A program made the translations under genes and the position numbers. A stretch of 64,000 nucleotides of DNA, from NCBI GenBank assembly GCA_913055845.1, contig CAJXKO010000007.1:1-64000 (forward strand), read 5' to 3'. Of this stretch, positions 1 through 64,000 are shown piece after piece. The notes below the pieces were generated by a model. It searched no databases and was not told where the DNA came from. It worked only from the letters and a program-made list of their open reading frames with translations. Position 1 is the first letter of the stretch. Every line of letters starts with the position of its first letter. This stretch comes from an uncultured Bacteroidota bacterium. Lineage in GTDB: Bacteria; Bacteroidota; Rhodothermia; Rhodothermales; Salinibacteraceae.

Positions 1-125
1 AGCAGGCGCTCGATCATGTACTGCTGCCCCACGACCACCTTCCCCATCTCGTCCAACAGGTCGTCGACGAACGCACTCTCGGTGGCGATGCGGTCTTCGA
101 GGTCGGAAAGGTCGTGTTCAGGCAT
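1..125 (-). CDS. MoxR-family AAA+ ATPase, N-terminal fragment
   Basis: The reverse-strand reading from the ATG at 125 gives about 41 residues before the window edge. It begins MPEHDLSDLEDR and contains GKVVVGQQYMIERLL, the conserved segment just before the Walker A loop in MoxR (AAA_3) ATPases. The ATPase core lies outside the window. MoxR proteins usually act as chaperones with VWA-domain partners; no VWA gene is next to this end, although one occurs at 43-44 kb. It lies downstream of fmt on the same strand with a gap of about 60 bp, so it may be the last gene of the pgsA-ftsY-fmt run. Confidence 0.75.
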   Translation of the reverse strand, partial: MPEHDLSDLEDRIATESAFVDDLLDEMGKVVVGQQYMIERL

Positions 126-186
126 AGAAAGGCAACGTTGCGGGCAGAGCGTACGGCGAGCCAACGTCGGAGGCCGGGGCACGTTC

Positions 187-1110
187 TTAGCCCCCCAGCC
201 GTTCGCCTTCCGACAAGTCGTATCCGTTGAGAAAGTCCGGGGCGTCGAGGCGCTGCCGCCCCGGCTGTTGCAGGCTGAGCACCTCTACGGCCCCGGTGCC
301 ACAGGCCACCAGCAGCCGCTCGTCGGCCGCCAGCACCTCACCAGGACTTCCCCTTCCCTCCGCCCGTCGTGTACGGTAGAGCTTCAGGCGCGTGCCCTCG
401 TGCATCGTCCACGCGCCGGGGTAGGGCGAAAGGCCGCGCACGTGGTTGTGAACATCCTCGGCGGCGCGGCCCCACGGTGTCTCGCAGTCCTCATCGTGAA
501 TCTTGGGGGCCGGCGTGGCCGCCGCGTCGTCTTGGGGACGCGTCTCGACGGTGCCCTCGTCGATCTGACGCACCGTTTCCACCACCGCCTCCGCCCCGAG
601 CTCGGCCATTCGATCGTGCACCGACCCGGCCGTCTCGTTCGGCCCAATCGACATGTGCTTCTGCAGAATGATGTCGCCCGTGTCGACGGACGGCTCTAGG
701 AAGAAGGTGGTGACGCCCGTCTCCGTCTCCCCCGCCATGATGGCGTGATTGATGGGCGCCGCCCCTCGGTACTTGGGAAGCAGTGACCCGTGTAGGTTGA
801 AGGCTCCTTTTGCGGCGGCCGCAAAGACTTCAGGCGGCAGGATTTTGTAGGCCACGACCGCAATCACGTCGGGCTCCAGGGCCGCCACCGCCTCGGCGAA
901 CGCCGGATCCGTCACGTCGTCCGGCTGAAGGATCCGGTCGATGCCCGCCTCCTGCGCAGTCTCTTTCACCGGCGTGGGGGACACCTCCTGCCCACGCCCT
1001 CGCGGCCGGTCCGGCCCAGTGGCCACCGCCACGGGCGTGTAGCCGGCGTCGACGAGGGCAGCAAGCGAGGGCACCGCAAACTCCGGCGTGCCCATGAAAA
1101 GAACTCTCAT
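187..1110 (-). CDS. fmt: Methionyl-tRNA formyltransferase
   Basis: The 307-residue protein transfers a formyl group from 10-formyl-THF to initiator Met-tRNA in the cytoplasm. The start MRVLFMGTPEFAVPSL is the classic Fmt N-terminus, so the ATG at 1110 is chosen over the 18-residue longer ORF. The formyltransferase core shows NLHGSLLPKYRGAAPI (the catalytic Asn-His region) near residue 110 and a C-terminal OB-like domain follows. Length is normal. It sits 75 bp downstream of ftsY on the same strand. A TCCAACGTTCCAA element lies 7 nt before the start and is repeated in front of rsmA (see findings). Confidence 0.96.
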   Translation of the reverse strand: MRVLFMGTPEFAVPSLAALVDAGYTPVAVATGPDRPRGRGQEVSPTPVKETAQEAGIDRILQPDDVTDPAFAEAVAALEPDVIAVVAYKILPPEVFAAAAKGAFNLHGSLLPKYRGAAPINHAIMAGETETGVTTFFLEPSVDTGDIILQKHMSIGPNETAGSVHDRMAELGAEAVVETVRQIDEGTVETRPQDDAAATPAPKIHDEDCETPWGRAAEDVHNHVRGLSPYPGAWTMHEGTRLKLYRTRRAEGRGSPGEVLAADERLLVACGTGAVEVLSLQQPGRQRLDAPDFLNGYDLSEGERLGG

Positions 1111-1117
1111 GTTTGTA

Positions 1118-1130
1118 TTGGAACGTTGGA
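1118..1130 (-). repeat. TCCAACGTTCCAA element in front of fmt
   Basis: On the minus strand TCCAACGTTCCAA lies immediately upstream of the fmt start. The identical 13-mer sits directly upstream of the rsmA start at 36424-36436. Further AACGTT-containing variants fill the rest of the 1111-1185 gap. It may be a dispersed intergenic repeat or a leader element. Confidence 0.55.
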
Positions 1131-1185
1131 ACGGGGAGTGAAAAGGTTGACCGGCTGGACGCAAAAACGCTCAACGTTTCAGCGT

Positions 1186-2160
<975 letters not shown>

Positions 2161-2204
2161 GGTATCCCGTAACGCTGAAAAAGAGTGCTCCAGTCCTGCG
2201 CGCC

Positions 2205-2807
2205 CTACGCGGTCCGCGCCACTTCGGCTCCTTGCTTCGAAGAGGGCGGACGGCGAATGGCGTTCAGGTAGCGGATGACATAGAGGAGAAATGAAAACCC
2301 GAACAGGCCCGTCGCCATCCAGAGACAGACCTTGAGGACGGGCGGATCGGCCTGCAGGATTACAGCCAGCACCGTGAGGGCGAGCCACAGGGAGGCGGCC
2401 TTGCCCGCCCAGGCACTCATCACGATCTCTCCTGAGCGCCGGGCAATAGCGACCCCGCCGAGCAGAATGGCCAGGTCGCGTCCCACCACCACGCCAAAAA
2501 ACCAGAGCGGCAGGTGTGGATCGGCCGGCCGGAACGTAAGTGCCGTGACGGTGGCAATAGCCGCAAATTTGTCGGCCACCGGGTCAATTACTTTCCCCCA
2601 GTCGGATACGGTGTGGGTCCACCGGGCGATCCGTCCGTCGAACCAATCGGTGAGAATCACCAGGATCACGAGGCCCAGCAACCAGTCGAGGGGGCCATTC
2701 TGCCAGAGTAGCACCGTGATGGGCACCACGAGCACCAGCCGCAGCAGGCTGAGCACATTGGCGGCAGTCCAAAAGCGGCCCAGATCGGGAACGGGCAGGA
2801 TGGCCAT
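2205..2807 (-). CDS. pgsA: CDP-diacylglycerol-glycerol-3-phosphate 3-phosphatidyltransferase
   Basis: This 200-residue CDP-alcohol phosphatidyltransferase makes phosphatidylglycerol phosphate in the inner membrane. The diagnostic motif DG-x2-AR-x8-G-x3-D-x3-D is read as DGRIAR...GKVIDPVAD near residue 65, and several hydrophobic segments follow. The start MAILPVPDLGRFW at 2807 is preferred; an in-frame ATG at 2849 would add 14 residues. It is the first gene of a minus-strand run with ftsY and fmt, and is divergent from the TonB receptor at 3126. CDP-alcohol transferases of this size are mostly PgsA, but a related substrate cannot be excluded. Confidence 0.88.
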   Translation of the reverse strand: MAILPVPDLGRFWTAANVLSLLRLVLVVPITVLLWQNGPLDWLLGLVILVILTDWFDGRIARWTHTVSDWGKVIDPVADKFAAIATVTALTFRPADPHLPLWFFGVVVGRDLAILLGGVAIARRSGEIVMSAWAGKAASLWLALTVLAVILQADPPVLKVCLWMATGLFGFSFLLYVIRYLNAIRRPPSSKQGAEVARTA

Positions 2808-3125
2808 GGCGGAGGACCCGGTTCGTAGAGACGACGGGGTGACGCGCATCCGTACAGTGTAGCGGATAGTCTGTTTGCCCGCGACCGATTCCGTCCTTGA
2901 CGGGAGGAATCCACGGGGATTTTGTGGGGCCCTTGCCCCCTTCACACCCGTCCCGAAACGCCTCCTGCGCGGACGGCATCGGTCGTGCAGGGCTCAACCG
3001 TTCCCCGCCGGCGCTCCACGAGAGTCTACCGGGGGATTGGACTGGCGAGATGAACTTCCCGGAAAGCAACCGGTTCGGGGATTTCCCCACACGGCGTTAG
3101 TCTGTGGCCTTAACGAGACTGGCCC
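2808..3125. other. Divergent intergenic region, pgsA / TonB receptor
   Basis: This 318-bp region separates two divergent genes and should hold promoters for both. No coding sequence with family character was found; the ORFs here are frame shadows. I do not recognise a clear promoter or operator motif. Confidence 0.5.
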
Positions 3126-5417
3126 ATGATCTCTCCGCAACGGATGTCTGTGCCCGACCGCTACGCTGCCTTTCTCCTCGTGGCGTTTGTTCTATTGGCC
3201 CCGCCGCTGCACGCCCAGGACACAACAGGGAGCACTACCCTCCAGGGCTTTGTGCGGGCCGCGGAGGATGGGCGTGCACTGCCCGGTGCCAACGTCGTCC
3301 TGCGCACCCGAGACGGGTCGATCCAGGCCGCCGCTGTGGCAAACGCGCAGGGCCTTTATCAGCTGTCAACCACACTCCGCCCCGATCGGTACCGCCTCCG
3401 GATCAGCTTCGTGGGATACGAGGCCTACCGGGATACCCTCCGCCTTTCGCCCGACGAGCAACGCGTCGTGTCGGTCGCCCTCACCGCCTCCCCCCAAGAA
3501 ATGGAAGGGGTCACCGTGGAGGGACGCCAGCCTGTCGCCGAGGCAGAGGCGGGCCTGCGAGAAATTCGTCCCGCCGACATTGAGGCGATCCCGACCCCTG
3601 GTCCCGGAAGTGACCTGGCGTCGTATCTGCGCAGCCTTCCGGGCGTGACCACGACCGGCGACCGGGGCGGACGTCTGTACGTCCGCGGTGGGACTCCCTC
3701 CCAAAATCTCGTGCTCGTCGACGGCATCCCAATCTACAAGCCGTTCCACATCCTCGGCTTCTTTTCGGCCTTCCCGGGCGACATGGTCTCGAACGCCGAC
3801 TTCTATGCGGGCGGATTCGGGGCCGAGTACATGGGCCGCATCTCCTCGGTGCTGGACGTAAACCTCCAAACCGGCAATACAGAAGAATTTGCGGGAAGCA
3901 TTGGCGGAGGCCCATTCCTGGCCTCCGTCCGCGCCGAGGGGCCGCTGCAGCGCGGATCGAGTTCGTTTCTCGTTCGCGCTCGTCACTCGCTCATCGAATA
4001 CACGAGCGGGTCGTTTCTGAGCAACGACACGCCGTTTAAATTCTACGATGTGACGGCCAAGGTGCATACCCAGTCTCGCTCGAACCAGTGCTCGTTCGTA
4101 GGGATGCGGACCTACGACCGGGGGCGTCTCGACCCCGACCGTGACGCCTCGTTCCGGTGGACCAACACAGCCGTGGGGGGCGAGTGCCTAATCTTCGGGG
4201 AACGTACGGCGCAGATTCTGGACGTGAGCTTCGGCACTACCCGCTTCAGCAACGCCGTGCTGTCCTCCGACGGCACCGAGCGCTCCGCCGGCACCTGGCG
4301 CCTCTTCTCAAACTTTGACCTCACGCAGCCTGGGCTCTGGGGAAACAAGATCCGGTGGACGGCCAAGGTGCGAGCCGACCAGTACAACTTTGATCTCGAC
4401 GAAATCGCTCTCGGCGTAACGGCGAACGACCAGTTTCTCATTACAACCAGTACCCATCTGGGAGCAGAGATTACATGGGGGGAGGCGCTCGCGATCAACC
4501 CGAGCATCGGGGCTCAATTTCCCATCTCCTACGCCCCTCCCTCCGTGGAGCCCCGCCTTCGACTCTCCTACCGCCCCGGCGGATCGGAGCGTACGTCGTT
4601 TACGGCCGCCGGGGGACTGTACCACCAATTCGTAGCCGGCCTCACCGACGAACGCGACGCGGGCTCCTCCTTCCAGATTTACGAGCCGACCCCGTTTGCC
4701 GATCGTCCTTCCCAGGCCCTCCACGCCGTGATGGGGTGGGATCAGCAACTGGGGCGGCCGTTTCGTCTGTCGGTGGAGGGGTGGTACAAGCAGCTTCGCG
4801 ATATTCCCGTGCCGCGGTGGACCCCCATCGTCCGCTTCAATACCAACCTAGCCCGCGCCGATGGGACGGCCTTTGGCGCCGACCTTTCCCTTCAGTACGA
4901 TCAAGGCCCTGTCGGCCTGAACGTCACCTACGGGTACGGGAAACTCACGTACCGGGCCGCCAAGGACCGTCTGGGGGCCTGGGGGGACAACGAACTCGTT
5001 GAATACTCGCCCCCGTACGACCTTCGCCACAAATTGGGCATCACTGCGTCCCTGGACGCCGACTGGGGAGCGGCCAGCGTTCGCTGGCAATACAGCTCCG
5101 GACTGCCGTTTACGAGCGTCTACGGCTTCGACACGTTCCTGGAGATCCGCGGCCGTCGCGATACCCCTCCTCGTAACATCGGGACCCCCCGGACCCTCTT
5201 CGACAAAGCATACGACTCCCGACTTCCCCCGTACCACCGTCTCGACGTGTCCCTCGAACGCGACATCACGCTCAGTCCCTCCGTGGACCTGCTGGTAGAG
5301 GCCGGAACCATCAATGCGTACGATCGAGCCAACATTTTTTACGTGGATATCTTCACGCTCGACCAGGTCGACCAACTGTCCCTGATTCCGTACCTCTCGT
5401 TCGAGGTCAGTTTCTGA
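3126..5417 (+). CDS. TonB-dependent receptor with CarboxypepD_reg-like N-domain
   Basis: The 763-residue outer-membrane receptor has a signal peptide ending LHAQ, then a carboxypeptidase-regulatory-like beta domain (residues about 38-120, with PGANVVL and ISFVGYEAY). A plug domain follows (LRSLPGVTTTGDRGGRLYVRGG, LVDGIPIYKP), then a beta-barrel ending in Phe (LSFEVSF), as expected for BAM-assembled proteins. At about 760 residues it is shorter than SusC proteins and belongs to the group often paired with a small lipoprotein, as here (next gene 52 bp downstream). An ATG seven codons inside (3144) is an alternative start. The substrate cannot be read from the sequence. Confidence 0.9.
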   Translation: MISPQRMSVPDRYAAFLLVAFVLLAPPLHAQDTTGSTTLQGFVRAAEDGRALPGANVVLRTRDGSIQAAAVANAQGLYQLSTTLRPDRYRLRISFVGYEAYRDTLRLSPDEQRVVSVALTASPQEMEGVTVEGRQPVAEAEAGLREIRPADIEAIPTPGPGSDLASYLRSLPGVTTTGDRGGRLYVRGGTPSQNLVLVDGIPIYKPFHILGFFSAFPGDMVSNADFYAGGFGAEYMGRISSVLDVNLQTGNTEEFAGSIGGGPFLASVRAEGPLQRGSSSFLVRARHSLIEYTSGSFLSNDTPFKFYDVTAKVHTQSRSNQCSFVGMRTYDRGRLDPDRDASFRWTNTAVGGECLIFGERTAQILDVSFGTTRFSNAVLSSDGTERSAGTWRLFSNFDLTQPGLWGNKIRWTAKVRADQYNFDLDEIALGVTANDQFLITTSTHLGAEITWGEALAINPSIGAQFPISYAPPSVEPRLRLSYRPGGSERTSFTAAGGLYHQFVAGLTDERDAGSSFQIYEPTPFADRPSQALHAVMGWDQQLGRPFRLSVEGWYKQLRDIPVPRWTPIVRFNTNLARADGTAFGADLSLQYDQGPVGLNVTYGYGKLTYRAAKDRLGAWGDNELVEYSPPYDLRHKLGITASLDADWGAASVRWQYSSGLPFTSVYGFDTFLEIRGRRDTPPRNIGTPRTLFDKAYDSRLPPYHRLDVSLERDITLSPSVDLLVEAGTINAYDRANIFYVDIFTLDQVDQLSLIPYLSFEVSF

Positions 5418-5469
5418 TCCCTCACTCTCCCAGCCAGCCCCACACAGCTTTTTGCCTGCCCCCGTTGCA

Positions 5470-6390
5470 ATGACTGCGTTTTCCGACTGCCAGCCGTTTG
5501 TGCGTTCCGTCTTCGCGGCGCTCGTCGTCGCGGCGGCGCTACTGATGCTGGGCTGTAAGGACCCGACCGTTGACGTTCTACAGCCCTCCGAGCAATTCCA
5601 GTTCTCCTTGTTTGGGGCCCTCGACGTGGCTGCCGACACGCAGGCCATCCGCGTGGAACCGCTCGGCGATTCGACCCAGATTGGGGCGCCGGAGGACCTG
5701 GGGGCAACCGTCTTTCTGGAAAACCTGAACACTGGCAAACAAATCCCCCTGCAGGACTCGCTCACAGATCTCGGCGTGCAGGTGCACAACCTGTGGACGA
5801 CCCAACCCATCCAACCTTCCACCTCCTACCGGGTTGTCGTTCAGGTCGAAGGAGAACCTGTCACGACCGCAACGACGAAAACCCCGGCCCGCCCTCCCAC
5901 TCTCACCCATACTGCGTTCCCGGACACCTCCCTCCGGCTGCCCTGCGTGTTTCCTGTGACCCCAAACAACCAGCGGCGGCCCGCGAATACGTTCACCGTT
6001 ACGGCCCGCAATGTGGACCGCATTGCGGCCGCAGAGGTCCACTATCCAATCGTGGGGGCTCCGCCGCGCGTGTTCAACCACTTCGAGGGGGTGGAGCGGG
6101 ACGAGGACCTGTTCATTATCTCTATCTTCTACCGGGAAAACCTAGTCACCGCCAATCCCAATCCGCCGCCCCCTCCCGCGCCGCCGGACTGTGCGAGCCG
6201 ATCCGACTTTGCGCATCCCTACGCAGAGGTAATCGTCGCGTCCGGTGGTCCCGACTGGCCCACGTGGCGGGGCCTCCCGCTGAACGAAATCGCGCGTCCA
6301 GATTCGTTCTCGAACGTGCAGGGTGGCAACGGATTCGTGGGGGGCGTCTACTCGGACACTGTCCGTGTGCCGGTCGCCGAGCGTCCTTAA
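5470..6390 (+). CDS. Lipoprotein partner of the TonB receptor (DUF4249-like)
   Basis: The 306-residue protein has a lipoprotein signal peptide (VAAALLMLGC). The mature part is rich in beta-type segments, with an Ig-like stretch STSYRVVVQVEG...VTTATTKTPARPPT that resembles DUF4249 lipoproteins encoded beside TonB receptors in Bacteroidota. The family assignment is by style only. It lies 52 bp after the receptor and is probably co-transcribed, so it likely acts as a surface-exposed accessory of that receptor. The ATG at 5470 is preferred to the TTG at 5452. A proline run (NPPPPPAPPD) occurs near residue 235. Confidence 0.6.
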   Translation: MTAFSDCQPFVRSVFAALVVAAALLMLGCKDPTVDVLQPSEQFQFSLFGALDVAADTQAIRVEPLGDSTQIGAPEDLGATVFLENLNTGKQIPLQDSLTDLGVQVHNLWTTQPIQPSTSYRVVVQVEGEPVTTATTKTPARPPTLTHTAFPDTSLRLPCVFPVTPNNQRRPANTFTVTARNVDRIAAAEVHYPIVGAPPRVFNHFEGVERDEDLFIISIFYRENLVTANPNPPPPPAPPDCASRSDFAHPYAEVIVASGGPDWPTWRGLPLNEIARPDSFSNVQGGNGFVGGVYSDTVRVPVAERP

Positions 6391-6485
6391 GGCTGCACCC
6401 CTGAGACGGGTCTTCTGCGATTGTCCCCCCAGATCTTCCCAGGCGGGATTCCCTTGCCTCTCTATCAAATGGGCGGACGGTTCCA

Positions 6486-6878
6486 CTACTCGCTGCTGCG
6501 GGTGCGGACGAGAATGGCCCCTGATCGGTGCCCAAGCCCAAACTTGAGCTGGGCCTCTCCCGCCCCGAAGTACTCAATCGTTGCTACGTCCATCCCGCCA
6601 ATGTTTTGGAGGACCTCAATGTCCCCGTACGGGGATCCAGTATTGTCAAGATAAACCTTGATGGGGGTCGGATTTTCGAAGGAGGCGCGGCCTCGCTTCC
6701 GAAGCCAGTTGGACTTGTGGCGGCGAACAATTTGGTACGCCGTAAACATCTCGGCCGGATACGACAGCTCGCGAACGTCAATCTGGTTCGAGGACACCCC
6801 ACTCGAAACCGCGTTTTCGGACGCTCCACAGGCCCCGAGAAGAAGACAGAGCGCAAGGAAAGAGGCAATTCGGGACAT
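6486..6878 (-). CDS. Small lipoprotein with a stand-alone TonB-plug-like domain
   Basis: The 130-residue protein has a short lipoprotein signal (CLLLGAC). Its C-terminal half reads VYLDN...IEVLQNIGGMDVATIEYFGAGEAQLKFGLGHRSGAILVRTR. This follows the order of the second half of TonB plug domains (DGVPI...I.SIEVLKGAAATAIYGSRGANGVILIETK), but no barrel follows. An upstream motif TAYQIVRRHKSNWLRKRG is seen in uncharacterised small proteins annotated as plug-containing. The start MSRIASFLALC at 6878 fits the signal peptide; the longer ORF adds an implausible leader. It is on the same strand as, and 85 bp downstream of, the two-Cys lipoprotein. Function unknown. Confidence 0.7.
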   Translation of the reverse strand: MSRIASFLALCLLLGACGASENAVSSGVSSNQIDVRELSYPAEMFTAYQIVRRHKSNWLRKRGRASFENPTPIKVYLDNTGSPYGDIEVLQNIGGMDVATIEYFGAGEAQLKFGLGHRSGAILVRTRSSE

Positions 6879-6963
6879 ATCAGAGTGTCCGTCTTGTTGC
6901 AAGAATGGCCCCACAAAATCGTCTGGCACACGACGGGTTTACAACGAGCACCAAAGCCGCCCC

Positions 6964-7536
6964 CTACGTTTCGCCGGAGGCATTGTCCGACGCCTCAGTG
7001 CCTCCCTGTTCCACGCGGGTCAAGAGAGAGCGGATGGGAGAGCGCGTCCGGTACGGAAGAGTAAAACGCTCCCCGCAGACCGTCCCTCGCATCGAACTCC
7101 CCCCGCCAATGGTGGACAACTGCTTACTCGATAGACTCACCTTCGCGAACACGCCACTCCTGATGGTGGCGGTCTGCCCGGCATCGCGTGTCTGCGCATC
7201 TTCCCACCGGAGCGTCTCGCTCCCAATCGTGAGGGTGACGTCTCGTCCCTCTACCGTGACCGCCTGTGGCCCTTCCTTGATGAAACGCATGGAGTACTGC
7301 GACGGCACACAGTCATCCCCCGTACATGTCCCCAAAATCTGCACGTAGAACCGGTTTCTCTGTTGCAGGCCACTCGTCATCTGAATGTCCTCTATCCGCA
7401 TTTCCCGAGTCTCATAGGTCGTCTGTCCGGAGGCACGGTCATAGGCCACCTCAACCGACTTGGAGGACCCAGCACAACCGACGAGGAGTAGACCGACGAG
7501 GAGGACGGTGCACCTTGCTCCCACTTCGCTCATCAT
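6964..7536 (-). CDS. Two-cysteine lipoprotein of unknown family (paralogue A)
   Basis: The 190-residue lipoprotein has lipobox LLLVGC. The mature part contains YDRASGQTTYETR, then a Cys pair GTCTGDDCVPS, a central beta-rich region ending ETLRWEDAQTRDAG, and a late SSMRGTVCG motif. It aligns end to end with the 190-residue lipoprotein at 22689, sharing the SG-TTY-TR, C-G-x2-C-x-PS and W-x2-...DA motifs. I do not recognise a named domain. The ATG at 7536 is used; the track start is a GTG two codons earlier. It may be co-transcribed with the plug-like lipoprotein downstream. Confidence 0.72.
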   Translation of the reverse strand: MMSEVGARCTVLLVGLLLVGCAGSSKSVEVAYDRASGQTTYETREMRIEDIQMTSGLQQRNRFYVQILGTCTGDDCVPSQYSMRFIKEGPQAVTVEGRDVTLTIGSETLRWEDAQTRDAGQTATIRSGVFAKVSLSSKQLSTIGGGSSMRGTVCGERFTLPYRTRSPIRSLLTRVEQGGTEASDNASGET

Positions 7537-8047
7537 GAGCACAGAGGGTTATTCACTTTTGCGGCGCGACGAGACCGACGGGCAAGTAAATCCGCACTTT
7601 TGGCCGTCGCCTTTCTTAACAGTCTCTTCGGACGCTAGTTCTGGAAATGAGAGATTTTCTCCGCTCAGAATGCCCCGCTCAGACCATTGTAGTCCACTGG
7701 AGACGATCAAGGCGTTCCCCCGGTGCAACCTTGTCCTCCCCCTGGCATCTTTCGGAGGCTGTAGGAGGCGAGAGGTAGCTGTGATCTTCTCCTCGACACG
7801 GTCCCCTCTCTTTCACAGGACTACTCGGAGAGACAGGGGGTCCATGAGGGGCACTCCTCGGAACAGACCCCGTAGAGTTGGTCACTTCAGAGTTGAAGCG
7901 GCGGTCTTTCGTCCCTGCTGGGGGTTCCCGAGCGGGGCCTCGTCTAGCGCAAAGAGAAGAGTGTTGGGAACGCAGTAGCTCGAGGCGGTAGCGGTGCAGC
8001 CAGAGCGGATGGACGAGAGCTGCCCCCTCCCAGCGCAATGAGTAGAG
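7537..8047. other. 511-bp region without a recognisable gene
   Basis: It lies between two minus-strand lipoprotein genes. The plus-strand ORF of 172 codons crossing it (7460-7978) is rich in Arg/Pro/Ser, has no domain character and overlaps the lipoprotein on the opposite strand. It is treated as a shadow. No terminator with a U-tract was found. It probably contains the promoter of the 6964 gene. Confidence 0.5.
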
Positions 8048-9187
8048 CTACTGGCTACTGCTCCACAACCGGGTATCGGGTTGGAAGTCAAACCAGGCCC
8101 GTCCATCGGCAATGAACGCGCGGCCAACGGGACGCAGTTGATCACCCACACGCGGACCTGAGAGGGCGCGTCCGGCCACCGACCAAACGCTCTGGGTCTG
8201 GTCGTCGACGATGTTTCCGTCCTGTACGGAGAACGACGCCGAGGTTTTATACGCCATGGCCGCCCGGGCGTCTGCACTCCAGAACACCACCATGTTTTCT
8301 CTGCTCACCGTTACCTCAACGACGCGGACCGGCGACGCACCGCCGAGGTCCTGAAACGCAAGCGCCAATCCCCCTGTCCCTCCACCCACGCGGGCCCGGT
8401 CCGGGATGCCGAGCACGCGTCCCAGGGGCACCTCATCGGTTGCGCGATCGGAGCGGGCCGTACGGACCGACGAATGCCGTGCCCCGCTGGCGGCCTCCAC
8501 GGTATCTTTGATGGCGACCCTCGTGTTTGGATACAACTCCTTCCAGCGTCCCCACTGCATTTCGACGGCGGGAAGCGTACGCAGACTAGTGCCCCGGTCC
8601 GGCCCACAGACGGCCCCAAGACTCATTTGCGGCCACAGCGACTCCCCACTTTCCGCATCCACCATCACCAGATTCCCCGGATGCTCTTCGTTTCCTTTGT
8701 TGAGCAGAAGCCCCGATATTTCGAACCGCGCCCCGTCAATGGCCTCGCGGTCGAAGACCAGGGTAGAAGAAGTGAGGGGACAGAACGTGATGGCGAGGGG
8801 CCGACGCGACCATTTGTCCAGGTTCATCACTTCACTATCGAAGAGAACGTCGAGTGGGATCGCCAGTGGGGTGCTGTTATACGCGCTGTGAAAGGATGGG
8901 GGAAGCCCAAGCACACGACTGGTGTTCGAAAAGGCCGACAGTTCCTCTTCGGCACGCGACGCGCGGACAAGCGAGGGATCGTTGATCGGCGTGATGGCCC
9001 CTCTGTTTGCCCCCTCGTTCAAAAACTCGACCGGAAAGGAGCATTCAAGCCCACCGTCATCCATGGAGGATCCTCCTTGCCCTCCAGAATCGCAGGCTGC
9101 AAAGAGGACGGCGAGTGCAAGAAGAACAACCGAGGCAAACCGGTGGGCCGTGCGCCTCCACTGGGGAGAAACCGAAAGCGTCGTCAT
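8048..9187 (-). CDS. DUF3179-domain lipoprotein
   Basis: The 379-residue protein has a lipoprotein signal (LAVLFAAC) followed by a Gly/Ser linker. The DUF3179 signature is clear: AIPLDVLFDSEVMNLD, ITFCPLTSSTLVFDR, ISGLLLNKGN, ESLWPQMSLGAVCG and a late WGRWKELYPNT. The role of DUF3179 is not established; the conserved FCPLTxS Cys and Asp residues suggest metal or redox chemistry outside the cytoplasm (inference). Transcribed on the minus strand, it precedes the 6964 gene by about 500 bp and follows the terminator at 9384. Confidence 0.85.
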   Translation of the reverse strand: MTTLSVSPQWRRTAHRFASVVLLALAVLFAACDSGGQGGSSMDDGGLECSFPVEFLNEGANRGAITPINDPSLVRASRAEEELSAFSNTSRVLGLPPSFHSAYNSTPLAIPLDVLFDSEVMNLDKWSRRPLAITFCPLTSSTLVFDREAIDGARFEISGLLLNKGNEEHPGNLVMVDAESGESLWPQMSLGAVCGPDRGTSLRTLPAVEMQWGRWKELYPNTRVAIKDTVEAASGARHSSVRTARSDRATDEVPLGRVLGIPDRARVGGGTGGLALAFQDLGGASPVRVVEVTVSRENMVVFWSADARAAMAYKTSASFSVQDGNIVDDQTQSVWSVAGRALSGPRVGDQLRPVGRAFIADGRAWFDFQPDTRLWSSSQ

Positions 9188-9507
9188 GGATCCTCAGGGG
9201 ATTAGGAGCACAGACACGAAGACATCGGCGAAGCGCACCTGCTGCGAGCGGAATTTGCGGACTTCGCGATTGGAATTGTTTTGTCGTGCATCCAGCACGA
9301 AGGTTACACATGCTTCGACCAGCGATGAACGGACATCCCTCTCTGCCCATCACACGCCTCTATTGCCAGCACACCGCTCGTGCAAAAAAAAAAAGAAAGC
9401 CGGCTGCTCGAAGGGAGCAGCCGGCTTCCAGGATTTCGGGAGACCCGGTTGACCAATGCTAAGTCAGTCACGGTCAGTCTCTCACCACGGATAGGTTTCC
9501 CTCATCG
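9188..9507. other. Intergenic region with terminator, DUF3179 promoter side
   Basis: These 320 bp separate the FAS1/DUF7282 gene stop from the DUF3179 start, both on the minus strand. The strong terminator at 9384-9427 ends the upstream transcript. The remaining 200 bp or so should hold the DUF3179 promoter. No gene is seen. Confidence 0.55.
9384..9427 (-). terminator. Rho-independent terminator
   Basis: A perfect 13-bp stem (AAGCCGGCTGCTC / GAGCAGCCGGCTT) with loop GAAGG is followed on the minus strand by a U-rich tract (TTTCTTTTTTTTTTT as DNA). It ends the transcript of the FAS1/DUF7282 lipoprotein and possibly that of the SusC-SusD pair upstream. Confidence 0.92.
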
Positions 9508-10758
9508 TCATTCGGAAACACGAATCACCCCGTAGTCGATCACCGGGTTGCCACTAAGTGTGTAGGGGCCATCCTCCGTTCCACCGGAGATCTCGAAGTC
9601 ATACGTCTCGTTTCCGTTCGTATCCTGGTGTGCCATCGCCGCGACAGCGGTTGTATCGGAGAGGGCCTCGTCGAGCCCCACCTTGATCTCGTTTTGGACT
9701 CCAGGATCCACGTACTCTGACTTTCCGATGATGCTTCCAATCACCTGCCCATTGGCGAGCGCCGTGCTGTCGTGAAAGACCACAAATCCGCCGCCATTGG
9801 GGCCCACATCCTCGGGGAAGAACGACCCATCGACGGTAATCGAGTCTCCAGCCGCTGTGTTCTCGGCGGTGCGATCGGTGAAGTCCAAGGAGGCCGTCGA
9901 AGGCGTTAGAAGGCCGTCGATGCCGTGCAGATTCTCGTCGTCGTTGGAGAGCGGGACATCCGGATACACAACCTGGGCGCCATCCACGCTCACTTCGCCC
10001 CCCGAGACACTGAAGGTAAGCGTCTGGTCGCCATAGAGCGTCTCTACCGTCTGCCCATCCGTGATATCCCCCGAGGCGACACTGGCCGGAATGGCGTGGT
10101 ACTTCAGAAGGTCTCCGAGTACGCTCGACGTGATGGGTTCATCGGCGTCTGTGGCCTGGGTAGGCACCGCGGGAAGGGTATTCAGGACGCGACTCTGCGG
10201 CCCAAGCACCGTGAGGGGCCCGCCCTGCGCCACGACCTGAGCAATCCCGGACGTAGCGGCCAGGCTATTGAGGGTCGAGAAGTCGGAAATACGCCCCAGC
10301 TGGGTCGCGACAGCCCCAGGAATCTCGGCCCGCACCTGAACAGTGTCGGGAAGAATATCATCCGGGGAGGCATCCACCGTCACCATGTGGGATGTGGTCT
10401 CCGAATCCGTGGTGGCGATGGGATCATCCGGGCTAAACACGACCGAAATGAACTCGCCCCCACGTCGCTGCCACTCGTATGTCTGATCGGCTCGGGTTTC
10501 GACCGGGAGCTCCGTGTCGTTCACCCTCCAGGAGTAGTCCTTGTCGATGGTGAACGCCTGAACGAAGTAGTCGACCGTATCGGGAACGACGACCGTGTCG
10601 GCGGCAGCTCCATAGTCCCCCCCGGTAGAATTCGAGAAGTTAATAATGTAGGAGTCCCCCGACGAGAAGTCGACGTTCTGAGAGCTTTGGTCACACCCAA
10701 CCAGGACGAGCGCACTGGCAAGGAGCAGCAGGGGAAGAGTACGGAAACGATGAATCAT
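9508..10758 (-). CDS. Lipoprotein with FAS1 (fasciclin) and DUF7282 domains
   Basis: The 416-residue protein starts MIHRFRTLPLLLLAS with lipobox LVLVGC. Residues about 30-140 are beta-rich. A FAS1 domain follows (FSTLNSLAATSGIAQVV, LTVLGPQ, LGDLLKYHAIP, VVYPDVPLSNDDENLHGIDGLLTP). The C-terminal part (about 300-410) reads VDGSFFPEDVGPNGGGFVVFHD...AMAHQDTNGNETYDF...DGPYTLSGNPVIDYG, which matches DUF7282, a domain typical of haloarchaeal secreted proteins. It probably acts as a surface adhesion or matrix lipoprotein. It lies 254 bp downstream of SusD1 on the same strand and is closed by the terminator at 9384. Confidence 0.85.
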   Translation of the reverse strand: MIHRFRTLPLLLLASALVLVGCDQSSQNVDFSSGDSYIINFSNSTGGDYGAAADTVVVPDTVDYFVQAFTIDKDYSWRVNDTELPVETRADQTYEWQRRGGEFISVVFSPDDPIATTDSETTSHMVTVDASPDDILPDTVQVRAEIPGAVATQLGRISDFSTLNSLAATSGIAQVVAQGGPLTVLGPQSRVLNTLPAVPTQATDADEPITSSVLGDLLKYHAIPASVASGDITDGQTVETLYGDQTLTFSVSGGEVSVDGAQVVYPDVPLSNDDENLHGIDGLLTPSTASLDFTDRTAENTAAGDSITVDGSFFPEDVGPNGGGFVVFHDSTALANGQVIGSIIGKSEYVDPGVQNEIKVGLDEALSDTTAVAAMAHQDTNGNETYDFEISGGTEDGPYTLSGNPVIDYGVIRVSE

Positions 10759-10895
10759 AGATACGAGCGGTTTGTCAGTGTGTGTTGCGGATGCGCACCC
10801 CAGGGGCACGAGGCACCGCTGAAGTGAGCCGAGGAAGGTTGCATAAACGTCAAGGTGAGTTCAGCCGAGGGCCGCTCCGTAACTTTCGACGTGCG

Positions 10896-10945
10896 CGCGG
10901 ACGGTAGATCGATTCCGGAGAGTCGGGCGTGATCTACCGCCCGCG
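10896..10945 (-). terminator. Long hairpin after the first SusD gene
   Basis: A 15-bp inverted repeat (CGCGGACGGTAGATC / GATCTACCGCCCGCG, one mismatch that becomes G:U in minus-strand RNA) with a 20-nt loop lies about 70 bp past the SusD1 stop. No U-tract follows, so it may be a 3'-end stabiliser or a factor-dependent terminator rather than an intrinsic one. Confidence 0.5.
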
Positions 10946-11012
10946 GTTGTCACGTCTAGTGGTGGCTGCCAGGCTCACTCACACGAATGCGGGACGACTG
11001 GCGGTCGCGAGC

Positions 11013-12578
11013 CTATGGTCGGGCGTCCGCGGGCGGCTGTTCGGTGTCCCACCAGAGGCGGCTTCCATAATGGTCCGCCTCCACGCTCCCGAACTGCTGC
11101 TCCGCAGCGCTCTCAACATTTTCTTGGTTTACGCTGAACTCGCCGTCGGGGTAGTCGATGCGCATGGCCCAGGTGGTAAGCCCGCCTGCGTTCCCCTGCC
11201 AGCCCCCTTCCGGCTCGCGGATGTGTCCCTCAAAGTCGAGGCGGCGCCACTCGCTCCAGCCCTGAATGCCCTGGAAGTACAGCGCGATCCACTTCTGCTC
11301 TCCCAGTACCTGCTCAAACTCTTCGGCCGAGGAGGCACTGCTCACCTCGTCCATGACGGCGTCCACGTAGCCATCAACCTGGCTCTGCGAGGCGTCCGCA
11401 TTCCAGTTATTGATTGAGGCCCGAAGGGCTGCACGGAAGTGCTGATTGGCCGTCCCCGGAACGTTCCATCCCTTCCGGGCCGCCTCAGCCAGAATAAACC
11501 GCACCTCGTCGTACAGCATCATCGGGGCCGCCACGTCTGGCTCCAGGAAGTAGTCGCCCGGCTTCGAGAAGAAGTCATTCACGTTTTGGGCTTTCAGGCC
11601 CGCCGCGGCGGATGGAGAGAGGTGTGTGGGGAATCCATTGTAGGTCTTGTCCGGATTCGCCCGGGCCTCATCCACAAATGTCGGCGTGCGCGGATCGACG
11701 ACCGAGTAGTTCTCTGTCAGAATGTTCACGAACCGATCGGCCACATCAAAGTCGTTGCGGCCGTCGACGAACCGGTTCTCAAAGATCGTACTCCGGTGCG
11801 CGGAACTCGACGCGAACTCGAAGTAGGCGTTGTCTGCATTGCCTTCAAAGGCGTTTCCGGCCGCACTCTCCACGGCGCTCCGGGCCGCGCTCGTGTTGGC
11901 GTCGGACATTCGCATGCCGACACGCATCTTCAGCGCGTTGGCGAACTTCTGCCACTTGGCCATATCGCCGCCGTACACGAGGTCCCCAGTCGGTCCGGGC
12001 TGCCCAGATTGGATGAGACCGAGTGCCGTATCGAGCGAGTCAATAAGGGCCGGATAGACCTCCTGTTGTGGCGTGTATGCCGGGGAGGGATTGTTGGGTC
12101 CCTGAAGGGCTTCTTCCAGCGGAATCGACCCGTAGATATCGGTTACAACCTGGAGGGCCCAGACCTGGTGAATCATCGCCACGGCGACCGTATTCTGGGC
12201 GCGCGGAACCGCTTGGTCCCGACCCCGAATCAGGCTCTTCACCTGCTCTAGATCGTTAAGCGGGTTGTAGAAGTCGTCAAACTGACCCACTCGGGGCTCA
12301 GCAGCAAAGACGGAGTTTTCCGCGTACTGGTTCTGGGTCGTGTACTGCGCGAGCAGATTGGATCCTCGCATGGTGGGGTCGGCCCCAAACCAAGCGAAGG
12401 CAATGTCGCGCTGCCCATTTGCCAGAAGGGCGTTCACGTCCGGTTCGGTGGACGCGTTGGGGTTCTCGTTCAGGTCTGTGAGGCTGTCGTTCCCCAGGTT
12501 AAAGGTGTCACAGCCGGTTAGCCCCAGCGAGAGCGCCAAAATTCCTATGAGAAGGAGAGGAGTATTGCGTCGCATCAT
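11013..12578 (-). CDS. SusD/RagB-family outer-membrane lipoprotein (SusD-like_2 type), pair 1
   Basis: The 521-residue surface lipoprotein (lipobox LGLTGC, then DTFNLGND) belongs to the SusD group that captures nutrients for a SusC channel. The N-terminal LTDLNENPNAST and C-terminal MRIDYPDGEFSVNQENV are typical of the SusD-like_2 subgroup. Helical TPR-like segments fill the middle. The start at 12578 precedes the signal peptide; the longer ORF adds an unlikely leader. It lies 111 bp downstream of SusC1, and that gap contains a hairpin. Substrate unknown; the subgroup is not confined to glycans. Confidence 0.9.
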   Translation of the reverse strand: MMRRNTPLLLIGILALSLGLTGCDTFNLGNDSLTDLNENPNASTEPDVNALLANGQRDIAFAWFGADPTMRGSNLLAQYTTQNQYAENSVFAAEPRVGQFDDFYNPLNDLEQVKSLIRGRDQAVPRAQNTVAVAMIHQVWALQVVTDIYGSIPLEEALQGPNNPSPAYTPQQEVYPALIDSLDTALGLIQSGQPGPTGDLVYGGDMAKWQKFANALKMRVGMRMSDANTSAARSAVESAAGNAFEGNADNAYFEFASSSAHRSTIFENRFVDGRNDFDVADRFVNILTENYSVVDPRTPTFVDEARANPDKTYNGFPTHLSPSAAAGLKAQNVNDFFSKPGDYFLEPDVAAPMMLYDEVRFILAEAARKGWNVPGTANQHFRAALRASINNWNADASQSQVDGYVDAVMDEVSSASSAEEFEQVLGEQKWIALYFQGIQGWSEWRRLDFEGHIREPEGGWQGNAGGLTTWAMRIDYPDGEFSVNQENVESAAEQQFGSVEADHYGSRLWWDTEQPPADARP

Positions 12579-12632
12579 AGCAGGAACGTCGGGAAAGTAC
12601 AAAAGGGGTGAGCAAGGAGCACACATCCTCAG

Positions 12633-12670
12633 GCGAAGCCCCCGGCGGCGCTTGCCACCGGGGGCTCCGC
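12633..12670 (-). promoter_or_regulatory. Intercistronic hairpin, SusC1-SusD1
   Basis: A 9-bp GC-rich stem (AGCCCCCGG / CCGGGGGCT) is extended by a further GCG/CGC pairing across one mismatch. It sits between the SusC1 stop and SusD1 start with no U-tract. Comparable hairpins occupy the other two SusC/SusD junctions. Confidence 0.6.
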
Positions 12671-12689
12671 TCAGGACGAGGGTCGCTTC

Positions 12690-15600
12690 CTAGAACTGCA
12701 GGTTGACCTTGAAGCCGTAGGTGCGGCGCGGCGGAATCTGGCCCGCTTCAATCCCCTGCACGTTCCCGGCCGAGAGCGTCACGGACGGGTCGATGTTTGG
12801 GGCCTCTTTGTAGAGAGTCGCCAGGTTCCGTCCCGTAACTGAGACTGTCGCTCCTTGAAGGGGGAGGTCCGAAAGCCACCGCTGGGGGAGCCGATACGTG
12901 AGGGCAATCTCCCGCAGCTTCATGTGGGTCGCGTCGAACAAGAAGGTCTCGCCAGCCGCTGAGAACATTCCCTTCCAGTACGCCGAGGCGCTAATCGGCG
13001 TCCCCACGAAGTCCGCGTACGTGCCGCCCGTCACGTCGGGATCCTCAGCGTCAACTGTCGAGACATCTCCCGCCCCCGTTTCTGGAAGTACAACACCCTC
13101 AGGTACAAGACCCGTCTCTCGGACAGTGCCCGCAGTCGTCGCATCGATAAGTCCGCTGAACGTCCCAAAGGTATTCGACAGCGACCAGATCTGTCCGCCC
13201 ATCTGTCCGTCAACGAGCGCACTCACCGTGAAGCCTTTGTAGGAGAGAGTCGTGGAGACCCCCCCGGTCCAGTCTGCCTGGAAGCTCCCTAGCGTCTGTG
13301 GCGTCCCGACAGTGCGTGGGTTGCCGTTCTCACGGTACACAATGTCTCCGCTCCGATCTCGAAGAAGCTCTGTTCCAAGAAACTGACCGTAGGGCTCCCC
13401 TTCTCGGGCCACAATGTCGGGCCCAAAGGGCGCCGACCCGAGGACGAAGGTGTCGATGCCTTCGGCAAGCTCCACGACCTCGTTCTCGTTCGTGGACCAG
13501 TTCACCGTAATGTCCCACTGAAGCTCTTCCGTCAGGACCGGCGTTCCGGTGACCGACGCCTCCACGCCGGTATTCGAAATTTCCCCCGCGTTGATGGCCG
13601 CCGCGTTGAACCCGGACGTCGGCGAGATGTCCGACTGGAGGATCTGGTCCTCCGTCGACTCGTCGTAGAAGGTCGCGCTGAGATTCAAGCGCTCCTGGAA
13701 GAACCGGAGATCCACGCCAACTTCGTAGCCGGTTGTGATCTCACGGGTGAGGTTCGGATTCGGGGCCGCCCGTTCAACCTGCTGGAGCGGCTGGCCTTCA
13801 AACGGTGTGTTGACCGGGAAGACCGGGCTCAGCTGAAAGGGATCGGCGCTGTTCCCCACCTTGGCCCAACTGGCTCGCACCTTTCCGTACGTCAGGATGT
13901 CCTGCTCCTGAAAGGGTCCGAGATCCGTGAAGATGAAGCTTCCCTGGACCGAGGGATAGAGGAAGGAATTATCGTCGGACGGCAGCGTCGAGGCCCAGTC
14001 GTTGCGGAGCGTTCCGGTGAGGTAAACAAAGTCGTTATACCCCAGCGTCACGTCCCCGTACAGACTGTTGACCTGCTTCTGCCGGAAGTTCTGTGTGAGG
14101 TTGGGACGGCCAACGGAGTTTTCGATGTTGAACAGTCCCGGAGCCGCCAGGCCCTGCGTGGTCTCCCGCTGTTCGAACTGGAAGGTTTCCCACCGAATCC
14201 GGCCGGCAACGAAGGACTCCAGACTGACCTCTTCCGAAAGCTGCCGGTCGTAGTCAACCTTCAATTCCGTATTGATTTCCTGTGCCTCAATGGTACCTCT
14301 CCGGAACCGGTCCTGTGGCTGAGAGAGCTTAGGCACCCGGAAGTCGCGCTGTTCGGTCCGGTAATCGTTTGTGACCTTCCACGTCGCGTCGAAGTTGGGA
14401 AGGAAGTCGTACGAGACCTGCGCCTTCCCGTAAATGCGCTGCTGATCGTCGTTATTGACGTTTGCGAAGCGGTGCAGGTAGGGATTGTCGGTGAAGTTGT
14501 ACACCGGCGGATCCTGCCGCGCGCCCTGAACGCCCAGGTAGTTCCACCCCCGCGAACTTCCGCTTGGGCGCTGGAAGTCACGCATGAAACTATCGGGCCC
14601 GAGATCCCACTGCCGCTGGCCGAACGTATTGAACTGAGCGAACGGGTTGGTCCCCGGCGCGCACGTCGCGTTCTGGCAGAAGTAGCCCGTACTCACGCGC
14701 CCCTTTGTATCGATGAAGTTGTAGGTGGCCGTTGCGCTCGCTGTGATGTTCTCCCCAAGATCTGTCGACCCGTTAAACTGGAAACGGTAGTTGTCGCGGG
14801 AACTGTTGGGAAATACGCTCTCCCGGTTCTTCCAGTTGAGGGCGAGCCGGTAGCTGTACGTCGACGCTCCCTGCGACAGCGCGATGCTGTTGCTGAACTC
14901 CGTTCCGTCGCCGCTCAAGTAGTCTTCGATGTTGCCGGAGTGGGCCTGCCAGGGCGTCGCCTGTCCCAGAAGCCCATTCACGTCGTCGAAGCTGTACCAC
15001 TGCCGAACCTGACGGCCATCCAGCGGAGGTCCCCAAGATTCATCCGTCGCCATATCCGCGACGAGCTGGTCGCTTCCGCTATCAAGCCGAAAGGTATTAC
15101 CCTGCACGGTGGTAAACGGATTTGCCTCCGCACCGCCCCCGTACTCGTTCTGGTAGTCCATGAGTTCGTACGGCTGCGAAACGCGGACGCTCGAGGTGTA
15201 CGAGACGCCAAGGCCCTCCTCCCCCGATCCGTCTTTGGTAGTAATCTGAATCACCCCGTTCGCACCGCGCGACCCATACAATGCGGCGGCCGAGGGCCCC
15301 TTCAGTACCGACACAGACTGAATGTTCTCCGGGTTGATGTTTCGGGCGGCGTTACCGAAGTCGAATCCGCCGGAGCCCTCGTTCTGAAACTGAGACGCCT
15401 GGTTCGTGGAGTTATCGATCGGAATCCCGTCGATCACGATGAGGGGCTGGTTGCTTCCCGTTAGGGACGAGATCCCTCGGATCTTGATGTCGCTCGATCC
15501 GCCCATCGTACTAGACGTGCGAATGTCGACGCCGGAGACACGGCCTTCCAGCGAGCTGATGAAGTTGCCCTCATCCACTTCTGCAAGGTCCCCGCCGTCC

Positions 15601-16001
15601 ACCTGCTGGACGGATGTCGAAACCGATCGCTGGGTTCGCTCTTCGCCCAGCGCCGTCACGACTACGTCCTCCAGACCCACGGCCTGCGGCGCCAGCCGAA
15701 TATTGACGTTAATGGTTCCACCGGCTTGCACCGTGACCGGAATCGACTTCGTGGCGTACCCGACAAACGAGGCCTGGAGCGTTTGCTCCCCAGCCGGCAC
15801 GTCGGAAATCCGGAACTTCCCGTTGGGTCCTGTTGCGGCCCCAATATTTTGTCCCTGAACCGCCACGTTCACCCCGGGCAGGGTTTCAGAGGTCGTACTG
15901 TCCACAACAGTACCGGCAATAGTGCCGGTATCTTGCGCCAACACGGTGGCCGGCACCGCCAGTAATACACCTATTAGGGCAGCTAGTACCTTTCGAAACA
16001 T
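12690..16001 (-). CDS. SusC/RagA-family TonB-linked outer-membrane protein, pair 1
   Basis: The 1103-residue protein has a signal peptide ending VLAQ and a CarboxypepD_reg-like domain (residues 23-110, with GTIAGTVVDSTTSETLPGVNV). A TonB plug follows (DVVVTALGEERTQRS, IKIRGISSLTGSNQPLIVIDGIPI, VSVLKGPSAAALYGSRGANGVIQITT), then a long barrel ending NLQF. It forms the channel of a SusCD complex with the downstream SusD1. The ATG at 16001 starts directly at the signal peptide. The 581-bp upstream region carries candidate operator repeats. Confidence 0.95.
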   Translation of the reverse strand: MFRKVLAALIGVLLAVPATVLAQDTGTIAGTVVDSTTSETLPGVNVAVQGQNIGAATGPNGKFRISDVPAGEQTLQASFVGYATKSIPVTVQAGGTINVNIRLAPQAVGLEDVVVTALGEERTQRSVSTSVQQVDGGDLAEVDEGNFISSLEGRVSGVDIRTSSTMGGSSDIKIRGISSLTGSNQPLIVIDGIPIDNSTNQASQFQNEGSGGFDFGNAARNINPENIQSVSVLKGPSAAALYGSRGANGVIQITTKDGSGEEGLGVSYTSSVRVSQPYELMDYQNEYGGGAEANPFTTVQGNTFRLDSGSDQLVADMATDESWGPPLDGRQVRQWYSFDDVNGLLGQATPWQAHSGNIEDYLSGDGTEFSNSIALSQGASTYSYRLALNWKNRESVFPNSSRDNYRFQFNGSTDLGENITASATATYNFIDTKGRVSTGYFCQNATCAPGTNPFAQFNTFGQRQWDLGPDSFMRDFQRPSGSSRGWNYLGVQGARQDPPVYNFTDNPYLHRFANVNNDDQQRIYGKAQVSYDFLPNFDATWKVTNDYRTEQRDFRVPKLSQPQDRFRRGTIEAQEINTELKVDYDRQLSEEVSLESFVAGRIRWETFQFEQRETTQGLAAPGLFNIENSVGRPNLTQNFRQKQVNSLYGDVTLGYNDFVYLTGTLRNDWASTLPSDDNSFLYPSVQGSFIFTDLGPFQEQDILTYGKVRASWAKVGNSADPFQLSPVFPVNTPFEGQPLQQVERAAPNPNLTREITTGYEVGVDLRFFQERLNLSATFYDESTEDQILQSDISPTSGFNAAAINAGEISNTGVEASVTGTPVLTEELQWDITVNWSTNENEVVELAEGIDTFVLGSAPFGPDIVAREGEPYGQFLGTELLRDRSGDIVYRENGNPRTVGTPQTLGSFQADWTGGVSTTLSYKGFTVSALVDGQMGGQIWSLSNTFGTFSGLIDATTAGTVRETGLVPEGVVLPETGAGDVSTVDAEDPDVTGGTYADFVGTPISASAYWKGMFSAAGETFLFDATHMKLREIALTYRLPQRWLSDLPLQGATVSVTGRNLATLYKEAPNIDPSVTLSAGNVQGIEAGQIPPRRTYGFKVNLQF

Positions 16002-16288
16002 AAGTCGACTTGAAATGAATGGGCAGCAGAGTGTGCGAAAGCAACCAGACCCGGCTACTGAGGATGCGCCAACAGCGCGGGCCGTGGCCGACAGTTATGG
16101 TCTGCCTGGATTGAGAATAGACGCCTCACGCAGATGCGCCTCTCTCCCTCCGAAGACCGCTTTTGCCTGGATGAGCCCGGCACTGATCGGTGCTCAGTGA
16201 ACCACAATGCCCGTACTCACCCACGACCCCGATAGCGAGGACAGGACGATTTCCTTCAAAGTTTAGTGAGGACGAACCTGTCCATCGG

Positions 16289-16300
16289 GACTTCGAAGTC
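16289..16300. promoter_or_regulatory. Perfect palindrome GACTTCGAAGTC
   Basis: A 12-bp perfect palindrome lies upstream of SusC1 and 18 bp from a direct repeat. It could be bound by a dimeric regulator, but no regulator is encoded nearby and a 12-bp palindrome can also occur by chance. Confidence 0.35.
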
Positions 16301-16317
16301 TATCATCACGGTTCCTT

Positions 16318-16350
16318 AATGTCAAGCCGGATGTAGAGAATGTCAAGCCG
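16318..16350. promoter_or_regulatory. Direct repeat AATGTCAAGCCG x2, 21-bp period
   Basis: Two exact copies of AATGTCAAGCCG start 21 bp apart, about two helical turns, so a regulator could bind both on the same DNA face. They lie roughly 320 bp upstream of SusC1 in otherwise non-coding DNA. Confidence 0.45.
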
Positions 16351-16523
16351 AACCGAAAGGGTCTACCCCACTTCCGTCCCTGAATTCTGGGTCGGGAGCG
16401 CGGGCCAAGAGCCCTAAAAATACTCTCTGTCTGTATCGAGCCCTCCCGCTAGACATAGAATCGGTGTGGACACTACATCCGAAAACGACGGGGGATACCT
16501 CCCGGCCGAACCCTAAACGTCTC

Positions 16524-16556
16524 AAACAAAAAGGCCCCGGGGGGAGACCCGGGGCC
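16524..16556 (-). terminator. Rho-independent terminator after SusD2
   Basis: A 9-bp stem GGCCCCGGG / CCCGGGGCC with a 6-nt loop is followed on the minus strand by TTTTTGTTT. It lies about 27 bp past the SusD2 stop. The U-tract and first stem bases (CAAACAAAAAGGCC on the plus strand) are identical to those of the terminator at 23645. Confidence 0.93.
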
Positions 16557-16582
16557 TGTTTCCACCAAGACTTTGCCAACCA

Positions 16583-18079
16583 CTACGGCGTCGGGTAGTC
16601 TGCCTCGTTCGCTGGCGTCGTGCTTTGAATGCCGGGAATAGGATCCGGAACGTTCTCGTTTCCTGTCACCTCGCTTTGCGCAATCGGAAAGCGCTGTGGG
16701 AGACCGTCCATAGTAAGAACCTCTCCCTCCGAATCCTGAATCCCTGCGAAGTTTTCTGTCCGGCGCAGATCGGCGTACGCCTCAATGTTCGAGATCAAGG
16801 AGACGTACTTTTCTTCCAGAATCTCTTTGAGGAGCGCCTCCGCTTGCGTCATGTTGCCGTTCGGGTTGAGAATCCCCCCACTCTGGAAATCGGCTTCTTC
16901 GTAGTCCTCATACGTTCCGCCGAACTTCTGCTCGTTCGCACTCCGCGCGTTATTGAGCGCTTCTAGCGCGACGCCAAAGCCCTGTTGGGCGGAGTGAAGG
17001 GCAGCCTCAGCCGCTATGAGCTCGTTCTCGACGTAGGTCGCAATGGGAAAGTCCGTACTTCGGGAGTAGAAGAACCCGGGCTGATCGTTTGTACTCGCGT
17101 TTCCGGCCATGTCGTAGTCCGGCTCCTCCCCGAAGAAGTAAAAGCTAAATCGCTCCGTTTCGTCGGTTTTCGCATTCCCTCGGTAAAGGTCCGAATTCTC
17201 ATCAAGGAGGCGCGCCGCGTACGATCCAGTGGCGTCCAGGTCATCCCCCCTGTCGTTCCGGAATTGCCAAAAGGGATTTGCATTCACCGCGAGGGCTTGA
17301 CCATGTGGCGCCACAAGGTTGTTGGGTGTCCCCGAAATTCCTTCTTGAGTGGCCTGATAAACGTCTTCGAACGTATACTGCCCAACAGGCTCAGCGTCCA
17401 CATGCGCAACGTGGAGCATGTACCGTGCCTTTAGCGTGTTGGCTGCCTCAATCCAGAGATCGGCGTTTCCTTGATAAAACACATCATCTTCTCCAGGACT
17501 AATTCCCCCCTCGTTGAGATTCACCATCGCCGTATCGAGGTCCTGGATAACGCCGTTGTATACCTCGAGCTGCGGATCGAATTCCGGGTTCAAGTTCTCA
17601 TTCCCCTGAACGGCCTCCCGGTAGGGGATGCCTCCGTGCAGACTGGTCTTCGTCCCAAACGTCAACGCCTCCACGGTCTGGGCAATGCCGAGCAAAAGCG
17701 AGTTCCCCGATGCTTGTGCCTTCTCTGCCACGACGGTGAGGTCCCCAATGGCGTCGGCGTAGCCGGTAATCCACAGGTTGTTTACGTCGGTGGCCGAAAG
17801 GCCGTACTGCGGTCGATCTTGCCCTGCATACTGACGGTCCGCACCATTGAGTTGCTCTGTCCAGAAAGACGTCACGCGCGCATGGTTTCCATCCTGAAAC
17901 AGGATGGCCCCCACTTCCGCACTATTGAGCACTTTCGAAGCGGGCGCGTCGCCAGGGGCATTGGGATCCTCATCGAATCCATCTGTGACATCACAGGCCG
18001 TGATCCCGATTGCGAGGATCAGTACGAGGAAGAATTGCCCGGCTCTCTTGACGATAAGATTTGTCTCGAAGGAGTTCAT
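16583..18079 (-). CDS. SusD/RagB-family outer-membrane lipoprotein, pair 2
   Basis: The 498-residue lipoprotein has signal VLILAIGITAC followed by DVTDGFDEDPNAPGDAP, an N-terminus like the SusD-like_2 group. The C-terminal LPQRFPIAQSEVTGNENVPD matches the typical SusD ending. The start is at 18079. It is 102 bp downstream of SusC2, with a hairpin in between, and ends at a clear terminator. It probably forms the lid of the SusC2 channel. Substrate unknown. Confidence 0.9.
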   Translation of the reverse strand: MNSFETNLIVKRAGQFFLVLILAIGITACDVTDGFDEDPNAPGDAPASKVLNSAEVGAILFQDGNHARVTSFWTEQLNGADRQYAGQDRPQYGLSATDVNNLWITGYADAIGDLTVVAEKAQASGNSLLLGIAQTVEALTFGTKTSLHGGIPYREAVQGNENLNPEFDPQLEVYNGVIQDLDTAMVNLNEGGISPGEDDVFYQGNADLWIEAANTLKARYMLHVAHVDAEPVGQYTFEDVYQATQEGISGTPNNLVAPHGQALAVNANPFWQFRNDRGDDLDATGSYAARLLDENSDLYRGNAKTDETERFSFYFFGEEPDYDMAGNASTNDQPGFFYSRSTDFPIATYVENELIAAEAALHSAQQGFGVALEALNNARSANEQKFGGTYEDYEEADFQSGGILNPNGNMTQAEALLKEILEEKYVSLISNIEAYADLRRTENFAGIQDSEGEVLTMDGLPQRFPIAQSEVTGNENVPDPIPGIQSTTPANEADYPTP

Positions 18080-18136
18080 GACACTATTCGTTCGATGATC
18101 AAGAACGAGGGGGACCGATTTCCATCGCCGTGGGAG

Positions 18137-18166
18137 GAGCCCCTCACCGTCCCTTGTGAGGGGCTC
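18137..18166 (-). promoter_or_regulatory. Intercistronic hairpin, SusC2-SusD2
   Basis: An 11-bp perfect stem GAGCCCCTCAC / GTGAGGGGCTC with an 8-nt loop lies between the SusC2 stop and SusD2 start. No U-tract follows, so it is more likely an mRNA-stability or partial-termination element than a full terminator. Confidence 0.62.
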
Positions 18167-18181
18167 TCCTACCCATTGTTT

Positions 18182-21100
18182 TTAGAAGGTCAGGCGTACA
18201 GAGAACTGGAAGCTCCTCGTCGTCGGGTTGTTGAAGTAATCCAACCCGGTCGCATTGCTCGGACCAAGCAGATTAATTTCCGGGTCCACCCCACTGTAGG
18301 GGCTGAAGATAAGCAGATTCCGCCCCGTCGCGCTGAGGTTGATGGACTGAACCCGCGTTCCTTGGAGGAGGGCTCCGTCAAAGCTGTACGACAGAGAAAC
18401 CTCACGGAGCTTCACGTAGTCCCCGTCTTCGATGTTTGGCTCTGCCGGTCCCGTAAACCCACTGCCCGGCCCCGACCAGTAGTAGTTCTGCCAGAGGGCG
18501 ACCTCTCCTCCCCCAAAGTCTCGCACTTCGCCTCGGAAGGTGTAGCTCCCATCTTCATTCTGCTGAATATCCCCGGCAGCCGGCGCAAGCTCCGCAATGG
18601 TCGCTCCACTGTAGGTCGGAAGATTCTGCGCACGCTCAGCCGATACGGTCGTCGTTTGCGCCTGCTCTTCGAGACGCCCGAAGAATTTGAGGGCCCCGGC
18701 GGTACCATTCCAGACCTCTCCGCCAATCTTGAAGTCGAAGAGGAAGCGAAGTGACAGATCTCCGTAGCGGAGCGTGTTGCCGATGTTAGCCCGCCAGTCT
18801 GGGTTCGGGTTTCCAATCTTGCCCTGTGTAGCGGCCGATGTCGGAAAGCCATTCTCGTCAAGCACGAGACCGTTGTTTCCCACTTGCTGGTTTGGTCCGA
18901 CTTCGGAGAAGTCTTCTCGGGCCCATCGGTTTCCGAAGAAGACGCCGTACTCCTCGCCTTCGATGAGGCTCGAGGTAGCACTCACGAAACCACCGAGGGC
19001 GACTTCGCTAACGCCCGAAAGGCTCTCTACGGTGCCTTCGTTGGTCCACCATCGCGCATCGGTGGTCCAGCTAAAGTCTCCAACCTCAGGCCACTGGATT
19101 TCCAGGTCCAGTTCCACACCCTGATTCTGGATTACGGCCGCGTTATCGCTACGGCTCGTAAATCCGGAACTGGGGGCCGTATCCACCGAGAAGATTGCCC
19201 CCTCGGTCTCCTCCCAGTAGTACGTTCCGGAAAGACTGAACGCATCGTCGAACAGACGCAGGTCGATCCCCCCCTCGTAGTTGACCGTTTCCTCCGCCTC
19301 GATGGACGTATTGCCAAGATTGTTGTCTCGCTCAAATCCGCCGTTGTACCCCTGTGGACTGAGTGTTTCCCCCGTAAATCCATCAAAGAAGGCATCGCTT
19401 TCGAAGATCGTAAACGCCTGATAGGGCTGCGGCTCACGTCCCACCTTTCCGGCACTTCCCCGGAGGGCCAGGTGGCTCAGCGCGTCTACGTCCGGCAGAA
19501 GCGTCTTGTGGAGGTGCCAGTTTACCTGTGCCGAGGGCGAGAAGTACGTATCGTCCGCATCTGGCCCGAAGGTAGAGGACTGGTCAACCCGTCCTCGCAG
19601 CGTGACGAACAGTTGGTCGTACATGTCGAGACTCAGCTCCGAGAACCCACCCAGGTTCCGCTGAACCGACTGATTCGTGAAGGCCGATACATTCTCCGAC
19701 ACGGCATTCGAGAGGCTCCGGAAATTGGTCGGATTCGAGAAGTTATTCAGGGACCCTCCGACGTTATCGAACTCCTCGTGCCGAAACTGTCCACCCAGCG
19801 TCAACTGCCCATTCACCCCGTCCGCCAATGCGCGCGAGATGGTCCCCTGCAGGTCGACATTGATGCGCGTCTCACTGATGGCCTGCTCCGTCGCCTGCCC
19901 TGTCGGGGTCGTGGCATTCCGAACGGGGAAGAATTCCTGTCGCCGGTCCTGGTACGTGTCCAGACCCACGCGACCGGTGAAGTTCAACCAGTCGAGCGGT
20001 TCATAATTTGCCTCCACGTTTCCCTGCGTACGATTCAGTACCGTTGTATTCGTGACCTTGTTGGCCGTCCACAGCGGGTTGTCGTAGACAGGGCCTTCCG
20101 ACCCGATTCCCGGCGACCGATACGCTCGGTGCAAGTCTTCAATCGCCGGACCATCGCGTCCTTCAGGGAAGACCGTAACGGTGTAGTCGTCGTTTCGGTA
20201 ATCCGGAGGCGTCCGGTACCCCGAAAGGAGAAGCCCGGACACGTTCGAGCCGTCCTGCACACGGTCCGACGCCGACCGTACAAAGTAGGCGTTTCCGGAC
20301 ACCGTTAGCTCATCGGTGACATTTCGGTCCGCGTTGAGTCGAAGGGTCGTCCGCTGGTAATTGCTATTCCCCGGCAGAATTCCATCGTTGCCCGTAAAGC
20401 TTCCACTCAGGTAGTAGCGCGTGTTCTCGCCACCGCCACTGATGGTCAACGTGTTCTGGGTTCGCAGCCCTGTATCGAACAGGTCTTCGGAATGGTCGAA
20501 CGTCTCGCGAGAATTTTTCCCACCGTGCGGGTTTCCGGGCCCTCCATCGGGAATAATGCCGTATTCGCGACCCGTCTGATCTCCGACCGCCACAAGGTCG
20601 CCGACAAATTCATCTTCTCCTCCTTCCCGGTTGGCAATGCGGTCCCCCCAGCTAAACCCTGCAGTAGGCGTAAACTCAAAGAATCCGAAGAACCCTCGAC
20701 CGTATTTCTCCTGAAGGTCCACGGAGCGCGACTGCACCTCCGCCGATAGCTTGCTCTCGAAGCTAACCTGTGTATCCGAATCGAATCCGCCCGATTTCGT
20801 CTCAATGACGATGACCCCATTCTGTGCCTGAGACCCCCAAAGGCCCGCCGCGGCGGCCCCCTTTAATACCTCGAGGGACTCAATGTCGGCGGGATTGAGG
20901 TCGTTGAGGCGAGATTGCTGTGTAACTCCGGCCACCCCTTCGCCGAACGTTTCGTTGCTGATTGGTACCCCGTCAACGACAATGAGGGGCTGATTGTCAC
21001 CCTGGATTGTATTTCGTCCCCGGATCACAATGTTTGCCCCTGCCCCCGGGTCCCCGCCTGTGTTTGAGATGTTCAATCCAGCAGCCTTTCCCGCAAGGCT

Positions 21101-21544
21101 CTGGATGACCTGCGAATCACCAGACTCTTCGATGGAGGCCCCTTCGATGGTGGACTGGCTCGCGCCGAGCTCATCCTGCTGGCGCTCCTGCCCGAGGGCG
21201 GTTACGACAACCTCCTCCAGCTCTGCCTGACTGGGCTGGAGCTCAACACGGACCTGGGTCGTCGATCCAGCATTCACGCTCACGGTCCGCGTTTGCTCCT
21301 GGTACCCCACGAAGGACACCCGAAGCTCGTACTCTCCAGACGCAATGCGCAGTGAAAACTGCCCCTCTGAGTCCGTCGCCGTACCAACATCTTCGGCCGG
21401 GATCTGGACCGTGGCCCCCGGTAAGGCTTCCCCGGTGCCCGCTTCTATTACCGTCCCCCGAATCGTTCCCTGTTGTGCCCAGGCAAGGTCCGGAAGCAGG
21501 AGGAGAGCGAATCCAATCGCAAGGCTTTGTATCAGTCGCTTCAT
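18182..21544 (-). CDS. SusC/RagA-family TonB-linked outer-membrane protein, pair 2
   Basis: The 1120-residue protein has signal MKRLIQSLAIGFALLLLPDLAWAQ and a CarboxypepD_reg-like domain (GTVIEAGTGEALPGATVQIP). The plug reads DGVPISNETFGE...IESLEVLKGAAAAGLWGSQAQNGVIVIETK. The barrel ends FSVRLTF. The plug motif has LWGSQAQNG in place of the usual IYGSRGANG. The ATG at 21544 starts at the signal peptide. Its first 65 residues are close to those of SusC3, indicating a duplication. Channel component with SusD2. Confidence 0.95.
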   Translation of the reverse strand: MKRLIQSLAIGFALLLLPDLAWAQQGTIRGTVIEAGTGEALPGATVQIPAEDVGTATDSEGQFSLRIASGEYELRVSFVGYQEQTRTVSVNAGSTTQVRVELQPSQAELEEVVVTALGQERQQDELGASQSTIEGASIEESGDSQVIQSLAGKAAGLNISNTGGDPGAGANIVIRGRNTIQGDNQPLIVVDGVPISNETFGEGVAGVTQQSRLNDLNPADIESLEVLKGAAAAGLWGSQAQNGVIVIETKSGGFDSDTQVSFESKLSAEVQSRSVDLQEKYGRGFFGFFEFTPTAGFSWGDRIANREGGEDEFVGDLVAVGDQTGREYGIIPDGGPGNPHGGKNSRETFDHSEDLFDTGLRTQNTLTISGGGENTRYYLSGSFTGNDGILPGNSNYQRTTLRLNADRNVTDELTVSGNAYFVRSASDRVQDGSNVSGLLLSGYRTPPDYRNDDYTVTVFPEGRDGPAIEDLHRAYRSPGIGSEGPVYDNPLWTANKVTNTTVLNRTQGNVEANYEPLDWLNFTGRVGLDTYQDRRQEFFPVRNATTPTGQATEQAISETRINVDLQGTISRALADGVNGQLTLGGQFRHEEFDNVGGSLNNFSNPTNFRSLSNAVSENVSAFTNQSVQRNLGGFSELSLDMYDQLFVTLRGRVDQSSTFGPDADDTYFSPSAQVNWHLHKTLLPDVDALSHLALRGSAGKVGREPQPYQAFTIFESDAFFDGFTGETLSPQGYNGGFERDNNLGNTSIEAEETVNYEGGIDLRLFDDAFSLSGTYYWEETEGAIFSVDTAPSSGFTSRSDNAAVIQNQGVELDLEIQWPEVGDFSWTTDARWWTNEGTVESLSGVSEVALGGFVSATSSLIEGEEYGVFFGNRWAREDFSEVGPNQQVGNNGLVLDENGFPTSAATQGKIGNPNPDWRANIGNTLRYGDLSLRFLFDFKIGGEVWNGTAGALKFFGRLEEQAQTTTVSAERAQNLPTYSGATIAELAPAAGDIQQNEDGSYTFRGEVRDFGGGEVALWQNYYWSGPGSGFTGPAEPNIEDGDYVKLREVSLSYSFDGALLQGTRVQSINLSATGRNLLIFSPYSGVDPEINLLGPSNATGLDYFNNPTTRSFQFSVRLTF

Positions 21545-22193
21545 CGTTCTGGTGTGGTTATGGTCCAAGAACGAAAGGAATCCCCGCCATTTAGGACGGA
21601 TGTGCCCGTTTTCGTTCGGCGTGCGCATTCTGCATGCAGTGGAAAGGCGGTGGCGAGACGTTTCTCACCAGTCGTCTCGGCCGATGGAACAAGCCCACGA
21701 GATGGAGACGAAAGCACCGGGGCGGACGACGCCCGTCGCCTTCCGTTCGCTTGTTTTTCTAAAAATACCCGTCCGGATAAATAAAAACGCCCTCCGCCGG
21801 AGATGAGCGCCATCTCCAACGAAGGACGCTTTGCTTGGGAACTGTCTCGGGACTTGGTGCGGGAAGATGTAAGAGGTTGCGAATCGGAAACTTTTGGACG
21901 TTACCGCGGCGAAGCCGGGACTCTGGCGTTGTGTCCAAGCCTGGAGGAGACCGTCCGTACCGGAAATGACACTTCCCCCTTCTGTCTCGACTCGCGAGGC
22001 TACACGGCCGCCCCAGATGCGATGGGCAAATGCCTCTCCCTCCACTCATTCGGGGGCTTTATCGACCGGATGGGGCGCCTCCTCGGTTGGCCTGAGCCCC
22101 GCCCGGACGAGGATAAGGACGTTGGCTTGGTGAAACGGGGGCTCCAGAAACGCCGCACTGCCCTGCGGCTTCAGCCTTTTGCTGGGCAACCGA
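21545..22193. other. SusC2 upstream region with an unassigned terminator
   Basis: This 649-bp region lies between SusC2 and the MGMT-like gene, both on the minus strand. It contains a long wobble-paired hairpin with U-tract (21774-21829) about 365 bp past the MGMT-like stop, then about 230 bp that should include the SusC2 promoter. The stretch 21830-22193 has no convincing ORF and may be a 3' UTR or a small RNA. Confidence 0.5.
21774..21829 (-). terminator. Long rho-independent terminator
   Basis: In minus-strand RNA a stem of about 18 bp forms: GCGUCCUUCGUUGGAGAU pairs with AUCUCCGGCGGAGGGCGU using several G:U pairs, loop GGCGCUC. It is followed by a U-rich tract (TTTTATTTAT as DNA). It ends a minus-strand transcript that starts upstream of 21830, either the MGMT-like gene or an unannotated RNA. 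Confidence 0.8.
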
Positions 22194-22532
22194 CTATGCG
22201 GCGTCGGAAGGCGTCCACCAGTGCTCGTCAAGGTTCACCCGATCCTCGTCCACGAACTCTACCCCCTCGCTCCGCAGCCGCTCCTCCATCACACGGGGCG
22301 TTTCGAAGTGACGCTTGCCGGTGAGCACACCGTTCCGGTTTACCACCCGATGACACGGAAGGCCTGACCCCACCGCGTCGTTCAACGCCCATCCGACCGT
22401 GCGGGCGGCCCCACGGCGTCCCAGATGCTCGGCAATGTCGCCGTAGGTGGTCACGCGACCCGGCGGAATCTGGGCCACCACGGCGCGAACGCGCTCGAAA
22501 AAGGGGTCTTGATCGTCGGAGGCATCAGCCAT
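22194..22532 (-). CDS. Short MGMT-family DNA alkyl-binding protein (C-terminal domain only)
   Basis: The 112-residue protein is the DNA-binding domain of the O6-alkylguanine-DNA alkyltransferase family. It shows IPPGRVTTYGDIAEHLGRRGAARTVGWAL (helix-turn-helix and Arg finger) and GLPCHRVVNRNGVLTG. The acceptor Cys of PCHR is present at residue 60; alkyltransferase-like (ATL) proteins have Trp there. The N-terminal domain of full-length MGMT is missing. It may be an active mini-methyltransferase or a lesion sensor. It is divergent from the 22689 lipoprotein, with a 156-bp gap. Confidence 0.85.
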   Translation of the reverse strand: MADASDDQDPFFERVRAVVAQIPPGRVTTYGDIAEHLGRRGAARTVGWALNDAVGSGLPCHRVVNRNGVLTGKRHFETPRVMEERLRSEGVEFVDEDRVNLDEHWWTPSDAA

Positions 22533-22688
22533 GACCGATCCATCGGTATGTGCTCTAGACCAGATATTCCTCGTTCTCTCAACCTTCTACCCTTTGCATC
22601 CCGTGGGGGCAGGAACCCGCCAAAACCGTGCTCATTCGCCCTTTCCCCTCATCTTCACGTGTACCTCAACTCCCAAATTCTCCTGGAT

Positions 22689-23261
22689 ATGGATCTCTCA
22701 CAACTCCGCGTGCTGCCACTTTTCGTTGCGCTGCTCGTTGCCGGGTGTAGTGGAGGGCAGACAGCCTATCAGTCGTACGATTCAGAGTCGGGAGAAACCA
22801 CCTACCGAACACGATCCTACACCGTTTCGACCTTGTCGGGGTCAAACATCGGCAGCTCGAAATCGATCAGCATGCGGGCCGTCAGCCAATGCGTCGGCCA
22901 GGCCTGCACCCCCAGTACGGTGCAACTTGTCTTCTCGGCCAGTGGGAACCAACAGCTCCAGCTTTCCGGACTTGACGGTGAGATCGTAGCCGATGAGACC
23001 CGCATCAACTGGAGCAGCCGCGATGCCGCTCAGGGGTACGCAAATACCTCGGACGACCAGGTGATCAACGTAGTCGGCAAGTTTGCGGCCATCGATCTGT
23101 CCGTCAGCGACGTGAATCAGATCGTAAACGCCTCGTCTGTGCGCGGTCGCATCGGCGGACGTCCCCTCAACCTCGGGTCGGGGGTGAAGGTGGGCCTCGA
23201 AAGCCTGGTGCAGAAGATGCAGGGAACCTCGACCGGGTCGGAAAGCGCGGAGGGCCAGTAG
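22689..23261 (+). CDS. Two-cysteine lipoprotein of unknown family (paralogue B)
   Basis: The 190-residue lipoprotein starts MDLSQLRVLPLF with lipobox LLVAGC; the longer ORF upstream is rejected because the signal peptide would be internal. It has YDSESGETTYRTR, then SQCVGQACTPS, then ETRINWSSRDAAQG, GKFAAIDLS and SSVRGRIGG. These match the 6964 gene in the same order and at the same total length. No known domain is recognised. It is the only plus-strand gene inside the SusC/SusD array. Confidence 0.72.
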   Translation: MDLSQLRVLPLFVALLVAGCSGGQTAYQSYDSESGETTYRTRSYTVSTLSGSNIGSSKSISMRAVSQCVGQACTPSTVQLVFSASGNQQLQLSGLDGEIVADETRINWSSRDAAQGYANTSDDQVINVVGKFAAIDLSVSDVNQIVNASSVRGRIGGRPLNLGSGVKVGLESLVQKMQGTSTGSESAEGQ

Positions 23262-23724
23262 CGCCGTCTGCGTACCATCGACACTTCTCTATCCGGCAGT
23301 CGTTTCCCAGTGCCGCCGGACAAATTTTGCGGCAGCAATGTCGCTTTAGACTCTGATTCGGAGTCACGAGGAGGGGACGGAGACAGCCGAAGCGGCTTGT
23401 CCCACGAAGCCATTGTGGGGGGAGAAGACCCGTTAGAAGTAGACTCCTCCCCGGGATATCACGAGGATATCCCTATGGGGACTCGCCCTTCCGTCCGTTC
23501 GTCTCATCGTCTCCTCCCTGAATCCTCCCACTTTCCAACCGCCTTGCTGAGGCTTTTCCCATGGGGCCTCTGCGACGGGAACGGCCTCCGTGCTACCGAG
23601 ACCAGCGCGGCGTCCGTCTTCCCCGGCGACGAATAGGCTCCCCACAAACAAAAAGGCCGTGTCGGCCCCCCGTAGGGAGCGCCGACACGGCCACACTGTC
23701 TCCGTCGAAGGGACGGCCGAAGGG
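23262..23724. other. Convergent intergenic region
   Basis: 463 bp lie between the plus-strand lipoprotein stop and the SusD3 stop on the minus strand. It holds the SusD3 terminator at 23645-23692. No terminator for the plus-strand gene and no coding region were found. Confidence 0.5.
23645..23692 (-). terminator. Rho-independent terminator after SusD3
   Basis: A perfect 12-bp stem GGCCGTGTCGGC / GCCGACACGGCC is followed on the minus strand by TTTTTGTTTG. It lies about 33 bp past the SusD3 stop and shares its tail sequence with the SusD2 terminator. Confidence 0.93.
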
Positions 23725-25185
23725 TTAGTATCCAGGGTTCTGCGAGCTTTGGTCAAGCGCGTCGTTCACCTCAATCGCCCGTGCGGGAATTGGGAGAATG
23801 CGCTGAGCGTCACCCGGCTGGATTGTCCCACTGCTGCTTGTGATGGGTCGCTCTAGCCGCTGCAAGTCGTGACGGCGGTCTCCCTCAAAGGCCAGTTCGT
23901 ACCGGCGCTGCCGGATGATCTCGTCGATCAGGGCCTGCCCCGAGAGGGATGAGCTCACGTCACTCAGTCCTGCTCGATTGCGGATCGCGTTCACATCCGC
24001 ACGCGCATCAGCGGCGGAGCCAGACCCGCGCGCAAGACCTTCCGCTCGGATCAGGTACATCTCTGCCACGCGAAGTACCGGTGCGTCATCCCCAAAACCG
24101 GGCAGGGTCCACTTGTTCGTCCAAAGGTTTCCGTCGAACGGATAAAGCAGGCTGTCTCCCTTCACTTCAGGACCCGGATTTGTGCCACTGACGGTTACAT
24201 TACTGGCGCTTGCACGAATGTCATTCGCTTCGGCGTCATTCAGGAACTGGGAAAGCGGGTTGATGTCTCCACGCCCCCCCAAGTCCCCCGGAAGGTAGAA
24301 GGAGCTCATGAAGTCGTTCGTACCGGAGTTATCGATACTACTGAACGAGACTGAGAAGATGATCTCTGGGTTCGACTCGTTCGCGTACGGGGCCGTCGGA
24401 TCATCCGAGAGTGTGAACGGATCACGGCTGATCACCGTGTCGGCCCGGGCGGCGGCTTCATCCCAGCGGCCCTGGTAGAGACTCACCTTGGCCAGCAGCG
24501 CGTTCGCCACGGCACGTCCTGCGCGGATGCGCTCGCCTTCCACCTCAAGGCGACTCAAAGCATCCTCCAGGTCGTTCCGAATTTGCTGATAGATCTCCCC
24601 AACACTAGCTCGGGGCTTGTCGAACTCCGGCTCCGTGGAGGCTACGCCTTCGGTCTGCAGAATCACACCCGGCTGATCGTTAGAGGCACCCGGCTCGTAC
24701 GGCTGCGCAAACCAGCGGACAAGGTTAAAGTATGACAGGGCCCGAATGAATTTGGCCTGTCCCACCAAATTGTCTACCTGCCCTTGACTAATTCCTTCAA
24801 TGCCAGGGGCGTTGTCAACGATCAGGTTCGTCCGGTTAATCACATCGTAGTGATCGGCCCAGATGTTTGCCGTGGGGCCATGGGTCGAGGAGATATTGAA
24901 GGCGGCGGCCTGCTGCCAGGTAGTGAAAGACCCACTGAAGTTGGCGACGTCGGCCGTAAAGTCAGCGGCCATCACCGGGAAGCCTCCGTATACCCCGTTG
25001 GCCTGCAGTCCGCTGTACGCCCCAGTCAGGGCAGACTGAGCCCCCGAGACATCCTGAAAGACCTGATCGATGGGAAGGCTCTGCTCAGGGTTCTTATCGA
25101 TGGTCTGGTCGCAGGCCGTCAGCCCCAACAACCCGACGGCGGCAAGAGCAAGAAAGAGAGAGCGAAGTGTCGTAGAGTAACTCAT
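23725..25185 (-). CDS. SusD/RagB-family outer-membrane lipoprotein, pair 3
   Basis: The 486-residue lipoprotein has signal AAVGLLGLTAC. The N-terminal DKNPEQSLPIDQVFQD and ALTGAYSGLQ, the QAKFIRALSYFNLVRWFAQPY segment and the late IIRQRRYELAFEGDRRHDLQRL and QRILPIPARAIEVN are canonical SusD (PF14322 plus PF07980). Pairs 1 and 2 instead resemble SusD-like_2. The start MSYSTTLRSLFL at 25185 is chosen for the signal peptide. It is 117 bp downstream of SusC3 with a hairpin between. Confidence 0.94.
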   Translation of the reverse strand: MSYSTTLRSLFLALAAVGLLGLTACDQTIDKNPEQSLPIDQVFQDVSGAQSALTGAYSGLQANGVYGGFPVMAADFTADVANFSGSFTTWQQAAAFNISSTHGPTANIWADHYDVINRTNLIVDNAPGIEGISQGQVDNLVGQAKFIRALSYFNLVRWFAQPYEPGASNDQPGVILQTEGVASTEPEFDKPRASVGEIYQQIRNDLEDALSRLEVEGERIRAGRAVANALLAKVSLYQGRWDEAAARADTVISRDPFTLSDDPTAPYANESNPEIIFSVSFSSIDNSGTNDFMSSFYLPGDLGGRGDINPLSQFLNDAEANDIRASASNVTVSGTNPGPEVKGDSLLYPFDGNLWTNKWTLPGFGDDAPVLRVAEMYLIRAEGLARGSGSAADARADVNAIRNRAGLSDVSSSLSGQALIDEIIRQRRYELAFEGDRRHDLQRLERPITSSSGTIQPGDAQRILPIPARAIEVNDALDQSSQNPGY

Positions 25186-25232
25186 GATCGTTGCGTTCTG
25201 TGATAAGAGGCAATCGGCACGGCAAGTAAATC

Positions 25233-25275
25233 GACAGGCAGACGGGCCCACCAGGACGGTGGGCCCATCCCTGTC
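25233..25275 (-). promoter_or_regulatory. Intercistronic hairpin, SusC3-SusD3
   Basis: An inner 9-bp stem GGGCCCACC / GGTGGGCCC with a 5-nt loop is extended by an outer 6-bp stem GACAGG / CCTGTC across a small internal loop. It lies between the SusC3 stop and SusD3 start and has no U-tract. Confidence 0.62.
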
Positions 25276-25302
25276 TAGCACCTAGGGGATTCCTTCACTC
25301 GG

Positions 25303-28300
25303 CTAGAGCTGAAGCTCAATCCCTCCGGTGAAGGAGCGTGCCTGCGGCGGCGTGAAGAAGAGCACGCCGCGGTCGAGCGGGCTGATCGCACCACCCGTGC
25401 TTCCTTCGGGGTCTCCAATGCTCGTGTCGTCGAGCGTCAAGAGGTTGCTGCCCTGGAAGTAGATCCGCAAGCTGTTCACGCCAATCTGTCGGGTGAGGCT
25501 CTCTGGAAGCGTGTACCCGAGGGTCACGTTCTGGAGGCGGAGGTACCCGCCGTCCTCAAGGAATCGCGTGGATTCTCGAGTACTGTTGTCCGCGGCGTCG
25601 CCAAACACAGCGCGCGGCACGTCCGTCTGGTCGCCGGGCTCCTGCCAGCGGTCGAGGGCGTTCTCGTGCAGCCCGAAGTTGGCGTACAGCATCAGGAACC
25701 GACGGGTGTCGTTGTAGATGCTGTGCCCATCTTCGAAGGTGAGCCGGGCCCGGAGATCAAACCCTTTGTAGTTGGCGGTGGTCGAGAACCCACCGGTCCA
25801 GTTCGGCAGAATGCCGCCCTGGACGCTTTCCGCAGCGTCGGAGGGACTACTGGTCGGCTCGCCGTCCGTACCGATCCACAGCGGTCGTCCATTGTCGGGA
25901 TTCACCCCCGCGTACTCGAGCATGAACCACGAGAGCTCCTCGCCCTCAATGGCACGCTGCTGTCCACTCAGGATGGGCTCGCCGCCGGGAAGCTCCTGCA
26001 CCTCATTCTGCTTCCAGGTGACCGTGAAGGTCGTGGACCACTGGAAGTCTTCACCCACGAGGTTCTGGGTTTCCAGCTGCGCCTCAATGCCTTCATTGAG
26101 CAGCTCCCCTCGATTTTGCGTCACGCTGCCGAAGCCGGAGTTGAACGGCAGCTGCCGGTCGGTAATGAGGTCGTTGGTCCGGCTGCGGAAGTAGGTACTG
26201 CTTAGGAAGATGCGATCGTTGACCAGTCCGAGATCCAGTCCCGCCTCGATGCTCCGTGTCGACTCCCACTTCAGCCCGGGATTCGCGAGTTGCGCCGCGG
26301 TAACTCCCGGCACCTCATTGTAGTTCGCCCCGGCCGAGGCGAGGCCGAACTGGGGAAAGAATCCGCCGATGTCGCGGTTTCCGACCCAGCCGATCGATCC
26401 ACGCAGCTTCAGGTTCGAGACCCAACCCACCTGCTGCATGAAGTTTTCCTGACCGATGCGGTAGGCGAAGGACGCGGAACCGAAGTTCCCCCACTGGTTT
26501 TCGTCCCCGAAGCGGGAGGACCCATCGCGGCGGTAACTTCCCTCAAGCGTGTACTTGCCGTCCAGCGTGTACGTCGCTCGGGTAAAGAAGGAGGCGAGTC
26601 CGTCTTTGCGGACGACGTTGGCGGCCGTCGTCAGCGGAGAAGATCCGGAGTCAACGTTCCGGAATGCCGCCGATGGGAAATTTTGAGCCTCTGCAAACAC
26701 CTGATTCCGGCGCGAGTCCTCGAAGCTGGCGCCCCCGACAATGTTGACATCGTGACGGTTCGCGAAGGTGCGGCTGTAGGTGGCCGTTCCGCGAACGCTG
26801 AACCGGCGCTCATCCTCGTAGATCTGTGAGCCAAAGCCGGTTGGCGCTCCGTCGGTGGTGCGGCGGTCGTACCGCGTGAAGTCGTCGACGATCAGGGCGT
26901 CAACTCCTCCCTCGGCCCGGAGCGTCAGGGACTCCAGCGGCTGCGCCTCCACGAAAGTGGTGGACAGGATGCGCCAATTGCGGATGTTCTTGTTGTTCAC
27001 CTCCGACTCCCCAATCGAGTTCGCGGCGATATTCCACGGATTGTTGAAGTTGAAGGACCCGTCGTCATTCCGGATGGGAACGATCGGCGGAATGAGGGCC
27101 GCGGAGGTCAGCACGCCGGACACGTTGTTGTCGGACGATGCCTGGAAGTTCTCCGTCCGGGTGACCGACGTGTTGGTTCCAACGTCCAGCCAGTCAGTCG
27201 CCTCTTGGGTGACGTTGATTCGGCCCGTGAACCGGTTGAACTGGTTGTTACGGACGAAGCCCTCGTCCCGCGAAAAGGTCCCACTGATGAAGTACTCCGT
27301 GTCTTCGTCTCCACCACTCACAGAAACATTTGCCTGCTGGGTAACCCCTCGCTGCTGTGCCTCGTCGAGCCAAGGGAATGTTTCCGCATCTTCCGGATAG
27401 GCACTCGGCGTGTTCAAGACGGCGACCTCGTAGGGTGCTCCAATGGCTCCTTCGAATTCCTCAAGGGACAACCCAGTGGTCGGGCCACAGGCTCCTGGAA
27501 TGTTGCAGGTGTTGAAGAACCCGCGCGTCGCGTCCTGGTGGGCATTCGACCACTCCTGCCCATCGAGGAGCACATCGTCGAAGTCCGACGTCGAGGTCAC
27601 GGCCCCGAGCTGGTAGCTGGCCGTTACCGACCGGCGCTCCCCAGCGGAGCCCTTCTTCGTTTCGATGAGGACAACGCCGTTGGCGGCGCGCGACCCGTAG
27701 ATGGCCGTCGCGGCGGCGCCCTTCAGCACCTCAATCGACTGGATGTTCTGGGAACTGATCGTGGAAAGGGCATTGGTGGCCTGCCCGAATCCGCCGCCCG
27801 TGGCCGCCGACGTAATCGGCGTGCCATCGACGACGTACAGCGGCTGGCTGTTCCCGTTGAGAGAAGACACGCCACGGACCGAAACGCTGACCGCCTGGCC
27901 AGCAAGCCCGGAGGTGCTGGTCACGTTCACGCCCGCCGTGCCGGAGAGAAGCTCCTCCGGGGACCCGACCGACGCCACGTCTTCAATCTCTCCAGCGCTT
28001 ACACTGGAGACCGAACCTGTCAGCTCCTCACGCTCCCGCTCGCCGTACCCGATTGTAACCACTTCATCGAGCTGGGCAGTCTGTCGCTGGAGTTCAAAGT
28101 TGGCCCGGACGGTGCCGCCGGCCGGCACGTTCACGGTTCGTTCCGTGGCCTGAAAGCCGACGAATGAGACCTGAATGGTCTGCTCGCCCGCCGGGACCCC
28201 GGTAATTCGGTACTGGCCCTCAGCGTCGGTTGCGGCTCCGGTGCCCTCCTCCGGGATCTGAACCGTGGCCCCCGGCAAGGGGTCCCCCGTCTCCGCCTCC

Positions 28301-28398
28301 GTTACCGTTCCCGTGATCGTGCCCTGCTGCGCCCAAGAAAGCCCCGGGAGCAACAGGAGTAGAAATCCAAAAACAAGACTTGGTATCAATCGCTTCAT
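25303..28398 (-). CDS. SusC/RagA-family TonB-linked outer-membrane protein, pair 3
   Basis: The 1031-residue protein has signal MKRLIPSLVFGFLLLLLPGLSWAQ and a CarboxypepD_reg-like domain (GTVTEAETGDPLPGATVQIP). The plug reads VVDGTPITS...IQSIEVLKGAAATAIYGSRAANGVVLIETKKG, followed by a barrel ending TGGIELQL. The terminal residue is Leu rather than the usual aromatic. The signal peptide and first domain closely match SusC2. Channel of the pair with SusD3; substrate unknown. Confidence 0.95.
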   Translation of the reverse strand: MKRLIPSLVFGFLLLLLPGLSWAQQGTITGTVTEAETGDPLPGATVQIPEEGTGAATDAEGQYRITGVPAGEQTIQVSFVGFQATERTVNVPAGGTVRANFELQRQTAQLDEVVTIGYGEREREELTGSVSSVSAGEIEDVASVGSPEELLSGTAGVNVTSTSGLAGQAVSVSVRGVSSLNGNSQPLYVVDGTPITSAATGGGFGQATNALSTISSQNIQSIEVLKGAAATAIYGSRAANGVVLIETKKGSAGERRSVTASYQLGAVTSTSDFDDVLLDGQEWSNAHQDATRGFFNTCNIPGACGPTTGLSLEEFEGAIGAPYEVAVLNTPSAYPEDAETFPWLDEAQQRGVTQQANVSVSGGDEDTEYFISGTFSRDEGFVRNNQFNRFTGRINVTQEATDWLDVGTNTSVTRTENFQASSDNNVSGVLTSAALIPPIVPIRNDDGSFNFNNPWNIAANSIGESEVNNKNIRNWRILSTTFVEAQPLESLTLRAEGGVDALIVDDFTRYDRRTTDGAPTGFGSQIYEDERRFSVRGTATYSRTFANRHDVNIVGGASFEDSRRNQVFAEAQNFPSAAFRNVDSGSSPLTTAANVVRKDGLASFFTRATYTLDGKYTLEGSYRRDGSSRFGDENQWGNFGSASFAYRIGQENFMQQVGWVSNLKLRGSIGWVGNRDIGGFFPQFGLASAGANYNEVPGVTAAQLANPGLKWESTRSIEAGLDLGLVNDRIFLSSTYFRSRTNDLITDRQLPFNSGFGSVTQNRGELLNEGIEAQLETQNLVGEDFQWSTTFTVTWKQNEVQELPGGEPILSGQQRAIEGEELSWFMLEYAGVNPDNGRPLWIGTDGEPTSSPSDAAESVQGGILPNWTGGFSTTANYKGFDLRARLTFEDGHSIYNDTRRFLMLYANFGLHENALDRWQEPGDQTDVPRAVFGDAADNSTRESTRFLEDGGYLRLQNVTLGYTLPESLTRQIGVNSLRIYFQGSNLLTLDDTSIGDPEGSTGGAISPLDRGVLFFTPPQARSFTGGIELQL

Positions 28399-29041
28399 CG
28401 TTTCAGTCTAACTGTGATCCATAAACGAAGAGGCCGTGCTGGCGAGCGGGCTGCGTGAGTGCGCGAGCCGCGCCGCGCCGGAAAAACACCACCATCAGGC
28501 TCCGATGCAGAATAGAAGGAAGGTGCAACCACCCTCGCATGGCTGCGCGAGGACACCTTCGGTCGTTGCCGCTACGGGTCGCACCGCCTCGTACTGCACT
28601 CGGTCATCGTGCGATGACTCCCCTTTTCCCGGGGGCTACGCTGGGTGGTCGGCTCTGGTAGCACTTCGTGCCAGTATTTGCTCAGTATGCGCGGTGCTGT
28701 TTGGCTTTGCACAACTATTTATAACCAGGGCGCCCGAAACATTCAAGTAATCTGGCTGGGTCTGGGGGGTCTCCCAGGCCGGACATTCGACGAGCGGTTC
28801 GTCTTCCCAAGACGTTACAAGTCGCTCTTCGTCCCTTTCGTGCCTTCGACCTCTGCCCCCGAACGGACAAGATTTTCACCAGCACGGACGCGCTTTCAAT
28901 ACACACGAGAGGAGCAGACTACCCATGCCCGCCCCTGCTTCAAACGAATCTGACATTCTATCGTCTCGCAGGCAACACCGGTCTCATTGTCTCCATTACA
29001 AGGAAGTGTCTGCACGAGCCCCCAGTCACTCCGTCCTCGGT
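28399..29041. other. Divergent region, SusC3 / murB
   Basis: 643 bp between divergent genes. It contains an inverted repeat GTCATCG-TG-CGATGAC (28603-28618) and a short AT-rich island around 28707-28728 (CAACTATTTATAACC) in otherwise GC-rich DNA, a candidate promoter site for either direction. ORFs in this region have no domain character and were not called. No tRNA was seen. Confidence 0.5.
28603..28618. promoter_or_regulatory. Inverted repeat GTCATCG-N2-CGATGAC
   Basis: A 7-bp perfect inverted repeat with a 2-bp spacer lies about 205 bp upstream of SusC3. It is a candidate operator; nothing in the window identifies the binding protein. Confidence 0.35.
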
Positions 29042-30076
29042 ATGTCCCTCCCCTCCCACGTGGTGGATGCGCTCCGTGACCGTCTCCCGTCCTCCCGTCT
29101 CCGCCCGGACGTCCCCTTGGCCCCATTTACCACGTTCAACCTCGGCGGGCCGGCCGACTGGTACGCGGACGTGCGGAGTGCCGACGAACTGGCGGCTGTG
29201 ACCCGAACGGCCCGCAGGCATGATATTCCCTTTTTCCTCCTCGGCACGGGGGCCAACGTCATCGTCGGCGACCGGGGCTACCGCGGACTCGTCGTGCACA
29301 ACCGGGCCCGAGGCCTCCAAGTCGACCCGGACACGAACCGTGTGCGAGCCGAGAGTGGAGCGGTCGTGTACCCCGACCTCATTGAACGGACCGTGTCGGC
29401 GGGCCTGTCAGGGCTGGAGCACTACGTGGGCATTCCGTCGACCGTGGGCGGAGCGCTCTGGCAGAACCTGCACTTTCTCGCCCCCCCACCCGAACGGGAG
29501 CGGACGATGTTTCTGGAGGAGGTCGTCCACTCCGCCGACATTCTCACTGAAGACGGTGAGCGAAAGACGGTGGGGGTCGACTACTTCGACTTCGGCTACG
29601 ATTACTCCATCCTGCACGACCGGGACGACGTGGTGCTCGCAGCGACCTTTCAGCTACACGCCGACCGCGGCCGGAACCGGATGCGCGAGATCATGGACGC
29701 CAACCTGCAGTGGCGCGCCGAGCGGCATCCCCCGCTGGACACGGAGCCGAGCGTGGGGTCGATTTTTAAGAAGATCGAGGGGGTGGGGGCTGGGCGGCTC
29801 ATCGATGAGTGCGGCCTCAAGGGCGCCCGGATTGGGGGTGCGATGATCACGCACCGCCACGCCAACATCTTTGTAAACGTGGAGGATGCACGGGCCGCGG
29901 ATGTGTGCGCCTTAATCGAACTGGCGCGGGGTACGGTGGAGCGCGAAACCGGCTACCGGCTGGAGACGGAGATCGACTTTATCGGCGAGTTTGTCCCGCC
30001 CACCGACGCAGAGCCCACGATGGTGCCGAAGGATCCAGACTTGGTGACCGCCGCTGAGCGCGCGAAGGCGTCCTGA
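29042..30076 (+). CDS. murB: UDP-N-acetylenolpyruvoylglucosamine reductase
   Basis: The 344-residue FAD enzyme reduces UDP-GlcNAc-enolpyruvate to UDP-MurNAc in peptidoglycan synthesis. It shows FTTFNLGGPADWY at the start of the FAD domain, LGTGANVIVGDRGYRGLVV, GLEHYVGIPSTVGGALWQN, and the C-terminal PSVGSIFKKIEG...LIDECGLKGARIGGAMITHRHANIFVN with the catalytic Ser. The ATG at 29042 (MSLPSHVV) is preferred to the 39-residue longer ORF. It is isolated from other division and wall genes and convergent with the ADP-ribosylglycohydrolase. Confidence 0.96.
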   Translation: MSLPSHVVDALRDRLPSSRLRPDVPLAPFTTFNLGGPADWYADVRSADELAAVTRTARRHDIPFFLLGTGANVIVGDRGYRGLVVHNRARGLQVDPDTNRVRAESGAVVYPDLIERTVSAGLSGLEHYVGIPSTVGGALWQNLHFLAPPPERERTMFLEEVVHSADILTEDGERKTVGVDYFDFGYDYSILHDRDDVVLAATFQLHADRGRNRMREIMDANLQWRAERHPPLDTEPSVGSIFKKIEGVGAGRLIDECGLKGARIGGAMITHRHANIFVNVEDARAADVCALIELARGTVERETGYRLETEIDFIGEFVPPTDAEPTMVPKDPDLVTAAERAKAS

Positions 30077-30123
30077 CGACCCGGCCAAACGGACGGCTCT
30101 CCCGGCCATGCCCCCCGTGCCCG

Positions 30124-31095
30124 CTACAGAAGCGCCTCGGCGAAGCCCTGGGCGTCCGCTTCGAGTCGGGCCGCGGCTTCGAGCCCTTCCTTCCATTCGT
30201 CCGGAAACGCCGCCCAGCCGTGAAGGGCCCCGAGCATGGCGCCCATCATGGCACCGGTGGTGTCGGCGTCGCCGCCCACGTTGATGCCGGACAGGAGCGT
30301 GTTTTCGAGGAGATGGGGACGGCGAGCCACCATGGCGCAGGCGTACGGCCACGCCTCGTCCGCCCACACGCCCACTCCGTCGCAGGCGTCACGGAGGTCG
30401 AGTGGGAAGCCGTCGAGTTGCCCCGTGAGGCGCTCCAGGCGCCGCGACACGCGGTCGTCTCCATCCAGCTGCGCCTCGGCCCAGCGGGTGGCGTCGAGAA
30501 GCTGCCCCCAGAATGCGGTGCGCTCGACCGTTTCGGGCGTCTCGCCAAGGAGCCTGCGCACCGCCACTACCTGCCCCCACCCCGCCACGAGCGCCGCGGG
30601 ATGCCGGTGCGTGACGGCCAGTACGGGCCGGACCGCCGCAAAGGCCTCGGGGCGGCCCACGTCGCGGAGGGCCCACCAGACGCCGAGCGGGGCGGCCCGC
30701 ATGGCGGCCCCGTCCGTGGCCCGGTCGAGAACCCCAGACTCGGCGGGCGTTTTCCCGTCGGCTAACCGCTCAATGGCGGTGGTGGTGGTCTTCCCCCACC
30801 GTCGGGCCTCGGGGCGCAGGGCCAGGTACGCCTCCCCAACGGCACGCGGCCACTGGTTCGGCGCGTCGGGATGGGCGGTCAGGGCCTGCACGAGCGCGAA
30901 GGTCATCTGCGTGTCGTCGGTCCACTGGCCCGCGTCGAGGTCCCCCCGCTGGTCGTCGTCGCGATACTCCTTGATGCCTTTATAATAGGTCCGCACGTTT
31001 TGGTGACTGAGGCCCTCGATGGGCATGCCCAGCGCATCGCCCACAGCGGTGCCGAGGAGGGTGCCGAGAATGGAATCCGCTGAGACATCAGCCAT
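30124..31095 (-). CDS. ADP-ribosylglycohydrolase family protein (DraG-like)
   Basis: The 323-residue protein is an all-helical ADP-ribosylhydrolase that removes ADP-ribose from targets using a binuclear Mg site. Metal-ligand motifs are present: GTAVGDALGMPIEG, QWTDDTQMT near residue 60 and INVGGDADTTGAMMGAMLGA near residue 285. The start MADVSADSI at 31095 fits the family. No nitrogenase or ADP-ribosyltransferase gene is nearby, so the target is unknown. It is divergent from ccmB. Confidence 0.9.
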   Translation of the reverse strand: MADVSADSILGTLLGTAVGDALGMPIEGLSHQNVRTYYKGIKEYRDDDQRGDLDAGQWTDDTQMTFALVQALTAHPDAPNQWPRAVGEAYLALRPEARRWGKTTTTAIERLADGKTPAESGVLDRATDGAAMRAAPLGVWWALRDVGRPEAFAAVRPVLAVTHRHPAALVAGWGQVVAVRRLLGETPETVERTAFWGQLLDATRWAEAQLDGDDRVSRRLERLTGQLDGFPLDLRDACDGVGVWADEAWPYACAMVARRPHLLENTLLSGINVGGDADTTGAMMGAMLGALHGWAAFPDEWKEGLEAAARLEADAQGFAEALL

Positions 31096-31257
31096 GGCGG
31101 TGAATGCGTCCACGCGTCGGTTCGAGTAAAGCGGAAGGACTCCGAGAATAGCGGATAGCGGATCGATTTTCCATCGTTGATCTTCTATTATTCTCCTCTC
31201 CACTGGTTTGATGCGTGGAGGATCGTGGTTGCTTTGCTGTTTCTGCCTCCCTGCCCA

Positions 31258-31926
31258 ATGGACTGGTTTGCCGGCGCCTGGGCCATTTTTCGCAAGGACC
31301 TCCGCATCGAGCTCCGAAGCCGGTACGCGGCAAATACGCTCCTGCTGTTCGCCCTCGGGGCACTTCTGCTAATCGCGTTTGCCATTGGGCCGCAGCCGGT
31401 GAGTGCCCGGGTGCGGGCGGCCCTCCTGTGGATCGTACTCCTCTTTGCGGCCTCCATCGGGTTGGGGCGCTCATTCGTGGCGGAGTACGAGGGACGGACG
31501 GCCCTTCTGCTGCGTCTGCACACGCGGGCCAGCATGGTATTCGCCGGCAAACTGCTCTTCAACCTTGGCCTAGTGGCCCTCCTCACGCTCGTGGCCACGG
31601 GCGTGTTCATGCTTCTTCTGGGGACGTCGGTAGGATCGCCCGGTCTATTCGCGGGCACGCTGGCCCTCGGGGCCCTCGGGCTTACGAGCGTCACGACGCT
31701 ACTCTCGGCCCTCGTGGCCCGGGCCTCGGGCGGCGGACCGCTCCTGCCGGTGCTTCTGCTCCCCCTGCTGGTGCCCCTACTGGTCTCGGGAGTCGGGGCC
31801 ACGCGCAAGGCGCTGCTCGGCCAGCGGTGGATCACGGCACAGGACGAACTGCTGACCCTCGTGGGCTTTGCGGGGGCTACCCTCTCTGCGGCCGTCCTCT
31901 TGTTCGACTACGTCTGGGCCGAATGA
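31258..31926 (+). CDS. ccmB: Heme exporter / cytochrome c maturation protein CcmB
   Basis: The 222-residue integral membrane protein has six hydrophobic segments. The N-terminal FRKDLRIELRSRYAANTLLLFAL and GRSFVAEYEGRTALLLRLH are typical of CcmB, the membrane part of the CcmAB ABC transporter that releases holo-CcmE. The ATG at 31258 is chosen; the ORF upstream is non-specific. No ccmA precedes it, so the ATPase must be encoded elsewhere. First gene of the ccmBCDE cluster. Confidence 0.9.
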   Translation: MDWFAGAWAIFRKDLRIELRSRYAANTLLLFALGALLLIAFAIGPQPVSARVRAALLWIVLLFAASIGLGRSFVAEYEGRTALLLRLHTRASMVFAGKLLFNLGLVALLTLVATGVFMLLLGTSVGSPGLFAGTLALGALGLTSVTTLLSALVARASGGGPLLPVLLLPLLVPLLVSGVGATRKALLGQRWITAQDELLTLVGFAGATLSAAVLLFDYVWAE

Positions 31927-31969
31927 GCCCGCTGTCCGCGCTTTGAACGTTGAGCGAATTCAGTACCGC

Positions 31970-31990
31970 GGGGGAAAGCCCCCACTTTTT
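31970..31990 (+). terminator. Short hairpin with T-run between ccmB and ccmC
   Basis: GGGGG-AAAG-CCCCC followed by ACTTTTT forms a short GC stem with a T-tract, 44 bp after the ccmB stop. It could be a weak terminator or attenuator inside the ccm operon; the stem is only 5 bp. Confidence 0.4.
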
Positions 31991-32037
31991 GCGGCGTATC
32001 AGTGCCCAGTTTTGTTCTCTGAGTCGTCCGTTCCGTC

Positions 32038-32793
32038 ATGTCTTCCAGTTCCCAAACGGCCCTTCCGGTGAACCGCCGGCTGTACCGCGGCGTGCGCGGG
32101 CTGGTCGTGGTGGTCCTTACGGGCGTCATCATCGCGGGCTTCGTGGGCGAGATCCCGCAATTGGACATCCTCGAACAGTCGGCGCGCAACCTTTATTTTC
32201 ACGTGCCGATGTGGTTCTCGCTCATGGCGGCCACGATCGTCTCGGCGTACCATTCGGCGCACTATCTTCGGCGGGGGAATCGCGTCCGCGACCTGCGCGC
32301 CCGTGAGGCCGCCCGGATTGCCCTCATCTTCGGGGGACTGGGCATCGTGACCGGCATGGTGTGGGCACGCTTTACGTGGTATGAGGGCACGGGGGTGTGG
32401 TGGAACTTCGACCCGAAGCAGTCGATGGCGGCGGTGTTGCTGCTCATTTACGGCGGGTACTTCGTCCTGCGCGACGCAATTGATGCCCCGGAGGCTCGAG
32501 GGCGCATCGCGGCGGTCTACAACCTGTTTGCGGTCGTGACGATGCCGTTTCTGCTCTACATTCTGCCGCGGCAGATGCCGAGCCTCCACCCCGGCGGGGA
32601 GGGCAGTCCGGCGTTTAGTCAGACCGATCTGGCCCCGGCCATGCGGTGGGTCTTCTACCCGTCCGTCCTGGCCTTTCTCGGGCTGGCCTGGCTGCTGTAT
32701 ACCCAGCGCGTCCGTTTGTCCTGGCTCCGCGAGGGGCTCGCGGCACCGGCGTCCTCAGCCCCTGTCGACGGGGAGCAGGACGGGGAGCTGTAA
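32038..32793 (+). CDS. ccmC: Cytochrome c maturation protein CcmC (heme handling)
   Basis: The 251-residue protein has six membrane segments. CcmC presents heme to CcmE through a periplasmic tryptophan-rich loop between two conserved His residues. Here NLYFHVPMWFS carries the first His and a shortened tryptophan motif reads GVWWNFDPKQSMAAVLLL. The second His candidate is in MPSLHPGG. The start at 32038 gives a short cytoplasmic N-terminus. It lies between ccmB and the ccmD-like gene. Confidence 0.92.
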   Translation: MSSSSQTALPVNRRLYRGVRGLVVVVLTGVIIAGFVGEIPQLDILEQSARNLYFHVPMWFSLMAATIVSAYHSAHYLRRGNRVRDLRAREAARIALIFGGLGIVTGMVWARFTWYEGTGVWWNFDPKQSMAAVLLLIYGGYFVLRDAIDAPEARGRIAAVYNLFAVVTMPFLLYILPRQMPSLHPGGEGSPAFSQTDLAPAMRWVFYPSVLAFLGLAWLLYTQRVRLSWLREGLAAPASSAPVDGEQDGEL

Positions 32794-32868
32794 CCCTCCC
32801 GGTCTGGTGTGCGCGTCCACGACGGATCCGGTTCGCGATCTATCTGATTCTCGACTGTGCGTTGCTCC

Positions 32869-33150
32869 ATGACGATCCACCCCCTTCGGCCGTCCGATGC
32901 CCCGACGCCTCGGCCGGTGCAGGAGCGCCCCGACACGGCGTCGGCCTACGACAGCACGTGGACGGAACAGCCGGTGGCACAGGCCCCGGAGGGCCTCGAC
33001 CGCATCATGGGACAGGGCGGCAAGATCTACGTCGTGCTGGCCGTCGTTCTCCTGATTTGGATCGGCCTCGTTACGGTCCTCTTCCGCACCGACCGCAAGA
33101 TTGACCGACTGGAACGGCGTCTCGACCGGCACATTTCAGAAGACGAGTAG
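32869..33150 (+). CDS. ccmD: CcmD-family small membrane protein
   Basis: The 93-residue protein has a variable, Pro-rich N-terminal half and one membrane helix (IYVVLAVVLLIWIGLVTVLFRTD) followed by a basic, charged tail (RKIDRLERRLDRHISEDE). The GGKIYVVLAVVLLIW-helix-charged-tail design matches CcmD-family proteins, which stabilise CcmC and CcmE. It is longer than E. coli CcmD (69 residues) because of the N-terminal extension. The start MTIHPLR at 32869 is chosen over a position four codons earlier. Confidence 0.8.
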   Translation: MTIHPLRPSDAPTPRPVQERPDTASAYDSTWTEQPVAQAPEGLDRIMGQGGKIYVVLAVVLLIWIGLVTVLFRTDRKIDRLERRLDRHISEDE

Positions 33151-33183
33151 CCACTGTTTCCATCCGCACCCCTCTGCCTTCCT

Positions 33184-33609
33184 ATGAAGTGGAAGACCAT
33201 TCTCGGGTTGGCCGCCATGCTCGGCTTCGGGACCCTCCTGTTTGTGAACTTTGGCAGTCAGGTGGGCGGGTACATGAACTTTGAACAGGCCGCCCGCACG
33301 GGGGCCTCGGCCCACGTGGTGGGCACGTGGGCAAAAAGCCGCCCCACCAATTACAGCCGCGCGCAAAACACTTTCACCTTCTACATGCGCGACGAGAGCG
33401 GAACGGTACGGAAGGTGCGGTACAACAACCCGAAGCCCGCCAACTTTGAGGAGGCCGAGCAGGTAGTGGTGCAGGGGCGCACCCAGGAGGACGTCTTTGT
33501 CGCCAAGCACATCCTGGTGAAGTGTCCCTCAAAGTACAACGAGACGAAGGGCCTGAAGCAGAAGGCAAGTCGCTCCTCCGCCCAACCGCCCACGTCTGCC
33601 CGGCAGTAG
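33184..33609 (+). CDS. ccmE: Cytochrome c maturation heme chaperone CcmE, CxxxY variant
   Basis: The 141-residue protein has an N-terminal membrane anchor (ILGLAAMLGFGTLLFVNFG) and a small OB-fold beta domain. The heme-attachment motif, HxxxY in classical CcmE, reads CPSKY here, with Cys114 and Tyr118 (HILVKCPSKYNE). Cys-type CcmE is known from Desulfovibrio and archaea. The periplasmic domain would bind heme and pass it to apocytochromes. It is 33 bp downstream of ccmD. No ccmF follows. Confidence 0.92.
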   Translation: MKWKTILGLAAMLGFGTLLFVNFGSQVGGYMNFEQAARTGASAHVVGTWAKSRPTNYSRAQNTFTFYMRDESGTVRKVRYNNPKPANFEEAEQVVVQGRTQEDVFVAKHILVKCPSKYNETKGLKQKASRSSAQPPTSARQ

Positions 33610-33634
33610 CCGTCCTTCTCCTTCCGGCCACGCT

Positions 33635-34102
33635 GTGCTCCTGCTTCGGGACTTCCCCCTGTCATGCCCGCTGGTCTTCGGGCTTCTCCTCGCCGGCTTA
33701 ACGTTTTCCCCCGTGTCTGACGCTCAGTCGCTGTCCGACAATCCGCTCCCACCGTGTCCGGACACCCCCAACTGCGAACGCACGGCACGGGCGTACGACG
33801 TTTCCGCGGACGCCCTCTACAGGGCCGCCCAACACGCCCTCCAATCGCTGGACCCCGTTACGCTTCGCCTGCCCAACGGGCCTCGCGAGCGCCGCGCCGA
33901 GGCCGTCTATCGGGTCGCCCTGATTTTCAAGGACGACGTAGAAGTGGCCGTACAGACGCGCGAGGATGGCGGCAGTGTCCTGTACGTGCGCAGCGCGAGC
34001 CGGGTCGGGTACAGTGATCTCGGGGTGAACCGGCGGCGGGTCCGCTCCCTCTTGGCCGCAGTTGAGGAAGTGCTCGGGGAGAATCGCCCTCCTTCCCCAT
34101 AG
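33635..34102 (+). CDS. DUF1499-domain secreted protein
   Basis: The 155-residue protein has a signal peptide (GTG start, cleavage near VSDAQ). The DUF1499 signature is present: LPPCPDTPNCERT, YRVALIFKDDVEVAVQTRE and VLYVRSASRVGYSDLGVNRRRV. Function is unknown. It lies 25 bp after ccmE on the same strand, so it is probably in the ccm operon. No in-frame ATG is available near the signal peptide. Convergent with mgtE. Confidence 0.85.
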   Translation: MLLLRDFPLSCPLVFGLLLAGLTFSPVSDAQSLSDNPLPPCPDTPNCERTARAYDVSADALYRAAQHALQSLDPVTLRLPNGPRERRAEAVYRVALIFKDDVEVAVQTREDGGSVLYVRSASRVGYSDLGVNRRRVRSLLAAVEEVLGENRPPSP

Positions 34103-34129
34103 CAGCCGCATGAGGGTCAGCCCCCCGCT

Positions 34130-35539
34130 TCACAGGTACAGCCCTGTGGCGATCAAGAAGTAGATGGCCAGCCCCAGGATGTCGTTGAGGGTGGTTACGA
34201 ACGGTCCCATCGCGCTGGCCGGATCCACGCCGAGCCAGGTGAGGACAAAGGGAATGAGGGCCCCGTTGGTGGTGGCAACGAGGCTCACGGCGAGCATGGT
34301 GAGCCCGAGCGTGCTCACCAGGGCCGTCACGTCCCCGAGCCCCAGCACGGCCACGGTGCCGCAGAGCAGCCCTGCCACGACGACCCCATTGAGCAAGGCC
34401 ACCAGCATCTCTTTGCCAATACGGCGGAACGCGTCGGAGAGCCAGAGTTCGCCGGACCCAAGTCCCTGTACGGCGATGGCCGCGCTCTGCACGGCGGCGT
34501 TCCCGCCCATGGCCGTCACGATGGGGATGAATGTGGCGAGCACCACGGCCTGCTGGAGCGTGGCCTCGAAGGCCCCAATGACCGTCCCCGACAGGCCGGA
34601 CCCCACGAGACCGATAATGAGCCACGGCAGGCGCCCCCGGCTCACCTGTATGGCCGTGTCGATCGTCTCTTCTTGCCCCGTGAGGCCACTCATGAGCTGC
34701 ATGTCCTCCTCTGCCTCGTCGCGAATCACGTCGACGATGTCGTCGATCGTGATGCGCCCCATCATGCGCCCCGCCTCGTCCACCACGGGCACCGAAACCA
34801 GGTCGTACCGCTGCACCACCCGCGCCACCTCTTCCTGGTCCACCCTCGGGGCAACGGAGATGAAGTCGGGGTCCATGATGTCGCGCACCTTCACCGACCC
34901 CGCCGACAGGAGCAACTGCTTGAGGGAAATGGTGCCGAGCAGCGTACCCCCGTCGTCCACGACGTAGGCAGTGTAGAGCTCATCGACCTCGGCGGCGCTG
35001 CGCCGCACCTCCTCGGTGGCCTCCCGCAGGGTCCAGTCCGGCGGAATGGCCACGTACTCGCGCGCCATGATGCCCCCGGCGGTCTCCTCCCCGTACTCCA
35101 GCAGCTCCGTCAAGTCTTCCGTGTCCGCCAGATCGGGCAGCACCTGCAGGGCCCGCTCCTCGGGCAGGTCGGCCAGGACGTCCGCCGCGTCGTCGGTGTC
35201 AAGGGCGTCGATGAGGTCGATGAGAAGGGCCGGCCCGAGGCCTTCCAACAGGGCGGCCCGCACGGGATCCTCCATCTCTGCCAGGGTATCGCTGGCCAGC
35301 TCGGGGGGTAGCCACCGGAAAAGACGGTGCGCCTCTTCTTCCGGCAGCCGCCGAAGCAGTAGGGCCACGTCGGCCGGATAGAGATCGGCCACGAGGTTGA
35401 GAACCATCCCTCGTTGCCCCTCCGCGAGGAGAGCGGCAATGTCGTCGACGACCGACTCGTCGACTTCCAGCAGCCCGCTGTGGGGCGGACCGTCGGGGGC
35501 GGCGGGGGACCGGGGCGAGGGAGAATTGGGACGACCCAT
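34130..35539 (-). CDS. mgtE: Magnesium transporter MgtE
   Basis: The 469-residue protein has the MgtE N-domain (superhelical, about residues 30-150), two CBS domains (about 155-275, with IMAREYVAIPPDWTL and IMDPDFISVAPR) and a five-helix channel domain. The channel domain includes PWLIIGLVGSGLSGTVIG, FIPIVTAMGGNAAVQSAAIAV and the final NDILGLAIYFLIA. Mg2+ binding at the N and CBS domains gates the pore in this family. A Pro-rich N-terminal extension of about 20 residues is present. It is 76 bp downstream of rsmA. Confidence 0.96.
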   Translation of the reverse strand: MGRPNSPSPRSPAAPDGPPHSGLLEVDESVVDDIAALLAEGQRGMVLNLVADLYPADVALLLRRLPEEEAHRLFRWLPPELASDTLAEMEDPVRAALLEGLGPALLIDLIDALDTDDAADVLADLPEERALQVLPDLADTEDLTELLEYGEETAGGIMAREYVAIPPDWTLREATEEVRRSAAEVDELYTAYVVDDGGTLLGTISLKQLLLSAGSVKVRDIMDPDFISVAPRVDQEEVARVVQRYDLVSVPVVDEAGRMMGRITIDDIVDVIRDEAEEDMQLMSGLTGQEETIDTAIQVSRGRLPWLIIGLVGSGLSGTVIGAFEATLQQAVVLATFIPIVTAMGGNAAVQSAAIAVQGLGSGELWLSDAFRRIGKEMLVALLNGVVVAGLLCGTVAVLGLGDVTALVSTLGLTMLAVSLVATTNGALIPFVLTWLGVDPASAMGPFVTTLNDILGLAIYFLIATGLYL

Positions 35540-35615
35540 TGAGACGTGCGGCGTAGGCGACAGTCGAGGACACTCCCTCCCGCATACGACTCGCCGCCCG
35601 AGTCGCTCCGTGCGG

Positions 35616-36419
35616 CTACGCGCCGGGGTTGGGATCCGCGTGGGCGTTCAGGTGACGCGTGAGCCTGGCGAACTCCTCCGGCGTGAGCGCCTCGGCCCGC
35701 TTGCGGCCCCACTCGTCCGGGAAGCCCACGCCCTGCTCCTTCGTCCAGGCGCTCAGGCTGTTGCGAAGCATCTTGCGACGCTGGTTGAAGGCCGCCTTAA
35801 CGTATCGGCGCACGTCATCGAAGCGGAGCCCCTCCGGCTCGTCCCCCGTGTTGAACCGGAGGCGCACCACTGCACTCGTCACGTCGGGCTGCGGCGAGAA
35901 GACCTGCGGCGGCACCGTGAAGAGTTTCTCCGGCGCGGCGAAGAGCTGCAAAAGGACGCTGAGAATGCCGTACGCCTTGGTGCGCGGTTCGGCGACGAGG
36001 CGGTCCGCCACCTCACGCTGCATAGTGAGGACGGCCTCCGCGAGGTGCTCGCGCTGCTCCAGGAGGGCAAAGAGGATCGGGCTCGTGAGGTAGTACGGCG
36101 TGTTGCTGATGACGTGGAGGGGTCCGCCCTTCTCCGTAGCGAGGGCCGCCCAGTCCGTGTCCCGCACGTCTTCCACCCGCACATCGACGCCCGGCAGGCG
36201 CTCGCGAAGCACCTCCACCGCCCGCTCGTCAACCTCGATGGCCGTGAGGATCTCGTACCGCTCCGCCAGTCGCTCGGTGAGCACGCCGGTTCCGGCCCCC
36301 ACCTCTACGACGTGCGCGTCCGGCGGTGCCTCCAGGGACCCCACGATCTTCTCGGCCATGTTGGGGTCCTGCAGAAAGTTCTGACCGAGGCTCTGTTTGG
36401 GACGGAAGGGGAGGTTCAT
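35616..36419 (-). CDS. rsmA: 16S rRNA (A1518/A1519) dimethyltransferase RsmA (KsgA)
   Basis: The 267-residue enzyme dimethylates two adjacent adenosines near the 3' end of 16S rRNA. It shows PKQSLGQNFLQDPNMAEKIV, the SAM motif VVEVGAGTGVLTERLAERY and the target motif ISNTPYYLTSPILF (N-x-PY), then a C-terminal helical domain with FNQRRKMLRNSL. Length is typical. The TCCAACGTTCCAA element lies 4 nt upstream of the ATG at 36419. Confidence 0.96.
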   Translation of the reverse strand: MNLPFRPKQSLGQNFLQDPNMAEKIVGSLEAPPDAHVVEVGAGTGVLTERLAERYEILTAIEVDERAVEVLRERLPGVDVRVEDVRDTDWAALATEKGGPLHVISNTPYYLTSPILFALLEQREHLAEAVLTMQREVADRLVAEPRTKAYGILSVLLQLFAAPEKLFTVPPQVFSPQPDVTSAVVRLRFNTGDEPEGLRFDDVRRYVKAAFNQRRKMLRNSLSAWTKEQGVGFPDEWGRKRAEALTPEEFARLTRHLNAHADPNPGA

Positions 36420-36423
36420 TTCG

Positions 36424-36436
36424 TTGGAACGTTGGA
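36424..36436 (-). repeat. TCCAACGTTCCAA element in front of rsmA
   Basis: This is an exact copy of the 13-mer found in front of fmt at 1118-1130, in the same orientation and position relative to the start codon. Additional AACGTT-containing variants (GTTCAACGTTCCACCGTCC) extend through 36437-36540. Confidence 0.55.
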
Positions 36437-36617
36437 CGGTGGAACGTTGAACGTTCTTGGGGACAGCCCGCTACGCAATCACGTCCCCCATGCGAACGTT
36501 CCACCGTCCAGCGCAGAACCGTTCACCGCAGGTGCTTCCGTCGGGTACGCACGGGGTCTTCGACGGAGGGTACAGTACGCGCGCTTCTCGGAGGCCCCGA
36601 CGAGCCCGCGATACCCG

Positions 36618-37154
36618 TCAACGTTGAGAAACGACTTCGGGAGCGGTCAGCCCGAAGCGTTCGCAGAGCGTGGGAACGCTTTCAAAGTCCATGTCGATGG
36701 CGTACTTCTCGTTGATCTGCGCGAGCCGCTCCCTGTCTCCCTGCGCCGCGGCCACCTCGTCGAAGTAAGTTTCGAACCCGGCCGGCGAGACGATCTCCAT
36801 CACGTGGCAGGGGTCGTCCCCGGCGTTCCAGAAGGTGTGCCACTGCCCGCGCGGCTTGACGAGCCACGTGCCCGGCCCCGCCGTCACGACCTCCTCCCCG
36901 ACCATCGTGCCCAATGTCCCCTCGAGCACGTAGGTGTACTCGTCCTCGTTGTGGTGACGGTGGAGCGGAGCCACCAGGGTACGGGACGGAACCTCGGGGA
37001 GCTGGGCGACAGCGAAGCGCCTGTCGGTGTCCGATCCGCCGATCTGAAAGCGGCCGCCGACCCCGCCGAAACGGAATGGGTCGCCGTCGCCGGGCAAGAT
37101 CACGGTCGGTGTACCCGAAACATCGTGCTTGGCCTCATCTCGCGGAATAGACAT
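36618..37154 (-). CDS. Cupin-domain protein (cytoplasmic)
   Basis: The 178-residue protein has a single cupin fold with metal-ligand motif APLHRHHNEDEYTYVLEGTLG and the second motif PRGQWHTFWNAGDDPCHVMEI. His, His, Glu and a later His are in place for Fe, Mn or Zn binding. The C-terminal helix region (FETYFDEVAAAQGD) resembles quercetinase-like cupins. No signal peptide. It is 105 bp downstream of a class I methyltransferase on the same strand. Substrate unknown. Confidence 0.75.
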   Translation of the reverse strand: MSIPRDEAKHDVSGTPTVILPGDGDPFRFGGVGGRFQIGGSDTDRRFAVAQLPEVPSRTLVAPLHRHHNEDEYTYVLEGTLGTMVGEEVVTAGPGTWLVKPRGQWHTFWNAGDDPCHVMEIVSPAGFETYFDEVAAAQGDRERLAQINEKYAIDMDFESVPTLCERFGLTAPEVVSQR

Positions 37155-37259
37155 CGGCTGTAGTCGATTGGTGCGACAGAGCGCGAACGCTACAGGCGAC
37201 TCTGGCTCTCCGTCCTCGTGGGAGCGAACAAGGGCTCCGGACGCACGGAGCGCCGCAAT

Positions 37260-38093
37260 CTACACCGGCTTGCGCGCCACCGCCGATACGATTGCGATTC
37301 GCTCCTCTCTCAGATTGCGGACCACATTCTTCATTTTTTCCGTCGCCCCGGCGCCCATTAGCAGATGAAGACCGACCGGTGGAAGGCCTTCCCGCTGGAC
37401 CGTCTCCAGCGTCGTTTCGAACCAGGCCAACCCTTCCTCCGTGCAGTCTTCCCAGTCGAGCACCGTGAGGCCCGCGGTGGTTACGACGTCCCGAAAGGCA
37501 TCGGGGCGGGCGAGAACGCTGACGGACGACTCGTCGGCCCAGGGAACGGGGTAATGCCGATCCCCATCGATTCCGGCAAAGATCCCGTGTAAGGCCAGAA
37601 GTCCGCCCGGGGTGAGCACTTGGGCGATCTTCCGAACGTAGCCCTGTTTGTCGACGACGTTCATCTGGACATGCTCGGACACGACGAGATCGAAGCGGTT
37701 GCCCTCCGTCGGCAGATCGAGAGCATTCGCCTGGCAAAACGTGATGTGATCGTCCAGGTCGACCCGTCGCGTGAGTTCGCGAGCGACCTCGCAGTACTCC
37801 TCAGTCACGTCCACCCCCAGGACGCGAGCGCCAAATTCGTCGGCCAGGAACCGGGCCGTGCCCCCAATCCCACACCCCACGTCTAAGACGGCGGGGGCCT
37901 CCGGAAGTGGAAGGTCCTCGACGAGCTCGCGGGTGGCCTGCCGGCCGCGAATGTGAAACGCGTCCACGGGCGCTAGGTCCTCCACCGTCGGGTGCTGACG
38001 GGACGCCCCCACGTCTTCGAGGGCGGCATCGATGGTCTCGAGCAACGATCCGTGCGCGTACTGTGCCTGAACAGGGGACGGAGATTCATTCAT
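37260..38093 (-). CDS. Class I SAM-dependent methyltransferase
   Basis: The 277-residue protein has a Rossmann methyltransferase core with motif I VLDVGCGIGGTARFLADEFG near residue 70, post-I GVDVTEEY, motif II FDLVVSEHVQMNV and motif III LTPGGLLALHGIFAG. The overall style resembles small-molecule N- or S-methyltransferases (UbiE or sarcosine/dimethylglycine type), but the substrate cannot be assigned. It lies 116 bp downstream of the MddA-like gene and 105 bp upstream of a cupin, all on one strand. Confidence 0.8.
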   Translation of the reverse strand: MNESPSPVQAQYAHGSLLETIDAALEDVGASRQHPTVEDLAPVDAFHIRGRQATRELVEDLPLPEAPAVLDVGCGIGGTARFLADEFGARVLGVDVTEEYCEVARELTRRVDLDDHITFCQANALDLPTEGNRFDLVVSEHVQMNVVDKQGYVRKIAQVLTPGGLLALHGIFAGIDGDRHYPVPWADESSVSVLARPDAFRDVVTTAGLTVLDWEDCTEEGLAWFETTLETVQREGLPPVGLHLLMGAGATEKMKNVVRNLREERIAIVSAVARKPV

Positions 38094-38209
38094 GGATGGG
38101 TCGGATCACGATCTCGACATTGTACGAACGGGCCTCTCGGCGCTGCCTCACGACACTCTTTCCGAGCCATCGCGGGGGCGTCCACCGCCTACCTTGACAG
38201 TTGTTGGTA

Positions 38210-38965
38210 CTACGCCGGCTCCTCGGAGGTGCCCGTGCTCCCCAGCCCAGGGACGATCATCGGGACGCGCTCGCGGTAGCGGCGGTAGCGGGCACCAAAG
38301 CGAGCGATCAGATCCTGCTCCTCCAGCACCATGGCAATGAAGATGTAGCCGGTCGTGGCGAGGGCAAACACGAGGTGCCCAAGCGTCATCTCTGGGGTCG
38401 ACCAGAAGGCGATCAAGAAGCCGAGGTTGAGTGGATGGCGCACGTAGCGGTAGAGCCCCGTGACCTGAAACTCTGGCGCCGACAATGCCTCGCCCTGGAC
38501 GTGTTCGTGGACCTGCTGGAGGCCGAACAGGTGCATGTGGCTGATCATGAACGTAGCGACCAGGACGAGCGTCCAGCCGAGCCCGAACAGGCCCCAGAGG
38601 ACGTACTGGCCCCACGCGGCGTCGACCTGCCACAGCATGTCGGTCAGCGGACGCCACTGCCAGAAGAGCAGGATGAGTACCGCGTTGCTAAACAGCACGT
38701 ACGTACTGCGCTCGATGGGCTCGGGAATGATGTCCGTCCACCACTGCTTGAAGCCCCGACGCGCCATCCCACTGTGCTGCACGGCAAAGAGGCCGAGCAG
38801 CCCGGCGTTGATGAGAAGCGACGACCAGAATGCTCCCGTCGGTCCGCCACTGTTGATTGTCTTCGGCACCCAGAAGTCACCGACGAACGCAATGGCGTAC
38901 AGAAAAACGCCGAGAAAGACAACGTAGTTGACAAGGCCGTAGAGAAAGCTGAGAATGCGGCTCAT
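38210..38965 (-). CDS. mddA: Methanethiol S-methyltransferase-like membrane protein (MddA/NnrU-type)
   Basis: The 251-residue polytopic protein has five or six membrane helices. It shows LFAVQHSGMARRGFKQWW and the isoprenylcysteine-methyltransferase-like C-terminal motif FQVTGLYRYVRHPLNLGFLIAFW followed by EEQDLIARFGARYRRYRERVPMIVP. This pattern is typical of MddA, which methylates methanethiol to dimethyl sulfide with SAM. Related NnrU-like proteins share it, so the substrate is probable rather than proven. It is 68 bp downstream of a secreted cupin gene. Confidence 0.78.
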   Translation of the reverse strand: MSRILSFLYGLVNYVVFLGVFLYAIAFVGDFWVPKTINSGGPTGAFWSSLLINAGLLGLFAVQHSGMARRGFKQWWTDIIPEPIERSTYVLFSNAVLILLFWQWRPLTDMLWQVDAAWGQYVLWGLFGLGWTLVLVATFMISHMHLFGLQQVHEHVQGEALSAPEFQVTGLYRYVRHPLNLGFLIAFWSTPEMTLGHLVFALATTGYIFIAMVLEEQDLIARFGARYRRYRERVPMIVPGLGSTGTSEEPA

Positions 38966-39033
38966 GACTGCACGTGGATGGTTGTTGTTCGGCCCAGGGA
39001 TGCCCTCGTCCCGCGCACTACGGCGCGCTCTCC

Positions 39034-39507
39034 CTATTCCTCCGCGGGCACCGCATCAATGGGATCCTCAAAGGCGATGAAGAGCACGCACTCCTCGCCG
39101 CCGGCACAGTGGGCGTCGTGTGGACGTTCGGCGGGCCCGCGGGCGTAGGTGCCCGGCTGTAGCACGACGGGCTCGTGGCCCTCGTAGGTGACACGCATCT
39201 TGCCCGAGACGAGCACCATGCGCTCGGGGGATGTGTGCAGGTGGGCGGGAACCGTCGTGTTCGGGGCCATCCTGAAAAAGATGTCCGTGTTGGGAGCGTC
39301 CGGCACTCCGTGGAGCACAGCAATCGAACAGCTTTCCGGCATAAACGCGGGGCAGGGGCCCCACTCCAGATCCGGGTCAGAAGCGGTCCAGGACTGCGGC
39401 TCCTGTGCCTCCGCGTCGGCGGGAAGGAGCGAGCCCACAAGGAACAGCGCTAGAAAGACAAACGGCAGGCGACAGCGTAACAGGGATGAGGCGTTCAGGG
39501 CATCCAT
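39034..39507 (-). CDS. Secreted cupin-domain protein
   Basis: The 157-residue protein has a cleavable signal peptide (FVFLALFLVGSLLPADAEAQ) and one cupin domain. The metal site reads VPAHLHTSPERMVLVSGKMRV and GPAERPHDAHCAGGEECVLFIAFEDPID. Four Cys residues in the mature protein (CPAF, SCSI, HCAGGEEC) could form disulfides. The ATG at 39507 is preferred to the upstream GTG. It is first in the minus-strand run with the MddA-like gene. Confidence 0.75.
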   Translation of the reverse strand: MDALNASSLLRCRLPFVFLALFLVGSLLPADAEAQEPQSWTASDPDLEWGPCPAFMPESCSIAVLHGVPDAPNTDIFFRMAPNTTVPAHLHTSPERMVLVSGKMRVTYEGHEPVVLQPGTYARGPAERPHDAHCAGGEECVLFIAFEDPIDAVPAEE

Positions 39508-39714
39508 GGGCGACGAGAAGATCGTAGGAGACGGATCAATGGCTTGCACATCGGAGAGGACGCCCCCGTCGACGGCTCTCCCCTGACGGAAAACGTCGTC
39601 CCCTCTTCACTTGTCAAAGCCAAAAACCCGGCTCGATTCACTCACGGAACGTCGGCCTTCGTCGATCTTTCATATAAGTACCCCAAGTTGCGTGTCATTC
39701 CGCACTCCGATGCG

Positions 39715-39776
39715 GCGCTGGGAGCGAAGCGACTGAGTAGTCTCTGGGCTGCGCTGGGAGCGAAGCGACCGAGTGC
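39715..39776. repeat. Tandem repeat GCGCTGGGAGCGAAGCGAC, 36-bp period
   Basis: Two copies of about 26 bp (GCGCTGGGAGCGAAGCGACTGAGT and the same with one change) begin 36 bp apart. They follow GTCATTCCGCACTCCGATGCGG, itself an inverted repeat. This resembles the intergenic REP-like elements common in many bacterial genomes. Confidence 0.65.
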
Positions 39777-39822
39777 TCCAGGAGTGAGTCTCCTCTGAAC
39801 AGGCAGACTGGTCCATTGAGCT

Positions 39823-39846
39823 TCTGAACCAAGTTCAGAATGACCA
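39823..39846 (+). repeat. REP-like repeat, copy 1
   Basis: TTCTGAACCAAGTTCAGAATGACC contains an inverted repeat (TTCTGAAC/GTTCAGAA). The same sequence, with one change, lies at 47109-47131 on the opposite strand. Confidence 0.65.
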
Positions 39847-39918
39847 TCTTCCGAGTAGGTCGCAACATGGGGTAAGTGGACAAAAAAACCCATCCGCCCA
39901 CTCGGCGACTCGGTGGCC

Positions 39919-40515
39919 ATGGGACACGGCGACATCACCAAACTCCTGAAAGCCCACACGGCAGGGGACTCGGACGCGCTTAACGACCTGCTTCCGCTGG
40001 TCTATGATGAGCTGCGCCGAATGGCCCACCGCCGCATGCAACAGGAGCGGGCCGGGCACACGTTCAGCACGACGGCGCTCGTCCACGAGGCGTACCTGGA
40101 GCTTGTGGACCTCGACCGCATCGACTGGCAGGACCGCACCCACTTTTTTGCCATTGCTGCGCGGGTGATGCGCCACGTACTCGTCGACTACGCCGTGAAG
40201 CGCACGGCGCAAAAGCGAGGGGGCGACCGGGACCGTGTGCCCCTCCGGAACGAGGACGCCAGTGAGGAGGTGGACTTGACCGACGTACTGGCCGTTCACC
40301 AGGCACTGAAACGGTTGGGGGAGAGGGACGAGCGGCAGGCCCGAATCGTCGAGTGTCGGTTCTTCGGCGGACTTACGATTGCCGAAACTGCCGAGGCACT
40401 CGACGTCTCCCCAGCCACTGTCGGGCGCGACTGGCGCGTGGCCCGGGCCTGGCTCAACCGCGAACTCACGAATGAGGGTGGAGGTGATCCCCATGAACAG
40501 CGCGATGGACCCTGA
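39919..40515 (+). CDS. ECF-family RNA polymerase sigma factor (SigX6/TIGR02999-type)
   Basis: The 198-residue sigma factor shows region 2 DALNDLLPLVYDELRRMAHRRMQQERAGHTFSTTALVHEAYLEL and region 4 FFGGLTIAETAEALDVSPATVGRDWRVARAWLNREL. The HTFSTTALVHEAYL motif is characteristic of the ECF group often encoded beside Ser/Thr kinases in place of an anti-sigma factor. The ATG at 39919 is used; the track start is a GTG two codons earlier. Its 3' end overlaps the kinase gene by 23 bp, so the two are translationally coupled. Confidence 0.92.
   Translation: MGHGDITKLLKAHTAGDSDALNDLLPLVYDELRRMAHRRMQQERAGHTFSTTALVHEAYLELVDLDRIDWQDRTHFFAIAARVMRHVLVDYAVKRTAQKRGGDRDRVPLRNEDASEEVDLTDVLAVHQALKRLGERDERQARIVECRFFGGLTIAETAEALDVSPATVGRDWRVARAWLNRELTNEGGGDPHEQRDGP
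40480..40489 (+). promoter_or_regulatory. Strong Shine-Dalgarno for the kinase gene
   Basis: GGAGGTGATC closely matches the complement of the 16S 3' tail and ends 3 nt before the ATG at 40493, with the GGAGG core 8 nt away. It lies inside the sigma coding region. Other genes in the window show little or no SD, so this one stands out and supports the chosen kinase start. Confidence 0.75.
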
Positions 40516-42958
40516 CCGGTGGCAGCGGGTCAAGGCGCTCTTCGACGTGGCCCGGGAGCACGACCCGACCGCGTGGGACGCGCTTCTTGGGGAGCGCTGT
40601 GCGGACGATCCGGCCCTTCGCGACGAGGTCCGATCGTTGTTGCACGCGCACAAAGCGGACGGCCCAGTGGAGCGTGCGATGGACCGACTGGATACGGTGC
40701 TTCACCGGCGGTCGCCGCCCGAATCTCTTGAGGGCCGGCGCATTGGGCCCTACGAGTTGATCGACGAACTGGGGCATGGGGGGATGGGACATGTTTTTCT
40801 CGCCGAACGCGCCGATGGGCAATTCGAGCAGCAGGTGGCACTCAAGTGGTTGGGCGTCACGGACGCCTCCCCCGGGGCCACCGATCGGTTTCTGGCCGAG
40901 CGGCAGATCCTGGCGACGCTCAAACACCCCAACATTGCCCGTCTGCTCGACGGGGGGGTTACCGAGGCCGGACAGCCTTACTTCGTGATGGAGGTGGTGG
41001 AGGGCCAACGGATCGACGCTTACTGCAACGCACGCCAGCTCTCCATCCGCGAGCGGCTTCACCTCGTACTCGACGTGTGCGACGCAGTGCAGTACGCCCA
41101 CCAAAAGCTCGTCGTGCACCGCGACCTGAAGCCGGCAAATATCCTCGTCACCGACGAGGGGCAGGTCAAACTGCTGGACTTTGGGATTGCCAAGCTCCTC
41201 GATCCGGAAGCCCTGCGCATTTCGACGAGGCCGCAGACCCGCCCCGGATGGCGCCCCATGACGCCGGACTACGCGAGTCCGGAGCAGGTGCGCGGCGCGG
41301 AGATCACGACGGCCTCGGATGTCTACCAGCTGGGCATCGTGCTCTACGAGCTGTTGGCCGGCCGTCGCCCATACTCTGTGGAGGACGAGGCCCCGAGTGA
41401 GATCGAACGCATCATCTGCGAGGAGGCGCCTAATCCTCCGAGCGCAGCGGCTACCGGGTCCAGCGACATGTCCGATGGGGTACCCACACCCGCGCAGCAC
41501 CGACAGACGCTACGTGGCGAGCTCGACACGATCGTCCTAAAGGCGCTGCGGAAGGCGCCCGGGCGCCGTTACGACTCGGTGGAGCAACTGGCCGAGGACC
41601 TCCGGCGGTTTCTTGAGGGCCGTCCGGTCTCGGCCCATCCGGACCGCTGGACGTACCGGGCCGGCAAATTCGCACGTCGGCACCGAGGGGGCGTCCTGGC
41701 CGCTGCCGTCATCCTGCTGCTCCTCGTCGGCTACGGCGTCACGATCACGTGGCACTCGCAGCGGACACAGGCCGCCCTCGACCGGGCCCAACGCGAAGCC
41801 CAAAAATCTGAGCAGGTGACCGACTTTCTCGTGGGCCTGTTCGAACGGGCCGACCCGTATCAGTCCGCCGGGTCCGCCGTTCGCTTGAGTGACACACTGA
41901 CTGCTCGTGAGCTGCTGGCTCAGGGCGCTGCGCGTGCCCGTCAGACGTTGTCCGACCAGCCGGAGGTACAGGCGACGATGCTGCACACGCTTGGGCGGAT
42001 TTACCGGCAGCGCGGGCACCACGACAAAGCGGCGTCGCTGCTCGACGAGGCGCTTGCCGTGCAGCGGGAGCATTTGCCGTTGACCCATCCCGACCGGGCC
42101 AAGAGCCTGCACGAACGTGCCCGCCTCCTTCGGTACGAGGGACGTACACAGCGAGCCGCGCGTTTGTATCAGGAATCCCTCTCCATCCAGCGGAGCCATT
42201 TTGGCGAGAGGCACCCCGACATTGCCGACAACATCCGCGAGCTGGCCATCATTGCCGCCCGGAACGGCCGGTACGCCAAGGCCGACTCGCTCTTCCGCGA
42301 GGCGCTGGACATACGAACGTCGCTGCACGGCCGGGACCATCCCGACGTCGCCTCTGAGCTACATGCACTGGGCTTGCTCTACATCCTGCAAGGCGACCGG
42401 ACCGAAGCCGAGCGGCTGCTGCGGCGCTCGCTGACCATCCGCCGACGTCACGCCGACCCCGACCATCCCCTCCTGGCCGAGACGCTCGATCGGCTGGGAC
42501 AGGTGCTGGTGCAGCGAGGGAGGCTCCACGAGGCCGAGCCGCTGCTTCGGGAGGCGCAGGCCATCCGGGAGAAGCTGTTTCCCGAGGCGCATCCCTCGCG
42601 GGCTGCGGGCCTGAACAACATGGGACGGCTGTTGCGAGAACAAGGCGACTACGCCGCGGCCGATTCCCTCCACCAAAAAGCCCAATCGATCTATCAGCAG
42701 TTGTACGGGACCACGAATCTAGACGCGGCGAATACGCTCTACGAGCGAGCGCAGGCCCATCGGGCCCAGGGCGACTACACGATGGCCGAGCGCTTCTACG
42801 AGCGAGCGGCGGCGATGCAACGATCCCTCCACGGCCCCGACCACCCTGCCACCCAGCAATCTCGCAACGCGCTCATCGCGCTGTACCAGGTGTGGGGCAG
42901 GCCTGCCAAGGCGGACTCTCTTCAGTCGGGATCGACAGCGGATTCTTCCCGACCCTGA
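40493..42958 (+). CDS. Membrane Ser/Thr protein kinase with C-terminal TPR repeats
   Basis: The 821-residue protein has an N-terminal helical segment and then a PknB-type kinase: ELGHGGMGHVFLAE (P-loop, about 91-99), VALKW (Lys about 115), VVHRDLKPANIL (about 206) and LLDFGIAKL (about 229). A membrane helix VLAAAVILLLLVGYGVTI (about 401-420) follows, then seven or more TPR units (about 490-800, with HHDKAASLLDEALAVQREHLP-type repeats). The kinase would be cytoplasmic and the TPRs periplasmic. It overlaps the ECF sigma gene, so it probably controls that sigma factor. Confidence 0.93.
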   Translation: MNSAMDPDRWQRVKALFDVAREHDPTAWDALLGERCADDPALRDEVRSLLHAHKADGPVERAMDRLDTVLHRRSPPESLEGRRIGPYELIDELGHGGMGHVFLAERADGQFEQQVALKWLGVTDASPGATDRFLAERQILATLKHPNIARLLDGGVTEAGQPYFVMEVVEGQRIDAYCNARQLSIRERLHLVLDVCDAVQYAHQKLVVHRDLKPANILVTDEGQVKLLDFGIAKLLDPEALRISTRPQTRPGWRPMTPDYASPEQVRGAEITTASDVYQLGIVLYELLAGRRPYSVEDEAPSEIERIICEEAPNPPSAAATGSSDMSDGVPTPAQHRQTLRGELDTIVLKALRKAPGRRYDSVEQLAEDLRRFLEGRPVSAHPDRWTYRAGKFARRHRGGVLAAAVILLLLVGYGVTITWHSQRTQAALDRAQREAQKSEQVTDFLVGLFERADPYQSAGSAVRLSDTLTARELLAQGAARARQTLSDQPEVQATMLHTLGRIYRQRGHHDKAASLLDEALAVQREHLPLTHPDRAKSLHERARLLRYEGRTQRAARLYQESLSIQRSHFGERHPDIADNIRELAIIAARNGRYAKADSLFREALDIRTSLHGRDHPDVASELHALGLLYILQGDRTEAERLLRRSLTIRRRHADPDHPLLAETLDRLGQVLVQRGRLHEAEPLLREAQAIREKLFPEAHPSRAAGLNNMGRLLREQGDYAAADSLHQKAQSIYQQLYGTTNLDAANTLYERAQAHRAQGDYTMAERFYERAAAMQRSLHGPDHPATQQSRNALIALYQVWGRPAKADSLQSGSTADSSRP

Positions 42959-43154
42959 CTTGGCGGACTTTCGGGCACCGGGGGGAAGAGTTGAGGGCAT
43001 CCTCGGGAGACGCCACGTCGGGAACGCTGACCGACGGCGAGCGGCCATTTCTCGGCGTCCACCAGCGGTCCGCCACCACGGTTTTCGCATTTCACGGCGC
43101 CCCGCGATCAACGCACCGTGTTGACGTGTTGCCCAACGCTCGGCGTACCTCTCT

Positions 43155-44261
43155 TCAACGCGTGTCTTTCCGTCGGTTGCGGACGTAGTCTTCGAAGAGG
43201 AAGGAGCCGAGGTCGTCGAGCTCCGAGTAGTAGGCGCGGCCCTGGTTCGCCTCCGTCAGTTCACGCACAAAGTCGCGCAGGCCCGGATCCCGGGCAATCA
43301 TGAAGGTGGTGATCGTGATGTCTTCGCGGCGGCAGATCGTGGCCTCGTCGAGCACCTTGTTCACGACCTTCCGATCCAGGCCGTAGGCATTGCGGTACAT
43401 CTCCCCGTCCTCGATGTGGCAGGACGGCTTGCCGTCGGTAATCATAAAGATCTGCTTGTTGCGGCTATTGCGGCGGTGCAGAATGTCGCGCGCCCGCCGC
43501 AGTCCGGCCCGTGTATTGGTGTAGTGCGGCCCCACGTCGAGGTACGGCAGGTCCTCCACGTCCACCGTCCACGCGTCGTTGCCAAAAGCCACAATGTCGA
43601 GCGTATCCTTCGGATACTGCGTCATGATGAGCTCCGAAAGAGCCATCGCCACCCGTCGGGCCGGGGTGATGCGGTCCTCGCCGTAGAGCACCATCGAGTG
43701 GGAGAGATCGATCATCAGGACCGTCGCCATGGAGGCGTGGTGGTCCGTCTTGTGAACCTGGAAGTCGTCCTCCGAGAGGTGCCAGTCGTCCCCCACGCCC
43801 GAGCGCTTGAACGAGTTGGAGAGGGTCCCGGTGACGTCGAGGTTCGAGAGGTCGTCCCCAAACTGCCAGTCCTTCGTCTCGGGGAGCCGCTCGTCGCCCT
43901 GTCCGGTGTAGGGCGTGCGGTGGTCGCCCATGCCGCCCTTCCGCAGGTCGTTGAAGATCTCCTCCAGGGCGGACTGCCGGAGCGACCGCTCCGTGCGGGC
44001 CGTAATCTCGACCGTCTCGCCATCCTCCCCCTCTTCGAGATAGCCGCGCTTCTTCAGCTCCTCAATGAAGTCGTCGAGGTCCTTGTCCGAGCCCTCCGTG
44101 AGGTCGTACTGATCGTCGAGTTGTTGCATCCAGTCGAGGGCCTCCTCGGCGTCGCCGGCCGTGTGTTCGAGCAGCTCCTGGAAGAGATCGAACAGCTCCT
44201 CGAAGAGCGGCTTCTGACTACCGTGGCGGACGGGGTCCCATTCAGTGTATCGAAAACGCAT
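43155..44261 (-). CDS. VWA-domain protein
   Basis: The 368-residue cytoplasmic protein has a charged helical N-terminal half (FEELFDLFQELLEHTAGDAEEALDWMQQLDD) and a VWA domain from about residue 175. The MIDAS motif is VLMIDLSHSMVLYGEDRITP, then IVAFGNDAW and IFMITDGKPSCHIEDG. Such proteins usually pair with MoxR/ChlI-type ATPases; none is adjacent here, but a MoxR fragment lies at the left edge of the window. It is the last gene of the ddl-TPR-VWA minus-strand run. Confidence 0.85.
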   Translation of the reverse strand: MRFRYTEWDPVRHGSQKPLFEELFDLFQELLEHTAGDAEEALDWMQQLDDQYDLTEGSDKDLDDFIEELKKRGYLEEGEDGETVEITARTERSLRQSALEEIFNDLRKGGMGDHRTPYTGQGDERLPETKDWQFGDDLSNLDVTGTLSNSFKRSGVGDDWHLSEDDFQVHKTDHHASMATVLMIDLSHSMVLYGEDRITPARRVAMALSELIMTQYPKDTLDIVAFGNDAWTVDVEDLPYLDVGPHYTNTRAGLRRARDILHRRNSRNKQIFMITDGKPSCHIEDGEMYRNAYGLDRKVVNKVLDEATICRREDITITTFMIARDPGLRDFVRELTEANQGRAYYSELDDLGSFLFEDYVRNRRKDTR

Positions 44262-44405
44262 GGGCCTGAGGCAAGGTCTGGGATAAAACGAGGATGTAGC
44301 TACGCTGAGTGCTCGACATTTGTTTTTTCTTCACGGCCGCGAGGAACCCACTTCTTACAGGGACGGGACATTCGATCCCCGCACGGCTACTCCTCACGCT
44401 CACGT

Positions 44406-45620
44406 TCATCCCCCCTCGTATGGAGACGCCAAATACTCCTCAGCGTCCTCGTGGGCTCCGGCCGCATCCTCCATCCGTAACACCTTTCGGTATCGGTTCA
44501 CCGCAAGCTCTCGCCGTCCCAGGGCATCGTAGGCCATGCCCTGATAGAGGTAGCCAAGCATGCGGTACTTCGTGTTCTCAATATCCCGACTGGTCAGTTG
44601 CTCCAACTCGGCCAGGTGCGTGAGGGCGTCCTGGTACTGGTCCTGATAGAGACGGTCCCGGGCCAGGTATAAACGGGCCACCTCCTCCATGTGGGTGTTG
44701 TACCCGGCCTGGTCTGCTTCACAACGCTCCACGACCGATTCAAAGATCTGCCGTGCTTCGTCCCAGCGTCCCCATCGGGCATGAATTCGTCCCTCAAAGG
44801 TATGAAAAAACGGATTGTCGGGGTGTTTTTTGCGGAGGCGCTCCACCCACTCTCGACTCCGATGAAAGTCGTCCTCGTACAAGTAATGCACTTTCGCCAG
44901 GAAGTACAGGGCCTCGGTCTGTACGTAGCGACCGTTCTGGGCCGTTTCGCGGAGGTACCGCAGTCCTCGCTGCTTGTCCCCGTCCGGCAGCATCCACAGG
45001 ATGGCTTTCGACAGCGAATACTCCTTCGGCAGAATCGCGACGTAGTAATCGTACATTCCCGACCCGAACACGTAGTCCCCTCGCTTTGGCGCCACCTCCT
45101 CCACTGTCTGCACGTAATTGATGGCCTTCTGGCCATTGCGAATCGTCTTCCACCAGCGCGACCGATTGGAATGGAGGCGCGCCAGGAACCCGTGGGCCGC
45201 CGCCTTGAACAGGGCCGCGTCGAAGTGATCCGGGTTCTCATCCAATAGCGCATTGCACCGATCGATGACGACGTTCATCTGCTCAGCGAACGCCTCGTCG
45301 TGCGACGTGTCCGTCAGATCGAGCATGATGGTCCACCAGAGGTTCAGCCCCTTCAGAAACGGACCGATGGGGTGGTCCGGGTACCGCTCGTCAATCGTGT
45401 CGAAGAGGGCCTTCGCCTCGTTGAATTGCATACCGTAGAGCCGGTCCAATCCTTTAGTGCCCGCAGACCGGACGAAGGGGTCGTTGAGGATGGACGACGT
45501 CCGGGCCTCAAGCCCCTGGCTGTCGGGACGCGGGGACGGATGGGTCTGCGCCTGGGCCACACGGCCGCCCCCAACGAGTAGCAGCAGTCCGGCGATAAGA
45601 AGGACGAAGGGAGGGCGCAT
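44406..45620 (-). CDS. Secreted TPR-repeat protein
   Basis: The 404-residue protein has a signal peptide (FVLLIAGLLLLVGGGRVAQAQ) and helical repeats of TPR type throughout: LYGMQFNEAKALFDTIDERYPDHP, RYVQTEALYFLAKVHYLYEDD, GRWDEARQIFESVVE and YLYQGMAYDALGRRELAVNRYRKVL. It is probably periplasmic; the partner is unknown. The ATG at 45620 matches the signal peptide. It lies 54 bp after ddl and 144 bp before the VWA gene. Confidence 0.78.
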   Translation of the reverse strand: MRPPFVLLIAGLLLLVGGGRVAQAQTHPSPRPDSQGLEARTSSILNDPFVRSAGTKGLDRLYGMQFNEAKALFDTIDERYPDHPIGPFLKGLNLWWTIMLDLTDTSHDEAFAEQMNVVIDRCNALLDENPDHFDAALFKAAAHGFLARLHSNRSRWWKTIRNGQKAINYVQTVEEVAPKRGDYVFGSGMYDYYVAILPKEYSLSKAILWMLPDGDKQRGLRYLRETAQNGRYVQTEALYFLAKVHYLYEDDFHRSREWVERLRKKHPDNPFFHTFEGRIHARWGRWDEARQIFESVVERCEADQAGYNTHMEEVARLYLARDRLYQDQYQDALTHLAELEQLTSRDIENTKYRMLGYLYQGMAYDALGRRELAVNRYRKVLRMEDAAGAHEDAEEYLASPYEGG

Positions 45621-45674
45621 GATCGGAGGTCGGCGTGGACGCGCTACAAACGAGGGCACTCGCGGCGGCTTCTT

Positions 45675-46946
45675 CTACGCACCGCCGTCGCCCGACTTCA
45701 CGCCGCGCAGGCTTTTTTCGGCGAGCAGGTTCACGTCGTAGGTCTGCACCCGTCCGTTGTGCTCGCGGTGGCGGCGGCGGGCGATGCGGACGAGTCGGTC
45801 CAGCAACTCGTCGAATGGGACGCCGGAGGGCTCCCAGAGGTAAAACGAGAACGAGCCGGGAATGGTGTTTATTTCATTGAAGTAGAGCTGCCCGGTCGCC
45901 TCGTCGATCATGAAATCGATGCGCACCACCCCCGCGCACTCGAAGTGATGGAAGATGCGGACGGCCATCTCCTGGATCTCCTCGGTGCGCTCATCGGGGA
46001 GATCGGCCGGCACGATGCGGTCCTGTGCGGCCATGCCTTCCGGGGCCGCCTCGGCGGACTTCGCCCCCCTGCCCTCTCCATCTTTGGCGGCGTCTCCGTC
46101 CTCCCGCATGTACTTGTCGTGGAAGGTAAGCACCTCGTCCTCGGCCGATGCGACCGGCTCCTCGAGCACACTGGGCGTGGCCTCGTGGCGGTCGCCCAGC
46201 ACCGAGCAGTTGATCTCGCGGAGCGCCTCCACGGCCTCCTCCACAACCACCTTGTCGTCGTACCGGAATGCGTCCTCAATGGCCACGTCGAGCGATGCGC
46301 GGTCCTCCGCCTGCGCGATCCCAATGGACGAGCCGCAGCGAGCCGGCTTCACGACGAGGGGGTAGTCGAGCGCAGCCTCGCACTCGTCGAGGGCCGCCTC
46401 CTCGCGGTATCCCCACTCGTCCTCCCGAAACGCCACGAAGTCGACGACCGGAATGCCCGCCGCCCGGCACACGCGCTTCGCCATCACCTTGTCCATTCCG
46501 AGGGCGGAGCCCAAAACCCCCGCACTGGTGTAGGGCACGTTAACGGTCTCGCAGAGCCCCTGGATACCGCCGTTTTCGCCCGGCCCGCCGTGCAGTCCCA
46601 GCAGCATCACATCGATGCGAGTGCGGAGCGGGGGGCGTTTGAAACGCTCCAGGGCGCCGGCCTCGCGGTCTTCGAGGAGATCGAGGTGCCCGTGCGGGGT
46701 GGGCGCGAGCGCCACCGGCGTGGCCGCCTCGCGCAGGGCGTCGAGGTCCTGGTACTGCTCCACCTCCAGCAGCGGTTCGCCGGTGTACCACGTCCCGTCT
46801 TTGGCGACGTAGATGGGCACAGGCGTATACCGGTCGCGGTCGAGCGCCGCGGCGGCCTGCAGCGCGGAGATGACCGACACCTCGTGCTCGGGGGCCACGC
46901 CGCCAAGGACCACCCCCACTTGTAGGGACTCGGAAGACACAAACAC
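45675..46946 (-). CDS. ddl: D-alanine-D-alanine ligase
   Basis: The 423-residue ATP-grasp enzyme makes D-Ala-D-Ala for peptidoglycan. It shows VGVVLGGVAPEHEVSVISA, LLGLHGGPGENGGIQGLCE, YTSAGVLGSALGMDKVMAKRV, PLVVKPARCGSSIGIAQA, the omega-loop FHDKY and FNEINTIPGSFSFYLWE. A charged insertion of about 25 residues follows the omega-loop KY, as in long-form Ddl. There is no in-frame ATG before the first motif, so a GTG start is used; 46946 is a guess between GTGs at 46994, 46946 and 46940. Confidence 0.94.
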   Translation of the reverse strand: MFVSSESLQVGVVLGGVAPEHEVSVISALQAAAALDRDRYTPVPIYVAKDGTWYTGEPLLEVEQYQDLDALREAATPVALAPTPHGHLDLLEDREAGALERFKRPPLRTRIDVMLLGLHGGPGENGGIQGLCETVNVPYTSAGVLGSALGMDKVMAKRVCRAAGIPVVDFVAFREDEWGYREEAALDECEAALDYPLVVKPARCGSSIGIAQAEDRASLDVAIEDAFRYDDKVVVEEAVEALREINCSVLGDRHEATPSVLEEPVASAEDEVLTFHDKYMREDGDAAKDGEGRGAKSAEAAPEGMAAQDRIVPADLPDERTEEIQEMAVRIFHHFECAGVVRIDFMIDEATGQLYFNEINTIPGSFSFYLWEPSGVPFDELLDRLVRIARRRHREHNGRVQTYDVNLLAEKSLRGVKSGDGGA

Positions 46947-47393
46947 GGCAGTGCTGGTGAGAAGAACGTGGCAGGCAATCCGGAGCGCTCCCACCTATGC
47001 AGCCCTCGCAGACGGGGCGCCCTCTGAAAAACGGAGACGCGACCCTACGTACCGGACAGCGTTCACTGATTATCAGGCGATGGCCCAAAAATCCTACATT
47101 CCGGATCTGTCATTCTGAACTTGATTCAGAACCGCCTCGAACTCGCCGATGGCTCATCCGAAGAGATTCCGGATCGGGGGTCGGGAGGACGAGCCAAGGG
47201 ACTTTTCGGGACGGAACTCAAAACGGTCCGGCAGCGAAGACGCGACCTCCAATGACCAAATTGCGAGGGTCGATACGAATTCCACGCACCGGTCGATCCT
47301 TACTCCCGTTCTCTCAAGTCTCAACCAAGCCCGATGCCCCGGGACCGCCTGCCGCCCGCCATCGTTGGTAGTCTCCTATGTGCCGCGGAGCTC
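46947..47393. other. Divergent intergenic region, ddl / metallophosphoesterase
   Basis: 447 bp between divergent genes, including a REP-like repeat at 47109-47131. The overlapping plus-strand ORFs here are low in domain character and are treated as shadows. No clear promoter was recognised. Confidence 0.5.
47109..47131 (-). repeat. REP-like repeat, copy 2
   Basis: Read on the minus strand it is TTCTGAATCAAGTTCAGAATGAC, differing by one base from the copy at 39823. Both lie in divergent intergenic regions. Confidence 0.65.
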
Positions 47394-48137
47394 ATGCCAC
47401 GGCGTTTTGCTTCTTCCTCGCCCCACCCACCAGTGCGACTGGCTGTTCTCTCGGACATTCACTCGAACCTGGAAGCGCTCGAACGCGCGTTTCGGGCCAT
47501 CGACGCGGCCGACGTGGACGCCGTCTACTGCCTCGGTGACGTGGTGGGCTACAACGCCGACCCGGCCGCCTGCGTGGACCTCGTGCGGGAACGATGCGAG
47601 GCCGTGGTGCTGGGCAACCACGACGCAGCCGTGGCCGGAACGGCAGATGTCTCGCGACTCCCCCCCGATGGGCAGGAGGCCGCCCGACACAACCGCGCGC
47701 AACTCTCCGACGCCCAGCGGGACTACCTCGCGGACCGGCCGCTTCTTCATACCGACGCGAACTGCACGTTTGTCCACGCCACCCCCGACGCCCCAACGGC
47801 CTGGACCCGCCTCACGGCGTACCCGGCCGCTCAGGATCAGTTTGCCCACTTCGACACGGATGTGTGCTTCGTGGGGCACACCCATTCCCCTGCCGTCATG
47901 GCCGACACACTCGGCGTCTTTCAGGTACAGACCGGGCACCGCTACCTCATCAACGTGGGCAGCGTGGGGCAGCCCCGCGACGGCACCCCCAAGCTGAGCT
48001 TCGGCCTCTTCGACACAGAGGACGTCGCGTACGAGAACGTGCGGCTCGACTACGACGTGGCCGCGGCAGCCCGTAAAATCCGCAACGACGCCCAGTTGCC
48101 CAACCGACTCGCCGATCGCCTGGAGAACGGGACGTAA
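47394..48137 (+). CDS. Metallophosphoesterase (YfcE/calcineurin-like)
   Basis: The 247-residue protein has the binuclear metal motifs RLAVLSDIHSNLEALERAF, VYCLGDVVGYNADP, VVLGNHDAAVAG and CFVGHTHSPAVM, plus INVGSVGQPRDG. These define the DeoC-independent YfcE-like phosphodiesterase group seen next to unrelated genes in many bacteria. The start MPRRFASSS at 47394 is preferred to the longer ORF. The exact substrate (cyclic nucleotide or phosphoprotein) is unknown. Convergent with the TIGR01777 gene. Confidence 0.88.
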   Translation: MPRRFASSSPHPPVRLAVLSDIHSNLEALERAFRAIDAADVDAVYCLGDVVGYNADPAACVDLVRERCEAVVLGNHDAAVAGTADVSRLPPDGQEAARHNRAQLSDAQRDYLADRPLLHTDANCTFVHATPDAPTAWTRLTAYPAAQDQFAHFDTDVCFVGHTHSPAVMADTLGVFQVQTGHRYLINVGSVGQPRDGTPKLSFGLFDTEDVAYENVRLDYDVAAAARKIRNDAQLPNRLADRLENGT

Positions 48138-48145
48138 CCCCCGTG

Positions 48146-49531
48146 TCACGTTGCGGGCATGCGACCCAGCACATGGCCCAGCCCCTCCGAGAGGAACGAA
48201 GAGTGGAAGTCGTACCCGGTCTCTCGAAGCTTCTGGGGCACGACGCGGGCGCTGGACAGGATCATCTCCTCGGCCATCTCGCCCCCGAGGGTGCGCACCA
48301 GCGCGGACGGGACGTTTAGGAACGCCGGTCGGTGCAGAATGTCGGCCAGGGTTTGCGTGTAGGTGTCCATCGTGACCGGCGACGGGGCCGTGAGGTTCAC
48401 CGGTCCCTCCAGGGTGTCGGTCCAAAGGGCGTGGTAGAAGCCGCCGATTACATCGTCGGGCGTAATCCAGGGAAAGTACTGATCGCGGGCCCCGACCCGT
48501 CCCCCAAGGCCAAGCCAGAAGGCTGGCAGCATGAGACGCAGCGCGCCTCCCGCAGGCGTGAGCACGACGCCTGTGCGCATCTGCGCGACGCGAATGCCGG
48601 CGGCGGCCGCCGGGTCGGTGGCCGCCTCCCACGCCTCACACACCTCACTCAGGAAGCCGGGGTCGCGCGGCGCGCTCTCTTCGGTGATGCGGTCGCGCCC
48701 GTGGTCGCCGTAGTAGCCCACGGCCGAAGAGGAGAGGAACACATCGGGCGGATTGTCGAGCCCCGCCAGCGCCTCGGCCAACAGGCGCGTGCCGTCGGCC
48801 CGGCTGGAGTAGATCCGCTGCTTCTTGGCGGGCGTCCAGGGCCCAAACACATTTTCGCCGGCCAGGTGAATCACTGCGTCGACCCCCTCCAGCTTCTCGG
48901 CCTCCACGTGCTGGGTGCGCGGATCCCAGAGGATCTCGCCGGCCTCCGTAGGCCCGGAGCGGGTGAGCCGCCGGACAGTGTGGCCGCCCGCCGTAAGGAA
49001 GGGGACAAGCTGCGAGCCGATCAGGCCGGACGCCCCACTCACGGCCACGGTCAGCGATTCTCCGTTGGGATTGTAGTGACGGTGCAGCGACAAGTCGCGG
49101 CGGGTCACGCGGTGGCGGTACGCAAACTGGCGGCGGAGCTCGTCCTCCAGCCAGGGCGCCGCCTGTCGGCCCAGCGCGCCGCCCGGGGGCTCGTACTCGA
49201 TTCGGTCGGTGAGCGTGGTGCCGGCGTGGTCGTTTGCCGCCGGTTCAAACCGGTGAGTATGGTTCCAGTACGGAAACGGCCCCTGCACCTGCCGATCACA
49301 AAACTGCCGCCCCGCCACCACGTCGTGGTGCTCGGCCACCCACCGGAGCGCCAGCGGACCCGGCCCAATGCGTAGCGTCGCCCGGTCCCCCTCGCCAATC
49401 CCCTCGAACCGTTCCAGCCGCACCGGGGCCCACGGCGGCACGAGCCGCTCGAAGGCCCCAGGCCGGGCGTGCCACGCAAAGAGGGCGTCGGGGGAGGCGT
49501 CCAGGGAACTTGAAGCCGTAAACGTGCGCAT
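48146..49531 (-). CDS. SRPBCC-TIGR01777 fusion, NAD-dependent epimerase-like protein
   Basis: The 461-residue protein fuses an N-terminal SRPBCC (START-like) ligand-binding domain (about 1-150, MRTFTASSSLDASPDALFAWHARPGAFERLVPPW) to a TIGR01777 extended SDR domain (VAVSGASGLIGSQLVPFL at about 160, VIHLAGENVFGPWTPAKKQRI, SSSAVGYYGDHG, FPWITPDDVIGGFYHAL). YfcH-type proteins of this group have no settled function. The ATG at 49531 follows the domain start; the longer ORF is spurious. Convergent, 8 bp from the metallophosphoesterase stop. Confidence 0.9.
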   Translation of the reverse strand: MRTFTASSSLDASPDALFAWHARPGAFERLVPPWAPVRLERFEGIGEGDRATLRIGPGPLALRWVAEHHDVVAGRQFCDRQVQGPFPYWNHTHRFEPAANDHAGTTLTDRIEYEPPGGALGRQAAPWLEDELRRQFAYRHRVTRRDLSLHRHYNPNGESLTVAVSGASGLIGSQLVPFLTAGGHTVRRLTRSGPTEAGEILWDPRTQHVEAEKLEGVDAVIHLAGENVFGPWTPAKKQRIYSSRADGTRLLAEALAGLDNPPDVFLSSSAVGYYGDHGRDRITEESAPRDPGFLSEVCEAWEAATDPAAAAGIRVAQMRTGVVLTPAGGALRLMLPAFWLGLGGRVGARDQYFPWITPDDVIGGFYHALWTDTLEGPVNLTAPSPVTMDTYTQTLADILHRPAFLNVPSALVRTLGGEMAEEMILSSARVVPQKLRETGYDFHSSFLSEGLGHVLGRMPAT

Positions 49532-49811
49532 GGCGACGGAGGCAGACACGTGAGCAGAAATGCATTGAGAAGGGATGTAATGGACTCGTCGGCGCCGATG
49601 GCAGTTTCGCTGCTCATCCCCCTCCAGCAGAACGCTTGAATGTGGGTAGAACTGAAACAGTGTCGTCCGACCTCGGTGAACATAGGGTAAACTGACAACC
49701 ATGCCCGCCCCTGTGCGCAGAAGGGCTGATCGCAGCCATTGAGGCCGTCCCGCGATACGCAGTCCCGTTCCTGTTTCCGTACTGTTTCCACACCTGTTAC
49801 CTGTCCGCATC

Positions 49812-51077
49812 ATGAAGCTCACGCCGCTCGATATCCGCAAGCGAGAGTTCGACCGCAGCCTTCGCGGGTACGACCCGCAGGAGGTCGAGGCCTTTCTCGA
49901 CATGGTCGCCGAGCAGTGGCAGGACTTGGAGGAGGAGCACCGCCGCCTTGAGAAAAAAGTAGAGGAACTGGAAGGCCAGATGGAGCACTACCGGAAGGTG
50001 GAAGAGGCCCTCCAGACGGCTCTCGATCAGACCCGCGAAAACGCGGAGCAGCAAATCGAGAACGCCCGCGAGAAGGCCCAGAACATCATAGACAAAGCCA
50101 AGGCGGATGCCCGCGCCATGGAACGGGAGGCTGAGAAGACGATCGCTGAGGCCGAAGCAACGGCCGACGATATCAAGCGGGAGGCGCGCAACGAGCGTGA
50201 GAAACTCAGGGCCGACGTGCAACGCCTCCGTACCCGGCGCACCGAAGTGGTTGCGCAACTCCGGGCGTTTCTCCAATCCGAGTTGGAGGTACTGGAAGAG
50301 CACGACGCGGCGGACGCCCCGACCTCCCCCGAGCCCGACGCGGCGCCGACTCCGGACGACCCGCCCGAGACCACACCGTCGGCCCCGGAGGACGCTCCCC
50401 CGTCCGGGCCGGGCGCCCCATCGGAGACGAAACCGGCTGGTCCCGACCTTTCCGCGGCCCACCCCGACGACACCAATATGGGGGCCTCGTCGGATCGCAA
50501 GGAGGCCGCGCCCGCCTCAGTCGGCACGAACGATCCGGAAGCATCTCCGCCCCCCACCACGACCGATTCCTCCCCGGAGGACATCTCCCCTGAGGAAACT
50601 CCCGGCGACGGGGAGGAAGGTGAGGCGAAGGATCCCAACCCGCTCGATGACCCGATTGGCGAAGCGCCCAGCAACGAGGCATCGCCCGATGCAATCGATC
50701 CGCTGGAGGAGATCGACGTGGCCGATTCGGAGGAGACAAGCGACCGGCCGCCCTCTGAGGTCTTTACCGACGACGTGGCGACCGCAACCGAGCCGCCGGC
50801 CCGTCCCTCCTCGTCCCGCAAACGCGGCAACTCGTACGACCCGTCGTCTTTCGCACCGGCCCCCGAGGAGGAGGCCGACGCCCCCTCCACGCCTGACGCT
50901 GAGAGCCCACCGTCCGAAGACGAGGCAACGGAAGCGTCCAATCCCTCTCCGGACGTAAACGCTGAACGGAACGCGAACGAGACCACAGACAAGCAAAAGC
51001 GAATGCGCACCGACGAACAGGCCACCTCGGAAGAGATCGAGAAGATCTGGAACATCCTCGACGACATGGATGAGTAA
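49812..51077 (+). CDS. DivIVA-domain protein with long acidic disordered tail
   Basis: The 421-residue protein has a DivIVA N-terminus (MKLTPLDIRKREFDRSLRGYDPQEVEAFLDMVAEQW), then a coiled coil to about residue 155 (EKKVEELEGQMEHYRKVEEALQ). A region of about 250 residues rich in Asp, Glu, Pro, Ser and Thr follows. The end is a short conserved-looking amphipathic helix (EEIEKIWNILDDMDE). DivIVA proteins sense membrane curvature and organise growth or division. The acidic tail is unusual in length and fits a halophile. Confidence 0.88.
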   Translation: MKLTPLDIRKREFDRSLRGYDPQEVEAFLDMVAEQWQDLEEEHRRLEKKVEELEGQMEHYRKVEEALQTALDQTRENAEQQIENAREKAQNIIDKAKADARAMEREAEKTIAEAEATADDIKREARNEREKLRADVQRLRTRRTEVVAQLRAFLQSELEVLEEHDAADAPTSPEPDAAPTPDDPPETTPSAPEDAPPSGPGAPSETKPAGPDLSAAHPDDTNMGASSDRKEAAPASVGTNDPEASPPPTTTDSSPEDISPEETPGDGEEGEAKDPNPLDDPIGEAPSNEASPDAIDPLEEIDVADSEETSDRPPSEVFTDDVATATEPPARPSSSRKRGNSYDPSSFAPAPEEEADAPSTPDAESPPSEDEATEASNPSPDVNAERNANETTDKQKRMRTDEQATSEEIEKIWNILDDMDE

Positions 51078-51290
51078 CCCCCCGCATTGGAGTATCTCGG
51101 TGGGCTCACAGTCTCCCCACCCCCTGAAGCCGTGACCGTCCCGCATTCGCGTCCGGAACGAGGTGACGGGGAACCTTCTGCCCCCCGTCCGTTCCCACTC
51201 CCCACCAACAGAGCAGGGCCGCGGAGCCGGTCCGTCATCGCTCTGTCCTTCATCCACGCCTTCGCACCCGTTTCTCGCCTCTACGCCCGT

Positions 51291-52142
51291 ATGTCGCCGT
51301 CCGCCGATCCGTCCGCCTTCACCGCCGGGGGCACGGCCGCCTACCGACAGCAGATTGACGAAGCCGCCGCGGCCCTCCCAGAGGTCTCGTCGCCCGCCGT
51401 CGGCATCCTGCACGACGCCTCCCCCCCTCCGCTTCTGGGAGACACAGCCGCTCACACGATCCCGTACGCCGACATTCCCCACGTCCCGGCGTCGGAGGGT
51501 ACGCTCACAGTGGGTACACTCGGGGGGACGTCGGTGGTGGAGCTGAGCTCCGCCCTGCACCTCTACGACGGCCACACGCCCCGCGAGGTGACTTTCCCGG
51601 TCCGCATGCTTGCGACGGCTGGGGTCGAGGCCCTGGTGCTGACCGGCCCGGCGGGGAGCGTGAACCCGCAGTTTGGGCGGGGCGACCTGATGCTGCTGAC
51701 CGACCACATCAATTTTCAGGGGCACAACCCGCTCGTCGGGCCGAACGTGGAGGAGTGGGGCCCCCGCTTTCCCGACATGACTGAGCCATACGACGCAGCC
51801 CTGCAACGGATGGCCGGCGACGTGGCGCGCGAGGAGGGCCTATCGCTACAGAAGGGCATCTACCTGGCTCTGCTCGGCCCAAACGAGGAGACGACGGCCG
51901 AGCACCGCATGGCCCGCCGCCTGGGCGCCGACGCTGTGGGCACAAGCATGACGCCCGAAGTCATTGCTGCCCGCCATATGGACCTGCAGGTCCTTGCCCT
52001 CAGCCTGATTACCGACCGGCACCTCTCCGGCGACGGTGCCACGCCTCCCACGGACGACACACTCCACACGGCACGCTCCCGCCTGCGCCGCCTCTTGATG
52101 GGCATCGTGACCCAGCAAGGCACGGCCGACACGGCTCCGTAG
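51291..52142 (+). CDS. Purine-nucleoside phosphorylase family I protein with altered specificity residues
   Basis: The 283-residue trimeric-type PNP fold shows VGTLGGTSVVELSSALHLYDGHTPREVTFPVRML, DLMLLTDHINFQGHNPLVGPN, ALLGPNEETTAEHRMARRLGADAVGTSMTPEVIAARH and LALSLITD. Normal family motifs are FETxAE, GMSTVPE and SLITN. Here FET is EET, GMS is GTS (Thr218) and the purine-recognising Asn is Asp242. The enzyme may therefore prefer 6-aminopurine nucleosides. The start MSPSADPSAF at 51291 is chosen by domain position. It is 65 bp upstream of thrA. Confidence 0.85.
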   Translation: MSPSADPSAFTAGGTAAYRQQIDEAAAALPEVSSPAVGILHDASPPPLLGDTAAHTIPYADIPHVPASEGTLTVGTLGGTSVVELSSALHLYDGHTPREVTFPVRMLATAGVEALVLTGPAGSVNPQFGRGDLMLLTDHINFQGHNPLVGPNVEEWGPRFPDMTEPYDAALQRMAGDVAREEGLSLQKGIYLALLGPNEETTAEHRMARRLGADAVGTSMTPEVIAARHMDLQVLALSLITDRHLSGDGATPPTDDTLHTARSRLRRLLMGIVTQQGTADTAP

Positions 52143-52207
52143 CCAGTGCCCCCCCCACATCGTGTCCCCTCAGCCCCGGGTTTCGCCCCGCATCCCCCCT
52201 GTCCCGC

Positions 52208-54673
52208 ATGGAATCTCCTTCCTCCCCGTCCGCTCCCTGGCAGGTCCACAAGTTTGGCGGCACCAGCCTCGCCGATCCCGGGCGCATCGAGCACGTGGCC
52301 TCGCTCCTCGACGCCCGCGAGCCGCCCCTGGCGGTGGTCGTCTCGGCCATGAGCGGGGTGACGGACCAACTGCTCGACCTCGCCGACCGCGCCCCAAACG
52401 ACGACAACAACCTCGACGCCCACCTCCAGGCCCTGCGCGATGACCAGCGGGCCGTCGTGACCGACCTCTTGGACGGCACGGCCGCCACCTCGGTGCTCGG
52501 TACGCTGGACGAGGACATGGACGACCTAATCGACGTCCTCCGCGCCACGCGCCTCATGGGGACCGTGCCCACAACGACGCGCGACCTCGTGGCCGGCTAC
52601 GGCGAACTGTGGTCGGCCCGCGTACTGGGCGCCGTGCTGCGGGCCCGGGGCCTGGACGCCGCCGTCTGCGATGCCCGCGAGGTCCTGGTCGTGACCCACG
52701 AGGACCTGGGGCCGGTGGTTGACTGGGAGGCCACCCAGGCGCGATTCGCCGACTGGCAGGCCGCCCACGACGACGCCGACGTGATTGTGGCCACCGGCTT
52801 CATTGCCTCGACCCCCGACGGGGTCCCCACCACGCTGGGCCGCAACGGCTCGGATCACTCCGCGGCCCTCTTTGCCGCCCTGCTCGGGGCGGAGGCTCTC
52901 ACGATTTGGACCGACACGGACGGCGTCATGAGCGCCGATCCCCGCTACGTCCCCGATGCCCAGCGCCTCGACGCGTTGTCCTACGAGGAGGCGATGGAAC
53001 TGGCCTACTTCGGCGCGGGCGTCATTCATCCGCGCACCCTCGCCCCGGCCGTGGAGCACGAGGTTCCTATCACCATCCGCAACACCTTCGCGCCCGAGCG
53101 ACCCGGCACCCGCATCCACCTCGACGGCGACGGCGCGTCGGCCGTGAAGGGCTTCTCTACGATCGACGACGTGGCGCTGCTCAACCTGGAGGGCAGCGGC
53201 ATGATTGGCGTGCCGGGCATCGCCCGTCGCCTCTTCGACGCGCTGGAGGACGAAGGGGTCTCCGTCATTCTTATTTCGCAGGGCAGTTCCGAGCACTCGA
53301 TCTGTTTCGCCGTGCCGCAGTCGCAGGCGCACGTGGCCCGCAAGGCCGCCGAGCAGGCCTTCTACGCCGAGCTCGACCGCGGCCAGATCCGGCAGGTGGA
53401 CGTCACCCCCAACTGCAGCATCCTCGCCGTAGTGGGCGACCAGATGGCGGGCACGCCCGGCGTGGCCGCCACCTTCTTTGGCGCGCTGGGCGAGGCGAGC
53501 GTGAATGTGCGGGCCATCGCCCAGGGCTCCTCGGAGCGCAACATCTCGGCGGTGGTAGACGGCGACGACGCCCGCCGCGCCCTCCGGGCCGCCCACGCCG
53601 GATTTTACCTCTCCAACCGCACCCTCTCAATCGGCATCATTGGGGCCGGCAACGTGGGCGCGGCCCTGCTCGATCAGATCCACGATCAGGCCGAGCGCCT
53701 GCGCGAGGAGCAGGACATCGACTTGCGGGTGCGCGGCATTGCCACGTCCTCCACCATGCTCCGCGCGGAGAAGAGCTTGGACCTTGCCGCGTGGCGCGAC
53801 GCCCTCGCCGACGGCGCCGCGACCGACCTCGACGCGTTCGCCGACCATGTGGAGACCGAGTACCACCCCCACACAGCGATCGTCGACTGTACGGCGAGTA
53901 ACGCGGTGGCCCGGCACTACGCGGACTGGCTGAACCGCGGGATCCACGTGGTGACCCCCAACAAGCGGGCCAATACCGGTTCCTGGGAGACGTACCAGAC
54001 CCTCCAGACCGCCAGCCGGGGCGTGGGGCCGCGCTACCTGTACGAAACCACTGTGGGCGCGGGCCTGCCCATCCTGCAGACGCTCAACAGCCTCACCGAA
54101 ACGGGCGACCGGGTGCATCGGATCGAGGGCATCCTCTCCGGCACGCTGTCGTACCTCTTCAATGCGTTCGACGGCGAGCGTCCCTTCTCGTCCATCCTGC
54201 AACAGGCCAAAGACGAAGGCTTTACCGAGCCCGACCCCCGCGACGACCTCTCCGGCATGGACGTGGCGCGCAAGGTGGTCATTCTGGCCCGCGAAATGGG
54301 CGTGCCGCTGGAACTCGACGAGGTGGCAGTCGACGGCCTCGTGCCCGAGGCGCTACGGGAGGGCCCGGTGGATGCGTTTTTGGAACACCTGCCGGAGCAC
54401 GACGCCGCCATGACCAAGATTCTCCGCGACGCGCAGGCCGAGGATCAGGTGCTCCGCTTCGTGGGCAGTGTCACGCGGGACGGGGAGGCCTCGGTGCGCC
54501 TGCGCCGCTACCCGCTCGACCACGCCTTCGCCCGTATCCGCCACACGGACAACATCGTCCGCTTCCAGACGGACCGCTACGACGAGACGCCACTCATCGT
54601 GCAGGGCCCCGGCGCCGGGCCGCAGGTCACTGCGGCAGGCGTGTTCACGGACCTACTGCGGTTGATGTCGTAA
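52208..54673 (+). CDS. thrA: Bifunctional aspartokinase / homoserine dehydrogenase
   Basis: The 821-residue enzyme catalyses the first and third steps of threonine and methionine synthesis. The aspartokinase domain (1-300) shows VHKFGGTSLADPGRI, VVVSAMSGVTDQLL and LGRNGSDHSAALFAALLGA. Two ACT domains follow (about 310-460, SVILISQGSSEHSICFAV and VNVRAIAQGSSERNISAVV), predicted to bind Thr. Homoserine dehydrogenase (465-821) has IGIIGAGNVGAALLDQI, VVTPNKRANTG and GILSGTLSYLF. Length matches E. coli ThrA (820). It begins a thrA-thrB-ispE run. Confidence 0.97.
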   Translation: MESPSSPSAPWQVHKFGGTSLADPGRIEHVASLLDAREPPLAVVVSAMSGVTDQLLDLADRAPNDDNNLDAHLQALRDDQRAVVTDLLDGTAATSVLGTLDEDMDDLIDVLRATRLMGTVPTTTRDLVAGYGELWSARVLGAVLRARGLDAAVCDAREVLVVTHEDLGPVVDWEATQARFADWQAAHDDADVIVATGFIASTPDGVPTTLGRNGSDHSAALFAALLGAEALTIWTDTDGVMSADPRYVPDAQRLDALSYEEAMELAYFGAGVIHPRTLAPAVEHEVPITIRNTFAPERPGTRIHLDGDGASAVKGFSTIDDVALLNLEGSGMIGVPGIARRLFDALEDEGVSVILISQGSSEHSICFAVPQSQAHVARKAAEQAFYAELDRGQIRQVDVTPNCSILAVVGDQMAGTPGVAATFFGALGEASVNVRAIAQGSSERNISAVVDGDDARRALRAAHAGFYLSNRTLSIGIIGAGNVGAALLDQIHDQAERLREEQDIDLRVRGIATSSTMLRAEKSLDLAAWRDALADGAATDLDAFADHVETEYHPHTAIVDCTASNAVARHYADWLNRGIHVVTPNKRANTGSWETYQTLQTASRGVGPRYLYETTVGAGLPILQTLNSLTETGDRVHRIEGILSGTLSYLFNAFDGERPFSSILQQAKDEGFTEPDPRDDLSGMDVARKVVILAREMGVPLELDEVAVDGLVPEALREGPVDAFLEHLPEHDAAMTKILRDAQAEDQVLRFVGSVTRDGEASVRLRRYPLDHAFARIRHTDNIVRFQTDRYDETPLIVQGPGAGPQVTAAGVFTDLLRLMS

Positions 54674-54744
54674 TTCGCTGGGGGCATTGGGAGGACAGAG
54701 TACTGAATGAGATCTTGGGGGCGGGAACAGAACGGAAGCTCGGC

Positions 54745-54787
54745 GAGGTGTGAACATATCGGCGAGGGTACCGCCGAATCACACCTC
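54745..54787 (+). promoter_or_regulatory. Hairpin between thrA and thrB
   Basis: An outer 9-bp stem GAGGTGTGA / TCACACCTC and an inner 5-bp stem CGGCG / CGCCG, separated by a small internal loop, lie 34 nt upstream of the thrB start. There is no U-tract. It may modulate thrB expression or stabilise the thrA mRNA end. Confidence 0.55.
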
Positions 54788-54821
54788 CTCCTGAAGAATA
54801 CCCCAATGAGAAAATGCCCCA

Positions 54822-55772
54822 ATGGCCGACCAAGTAACCGCATTCGCTCCCGCCTCCGTGGGCAACGTGGCGGTAGGGTACGATGTGCTGGGCAGTGCCC
54901 TCGACGTGCTGGGCGATCGGGTGACGGTGAGGCGCCTTGATGCGCCTGGGGTCCGGATTGGGACCATTACCGGACGCGTGACGGACCTCCCCACGACTCC
55001 AGAACAGAACACCGCCAGTGTCGCGCTGTCGTCGCTCCGGGACGCGGCGGCCGTGGATCACGGGTTCGAGGTGTCGATTGAGAAGGGCATCCCGCTGGGG
55101 TCGGGTCTGGGCGGATCCGCGGCCTCCGCCGTGGGTGCCGTAGTGGCCGGGGCCGCCCTGCTGCCGGGCACGTGGCCTCCCGAGGACCTGCTGCCGCACG
55201 CCCTGGCCGGCGAGGCGGTGGCCAGCGGCGACTGGCACCCCGACAATGTGGCTCCCTGCCTGTTTGGCGGCCTCCAGCTCACCCGTGCCATGGACCCGCC
55301 GGACGTGGTTTCCGTGCCGGTGCCCGACCGCATTCGGTGCGTCCTAGTGCGTCCCCACCGGGTGGTGGCAACCCAGGAGGCCCGCGCGTGCCTGCCCGAT
55401 CACATTCCGCTCGCCGACGCTGTGCGGCAGTCGGCCCACCTGGGGGCGTTCGTGGCAGGCTGCTACCGCGAGGACCTTGCGCTCATTGGACGGGCCCTGC
55501 GGGATCTCATCGTAGAGCCGCACCGGGCCGCCCTCGTGCCCGGCTTCGCGGACGTGCAGGACGCAGCGATGGACGCAGGGGCGCTGGGCTGCTCACTTTC
55601 GGGGGCCGGACCCAGCCTCTTCGCGTGGACCGATGGTCCGGACGAGGCCGAGCACGTGCGGAACGAGATGGTGGACGCCTTCGACCGGCACGACACCGCC
55701 ACCGACGCCTGGATCTCTCCGATTCCGTCCCAGGGCGCTCGCCTCGTTGTCTCACGCGCGTCCGAGACCTGA
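54822..55772 (+). CDS. thrB: Homoserine kinase
   Basis: The 316-residue GHMP kinase phosphorylates homoserine for threonine synthesis. It shows VTAFAPASVGNVAVGYDVLGSAL, the ATP-binding motif GIPLGSGLGGSAASAVGAV near residue 90, WHPDNVAPCLFGGLQL and GCSLSGAGPSLFAW. Length is normal. It is 148 bp downstream of thrA with the hairpin between. No thrC follows; ispE is next, 31 bp downstream. Confidence 0.96.
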   Translation: MADQVTAFAPASVGNVAVGYDVLGSALDVLGDRVTVRRLDAPGVRIGTITGRVTDLPTTPEQNTASVALSSLRDAAAVDHGFEVSIEKGIPLGSGLGGSAASAVGAVVAGAALLPGTWPPEDLLPHALAGEAVASGDWHPDNVAPCLFGGLQLTRAMDPPDVVSVPVPDRIRCVLVRPHRVVATQEARACLPDHIPLADAVRQSAHLGAFVAGCYREDLALIGRALRDLIVEPHRAALVPGFADVQDAAMDAGALGCSLSGAGPSLFAWTDGPDEAEHVRNEMVDAFDRHDTATDAWISPIPSQGARLVVSRASET

Positions 55773-55803
55773 CCCCCTTCCCACGCGCCCCCTCCACGCC
55801 TAC

Positions 55804-56658
55804 ATGCCTCATACCCAGCATGCCCCGGCCAAAATCAACCTGGGCCTCCACGTTCTCCGCGAACGCCCGGACGGGTACCACGACGTGGAAACGGTGCTGC
55901 ACCGGATCGACTGGGCCGACACGATTACGGCCACGCTGGCGGACACCCTGTCGATGACGTGCTCGGATCCGTCGCTGCCCACCGACACGGACAACTTGTG
56001 CCTCCAGGCGGCCTACCGCTTGGCAGCGGCATTCGACGTGTCGGCCGGCGCGACCCTCCACCTCGACAAGGACGTACCGTACGGCGCTGGGTTGGGCAGT
56101 GGCTCCAGCGACGCCGCCGCGACGCTCCGACTCCTCACAGAGCTATGGGGCCTGGACCCATCGCCGGAGCGACTCCACGAGATTGGAGCATCCATCGGGT
56201 CCGACGTGCCGTTCTTCCTGCAGGATGCGCCTGCAGCCTACGCAACCGGACGGGGCGATTCCCTCTCCCCGCTGTCGACCACCGAGGGGGCTTATCGCGT
56301 GCCATTTCCGATGCTCGTGGTCGTGCCCCAGGTTCAGGTGTCGACGCCGTGGGCCTACGCCCAGGTCTCCCCCAATGCCACGAATCGTCCCCACTTGCCG
56401 CGGCTCGTCACGTCGAACGACCTGGCGCAGTGGCGATCGGCCCTCACAAACGACTTTGAGACGCCCGTCGTGGCGGCGGAGCCGGCGGTTGCCACGGCCC
56501 GGGCCGCCCTCCAAGAGACGGACGCGGCGTACGTGTCGCTGTCGGGATCGGGCGGGGCAGTGTACGGCCTCTTCAAGACCATCGAGGCCGCCCGGGCGGC
56601 GCGAGCGGACATTCGGGCTCCGGCGCGGCGCGTTCACCTCGTGGCACCTGCCGAGTAG
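55804..56658 (+). CDS. ispE: 4-diphosphocytidyl-2-C-methyl-D-erythritol kinase
   Basis: The 284-residue GHMP kinase of the MEP isoprenoid pathway phosphorylates CDP-ME. The N-terminal APAKINLGLHVLRERPDGYHDVETV is diagnostic of IspE. GAGLGSGSSDAAATLRLL is the ATP loop and GSDVPFFLQDAPAAYATGRGD is typical of the family. The C-terminal SLSGSGGAVYGLF closes the fold. The start at 55804 is used; the longer ORF overlaps thrB. Last gene of the thrA-thrB-ispE run. Confidence 0.96.
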   Translation: MPHTQHAPAKINLGLHVLRERPDGYHDVETVLHRIDWADTITATLADTLSMTCSDPSLPTDTDNLCLQAAYRLAAAFDVSAGATLHLDKDVPYGAGLGSGSSDAAATLRLLTELWGLDPSPERLHEIGASIGSDVPFFLQDAPAAYATGRGDSLSPLSTTEGAYRVPFPMLVVVPQVQVSTPWAYAQVSPNATNRPHLPRLVTSNDLAQWRSALTNDFETPVVAAEPAVATARAALQETDAAYVSLSGSGGAVYGLFKTIEAARAARADIRAPARRVHLVAPAE

Positions 56659-56753
56659 ACTCCCTCTGCTACACCGATGGCGCCTACGGATACGGAAGGG
56701 GTGTTCCCTCGGAAGGACTCCCCCCAGAGCAGTGTGGGATGCCTGCCGTGAGC

Positions 56754-56781
56754 CCCACCGGTGGAGCGACGGACCGGTGGG
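56754..56781. terminator. Hairpin in the convergent ispE / 56800 gap
   Basis: A perfect 9-bp inverted repeat CCCACCGGT / ACCGGTGGG with a 10-nt loop lies between two converging genes. With no U-tract on either side it could act as a bidirectional barrier or RNA end protector rather than an intrinsic terminator. Confidence 0.45.
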
Positions 56782-56799
56782 ACGCGCCCCTCGGCGCCA

Positions 56800-57396
56800 T
56801 CAGATGCGGCTGTAGTATTGATCGTCGTCGTCCCCCTCGTCGTCGACCATATAGTCGTCGGACGGGACCTCGAGGTAGGCCATGAGCCAGTCGAGGGCCC
56901 ACACCTGCTTCTCCACCCCATCCCAGTTGTAGCCACTCTCGATCCGGTCGGCGACCCGCTCCCAATCGACGGTCCAGTCTTCGTAGACCTCGAAGGTGAA
57001 GTGATGCTCGTCGGTCTCGAAGTGCAGCGCCCCTTCGTCGGGGTCGTAAATGGTGTTGGCGCCGCCATCCTCACGGGCGAGCTTGGCCCCGAGTACGATC
57101 AGCGGGACCTTGAATCGGTAGTCCATCTTCTCTACCTGCTCGGCCTGGCTAATGAGGAAGTTCGCCAAGGTGGCACAACCGTCGCTCACCTCCATGGCCG
57201 CCTGGGCCGCCTGCTGAGTGGTCGGGTCGGCGTCTACCTTGTCGAGCGCCGCCTCCACCGGCGGCCACACCTCGACCGGTTCCTCTTTTTTGGTCGTGTC
57301 TTCCTTACGCGGGATGACTACGGTACGATTTTCGATATCCACGGGTTTGAAATCGTTGGTTGCAGAACCGGCCGCACAACTTGCACGACCGTGCAT
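56800..57396 (-). CDS. Acidic protein of unknown function
   Basis: The 198-residue protein is acidic and apparently cytoplasmic, with no membrane segment. A helical part (PPVEAALDKVDADPTTQQAAQAAMEVSDGCATLANFLI) is followed by a segment with many aromatic and acidic residues (HFETDEHHFTFEVYEDWTVDWERVADRIESGYNWDGVEKQVWALDWLMAYLEVP) and an Asp-rich tail. No family is recognised. The start at 57396 is uncertain; the ORF extends to 57456. It is 137 bp downstream of sbcD on the same strand. Confidence 0.6.
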   Translation of the reverse strand: MHGRASCAAGSATNDFKPVDIENRTVVIPRKEDTTKKEEPVEVWPPVEAALDKVDADPTTQQAAQAAMEVSDGCATLANFLISQAEQVEKMDYRFKVPLIVLGAKLAREDGGANTIYDPDEGALHFETDEHHFTFEVYEDWTVDWERVADRIESGYNWDGVEKQVWALDWLMAYLEVPSDDYMVDDEGDDDDQYYSRI

Positions 57397-57533
57397 TCCC
57401 AGTTTTGTGTGCAGTGAGTGATGCAGTATGTAAGATGACGGTGGGTGGGCGAACATTCAACCGTGTGCGACCGCAGGGCTAGCAATTACAGATTGGATAC
57501 GATCGTCCCCCGCGTCGGGGCCCATACCGGGGC

Positions 57534-58829
57534 TCAGTCCGTTCCGGTACGCTCGGCGTCGAGCTCTGCCTCCAGCGCCAGGGCCGTCTCCACCAGTTCT
57601 TCCTCCATGCCGGACAGCTCGTCGTGTTGCCCCACGTATTGACGCACCGCCTCTTCCAGTCCCGACTCGCGGGTCACCACGGTGCGCCGTTTGCGCTCGG
57701 CCGGGTCCACCGCCCGCTCGATGCCGGTTACGGTGTCGGCGGGGGCGAGGGCGTCTCGGAGGCGGGCCTGGTCGACCTGGGCTACTTGCTCCTCTGCCAC
57801 CCGGTAGCGGACGCGGACGATGGCGTCGGCCACGTCCCGCTCCCGGATCGACTCCAGGATCCGCTCGGTCGGCTCCTCCGTGTCCCGCACGTCCACCTGC
57901 ACGGCCACGAAGGGGCGGGCCGGGGTTTCGACGAACGTGGTGCGGGTCACCGGGTCGCGCGAGGGATCAATATCCACCAGCCGGACTCCCTTCGCCTCGT
58001 CGTGCTCATTGAACGTGACGCGCTCGATGCTTCCGGCGTACACCACCGGCGGGTGGCCGTCTTCGTTGCGGTCCTGGGGCCGGTGAATGTGCCCGAGTGC
58101 CACATAGTCGATGGGGCGCACGGCGAGCTGGCCCACTGTAAATTTCGGCGCCGACGCGATCGTGGTGGTGTGCTCCGACCCGGCCAGGGCGGCGCCCTGC
58201 ACGGTGACGTGGCCCGCCAGCACGGTGGGCACGTCTGGGGCGAGGGTCCGCTCGGTGCCGTCGCCCATCACGCCGGTGCCCCGCTCCAAAATTTCGTCCG
58301 TGCGGCGCTGGATGTACGTTACGTAATGCTCCTCAATGAACTGACGCAGTTCGTCGGGCGACATGGTGCGGTACTCGTCCTTCGCCAGGATCTGGCTCCG
58401 GATGGGCCACGGCAGGGGAATGAGCTGTAGTGGGCCGCTCTGAGTCTCAATCACCTGAACGCTCGGGGCCGGCTTGCGGTAGCAATGAACCTCGCCGGCG
58501 ATGTGGTCGAAAATATCGAGCGACGAGGCGCGGCCAAACGTGACGGGGTGATCGTGGTTGCCCACGATGAGCACGATGGGGATGCCGGCCTCGGCCAGTG
58601 GCCGAAGGGCCTGCACGAAGATCTTCTGCTGCGTGGGGGTGGGGTCGGCCGTGTGGTAGGCATCGCCACAGAACAGGAAGGCATCCACGTCCGCGTCCAG
58701 GGCCCGCTGCACCACCGCCTCGAGGGCGTTGCGCACATCCAGCAGCCGCGTGTTGAGGCCCGTCTCCGGATCGCGGCGGCCGTGGGTCTTCACCCCAAGG
58801 TGGACGTCGGCCGTGTGCAGTAGTTTCAC
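57534..58829 (-). CDS. sbcD: Exonuclease SbcD (Mre11-type nuclease)
   Basis: The 431-residue metallophosphoesterase nuclease is the catalytic half of SbcCD, which cleaves hairpins and DNA ends. It shows KLLHTADVHLGVKTHGR at the N-terminus, FLFCGDAYHTADPTP, IVLIVGNHDHPVTFG and LAGHVTVQG...YVALGHIHRPQ. The start is the GTG at 58829 (MKLLHTAD), which matches family N-termini. The partner ATPase SbcC is not next to it and must lie elsewhere. 148 bp downstream of the PBP1A gene. Confidence 0.92.
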   Translation of the reverse strand: MKLLHTADVHLGVKTHGRRDPETGLNTRLLDVRNALEAVVQRALDADVDAFLFCGDAYHTADPTPTQQKIFVQALRPLAEAGIPIVLIVGNHDHPVTFGRASSLDIFDHIAGEVHCYRKPAPSVQVIETQSGPLQLIPLPWPIRSQILAKDEYRTMSPDELRQFIEEHYVTYIQRRTDEILERGTGVMGDGTERTLAPDVPTVLAGHVTVQGAALAGSEHTTTIASAPKFTVGQLAVRPIDYVALGHIHRPQDRNEDGHPPVVYAGSIERVTFNEHDEAKGVRLVDIDPSRDPVTRTTFVETPARPFVAVQVDVRDTEEPTERILESIRERDVADAIVRVRYRVAEEQVAQVDQARLRDALAPADTVTGIERAVDPAERKRRTVVTRESGLEEAVRQYVGQHDELSGMEEELVETALALEAELDAERTGTD

Positions 58830-58977
58830 GGAAGCGTTTCGGTTGGTGGAGGACGTTTTTCGTGAATCGGTGGCGCGCCGGGCGTGGGAATGTCTGTACA
58901 CGTCTCTGCACCCCCCGCTCCCCCTCAAAACAGGATCGCAACGGCTGGGGACGTGGCCCCGGCGATTCGCGTCGGAC

Positions 58978-61335
58978 CTACCAGCCTACTCGACCGCCGT
59001 CCTGGGCATCGGTGGTATCCTCGGGTGGGCCGTAATTTTGCACCAGCGGGAAGGTGGTCTTCGAGAGCTTCACGTCCTCAGCCTCCTTGACCTGCCGATA
59101 GTAGTCGCCCACCAGAAAGAGTGCGCTGTGGGCCCCCTGTCCCCAAAAATTAGTCCGGAAGGTAAGGCGTTGATCTTCGAACCCCACCCAGGCGCCGCTC
59201 ACCAGTTCGGGGTGCATCATCATAAACCAGGTGTCGGCCGCGCGGTCGGTGGTGCCGGTTTTGCCGGCCAAGTCGTACGCACCGAGATCGAACTGCGTGC
59301 GGATGCGCACGCCGGTGCCGTAATCGACGACGCCCCGCATCATGTCGACGACCGTGTAGGCGGTGCGCTTGGACAGGGCCTCCCGCGGGCTGGGAGACGC
59401 CTGCCAAATCAGGTTGCCGTATCGATCCTCAATGCGAGTAATAGCCACCGGGGTGTTGTAGAGACCGCCGTTGGCGAGGGTGCTGTAGGCGGCGGCCATG
59501 TCGAGCAGTCGCACGCTGCTCGTGCCGAGCGAGATGGAGGGAACGGGCTGGAGATCGCGGTCGGGAATGCCCATGCGGCGGGCGTACCGGGCCACGGTCT
59601 CGGGGTTGAGGTCGAGCGCAAGCCGGGCCGTGATCGTGTTTTTCGAGTTGGCGAGGCCCTGGCTCAGCGTAAGCATTTCGCCGGAGGACTCGCCCCCGTA
59701 GTTTTTGGGCGACCAGGTGGTATCGGCCCCCACATCCTCCCAAGTAAAGGTGCTGTCGAGGAGCGTGTCGTAGGGCGAGTACCCGTTGTCGATGGCGGCG
59801 GTGTAGGTGAAGGGCTTGAAGGTGGACCCGGGCTGGCGTCGTGCAATGCCCACTTTGTCGTACTTATCGGTCTCGAAGTCCCGCCCCCCAATCCACACCT
59901 TCACGTGCCCGTTGCGGGGATCGAGCGAGACGAGGCCCGCCCCAAGCTGACTCTTCGCCGTCTTCAGCGAGTCAAGGAACGAGTCGTTGCCACGGAGCCG
60001 GTCGACCGCCGCCCTCGGCCCCATGCCCCGGGCCCGGAGGGTGTCGTAGCGTGTGGTTTGACGGATGAAGTCGTTCAGCACTCCAGGGTTCGTCTCCCAA
60101 AAATGCGCAAACGGCTCGTAGTCTTCGCCCGGCTTCAGGGAGCGGTAGTCCGCCAGCGTACTGCTGTAGAGCCCCGGCGACGGCTCGCTCCACTGGTACC
60201 CCACTACTTTTTGGAGGCCCGACATCTGCGTTTTCACCGCCGCGCGCGCCATCTCTTGCAGCCGCGAATCGAGTGTCGTGTAGACGCGGAGACCGTCCCC
60301 ATAGATGTCCTGACCGTGGAGGGGATGATTCTCATACTGATCGTCGTTGGCCCACGCAGACAGCGTTTTCCGGATGTGCTCCGCGAAGTAGGGCGCCAGG
60401 CTGGCGGAGAGCCGCGAGGAATGGTAGTTCGCCTGCACGGGCGTGTCGGCGTGCTTCTGGTAGTAGGAGGCGTCGAGAAATCCGTTCGACGCCATTAGGC
60501 GCAGAACCACATTTCGACGCTGCTTCGCGTTCTGCGGATTCCGGACTGGGTTGTAGTACGTGGTGGCCTTGAGTTGCCCGATCAGGGTGGCGGCCTGGAG
60601 GGGGCTCAGTTCGGCGGCCCGCTGCCCAAAGTACGTGTGCGCCGCGGACTCGATGCCGTATACGTTGCCCCCAAAACTTACGGTGTTCAGGTACATCTCG
60701 AGGATCTCCCGCTTCGTGTAGCGCCGCTCCAGCTCTACCGCCGTCACCATCTCTTTCAGCTTGCGCTCGATGGTCACCGCGTAGCCTACCTCCTCGTTGT
60801 AGAGGTTGCGGGCGAGTTGTTGCGTGATGGTCGATGCGCCCCGAAAGCCTCCCGTCAAAATATCGACCACCGCGGCCATGATGGCCTGCGGATCCACCCC
60901 CCAGTGCTCGTAGAAGCGCTGATCCTCCGTGGCAATGAGGGCATGCTTCACGTGGGGCGAGATACTGTCGTAAGGCACCCAGGAGCGGTTTTGGCGGGCG
61001 TACCGGGCCAGCTCTTTGCCATCGGCCGTGTAGGCGATGGTGGCCAGCTGCATGGTGGGGTCCTCGAGGCTTTCCGTGGACGGAATATTGTCCGTGAGCG
61101 TCCACACGTAGAGCCCGAAGCCCAAGGCCCCTACCACCAGGAGCCCCGTAAGCACCGAGAGCACCACGGCGGCCTGCGCCTTCATGGGGTCCGCAATCCG
61201 GTCATAGAAGAACCCACGTAGACCGGTGGTGGGACGCGCGCCTGTCTCGTCTTCCGGCGATCCCTTCTCCTCGCGCGCCGACCGGTCACTGAAGTACTGG
61301 TCGAGCTCTTCGTCGGAATAGGACCACTCAGACAT
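58978..61335 (-). CDS. mrcA: Class A penicillin-binding protein (PBP1A type)
   Basis: The 785-residue peptidoglycan synthase has a cytoplasmic acidic N-terminus, a membrane helix (about 53-77), a GT51 glycosyltransferase (ALIATEDQRFYEHWGVDPQAIM with catalytic Glu, GASTITQQLARNL, LEMYLNTVSFGGNVYGIE) and a transpeptidase. Transpeptidase motifs are RRQPGSTFKPF (active Ser about 503), LANSKNTITARLAL and AGKTGTTDRAADTW (about 692). All catalytic motifs are intact. It is downstream of lpxH and upstream of sbcD on the same strand. Confidence 0.95.
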   Translation of the reverse strand: MSEWSYSDEELDQYFSDRSAREEKGSPEDETGARPTTGLRGFFYDRIADPMKAQAAVVLSVLTGLLVVGALGFGLYVWTLTDNIPSTESLEDPTMQLATIAYTADGKELARYARQNRSWVPYDSISPHVKHALIATEDQRFYEHWGVDPQAIMAAVVDILTGGFRGASTITQQLARNLYNEEVGYAVTIERKLKEMVTAVELERRYTKREILEMYLNTVSFGGNVYGIESAAHTYFGQRAAELSPLQAATLIGQLKATTYYNPVRNPQNAKQRRNVVLRLMASNGFLDASYYQKHADTPVQANYHSSRLSASLAPYFAEHIRKTLSAWANDDQYENHPLHGQDIYGDGLRVYTTLDSRLQEMARAAVKTQMSGLQKVVGYQWSEPSPGLYSSTLADYRSLKPGEDYEPFAHFWETNPGVLNDFIRQTTRYDTLRARGMGPRAAVDRLRGNDSFLDSLKTAKSQLGAGLVSLDPRNGHVKVWIGGRDFETDKYDKVGIARRQPGSTFKPFTYTAAIDNGYSPYDTLLDSTFTWEDVGADTTWSPKNYGGESSGEMLTLSQGLANSKNTITARLALDLNPETVARYARRMGIPDRDLQPVPSISLGTSSVRLLDMAAAYSTLANGGLYNTPVAITRIEDRYGNLIWQASPSPREALSKRTAYTVVDMMRGVVDYGTGVRIRTQFDLGAYDLAGKTGTTDRAADTWFMMMHPELVSGAWVGFEDQRLTFRTNFWGQGAHSALFLVGDYYRQVKEAEDVKLSKTTFPLVQNYGPPEDTTDAQDGGRVGW

Positions 61336-61412
61336 GGACCGGCGGGCAGGTGAACAAGAAAGTGAGCGCGAAAAGCAGGCCGATCGTCCCCGAGACGGTC
61401 GGCGGCGCGGCG

Positions 61413-62162
61413 CTACAGTGGGACCGATTCAATGACCCGAGCGCGCGCGCCGTTCCACCGATGAAGGTGAAAGCCCTCCCCGTCCAAACGCGCGAAGGTT
61501 CGTTCTTCGTACCAATTTCCCGTATTTGCATAGACGCCGTGCGGCCCGTCGTGCAGGGCCGGCACATGACTGTGGGCCAGCACTACGCCATCAACACCGT
61601 TGTGCCGGAGGAGGGTGAGGGCGCGACGGTAAAGGATATCGGCGACGGGGGTGTCGTCGTCACGATCGTGAAGTCGCCGGCTCACCCATCGGGCCAGCCC
61701 CAACCCCGTGTCGGCCGGCAGGGCCCGGTAGAGCCGCGTCGACACCGGGTGGCGGAGCAGGGTACGCAGCCAGGTGCGGGACTGGTGATCGGCCGTCAGG
61801 GCATCGCCGTGGGCGAGGTGCAGGCGGGCCCCGAAGTGACGAGTCTCCGTGGACCCCGGGACCATTGTCACCCCTAGTTCCTCCGAGAAGTGATCTTGGT
61901 GCCAGGGATCGTGGTTGCCCAACAGGTACGTCACCGGCACGCCCTGATCGGTCCAGCGGGCGAGCAGCCCCTGAAACCGGACGAATCCCTTGGGGACGAG
62001 GTGCCGGTACTCGATGTATCCGTCGAACACGTCCCCGAGCAGATAGAGATGATCGACCTCGTCCTCATGTGCTTCGAGGCATTCGATGAGGGCCTGCTCG
62101 TTTCGCCGTTCCGACGAGTCCTCTCCACGACCAAAGTGCATGTCGGAAACAAAGAGAACCAC
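61413..62162 (-). CDS. lpxH: UDP-2,3-diacylglucosamine diphosphatase (LpxH-type)
   Basis: The 249-residue calcineurin-like hydrolase of lipid A synthesis shows LFVSDMHFGRGED, LYLLGDVFDGYIEYRH, YLLGNHDPWHQDHF, HLAHGDALTADHQS and VVLAHSHVPAL. The spacing of these motifs and the later WYEERTFARL fit the LpxH-like group of Bacteroidota. The start is a GTG at 62162, directly before LFVSDMH. Divergent from the rhomboid gene. A related metallophosphoesterase role is possible. Confidence 0.85.
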   Translation of the reverse strand: MVLFVSDMHFGRGEDSSERRNEQALIECLEAHEDEVDHLYLLGDVFDGYIEYRHLVPKGFVRFQGLLARWTDQGVPVTYLLGNHDPWHQDHFSEELGVTMVPGSTETRHFGARLHLAHGDALTADHQSRTWLRTLLRHPVSTRLYRALPADTGLGLARWVSRRLHDRDDDTPVADILYRRALTLLRHNGVDGVVLAHSHVPALHDGPHGVYANTGNWYEERTFARLDGEGFHLHRWNGARARVIESVPL

Positions 62163-62320
62163 AGGATCGACCAGAGAGCGGACCGAGCGACAAGATTGTG
62201 AAGGCGGAGGGTCCCCGCACCGCTCCTCCCCGAACGGTCAGCGCGGAGAGTCGTACGGTTCTGTTGAGCCGTTTGGAGTCGACTGACGGCCTCACTGTTC
62301 CCCAACGACGTTCCGCACAC

Positions 62321-62986
62321 ATGCCGCGACGCACCCAGTACCGGCCGCCCACGCAGTTCTCGGTTATGCCGCCGGTCATCAAAAACCTCCTCGTTCTCAA
62401 CGGCCTGTTCTTCCTGGCTCAGTTTTTGGCGGCGGAGACGGTGGCCAGTTCGTCGATCCTGGCGAGCGTGCTTAACCTCATGCCCCTCTACCCCCCTGGC
62501 ACCATGGGGCCCAACTTTTGGCCGTGGCAGCTGATTTCGTACAGCTTTCTCCACGGGAGCTTTGGGCATTTGTTTTTTAATATGTTCGCCCTCTGGATGT
62601 TTGGGGTGCAGGTTGAGAACCGATGGGGCTCTCAGCGCTTCGTGTTCTTCTACTTCGCCTGTGTCATTGGCGCGGCCCTTACCCACCTGGCGTTCGTGAG
62701 CAGCCCCATCCCCACGGTGGGGGCCTCCGGCGGGGTCTACGGCATTCTCCTCGCCTTCGGGATGATGTTTCCGAATCAGCCGATCTACATCTGGTTTCTG
62801 TTCCCAATCAAGGCGAAGTGGCTCGTGATTGGATTCGGCGCGCTAGAGCTCTACTCGGCCGTCACCGGCACCCAGGCCGGCGTTGCGAACTTTGCGCACC
62901 TTGGGGGCATGGTGTTTGGGTTCCTGCTCATCCAGTACTGGCGCGGCAAGCTGCCGGTGGAGCCGGATCGGGTAATGCGGTGGTAA
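62321..62986 (+). CDS. Rhomboid-family intramembrane serine protease
   Basis: The 221-residue membrane protease has six predicted helices. It shows WQLISYSFLHGSFGHLFFNMFALWMFG (helix 2 with H-x3-N), the catalytic Ser in GASGGVYGILLAFG near residue 137 and catalytic His in FAHLGGMVFGFLLIQYW. The ATG at 62321 is chosen; the longer ORF is not convincing. It probably cleaves membrane-anchored substrates, whose identity is unknown. A second rhomboid gene follows 255 bp downstream. Confidence 0.93.
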   Translation: MPRRTQYRPPTQFSVMPPVIKNLLVLNGLFFLAQFLAAETVASSSILASVLNLMPLYPPGTMGPNFWPWQLISYSFLHGSFGHLFFNMFALWMFGVQVENRWGSQRFVFFYFACVIGAALTHLAFVSSPIPTVGASGGVYGILLAFGMMFPNQPIYIWFLFPIKAKWLVIGFGALELYSAVTGTQAGVANFAHLGGMVFGFLLIQYWRGKLPVEPDRVMRW

Positions 62987-63241
62987 GGGCGTTCCGGGAT
63001 GTCCTGAGTACCGCCAAGTCGATTCTTTTCACTGAAGGAATGCGCCCCTTAAAGACGCTGCCCCTACACCAATGTGACGATCAGTAATTCGAGGAAGAGC
63101 GGGCGGACGGAGGGACTCCCCGAGCAAACCTTGCCTCGACTGCACGGTATAAGCCCTCGTATTTCGGTCCGGTCGCCGGGTGAGGGGCGTGGCGACCTTC
63201 ACGTCTGCTTCCGATGGGGTTCAACAGCCCAGCAACTGATC

Positions 63242-64000
63242 GTGAACGACTTCAAAACGTGGTATTACCAGCAGCCTCCGGCGCTGCGCACCATTATCAC
63301 GATTAACGTGGTGGTGTGGGTCGCCATGCAGTTCCTGAACCTGTGGAGTGCTGGGCTGGCATTCGTGCAGGCCCACCTCGCCCTGCACCCGGTGTTTCCC
63401 GACATTCTGCTGGAGCCCTGGCAGCTCGTCACGTACAGCTTCATGCACACCGGGCTGCTGCACATTGGAGTCAACATGCTCTTGTTGTTCTGGGTGGGGC
63501 GGGAGTTTGAGCAGATGCACGGGTCGCAGCAGTTCTGGACCGTCTACCTCACCACAGCGGTGGGCGGGGCCCTTATCTGCCTCCTGCTAAGCCCCCTTGC
63601 CCCCAGCATTGCCGGGGGCATGGTGAGTGGCCGTAGCATTCCAGTGCTCGGTGCTTCGGCGTCGGTGCTCGGGGTCCTCACCACAGTGGCCATCTTGTAC
63701 CCCTACAAGCAGATCCGGCTGCTCTTTTTTGGGGTCGTGCCCCTGTTGTGGGTGGTGGTCGGATTCTTGGCCATCGATGCGCTGATGGCACTGCGGCCAG
63801 GGGGCAATACGGCCGTGGCGGCCCACTGGGGCGGCGCCCTCACCGGCTTTCTTTACGCCAAGAGCCAGCAGGGCGAGCTGGGCGTGCTATCGGGCGGCGG
63901 CCCCTTGTTTGGGAGCGGCTCGTCCCGGCGGTCGTCGCCGGGCCTGCTAACTCGACTCAAGGGCTGGTTCCGCACTACCAACTCGGCCAGTGAGGGTCCG
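63242..64000 (+). CDS. Second rhomboid-family protease, 3' truncated by window end
   Basis: The open frame from the GTG at 63242 runs to the window edge (253 codons, no stop), so it does not appear in the ORF track. It begins VNDFKTWYYQQPPALRTIITINVVVWVAMQF and shows WQLVTYSFMHTGLLHIGVNMLLLFWVG, the Ser loop IPVLGASASVLGVL and a His helix AAHWGGALTGFLYAK. The Ser motif is GASAS rather than GASGG. A soluble C-terminal extension begins after about residue 210. Confidence 0.88.
   Translation, partial: MNDFKTWYYQQPPALRTIITINVVVWVAMQFLNLWSAGLAFVQAHLALHPVFPDILLEPWQLVTYSFMHTGLLHIGVNMLLLFWVGREFEQMHGSQQFWTVYLTTAVGGALICLLLSPLAPSIAGGMVSGRSIPVLGASASVLGVLTTVAILYPYKQIRLLFFGVVPLLWVVVGFLAIDALMALRPGGNTAVAAHWGGALTGFLYAKSQQGELGVLSGGGPLFGSGSSRRSSPGLLTRLKGWFRTTNSASEGP

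Follow-up and report, generated by a model that had tools for sequence, protein, structure and literature searches.

Putative lipid-anchored plug domains lacking a barrel are repeatedly encoded in or beside susC-susD operons of Rhodothermales

TonB pulls on the TonB box of a receptor, not on the plug core. In SusCD importers, lid closure can be accompanied by expulsion of the entire plug from the barrel, and how the channel is reset has been described as unclear (PMC7782687). Acidic residues located after the lipoprotein cysteine drive surface export in Bacteroidetes (PMC5080379). A barrel-less signalling protein derived from a TonB receptor, VreA of Pseudomonas, is known (PMC2729926). VreA was the only protein found when the open-access literature was searched for stand-alone plug proteins, and it is itself without a plug; a published description may have been missed. 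The present locus encodes a 130-residue lipoprotein (P0001) that had been proposed to be a barrel-less, lipid-anchored plug domain, a proposal that is supported by sequence profiles and a predicted fold.

P0001 is encoded on the minus strand at positions 6486-6878 of the window (the whole 64,000-nucleotide stretch of DNA that was analysed), with an ATG start codon at 6878, and the plus strand over the same interval is interrupted by a stop. The reading frame, the residues quoted in the original prediction and the lipobox cysteine (Cys17) were all confirmed. The signal peptide and lipobox (6828-6878, minus strand) end in LLGAC, which reads as a lipobox, and the cysteine was invariant in 23/23 aligned relatives. 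The Ser/Gly-rich linker that follows (residues 18-30; 6789-6827, minus strand) contained neither a TonB box nor an acidic export motif, and the AF2 pLDDT was below 50 for residues 1-27. The same genome harbored a paralogue with 49% identity (contig C28), whose neighbours we take, from reading their sequences, to be an M24-type peptidase and an alpha-amylase-like gene. In close pairs of the family, dN/dS was ~0.06-0.2 and substitutions were strongly biased to silent sites, thus indicating that these genes are maintained. The ORF is a real gene and not a chance one, because it has a paralogue, relatives in ~19 genomes of the order and a silent-site bias. The match of P0001 to part of a SusC plug could also be read as a decaying fragment of a SusC gene. 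This reading was refuted by dN/dS and lipobox conservation, and it has practically no chance of being correct for an old, divergent family in which 23/23 members carry their own signal peptide and lipobox. A promoter and terminator scan of positions 6300-8100 was uninformative.

A search of the genome contigs with P0001 as the first query found nothing; a profile of three sequences then recovered relatives throughout the order of the window and was followed by a 23-sequence profile. The latter detected 25 copies among 245 genomes of the class, all of which were within the order, including members in two Salinivenus genomes, whose genus label the assembly of the window shares. The weakest member scored 113 bits, and the next match, a SusC-sized receptor, scored 40 bits. 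The family was unnamed in the sequence libraries used here. Small lipoproteins of ~140-200 aa with a full plug and no barrel surfaced in the same searches, and among these L004/L118 and L007/L119 passed the Pfam PF07715 cut-off. One locus (L116) contained three stand-alone full-plug lipoproteins in tandem (4663-5079, 5440-5850 and 5905-6318).

Searched alone, P0001 had no Pfam match at E<=1 and did not reach the PF07715 gathering score, and single-sequence searches of NCBIfam and the PDB returned nothing useful; an NCBIfam match to a toxin subunit (E 0.012, 14.9 bits vs. a cut-off of 125) was rejected as noise. PF07715 matched 4/23 relatives at E<=1 (best 1.8e-4), and the profile of the 23 relatives placed SusC/RagA plugs at the top of 177,635 distinct PDB sequences (best E 0.0015). 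In the genome searches with the small lipoproteins, the next matches after the family were the plugs of 1000-aa TonB receptors, and those to SusC plugs covered profile positions ~61-131. The hhalign comparison of the mature domain of the family with 28 SusC plugs gave a probability of 98.6, an E-value of 8.5e-16 and a score of 90.2 over 69 columns. Because none of 40 column-shuffled controls scored above 14.4 and the reversed alignment scored only 10.8, the resemblance of these sequences to plugs is judged to be real and beyond chance. The family was also aligned with the full-plug lipoproteins at a probability of 98.7, in an alignment that includes the signal peptides. The C-terminal half of P0001 (residues 73-127; 6498-6662, minus strand) matched SusC plugs most strongly in both profile searches and hhalign. 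The match to the second half of plug domains that had been read from the single sequence was therefore borne out, but it was not confined to that half, as the β1-α1 start and the RG motif also align.

The AF2 model of P0001, for which the input alignment was thin (six sequences only), had a pTM of 0.66 and a mature-domain pLDDT of 66-89 per ten-residue block, and its strands and helices followed the plug order. The first 35 Foldseek matches in the PDB were all TonB-dependent receptors; support for the plug fold rests on this unanimity, since each individual E-value was weak (>=0.075). Approximately 55-64 residues were superposed at 2.0-2.8 Å on many SusC/RagA chains, and a plug fold is predicted on these grounds. 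The profiles show, and the predicted fold supports, that the mature part of P0001 can be described as a shortened TonB-receptor plug.

The predicted domain (residues 31-127; 6498-6788, minus strand) runs β1, α1, β, α2, β, α3, β and was delimited by the AF2 model, Foldseek and hhalign. It retained β1-α1 and both the RG and the VYLD motif, and its C-terminal half was complete, with A109, G120 and the final strand all present. Arg62-Gly63 (6690-6695, minus strand) aligned with the RG of the plug IRG motif (R62 in 23/23 relatives and G63 in 20/23), and VYLD (residues 75-78; 6645-6656, minus strand) aligned with the plug LIDG motif (V75 in 21/23, Y76 in 23/23 and D78 in 15/23). The region between helix 1 and RG was shortened compared with full plugs, with the vPGVxV strand and the PGV hairpin deleted, and the motif LRPxWLxxRG was peculiar to the family, its N-terminal LRPxWL part being family-specific. 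There is no 22-strand barrel, as the whole protein comprises 130 aa. P0001 is thus a minimal plug.

A TonB box was sought in P0001 by spacing and alignment and was not found. This result bears on the earlier proposal that the lipoprotein might act as a decoy or regulate TonB traffic, i.e., that it binds TonB and competes with transporters. P0001 is plug-derived and probably faces the periplasm, and the first strand in its subclade (IDVREL, IVVEAL) slightly resembles the SusC TonB box VVVTAL. However, IDVREL lies ~10 residues before helix 1, the place of plug β1, whereas the TonB boxes of the SusC proteins in the window lie ~30 residues before helix 1. The other 18 members have an ITxEEI-type sequence at this strand, and the plug core is not the part of a receptor that TonB grips. 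The decoy proposal was therefore left unsupported, and we consider it quite improbable.

Among the 25 family copies, 14 were located within 6 kb of a susC gene, compared with 1.5 expected from where susC genes lie in those 19 genomes, and 12 of these 14 shared the strand of susC. Counted once per distinct context, 8/14 were near susC, compared with 0.9 expected. The corresponding tail values (9e-12 and 4e-7) serve as description only, given that the 6-kb limit was set after the neighbourhoods had been seen and the contexts were grouped by eye. The family gene occupied the fourth place in a SusC-SusD-FAS1 operon in three loci (L096, L097 and L103), directly preceded SusC in five (L105, L107, L108, L110 and L120) and followed SusD in one with two copies (L109). 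Furthermore, the full-plug lipoproteins of L111-L114 directly adjoined susC or susD. Genes of the barrel-less plug lipoprotein family thus recur within susC-susD operons or alongside them, a recurrence that is beyond what the reading of a single sequence could show and that suggests an unrecognised accessory part of the SusC/SusD importer.

The linkage is not obligatory, because 11/25 copies had no susC inside 6 kb. Six of these formed one clade, and five of the six were in a context of genes that we take, from reading their sequences, to be aroF and prfA. In a single family of the order (L099, L101, L102 and L003), the plug lipoprotein occupied a conserved position by prfA, and also by aroF where the contig extends, in a setting without Sus genes.

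In the window, the genes from SusC to P0001 were all on the minus strand, beginning with SusC (12690-16001; family searches), a SusD-like lipoprotein (11013-12626; domain search) and a fasciclin plus DUF7282 lipoprotein (9508-10809; domain search). These were followed by a DUF3179 lipoprotein (8048-9187; domain search), a two-Cys lipoprotein (6964-7542; C73 and C78) and P0001 (6486-6878). The two-Cys lipoprotein mentioned in the original prediction is therefore real, and the island content given there was confirmed within the window, which has three SusC proteins and a single TonB receptor (3126-5417). The TonB-dependent receptor, on the plus strand, is paired with a DUF4249-like lipoprotein on the same strand (5452-6390, below the Pfam cut-off). 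Six relatives carried the order SusC-SusD-FAS1-twoCys-TonB receptor-DUF4249-PgsA-FtsY with all genes on one strand and a plug lipoprotein nowhere inside, although the flanks were incomplete in some of these loci. Compared with these relatives, the receptor/DUF4249 pair (3126-6390) was inverted in the window, and P0001 was located at the junction. The six relatives also lacked the DUF3179 gene, which in the window separates the FAS1 gene from the two-Cys gene. The P0001 gene would have joined the SusC-SusD-FAS1-two-Cys cluster at its end, where one edge of a small inversion lies; the difference between the loci is observed, and this order of events is the one that we infer. Its absence at the locus in the six relatives makes P0001 a variable cargo of the SusC-SusD-FAS1-two-Cys locus and indicates that the SusCD pair in the window does not need it.

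The suggestion that the two neighbouring lipoproteins form a conserved pair was checked across relatives and rejected, since the two-Cys gene occurred at the locus without a plug lipoprotein in six relatives, and plug lipoproteins elsewhere had no two-Cys neighbour. The two-Cys protein was beta-rich with no confident fold; its predicted structure was of low confidence, and the structure search gave no credible match. A second two-Cys lipoprotein (22584-23261, plus strand), ~30% identical to that at 6964-7542, was present within the same SusCD island. The two-Cys family was common in Salinivenus-type genomes, and no Pfam model matched it.

The variable occurrence of P0001 bears on a serious rival explanation, in which the plug was exapted as a small module with a binding or structural task in the periplasm and without a role for TonB or SusC, and the gene lies near susCD because it was born from Sus loci or exchanged with them. 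The absence of P0001 from orthologous Sus loci, the clade of six without a nearby susC (five of which share the conserved aroF-prfA context), the loss of the PGV hairpin and TonB box, and the family-specific LRPxWL motif would all be expected of such a module. However, the susCD linkage recurred in at least eight distinct contexts, mostly on the same strand and often adjacent, the separate full-plug lipoproteins were also linked to susCD, and the RG and VYLD motifs were retained. On balance, exaptation appears possible but is the answer in a minority of the outcomes that we envisage.

The start of the mature protein provides a clue to its facing. None of the 23 family members had an acidic residue directly after the cysteine (a mean of 0.35 acidic residues in five positions), whereas 12/14 neighbouring SusD, FAS1 and other lipoproteins began with CD. 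P0001 probably faces the periplasm, because no member has an acidic residue after the cysteine, unlike the SusD neighbours that begin with CD; the export signal used for this reading is borrowed from other Bacteroidota and may not hold in the phylum of the host.

We regard it as an even proposition that P0001 assists SusCD importers as a plug-derived accessory that is anchored by its lipid and faces the periplasm. In such an accessory, the lipid would tether P0001 under the outer membrane at the periplasmic face of SusCD, and the plug-like domain would touch either the mouth of the SusC barrel or its released plug. This contact would stabilise, seal or reset the SusC channel. The periplasmic side is where the SusC plug and TonB meet, and a lipid-anchored, plug-like helper would fit both the place and the fold. 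A more specific and rather speculative version, which we consider unlikely, is that P0001 serves as a third SusCD component, a lipid-anchored spare or helper plug under the barrel that would seal the channel or re-seat the native plug once the lid has closed and the plug has been expelled. Lipid-anchored plug proteins beside susCD are concrete candidates for explaining how SusC stays sealed and how its plug returns.

Several lineages have plug domains in the form of free-standing lipoproteins. A Gemmatimonadetes relative (L128), 2 kb from a SusC, belonged to this group. A gene adjoining its plug lipoprotein (6386-7942, minus strand) encoded carboxypeptidase-regulatory repeats and a plug, also without a barrel. 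The full-plug group and the Gemmatimonadetes relative together indicate that barrel-less plug lipoproteins are a broader kind, of which P0001 is a shortened variant.

Compared with PF07715 plugs, particularly those of SusC/RagA, P0001 has the same strand-helix order, the RG of IRG, a LIDG-like VYLD and the α2-β-α3-β C-terminal half, but it lacks the PGV hairpin, TonB box, CPD domain and barrel and falls under every Pfam threshold. The full-plug lipoproteins (L004/L118, L007/L119 and L111-L117), which pass or resemble PF07715, likewise have a lipobox, a plug and no barrel and are often beside susCD; they differ in retaining the entire plug, whereas the P0001 family is shortened in the first half and is marked by an LRPxWL..RG motif of its own. 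VreA (PA0674) is similarly receptor-derived, barrel-less and periplasmic (PMC2729926), and it provides a precedent for the signalling role that had been envisaged for P0001. However, VreA keeps an N-terminal signalling domain and a TonB/TolA-like domain and no plug, whereas P0001 has no such signalling domain, and neither a sigma factor nor an anti-sigma gene was recognised beside it. A signalling module is thus very improbable. The accessory lipoproteins of SusCD utilisomes resemble P0001 in that they are also encoded by lipoprotein genes in the susCD operon; the known ones are surface-exposed binders or enzymes (PMC7618045), whereas P0001 is plug-derived and has no acidic start.
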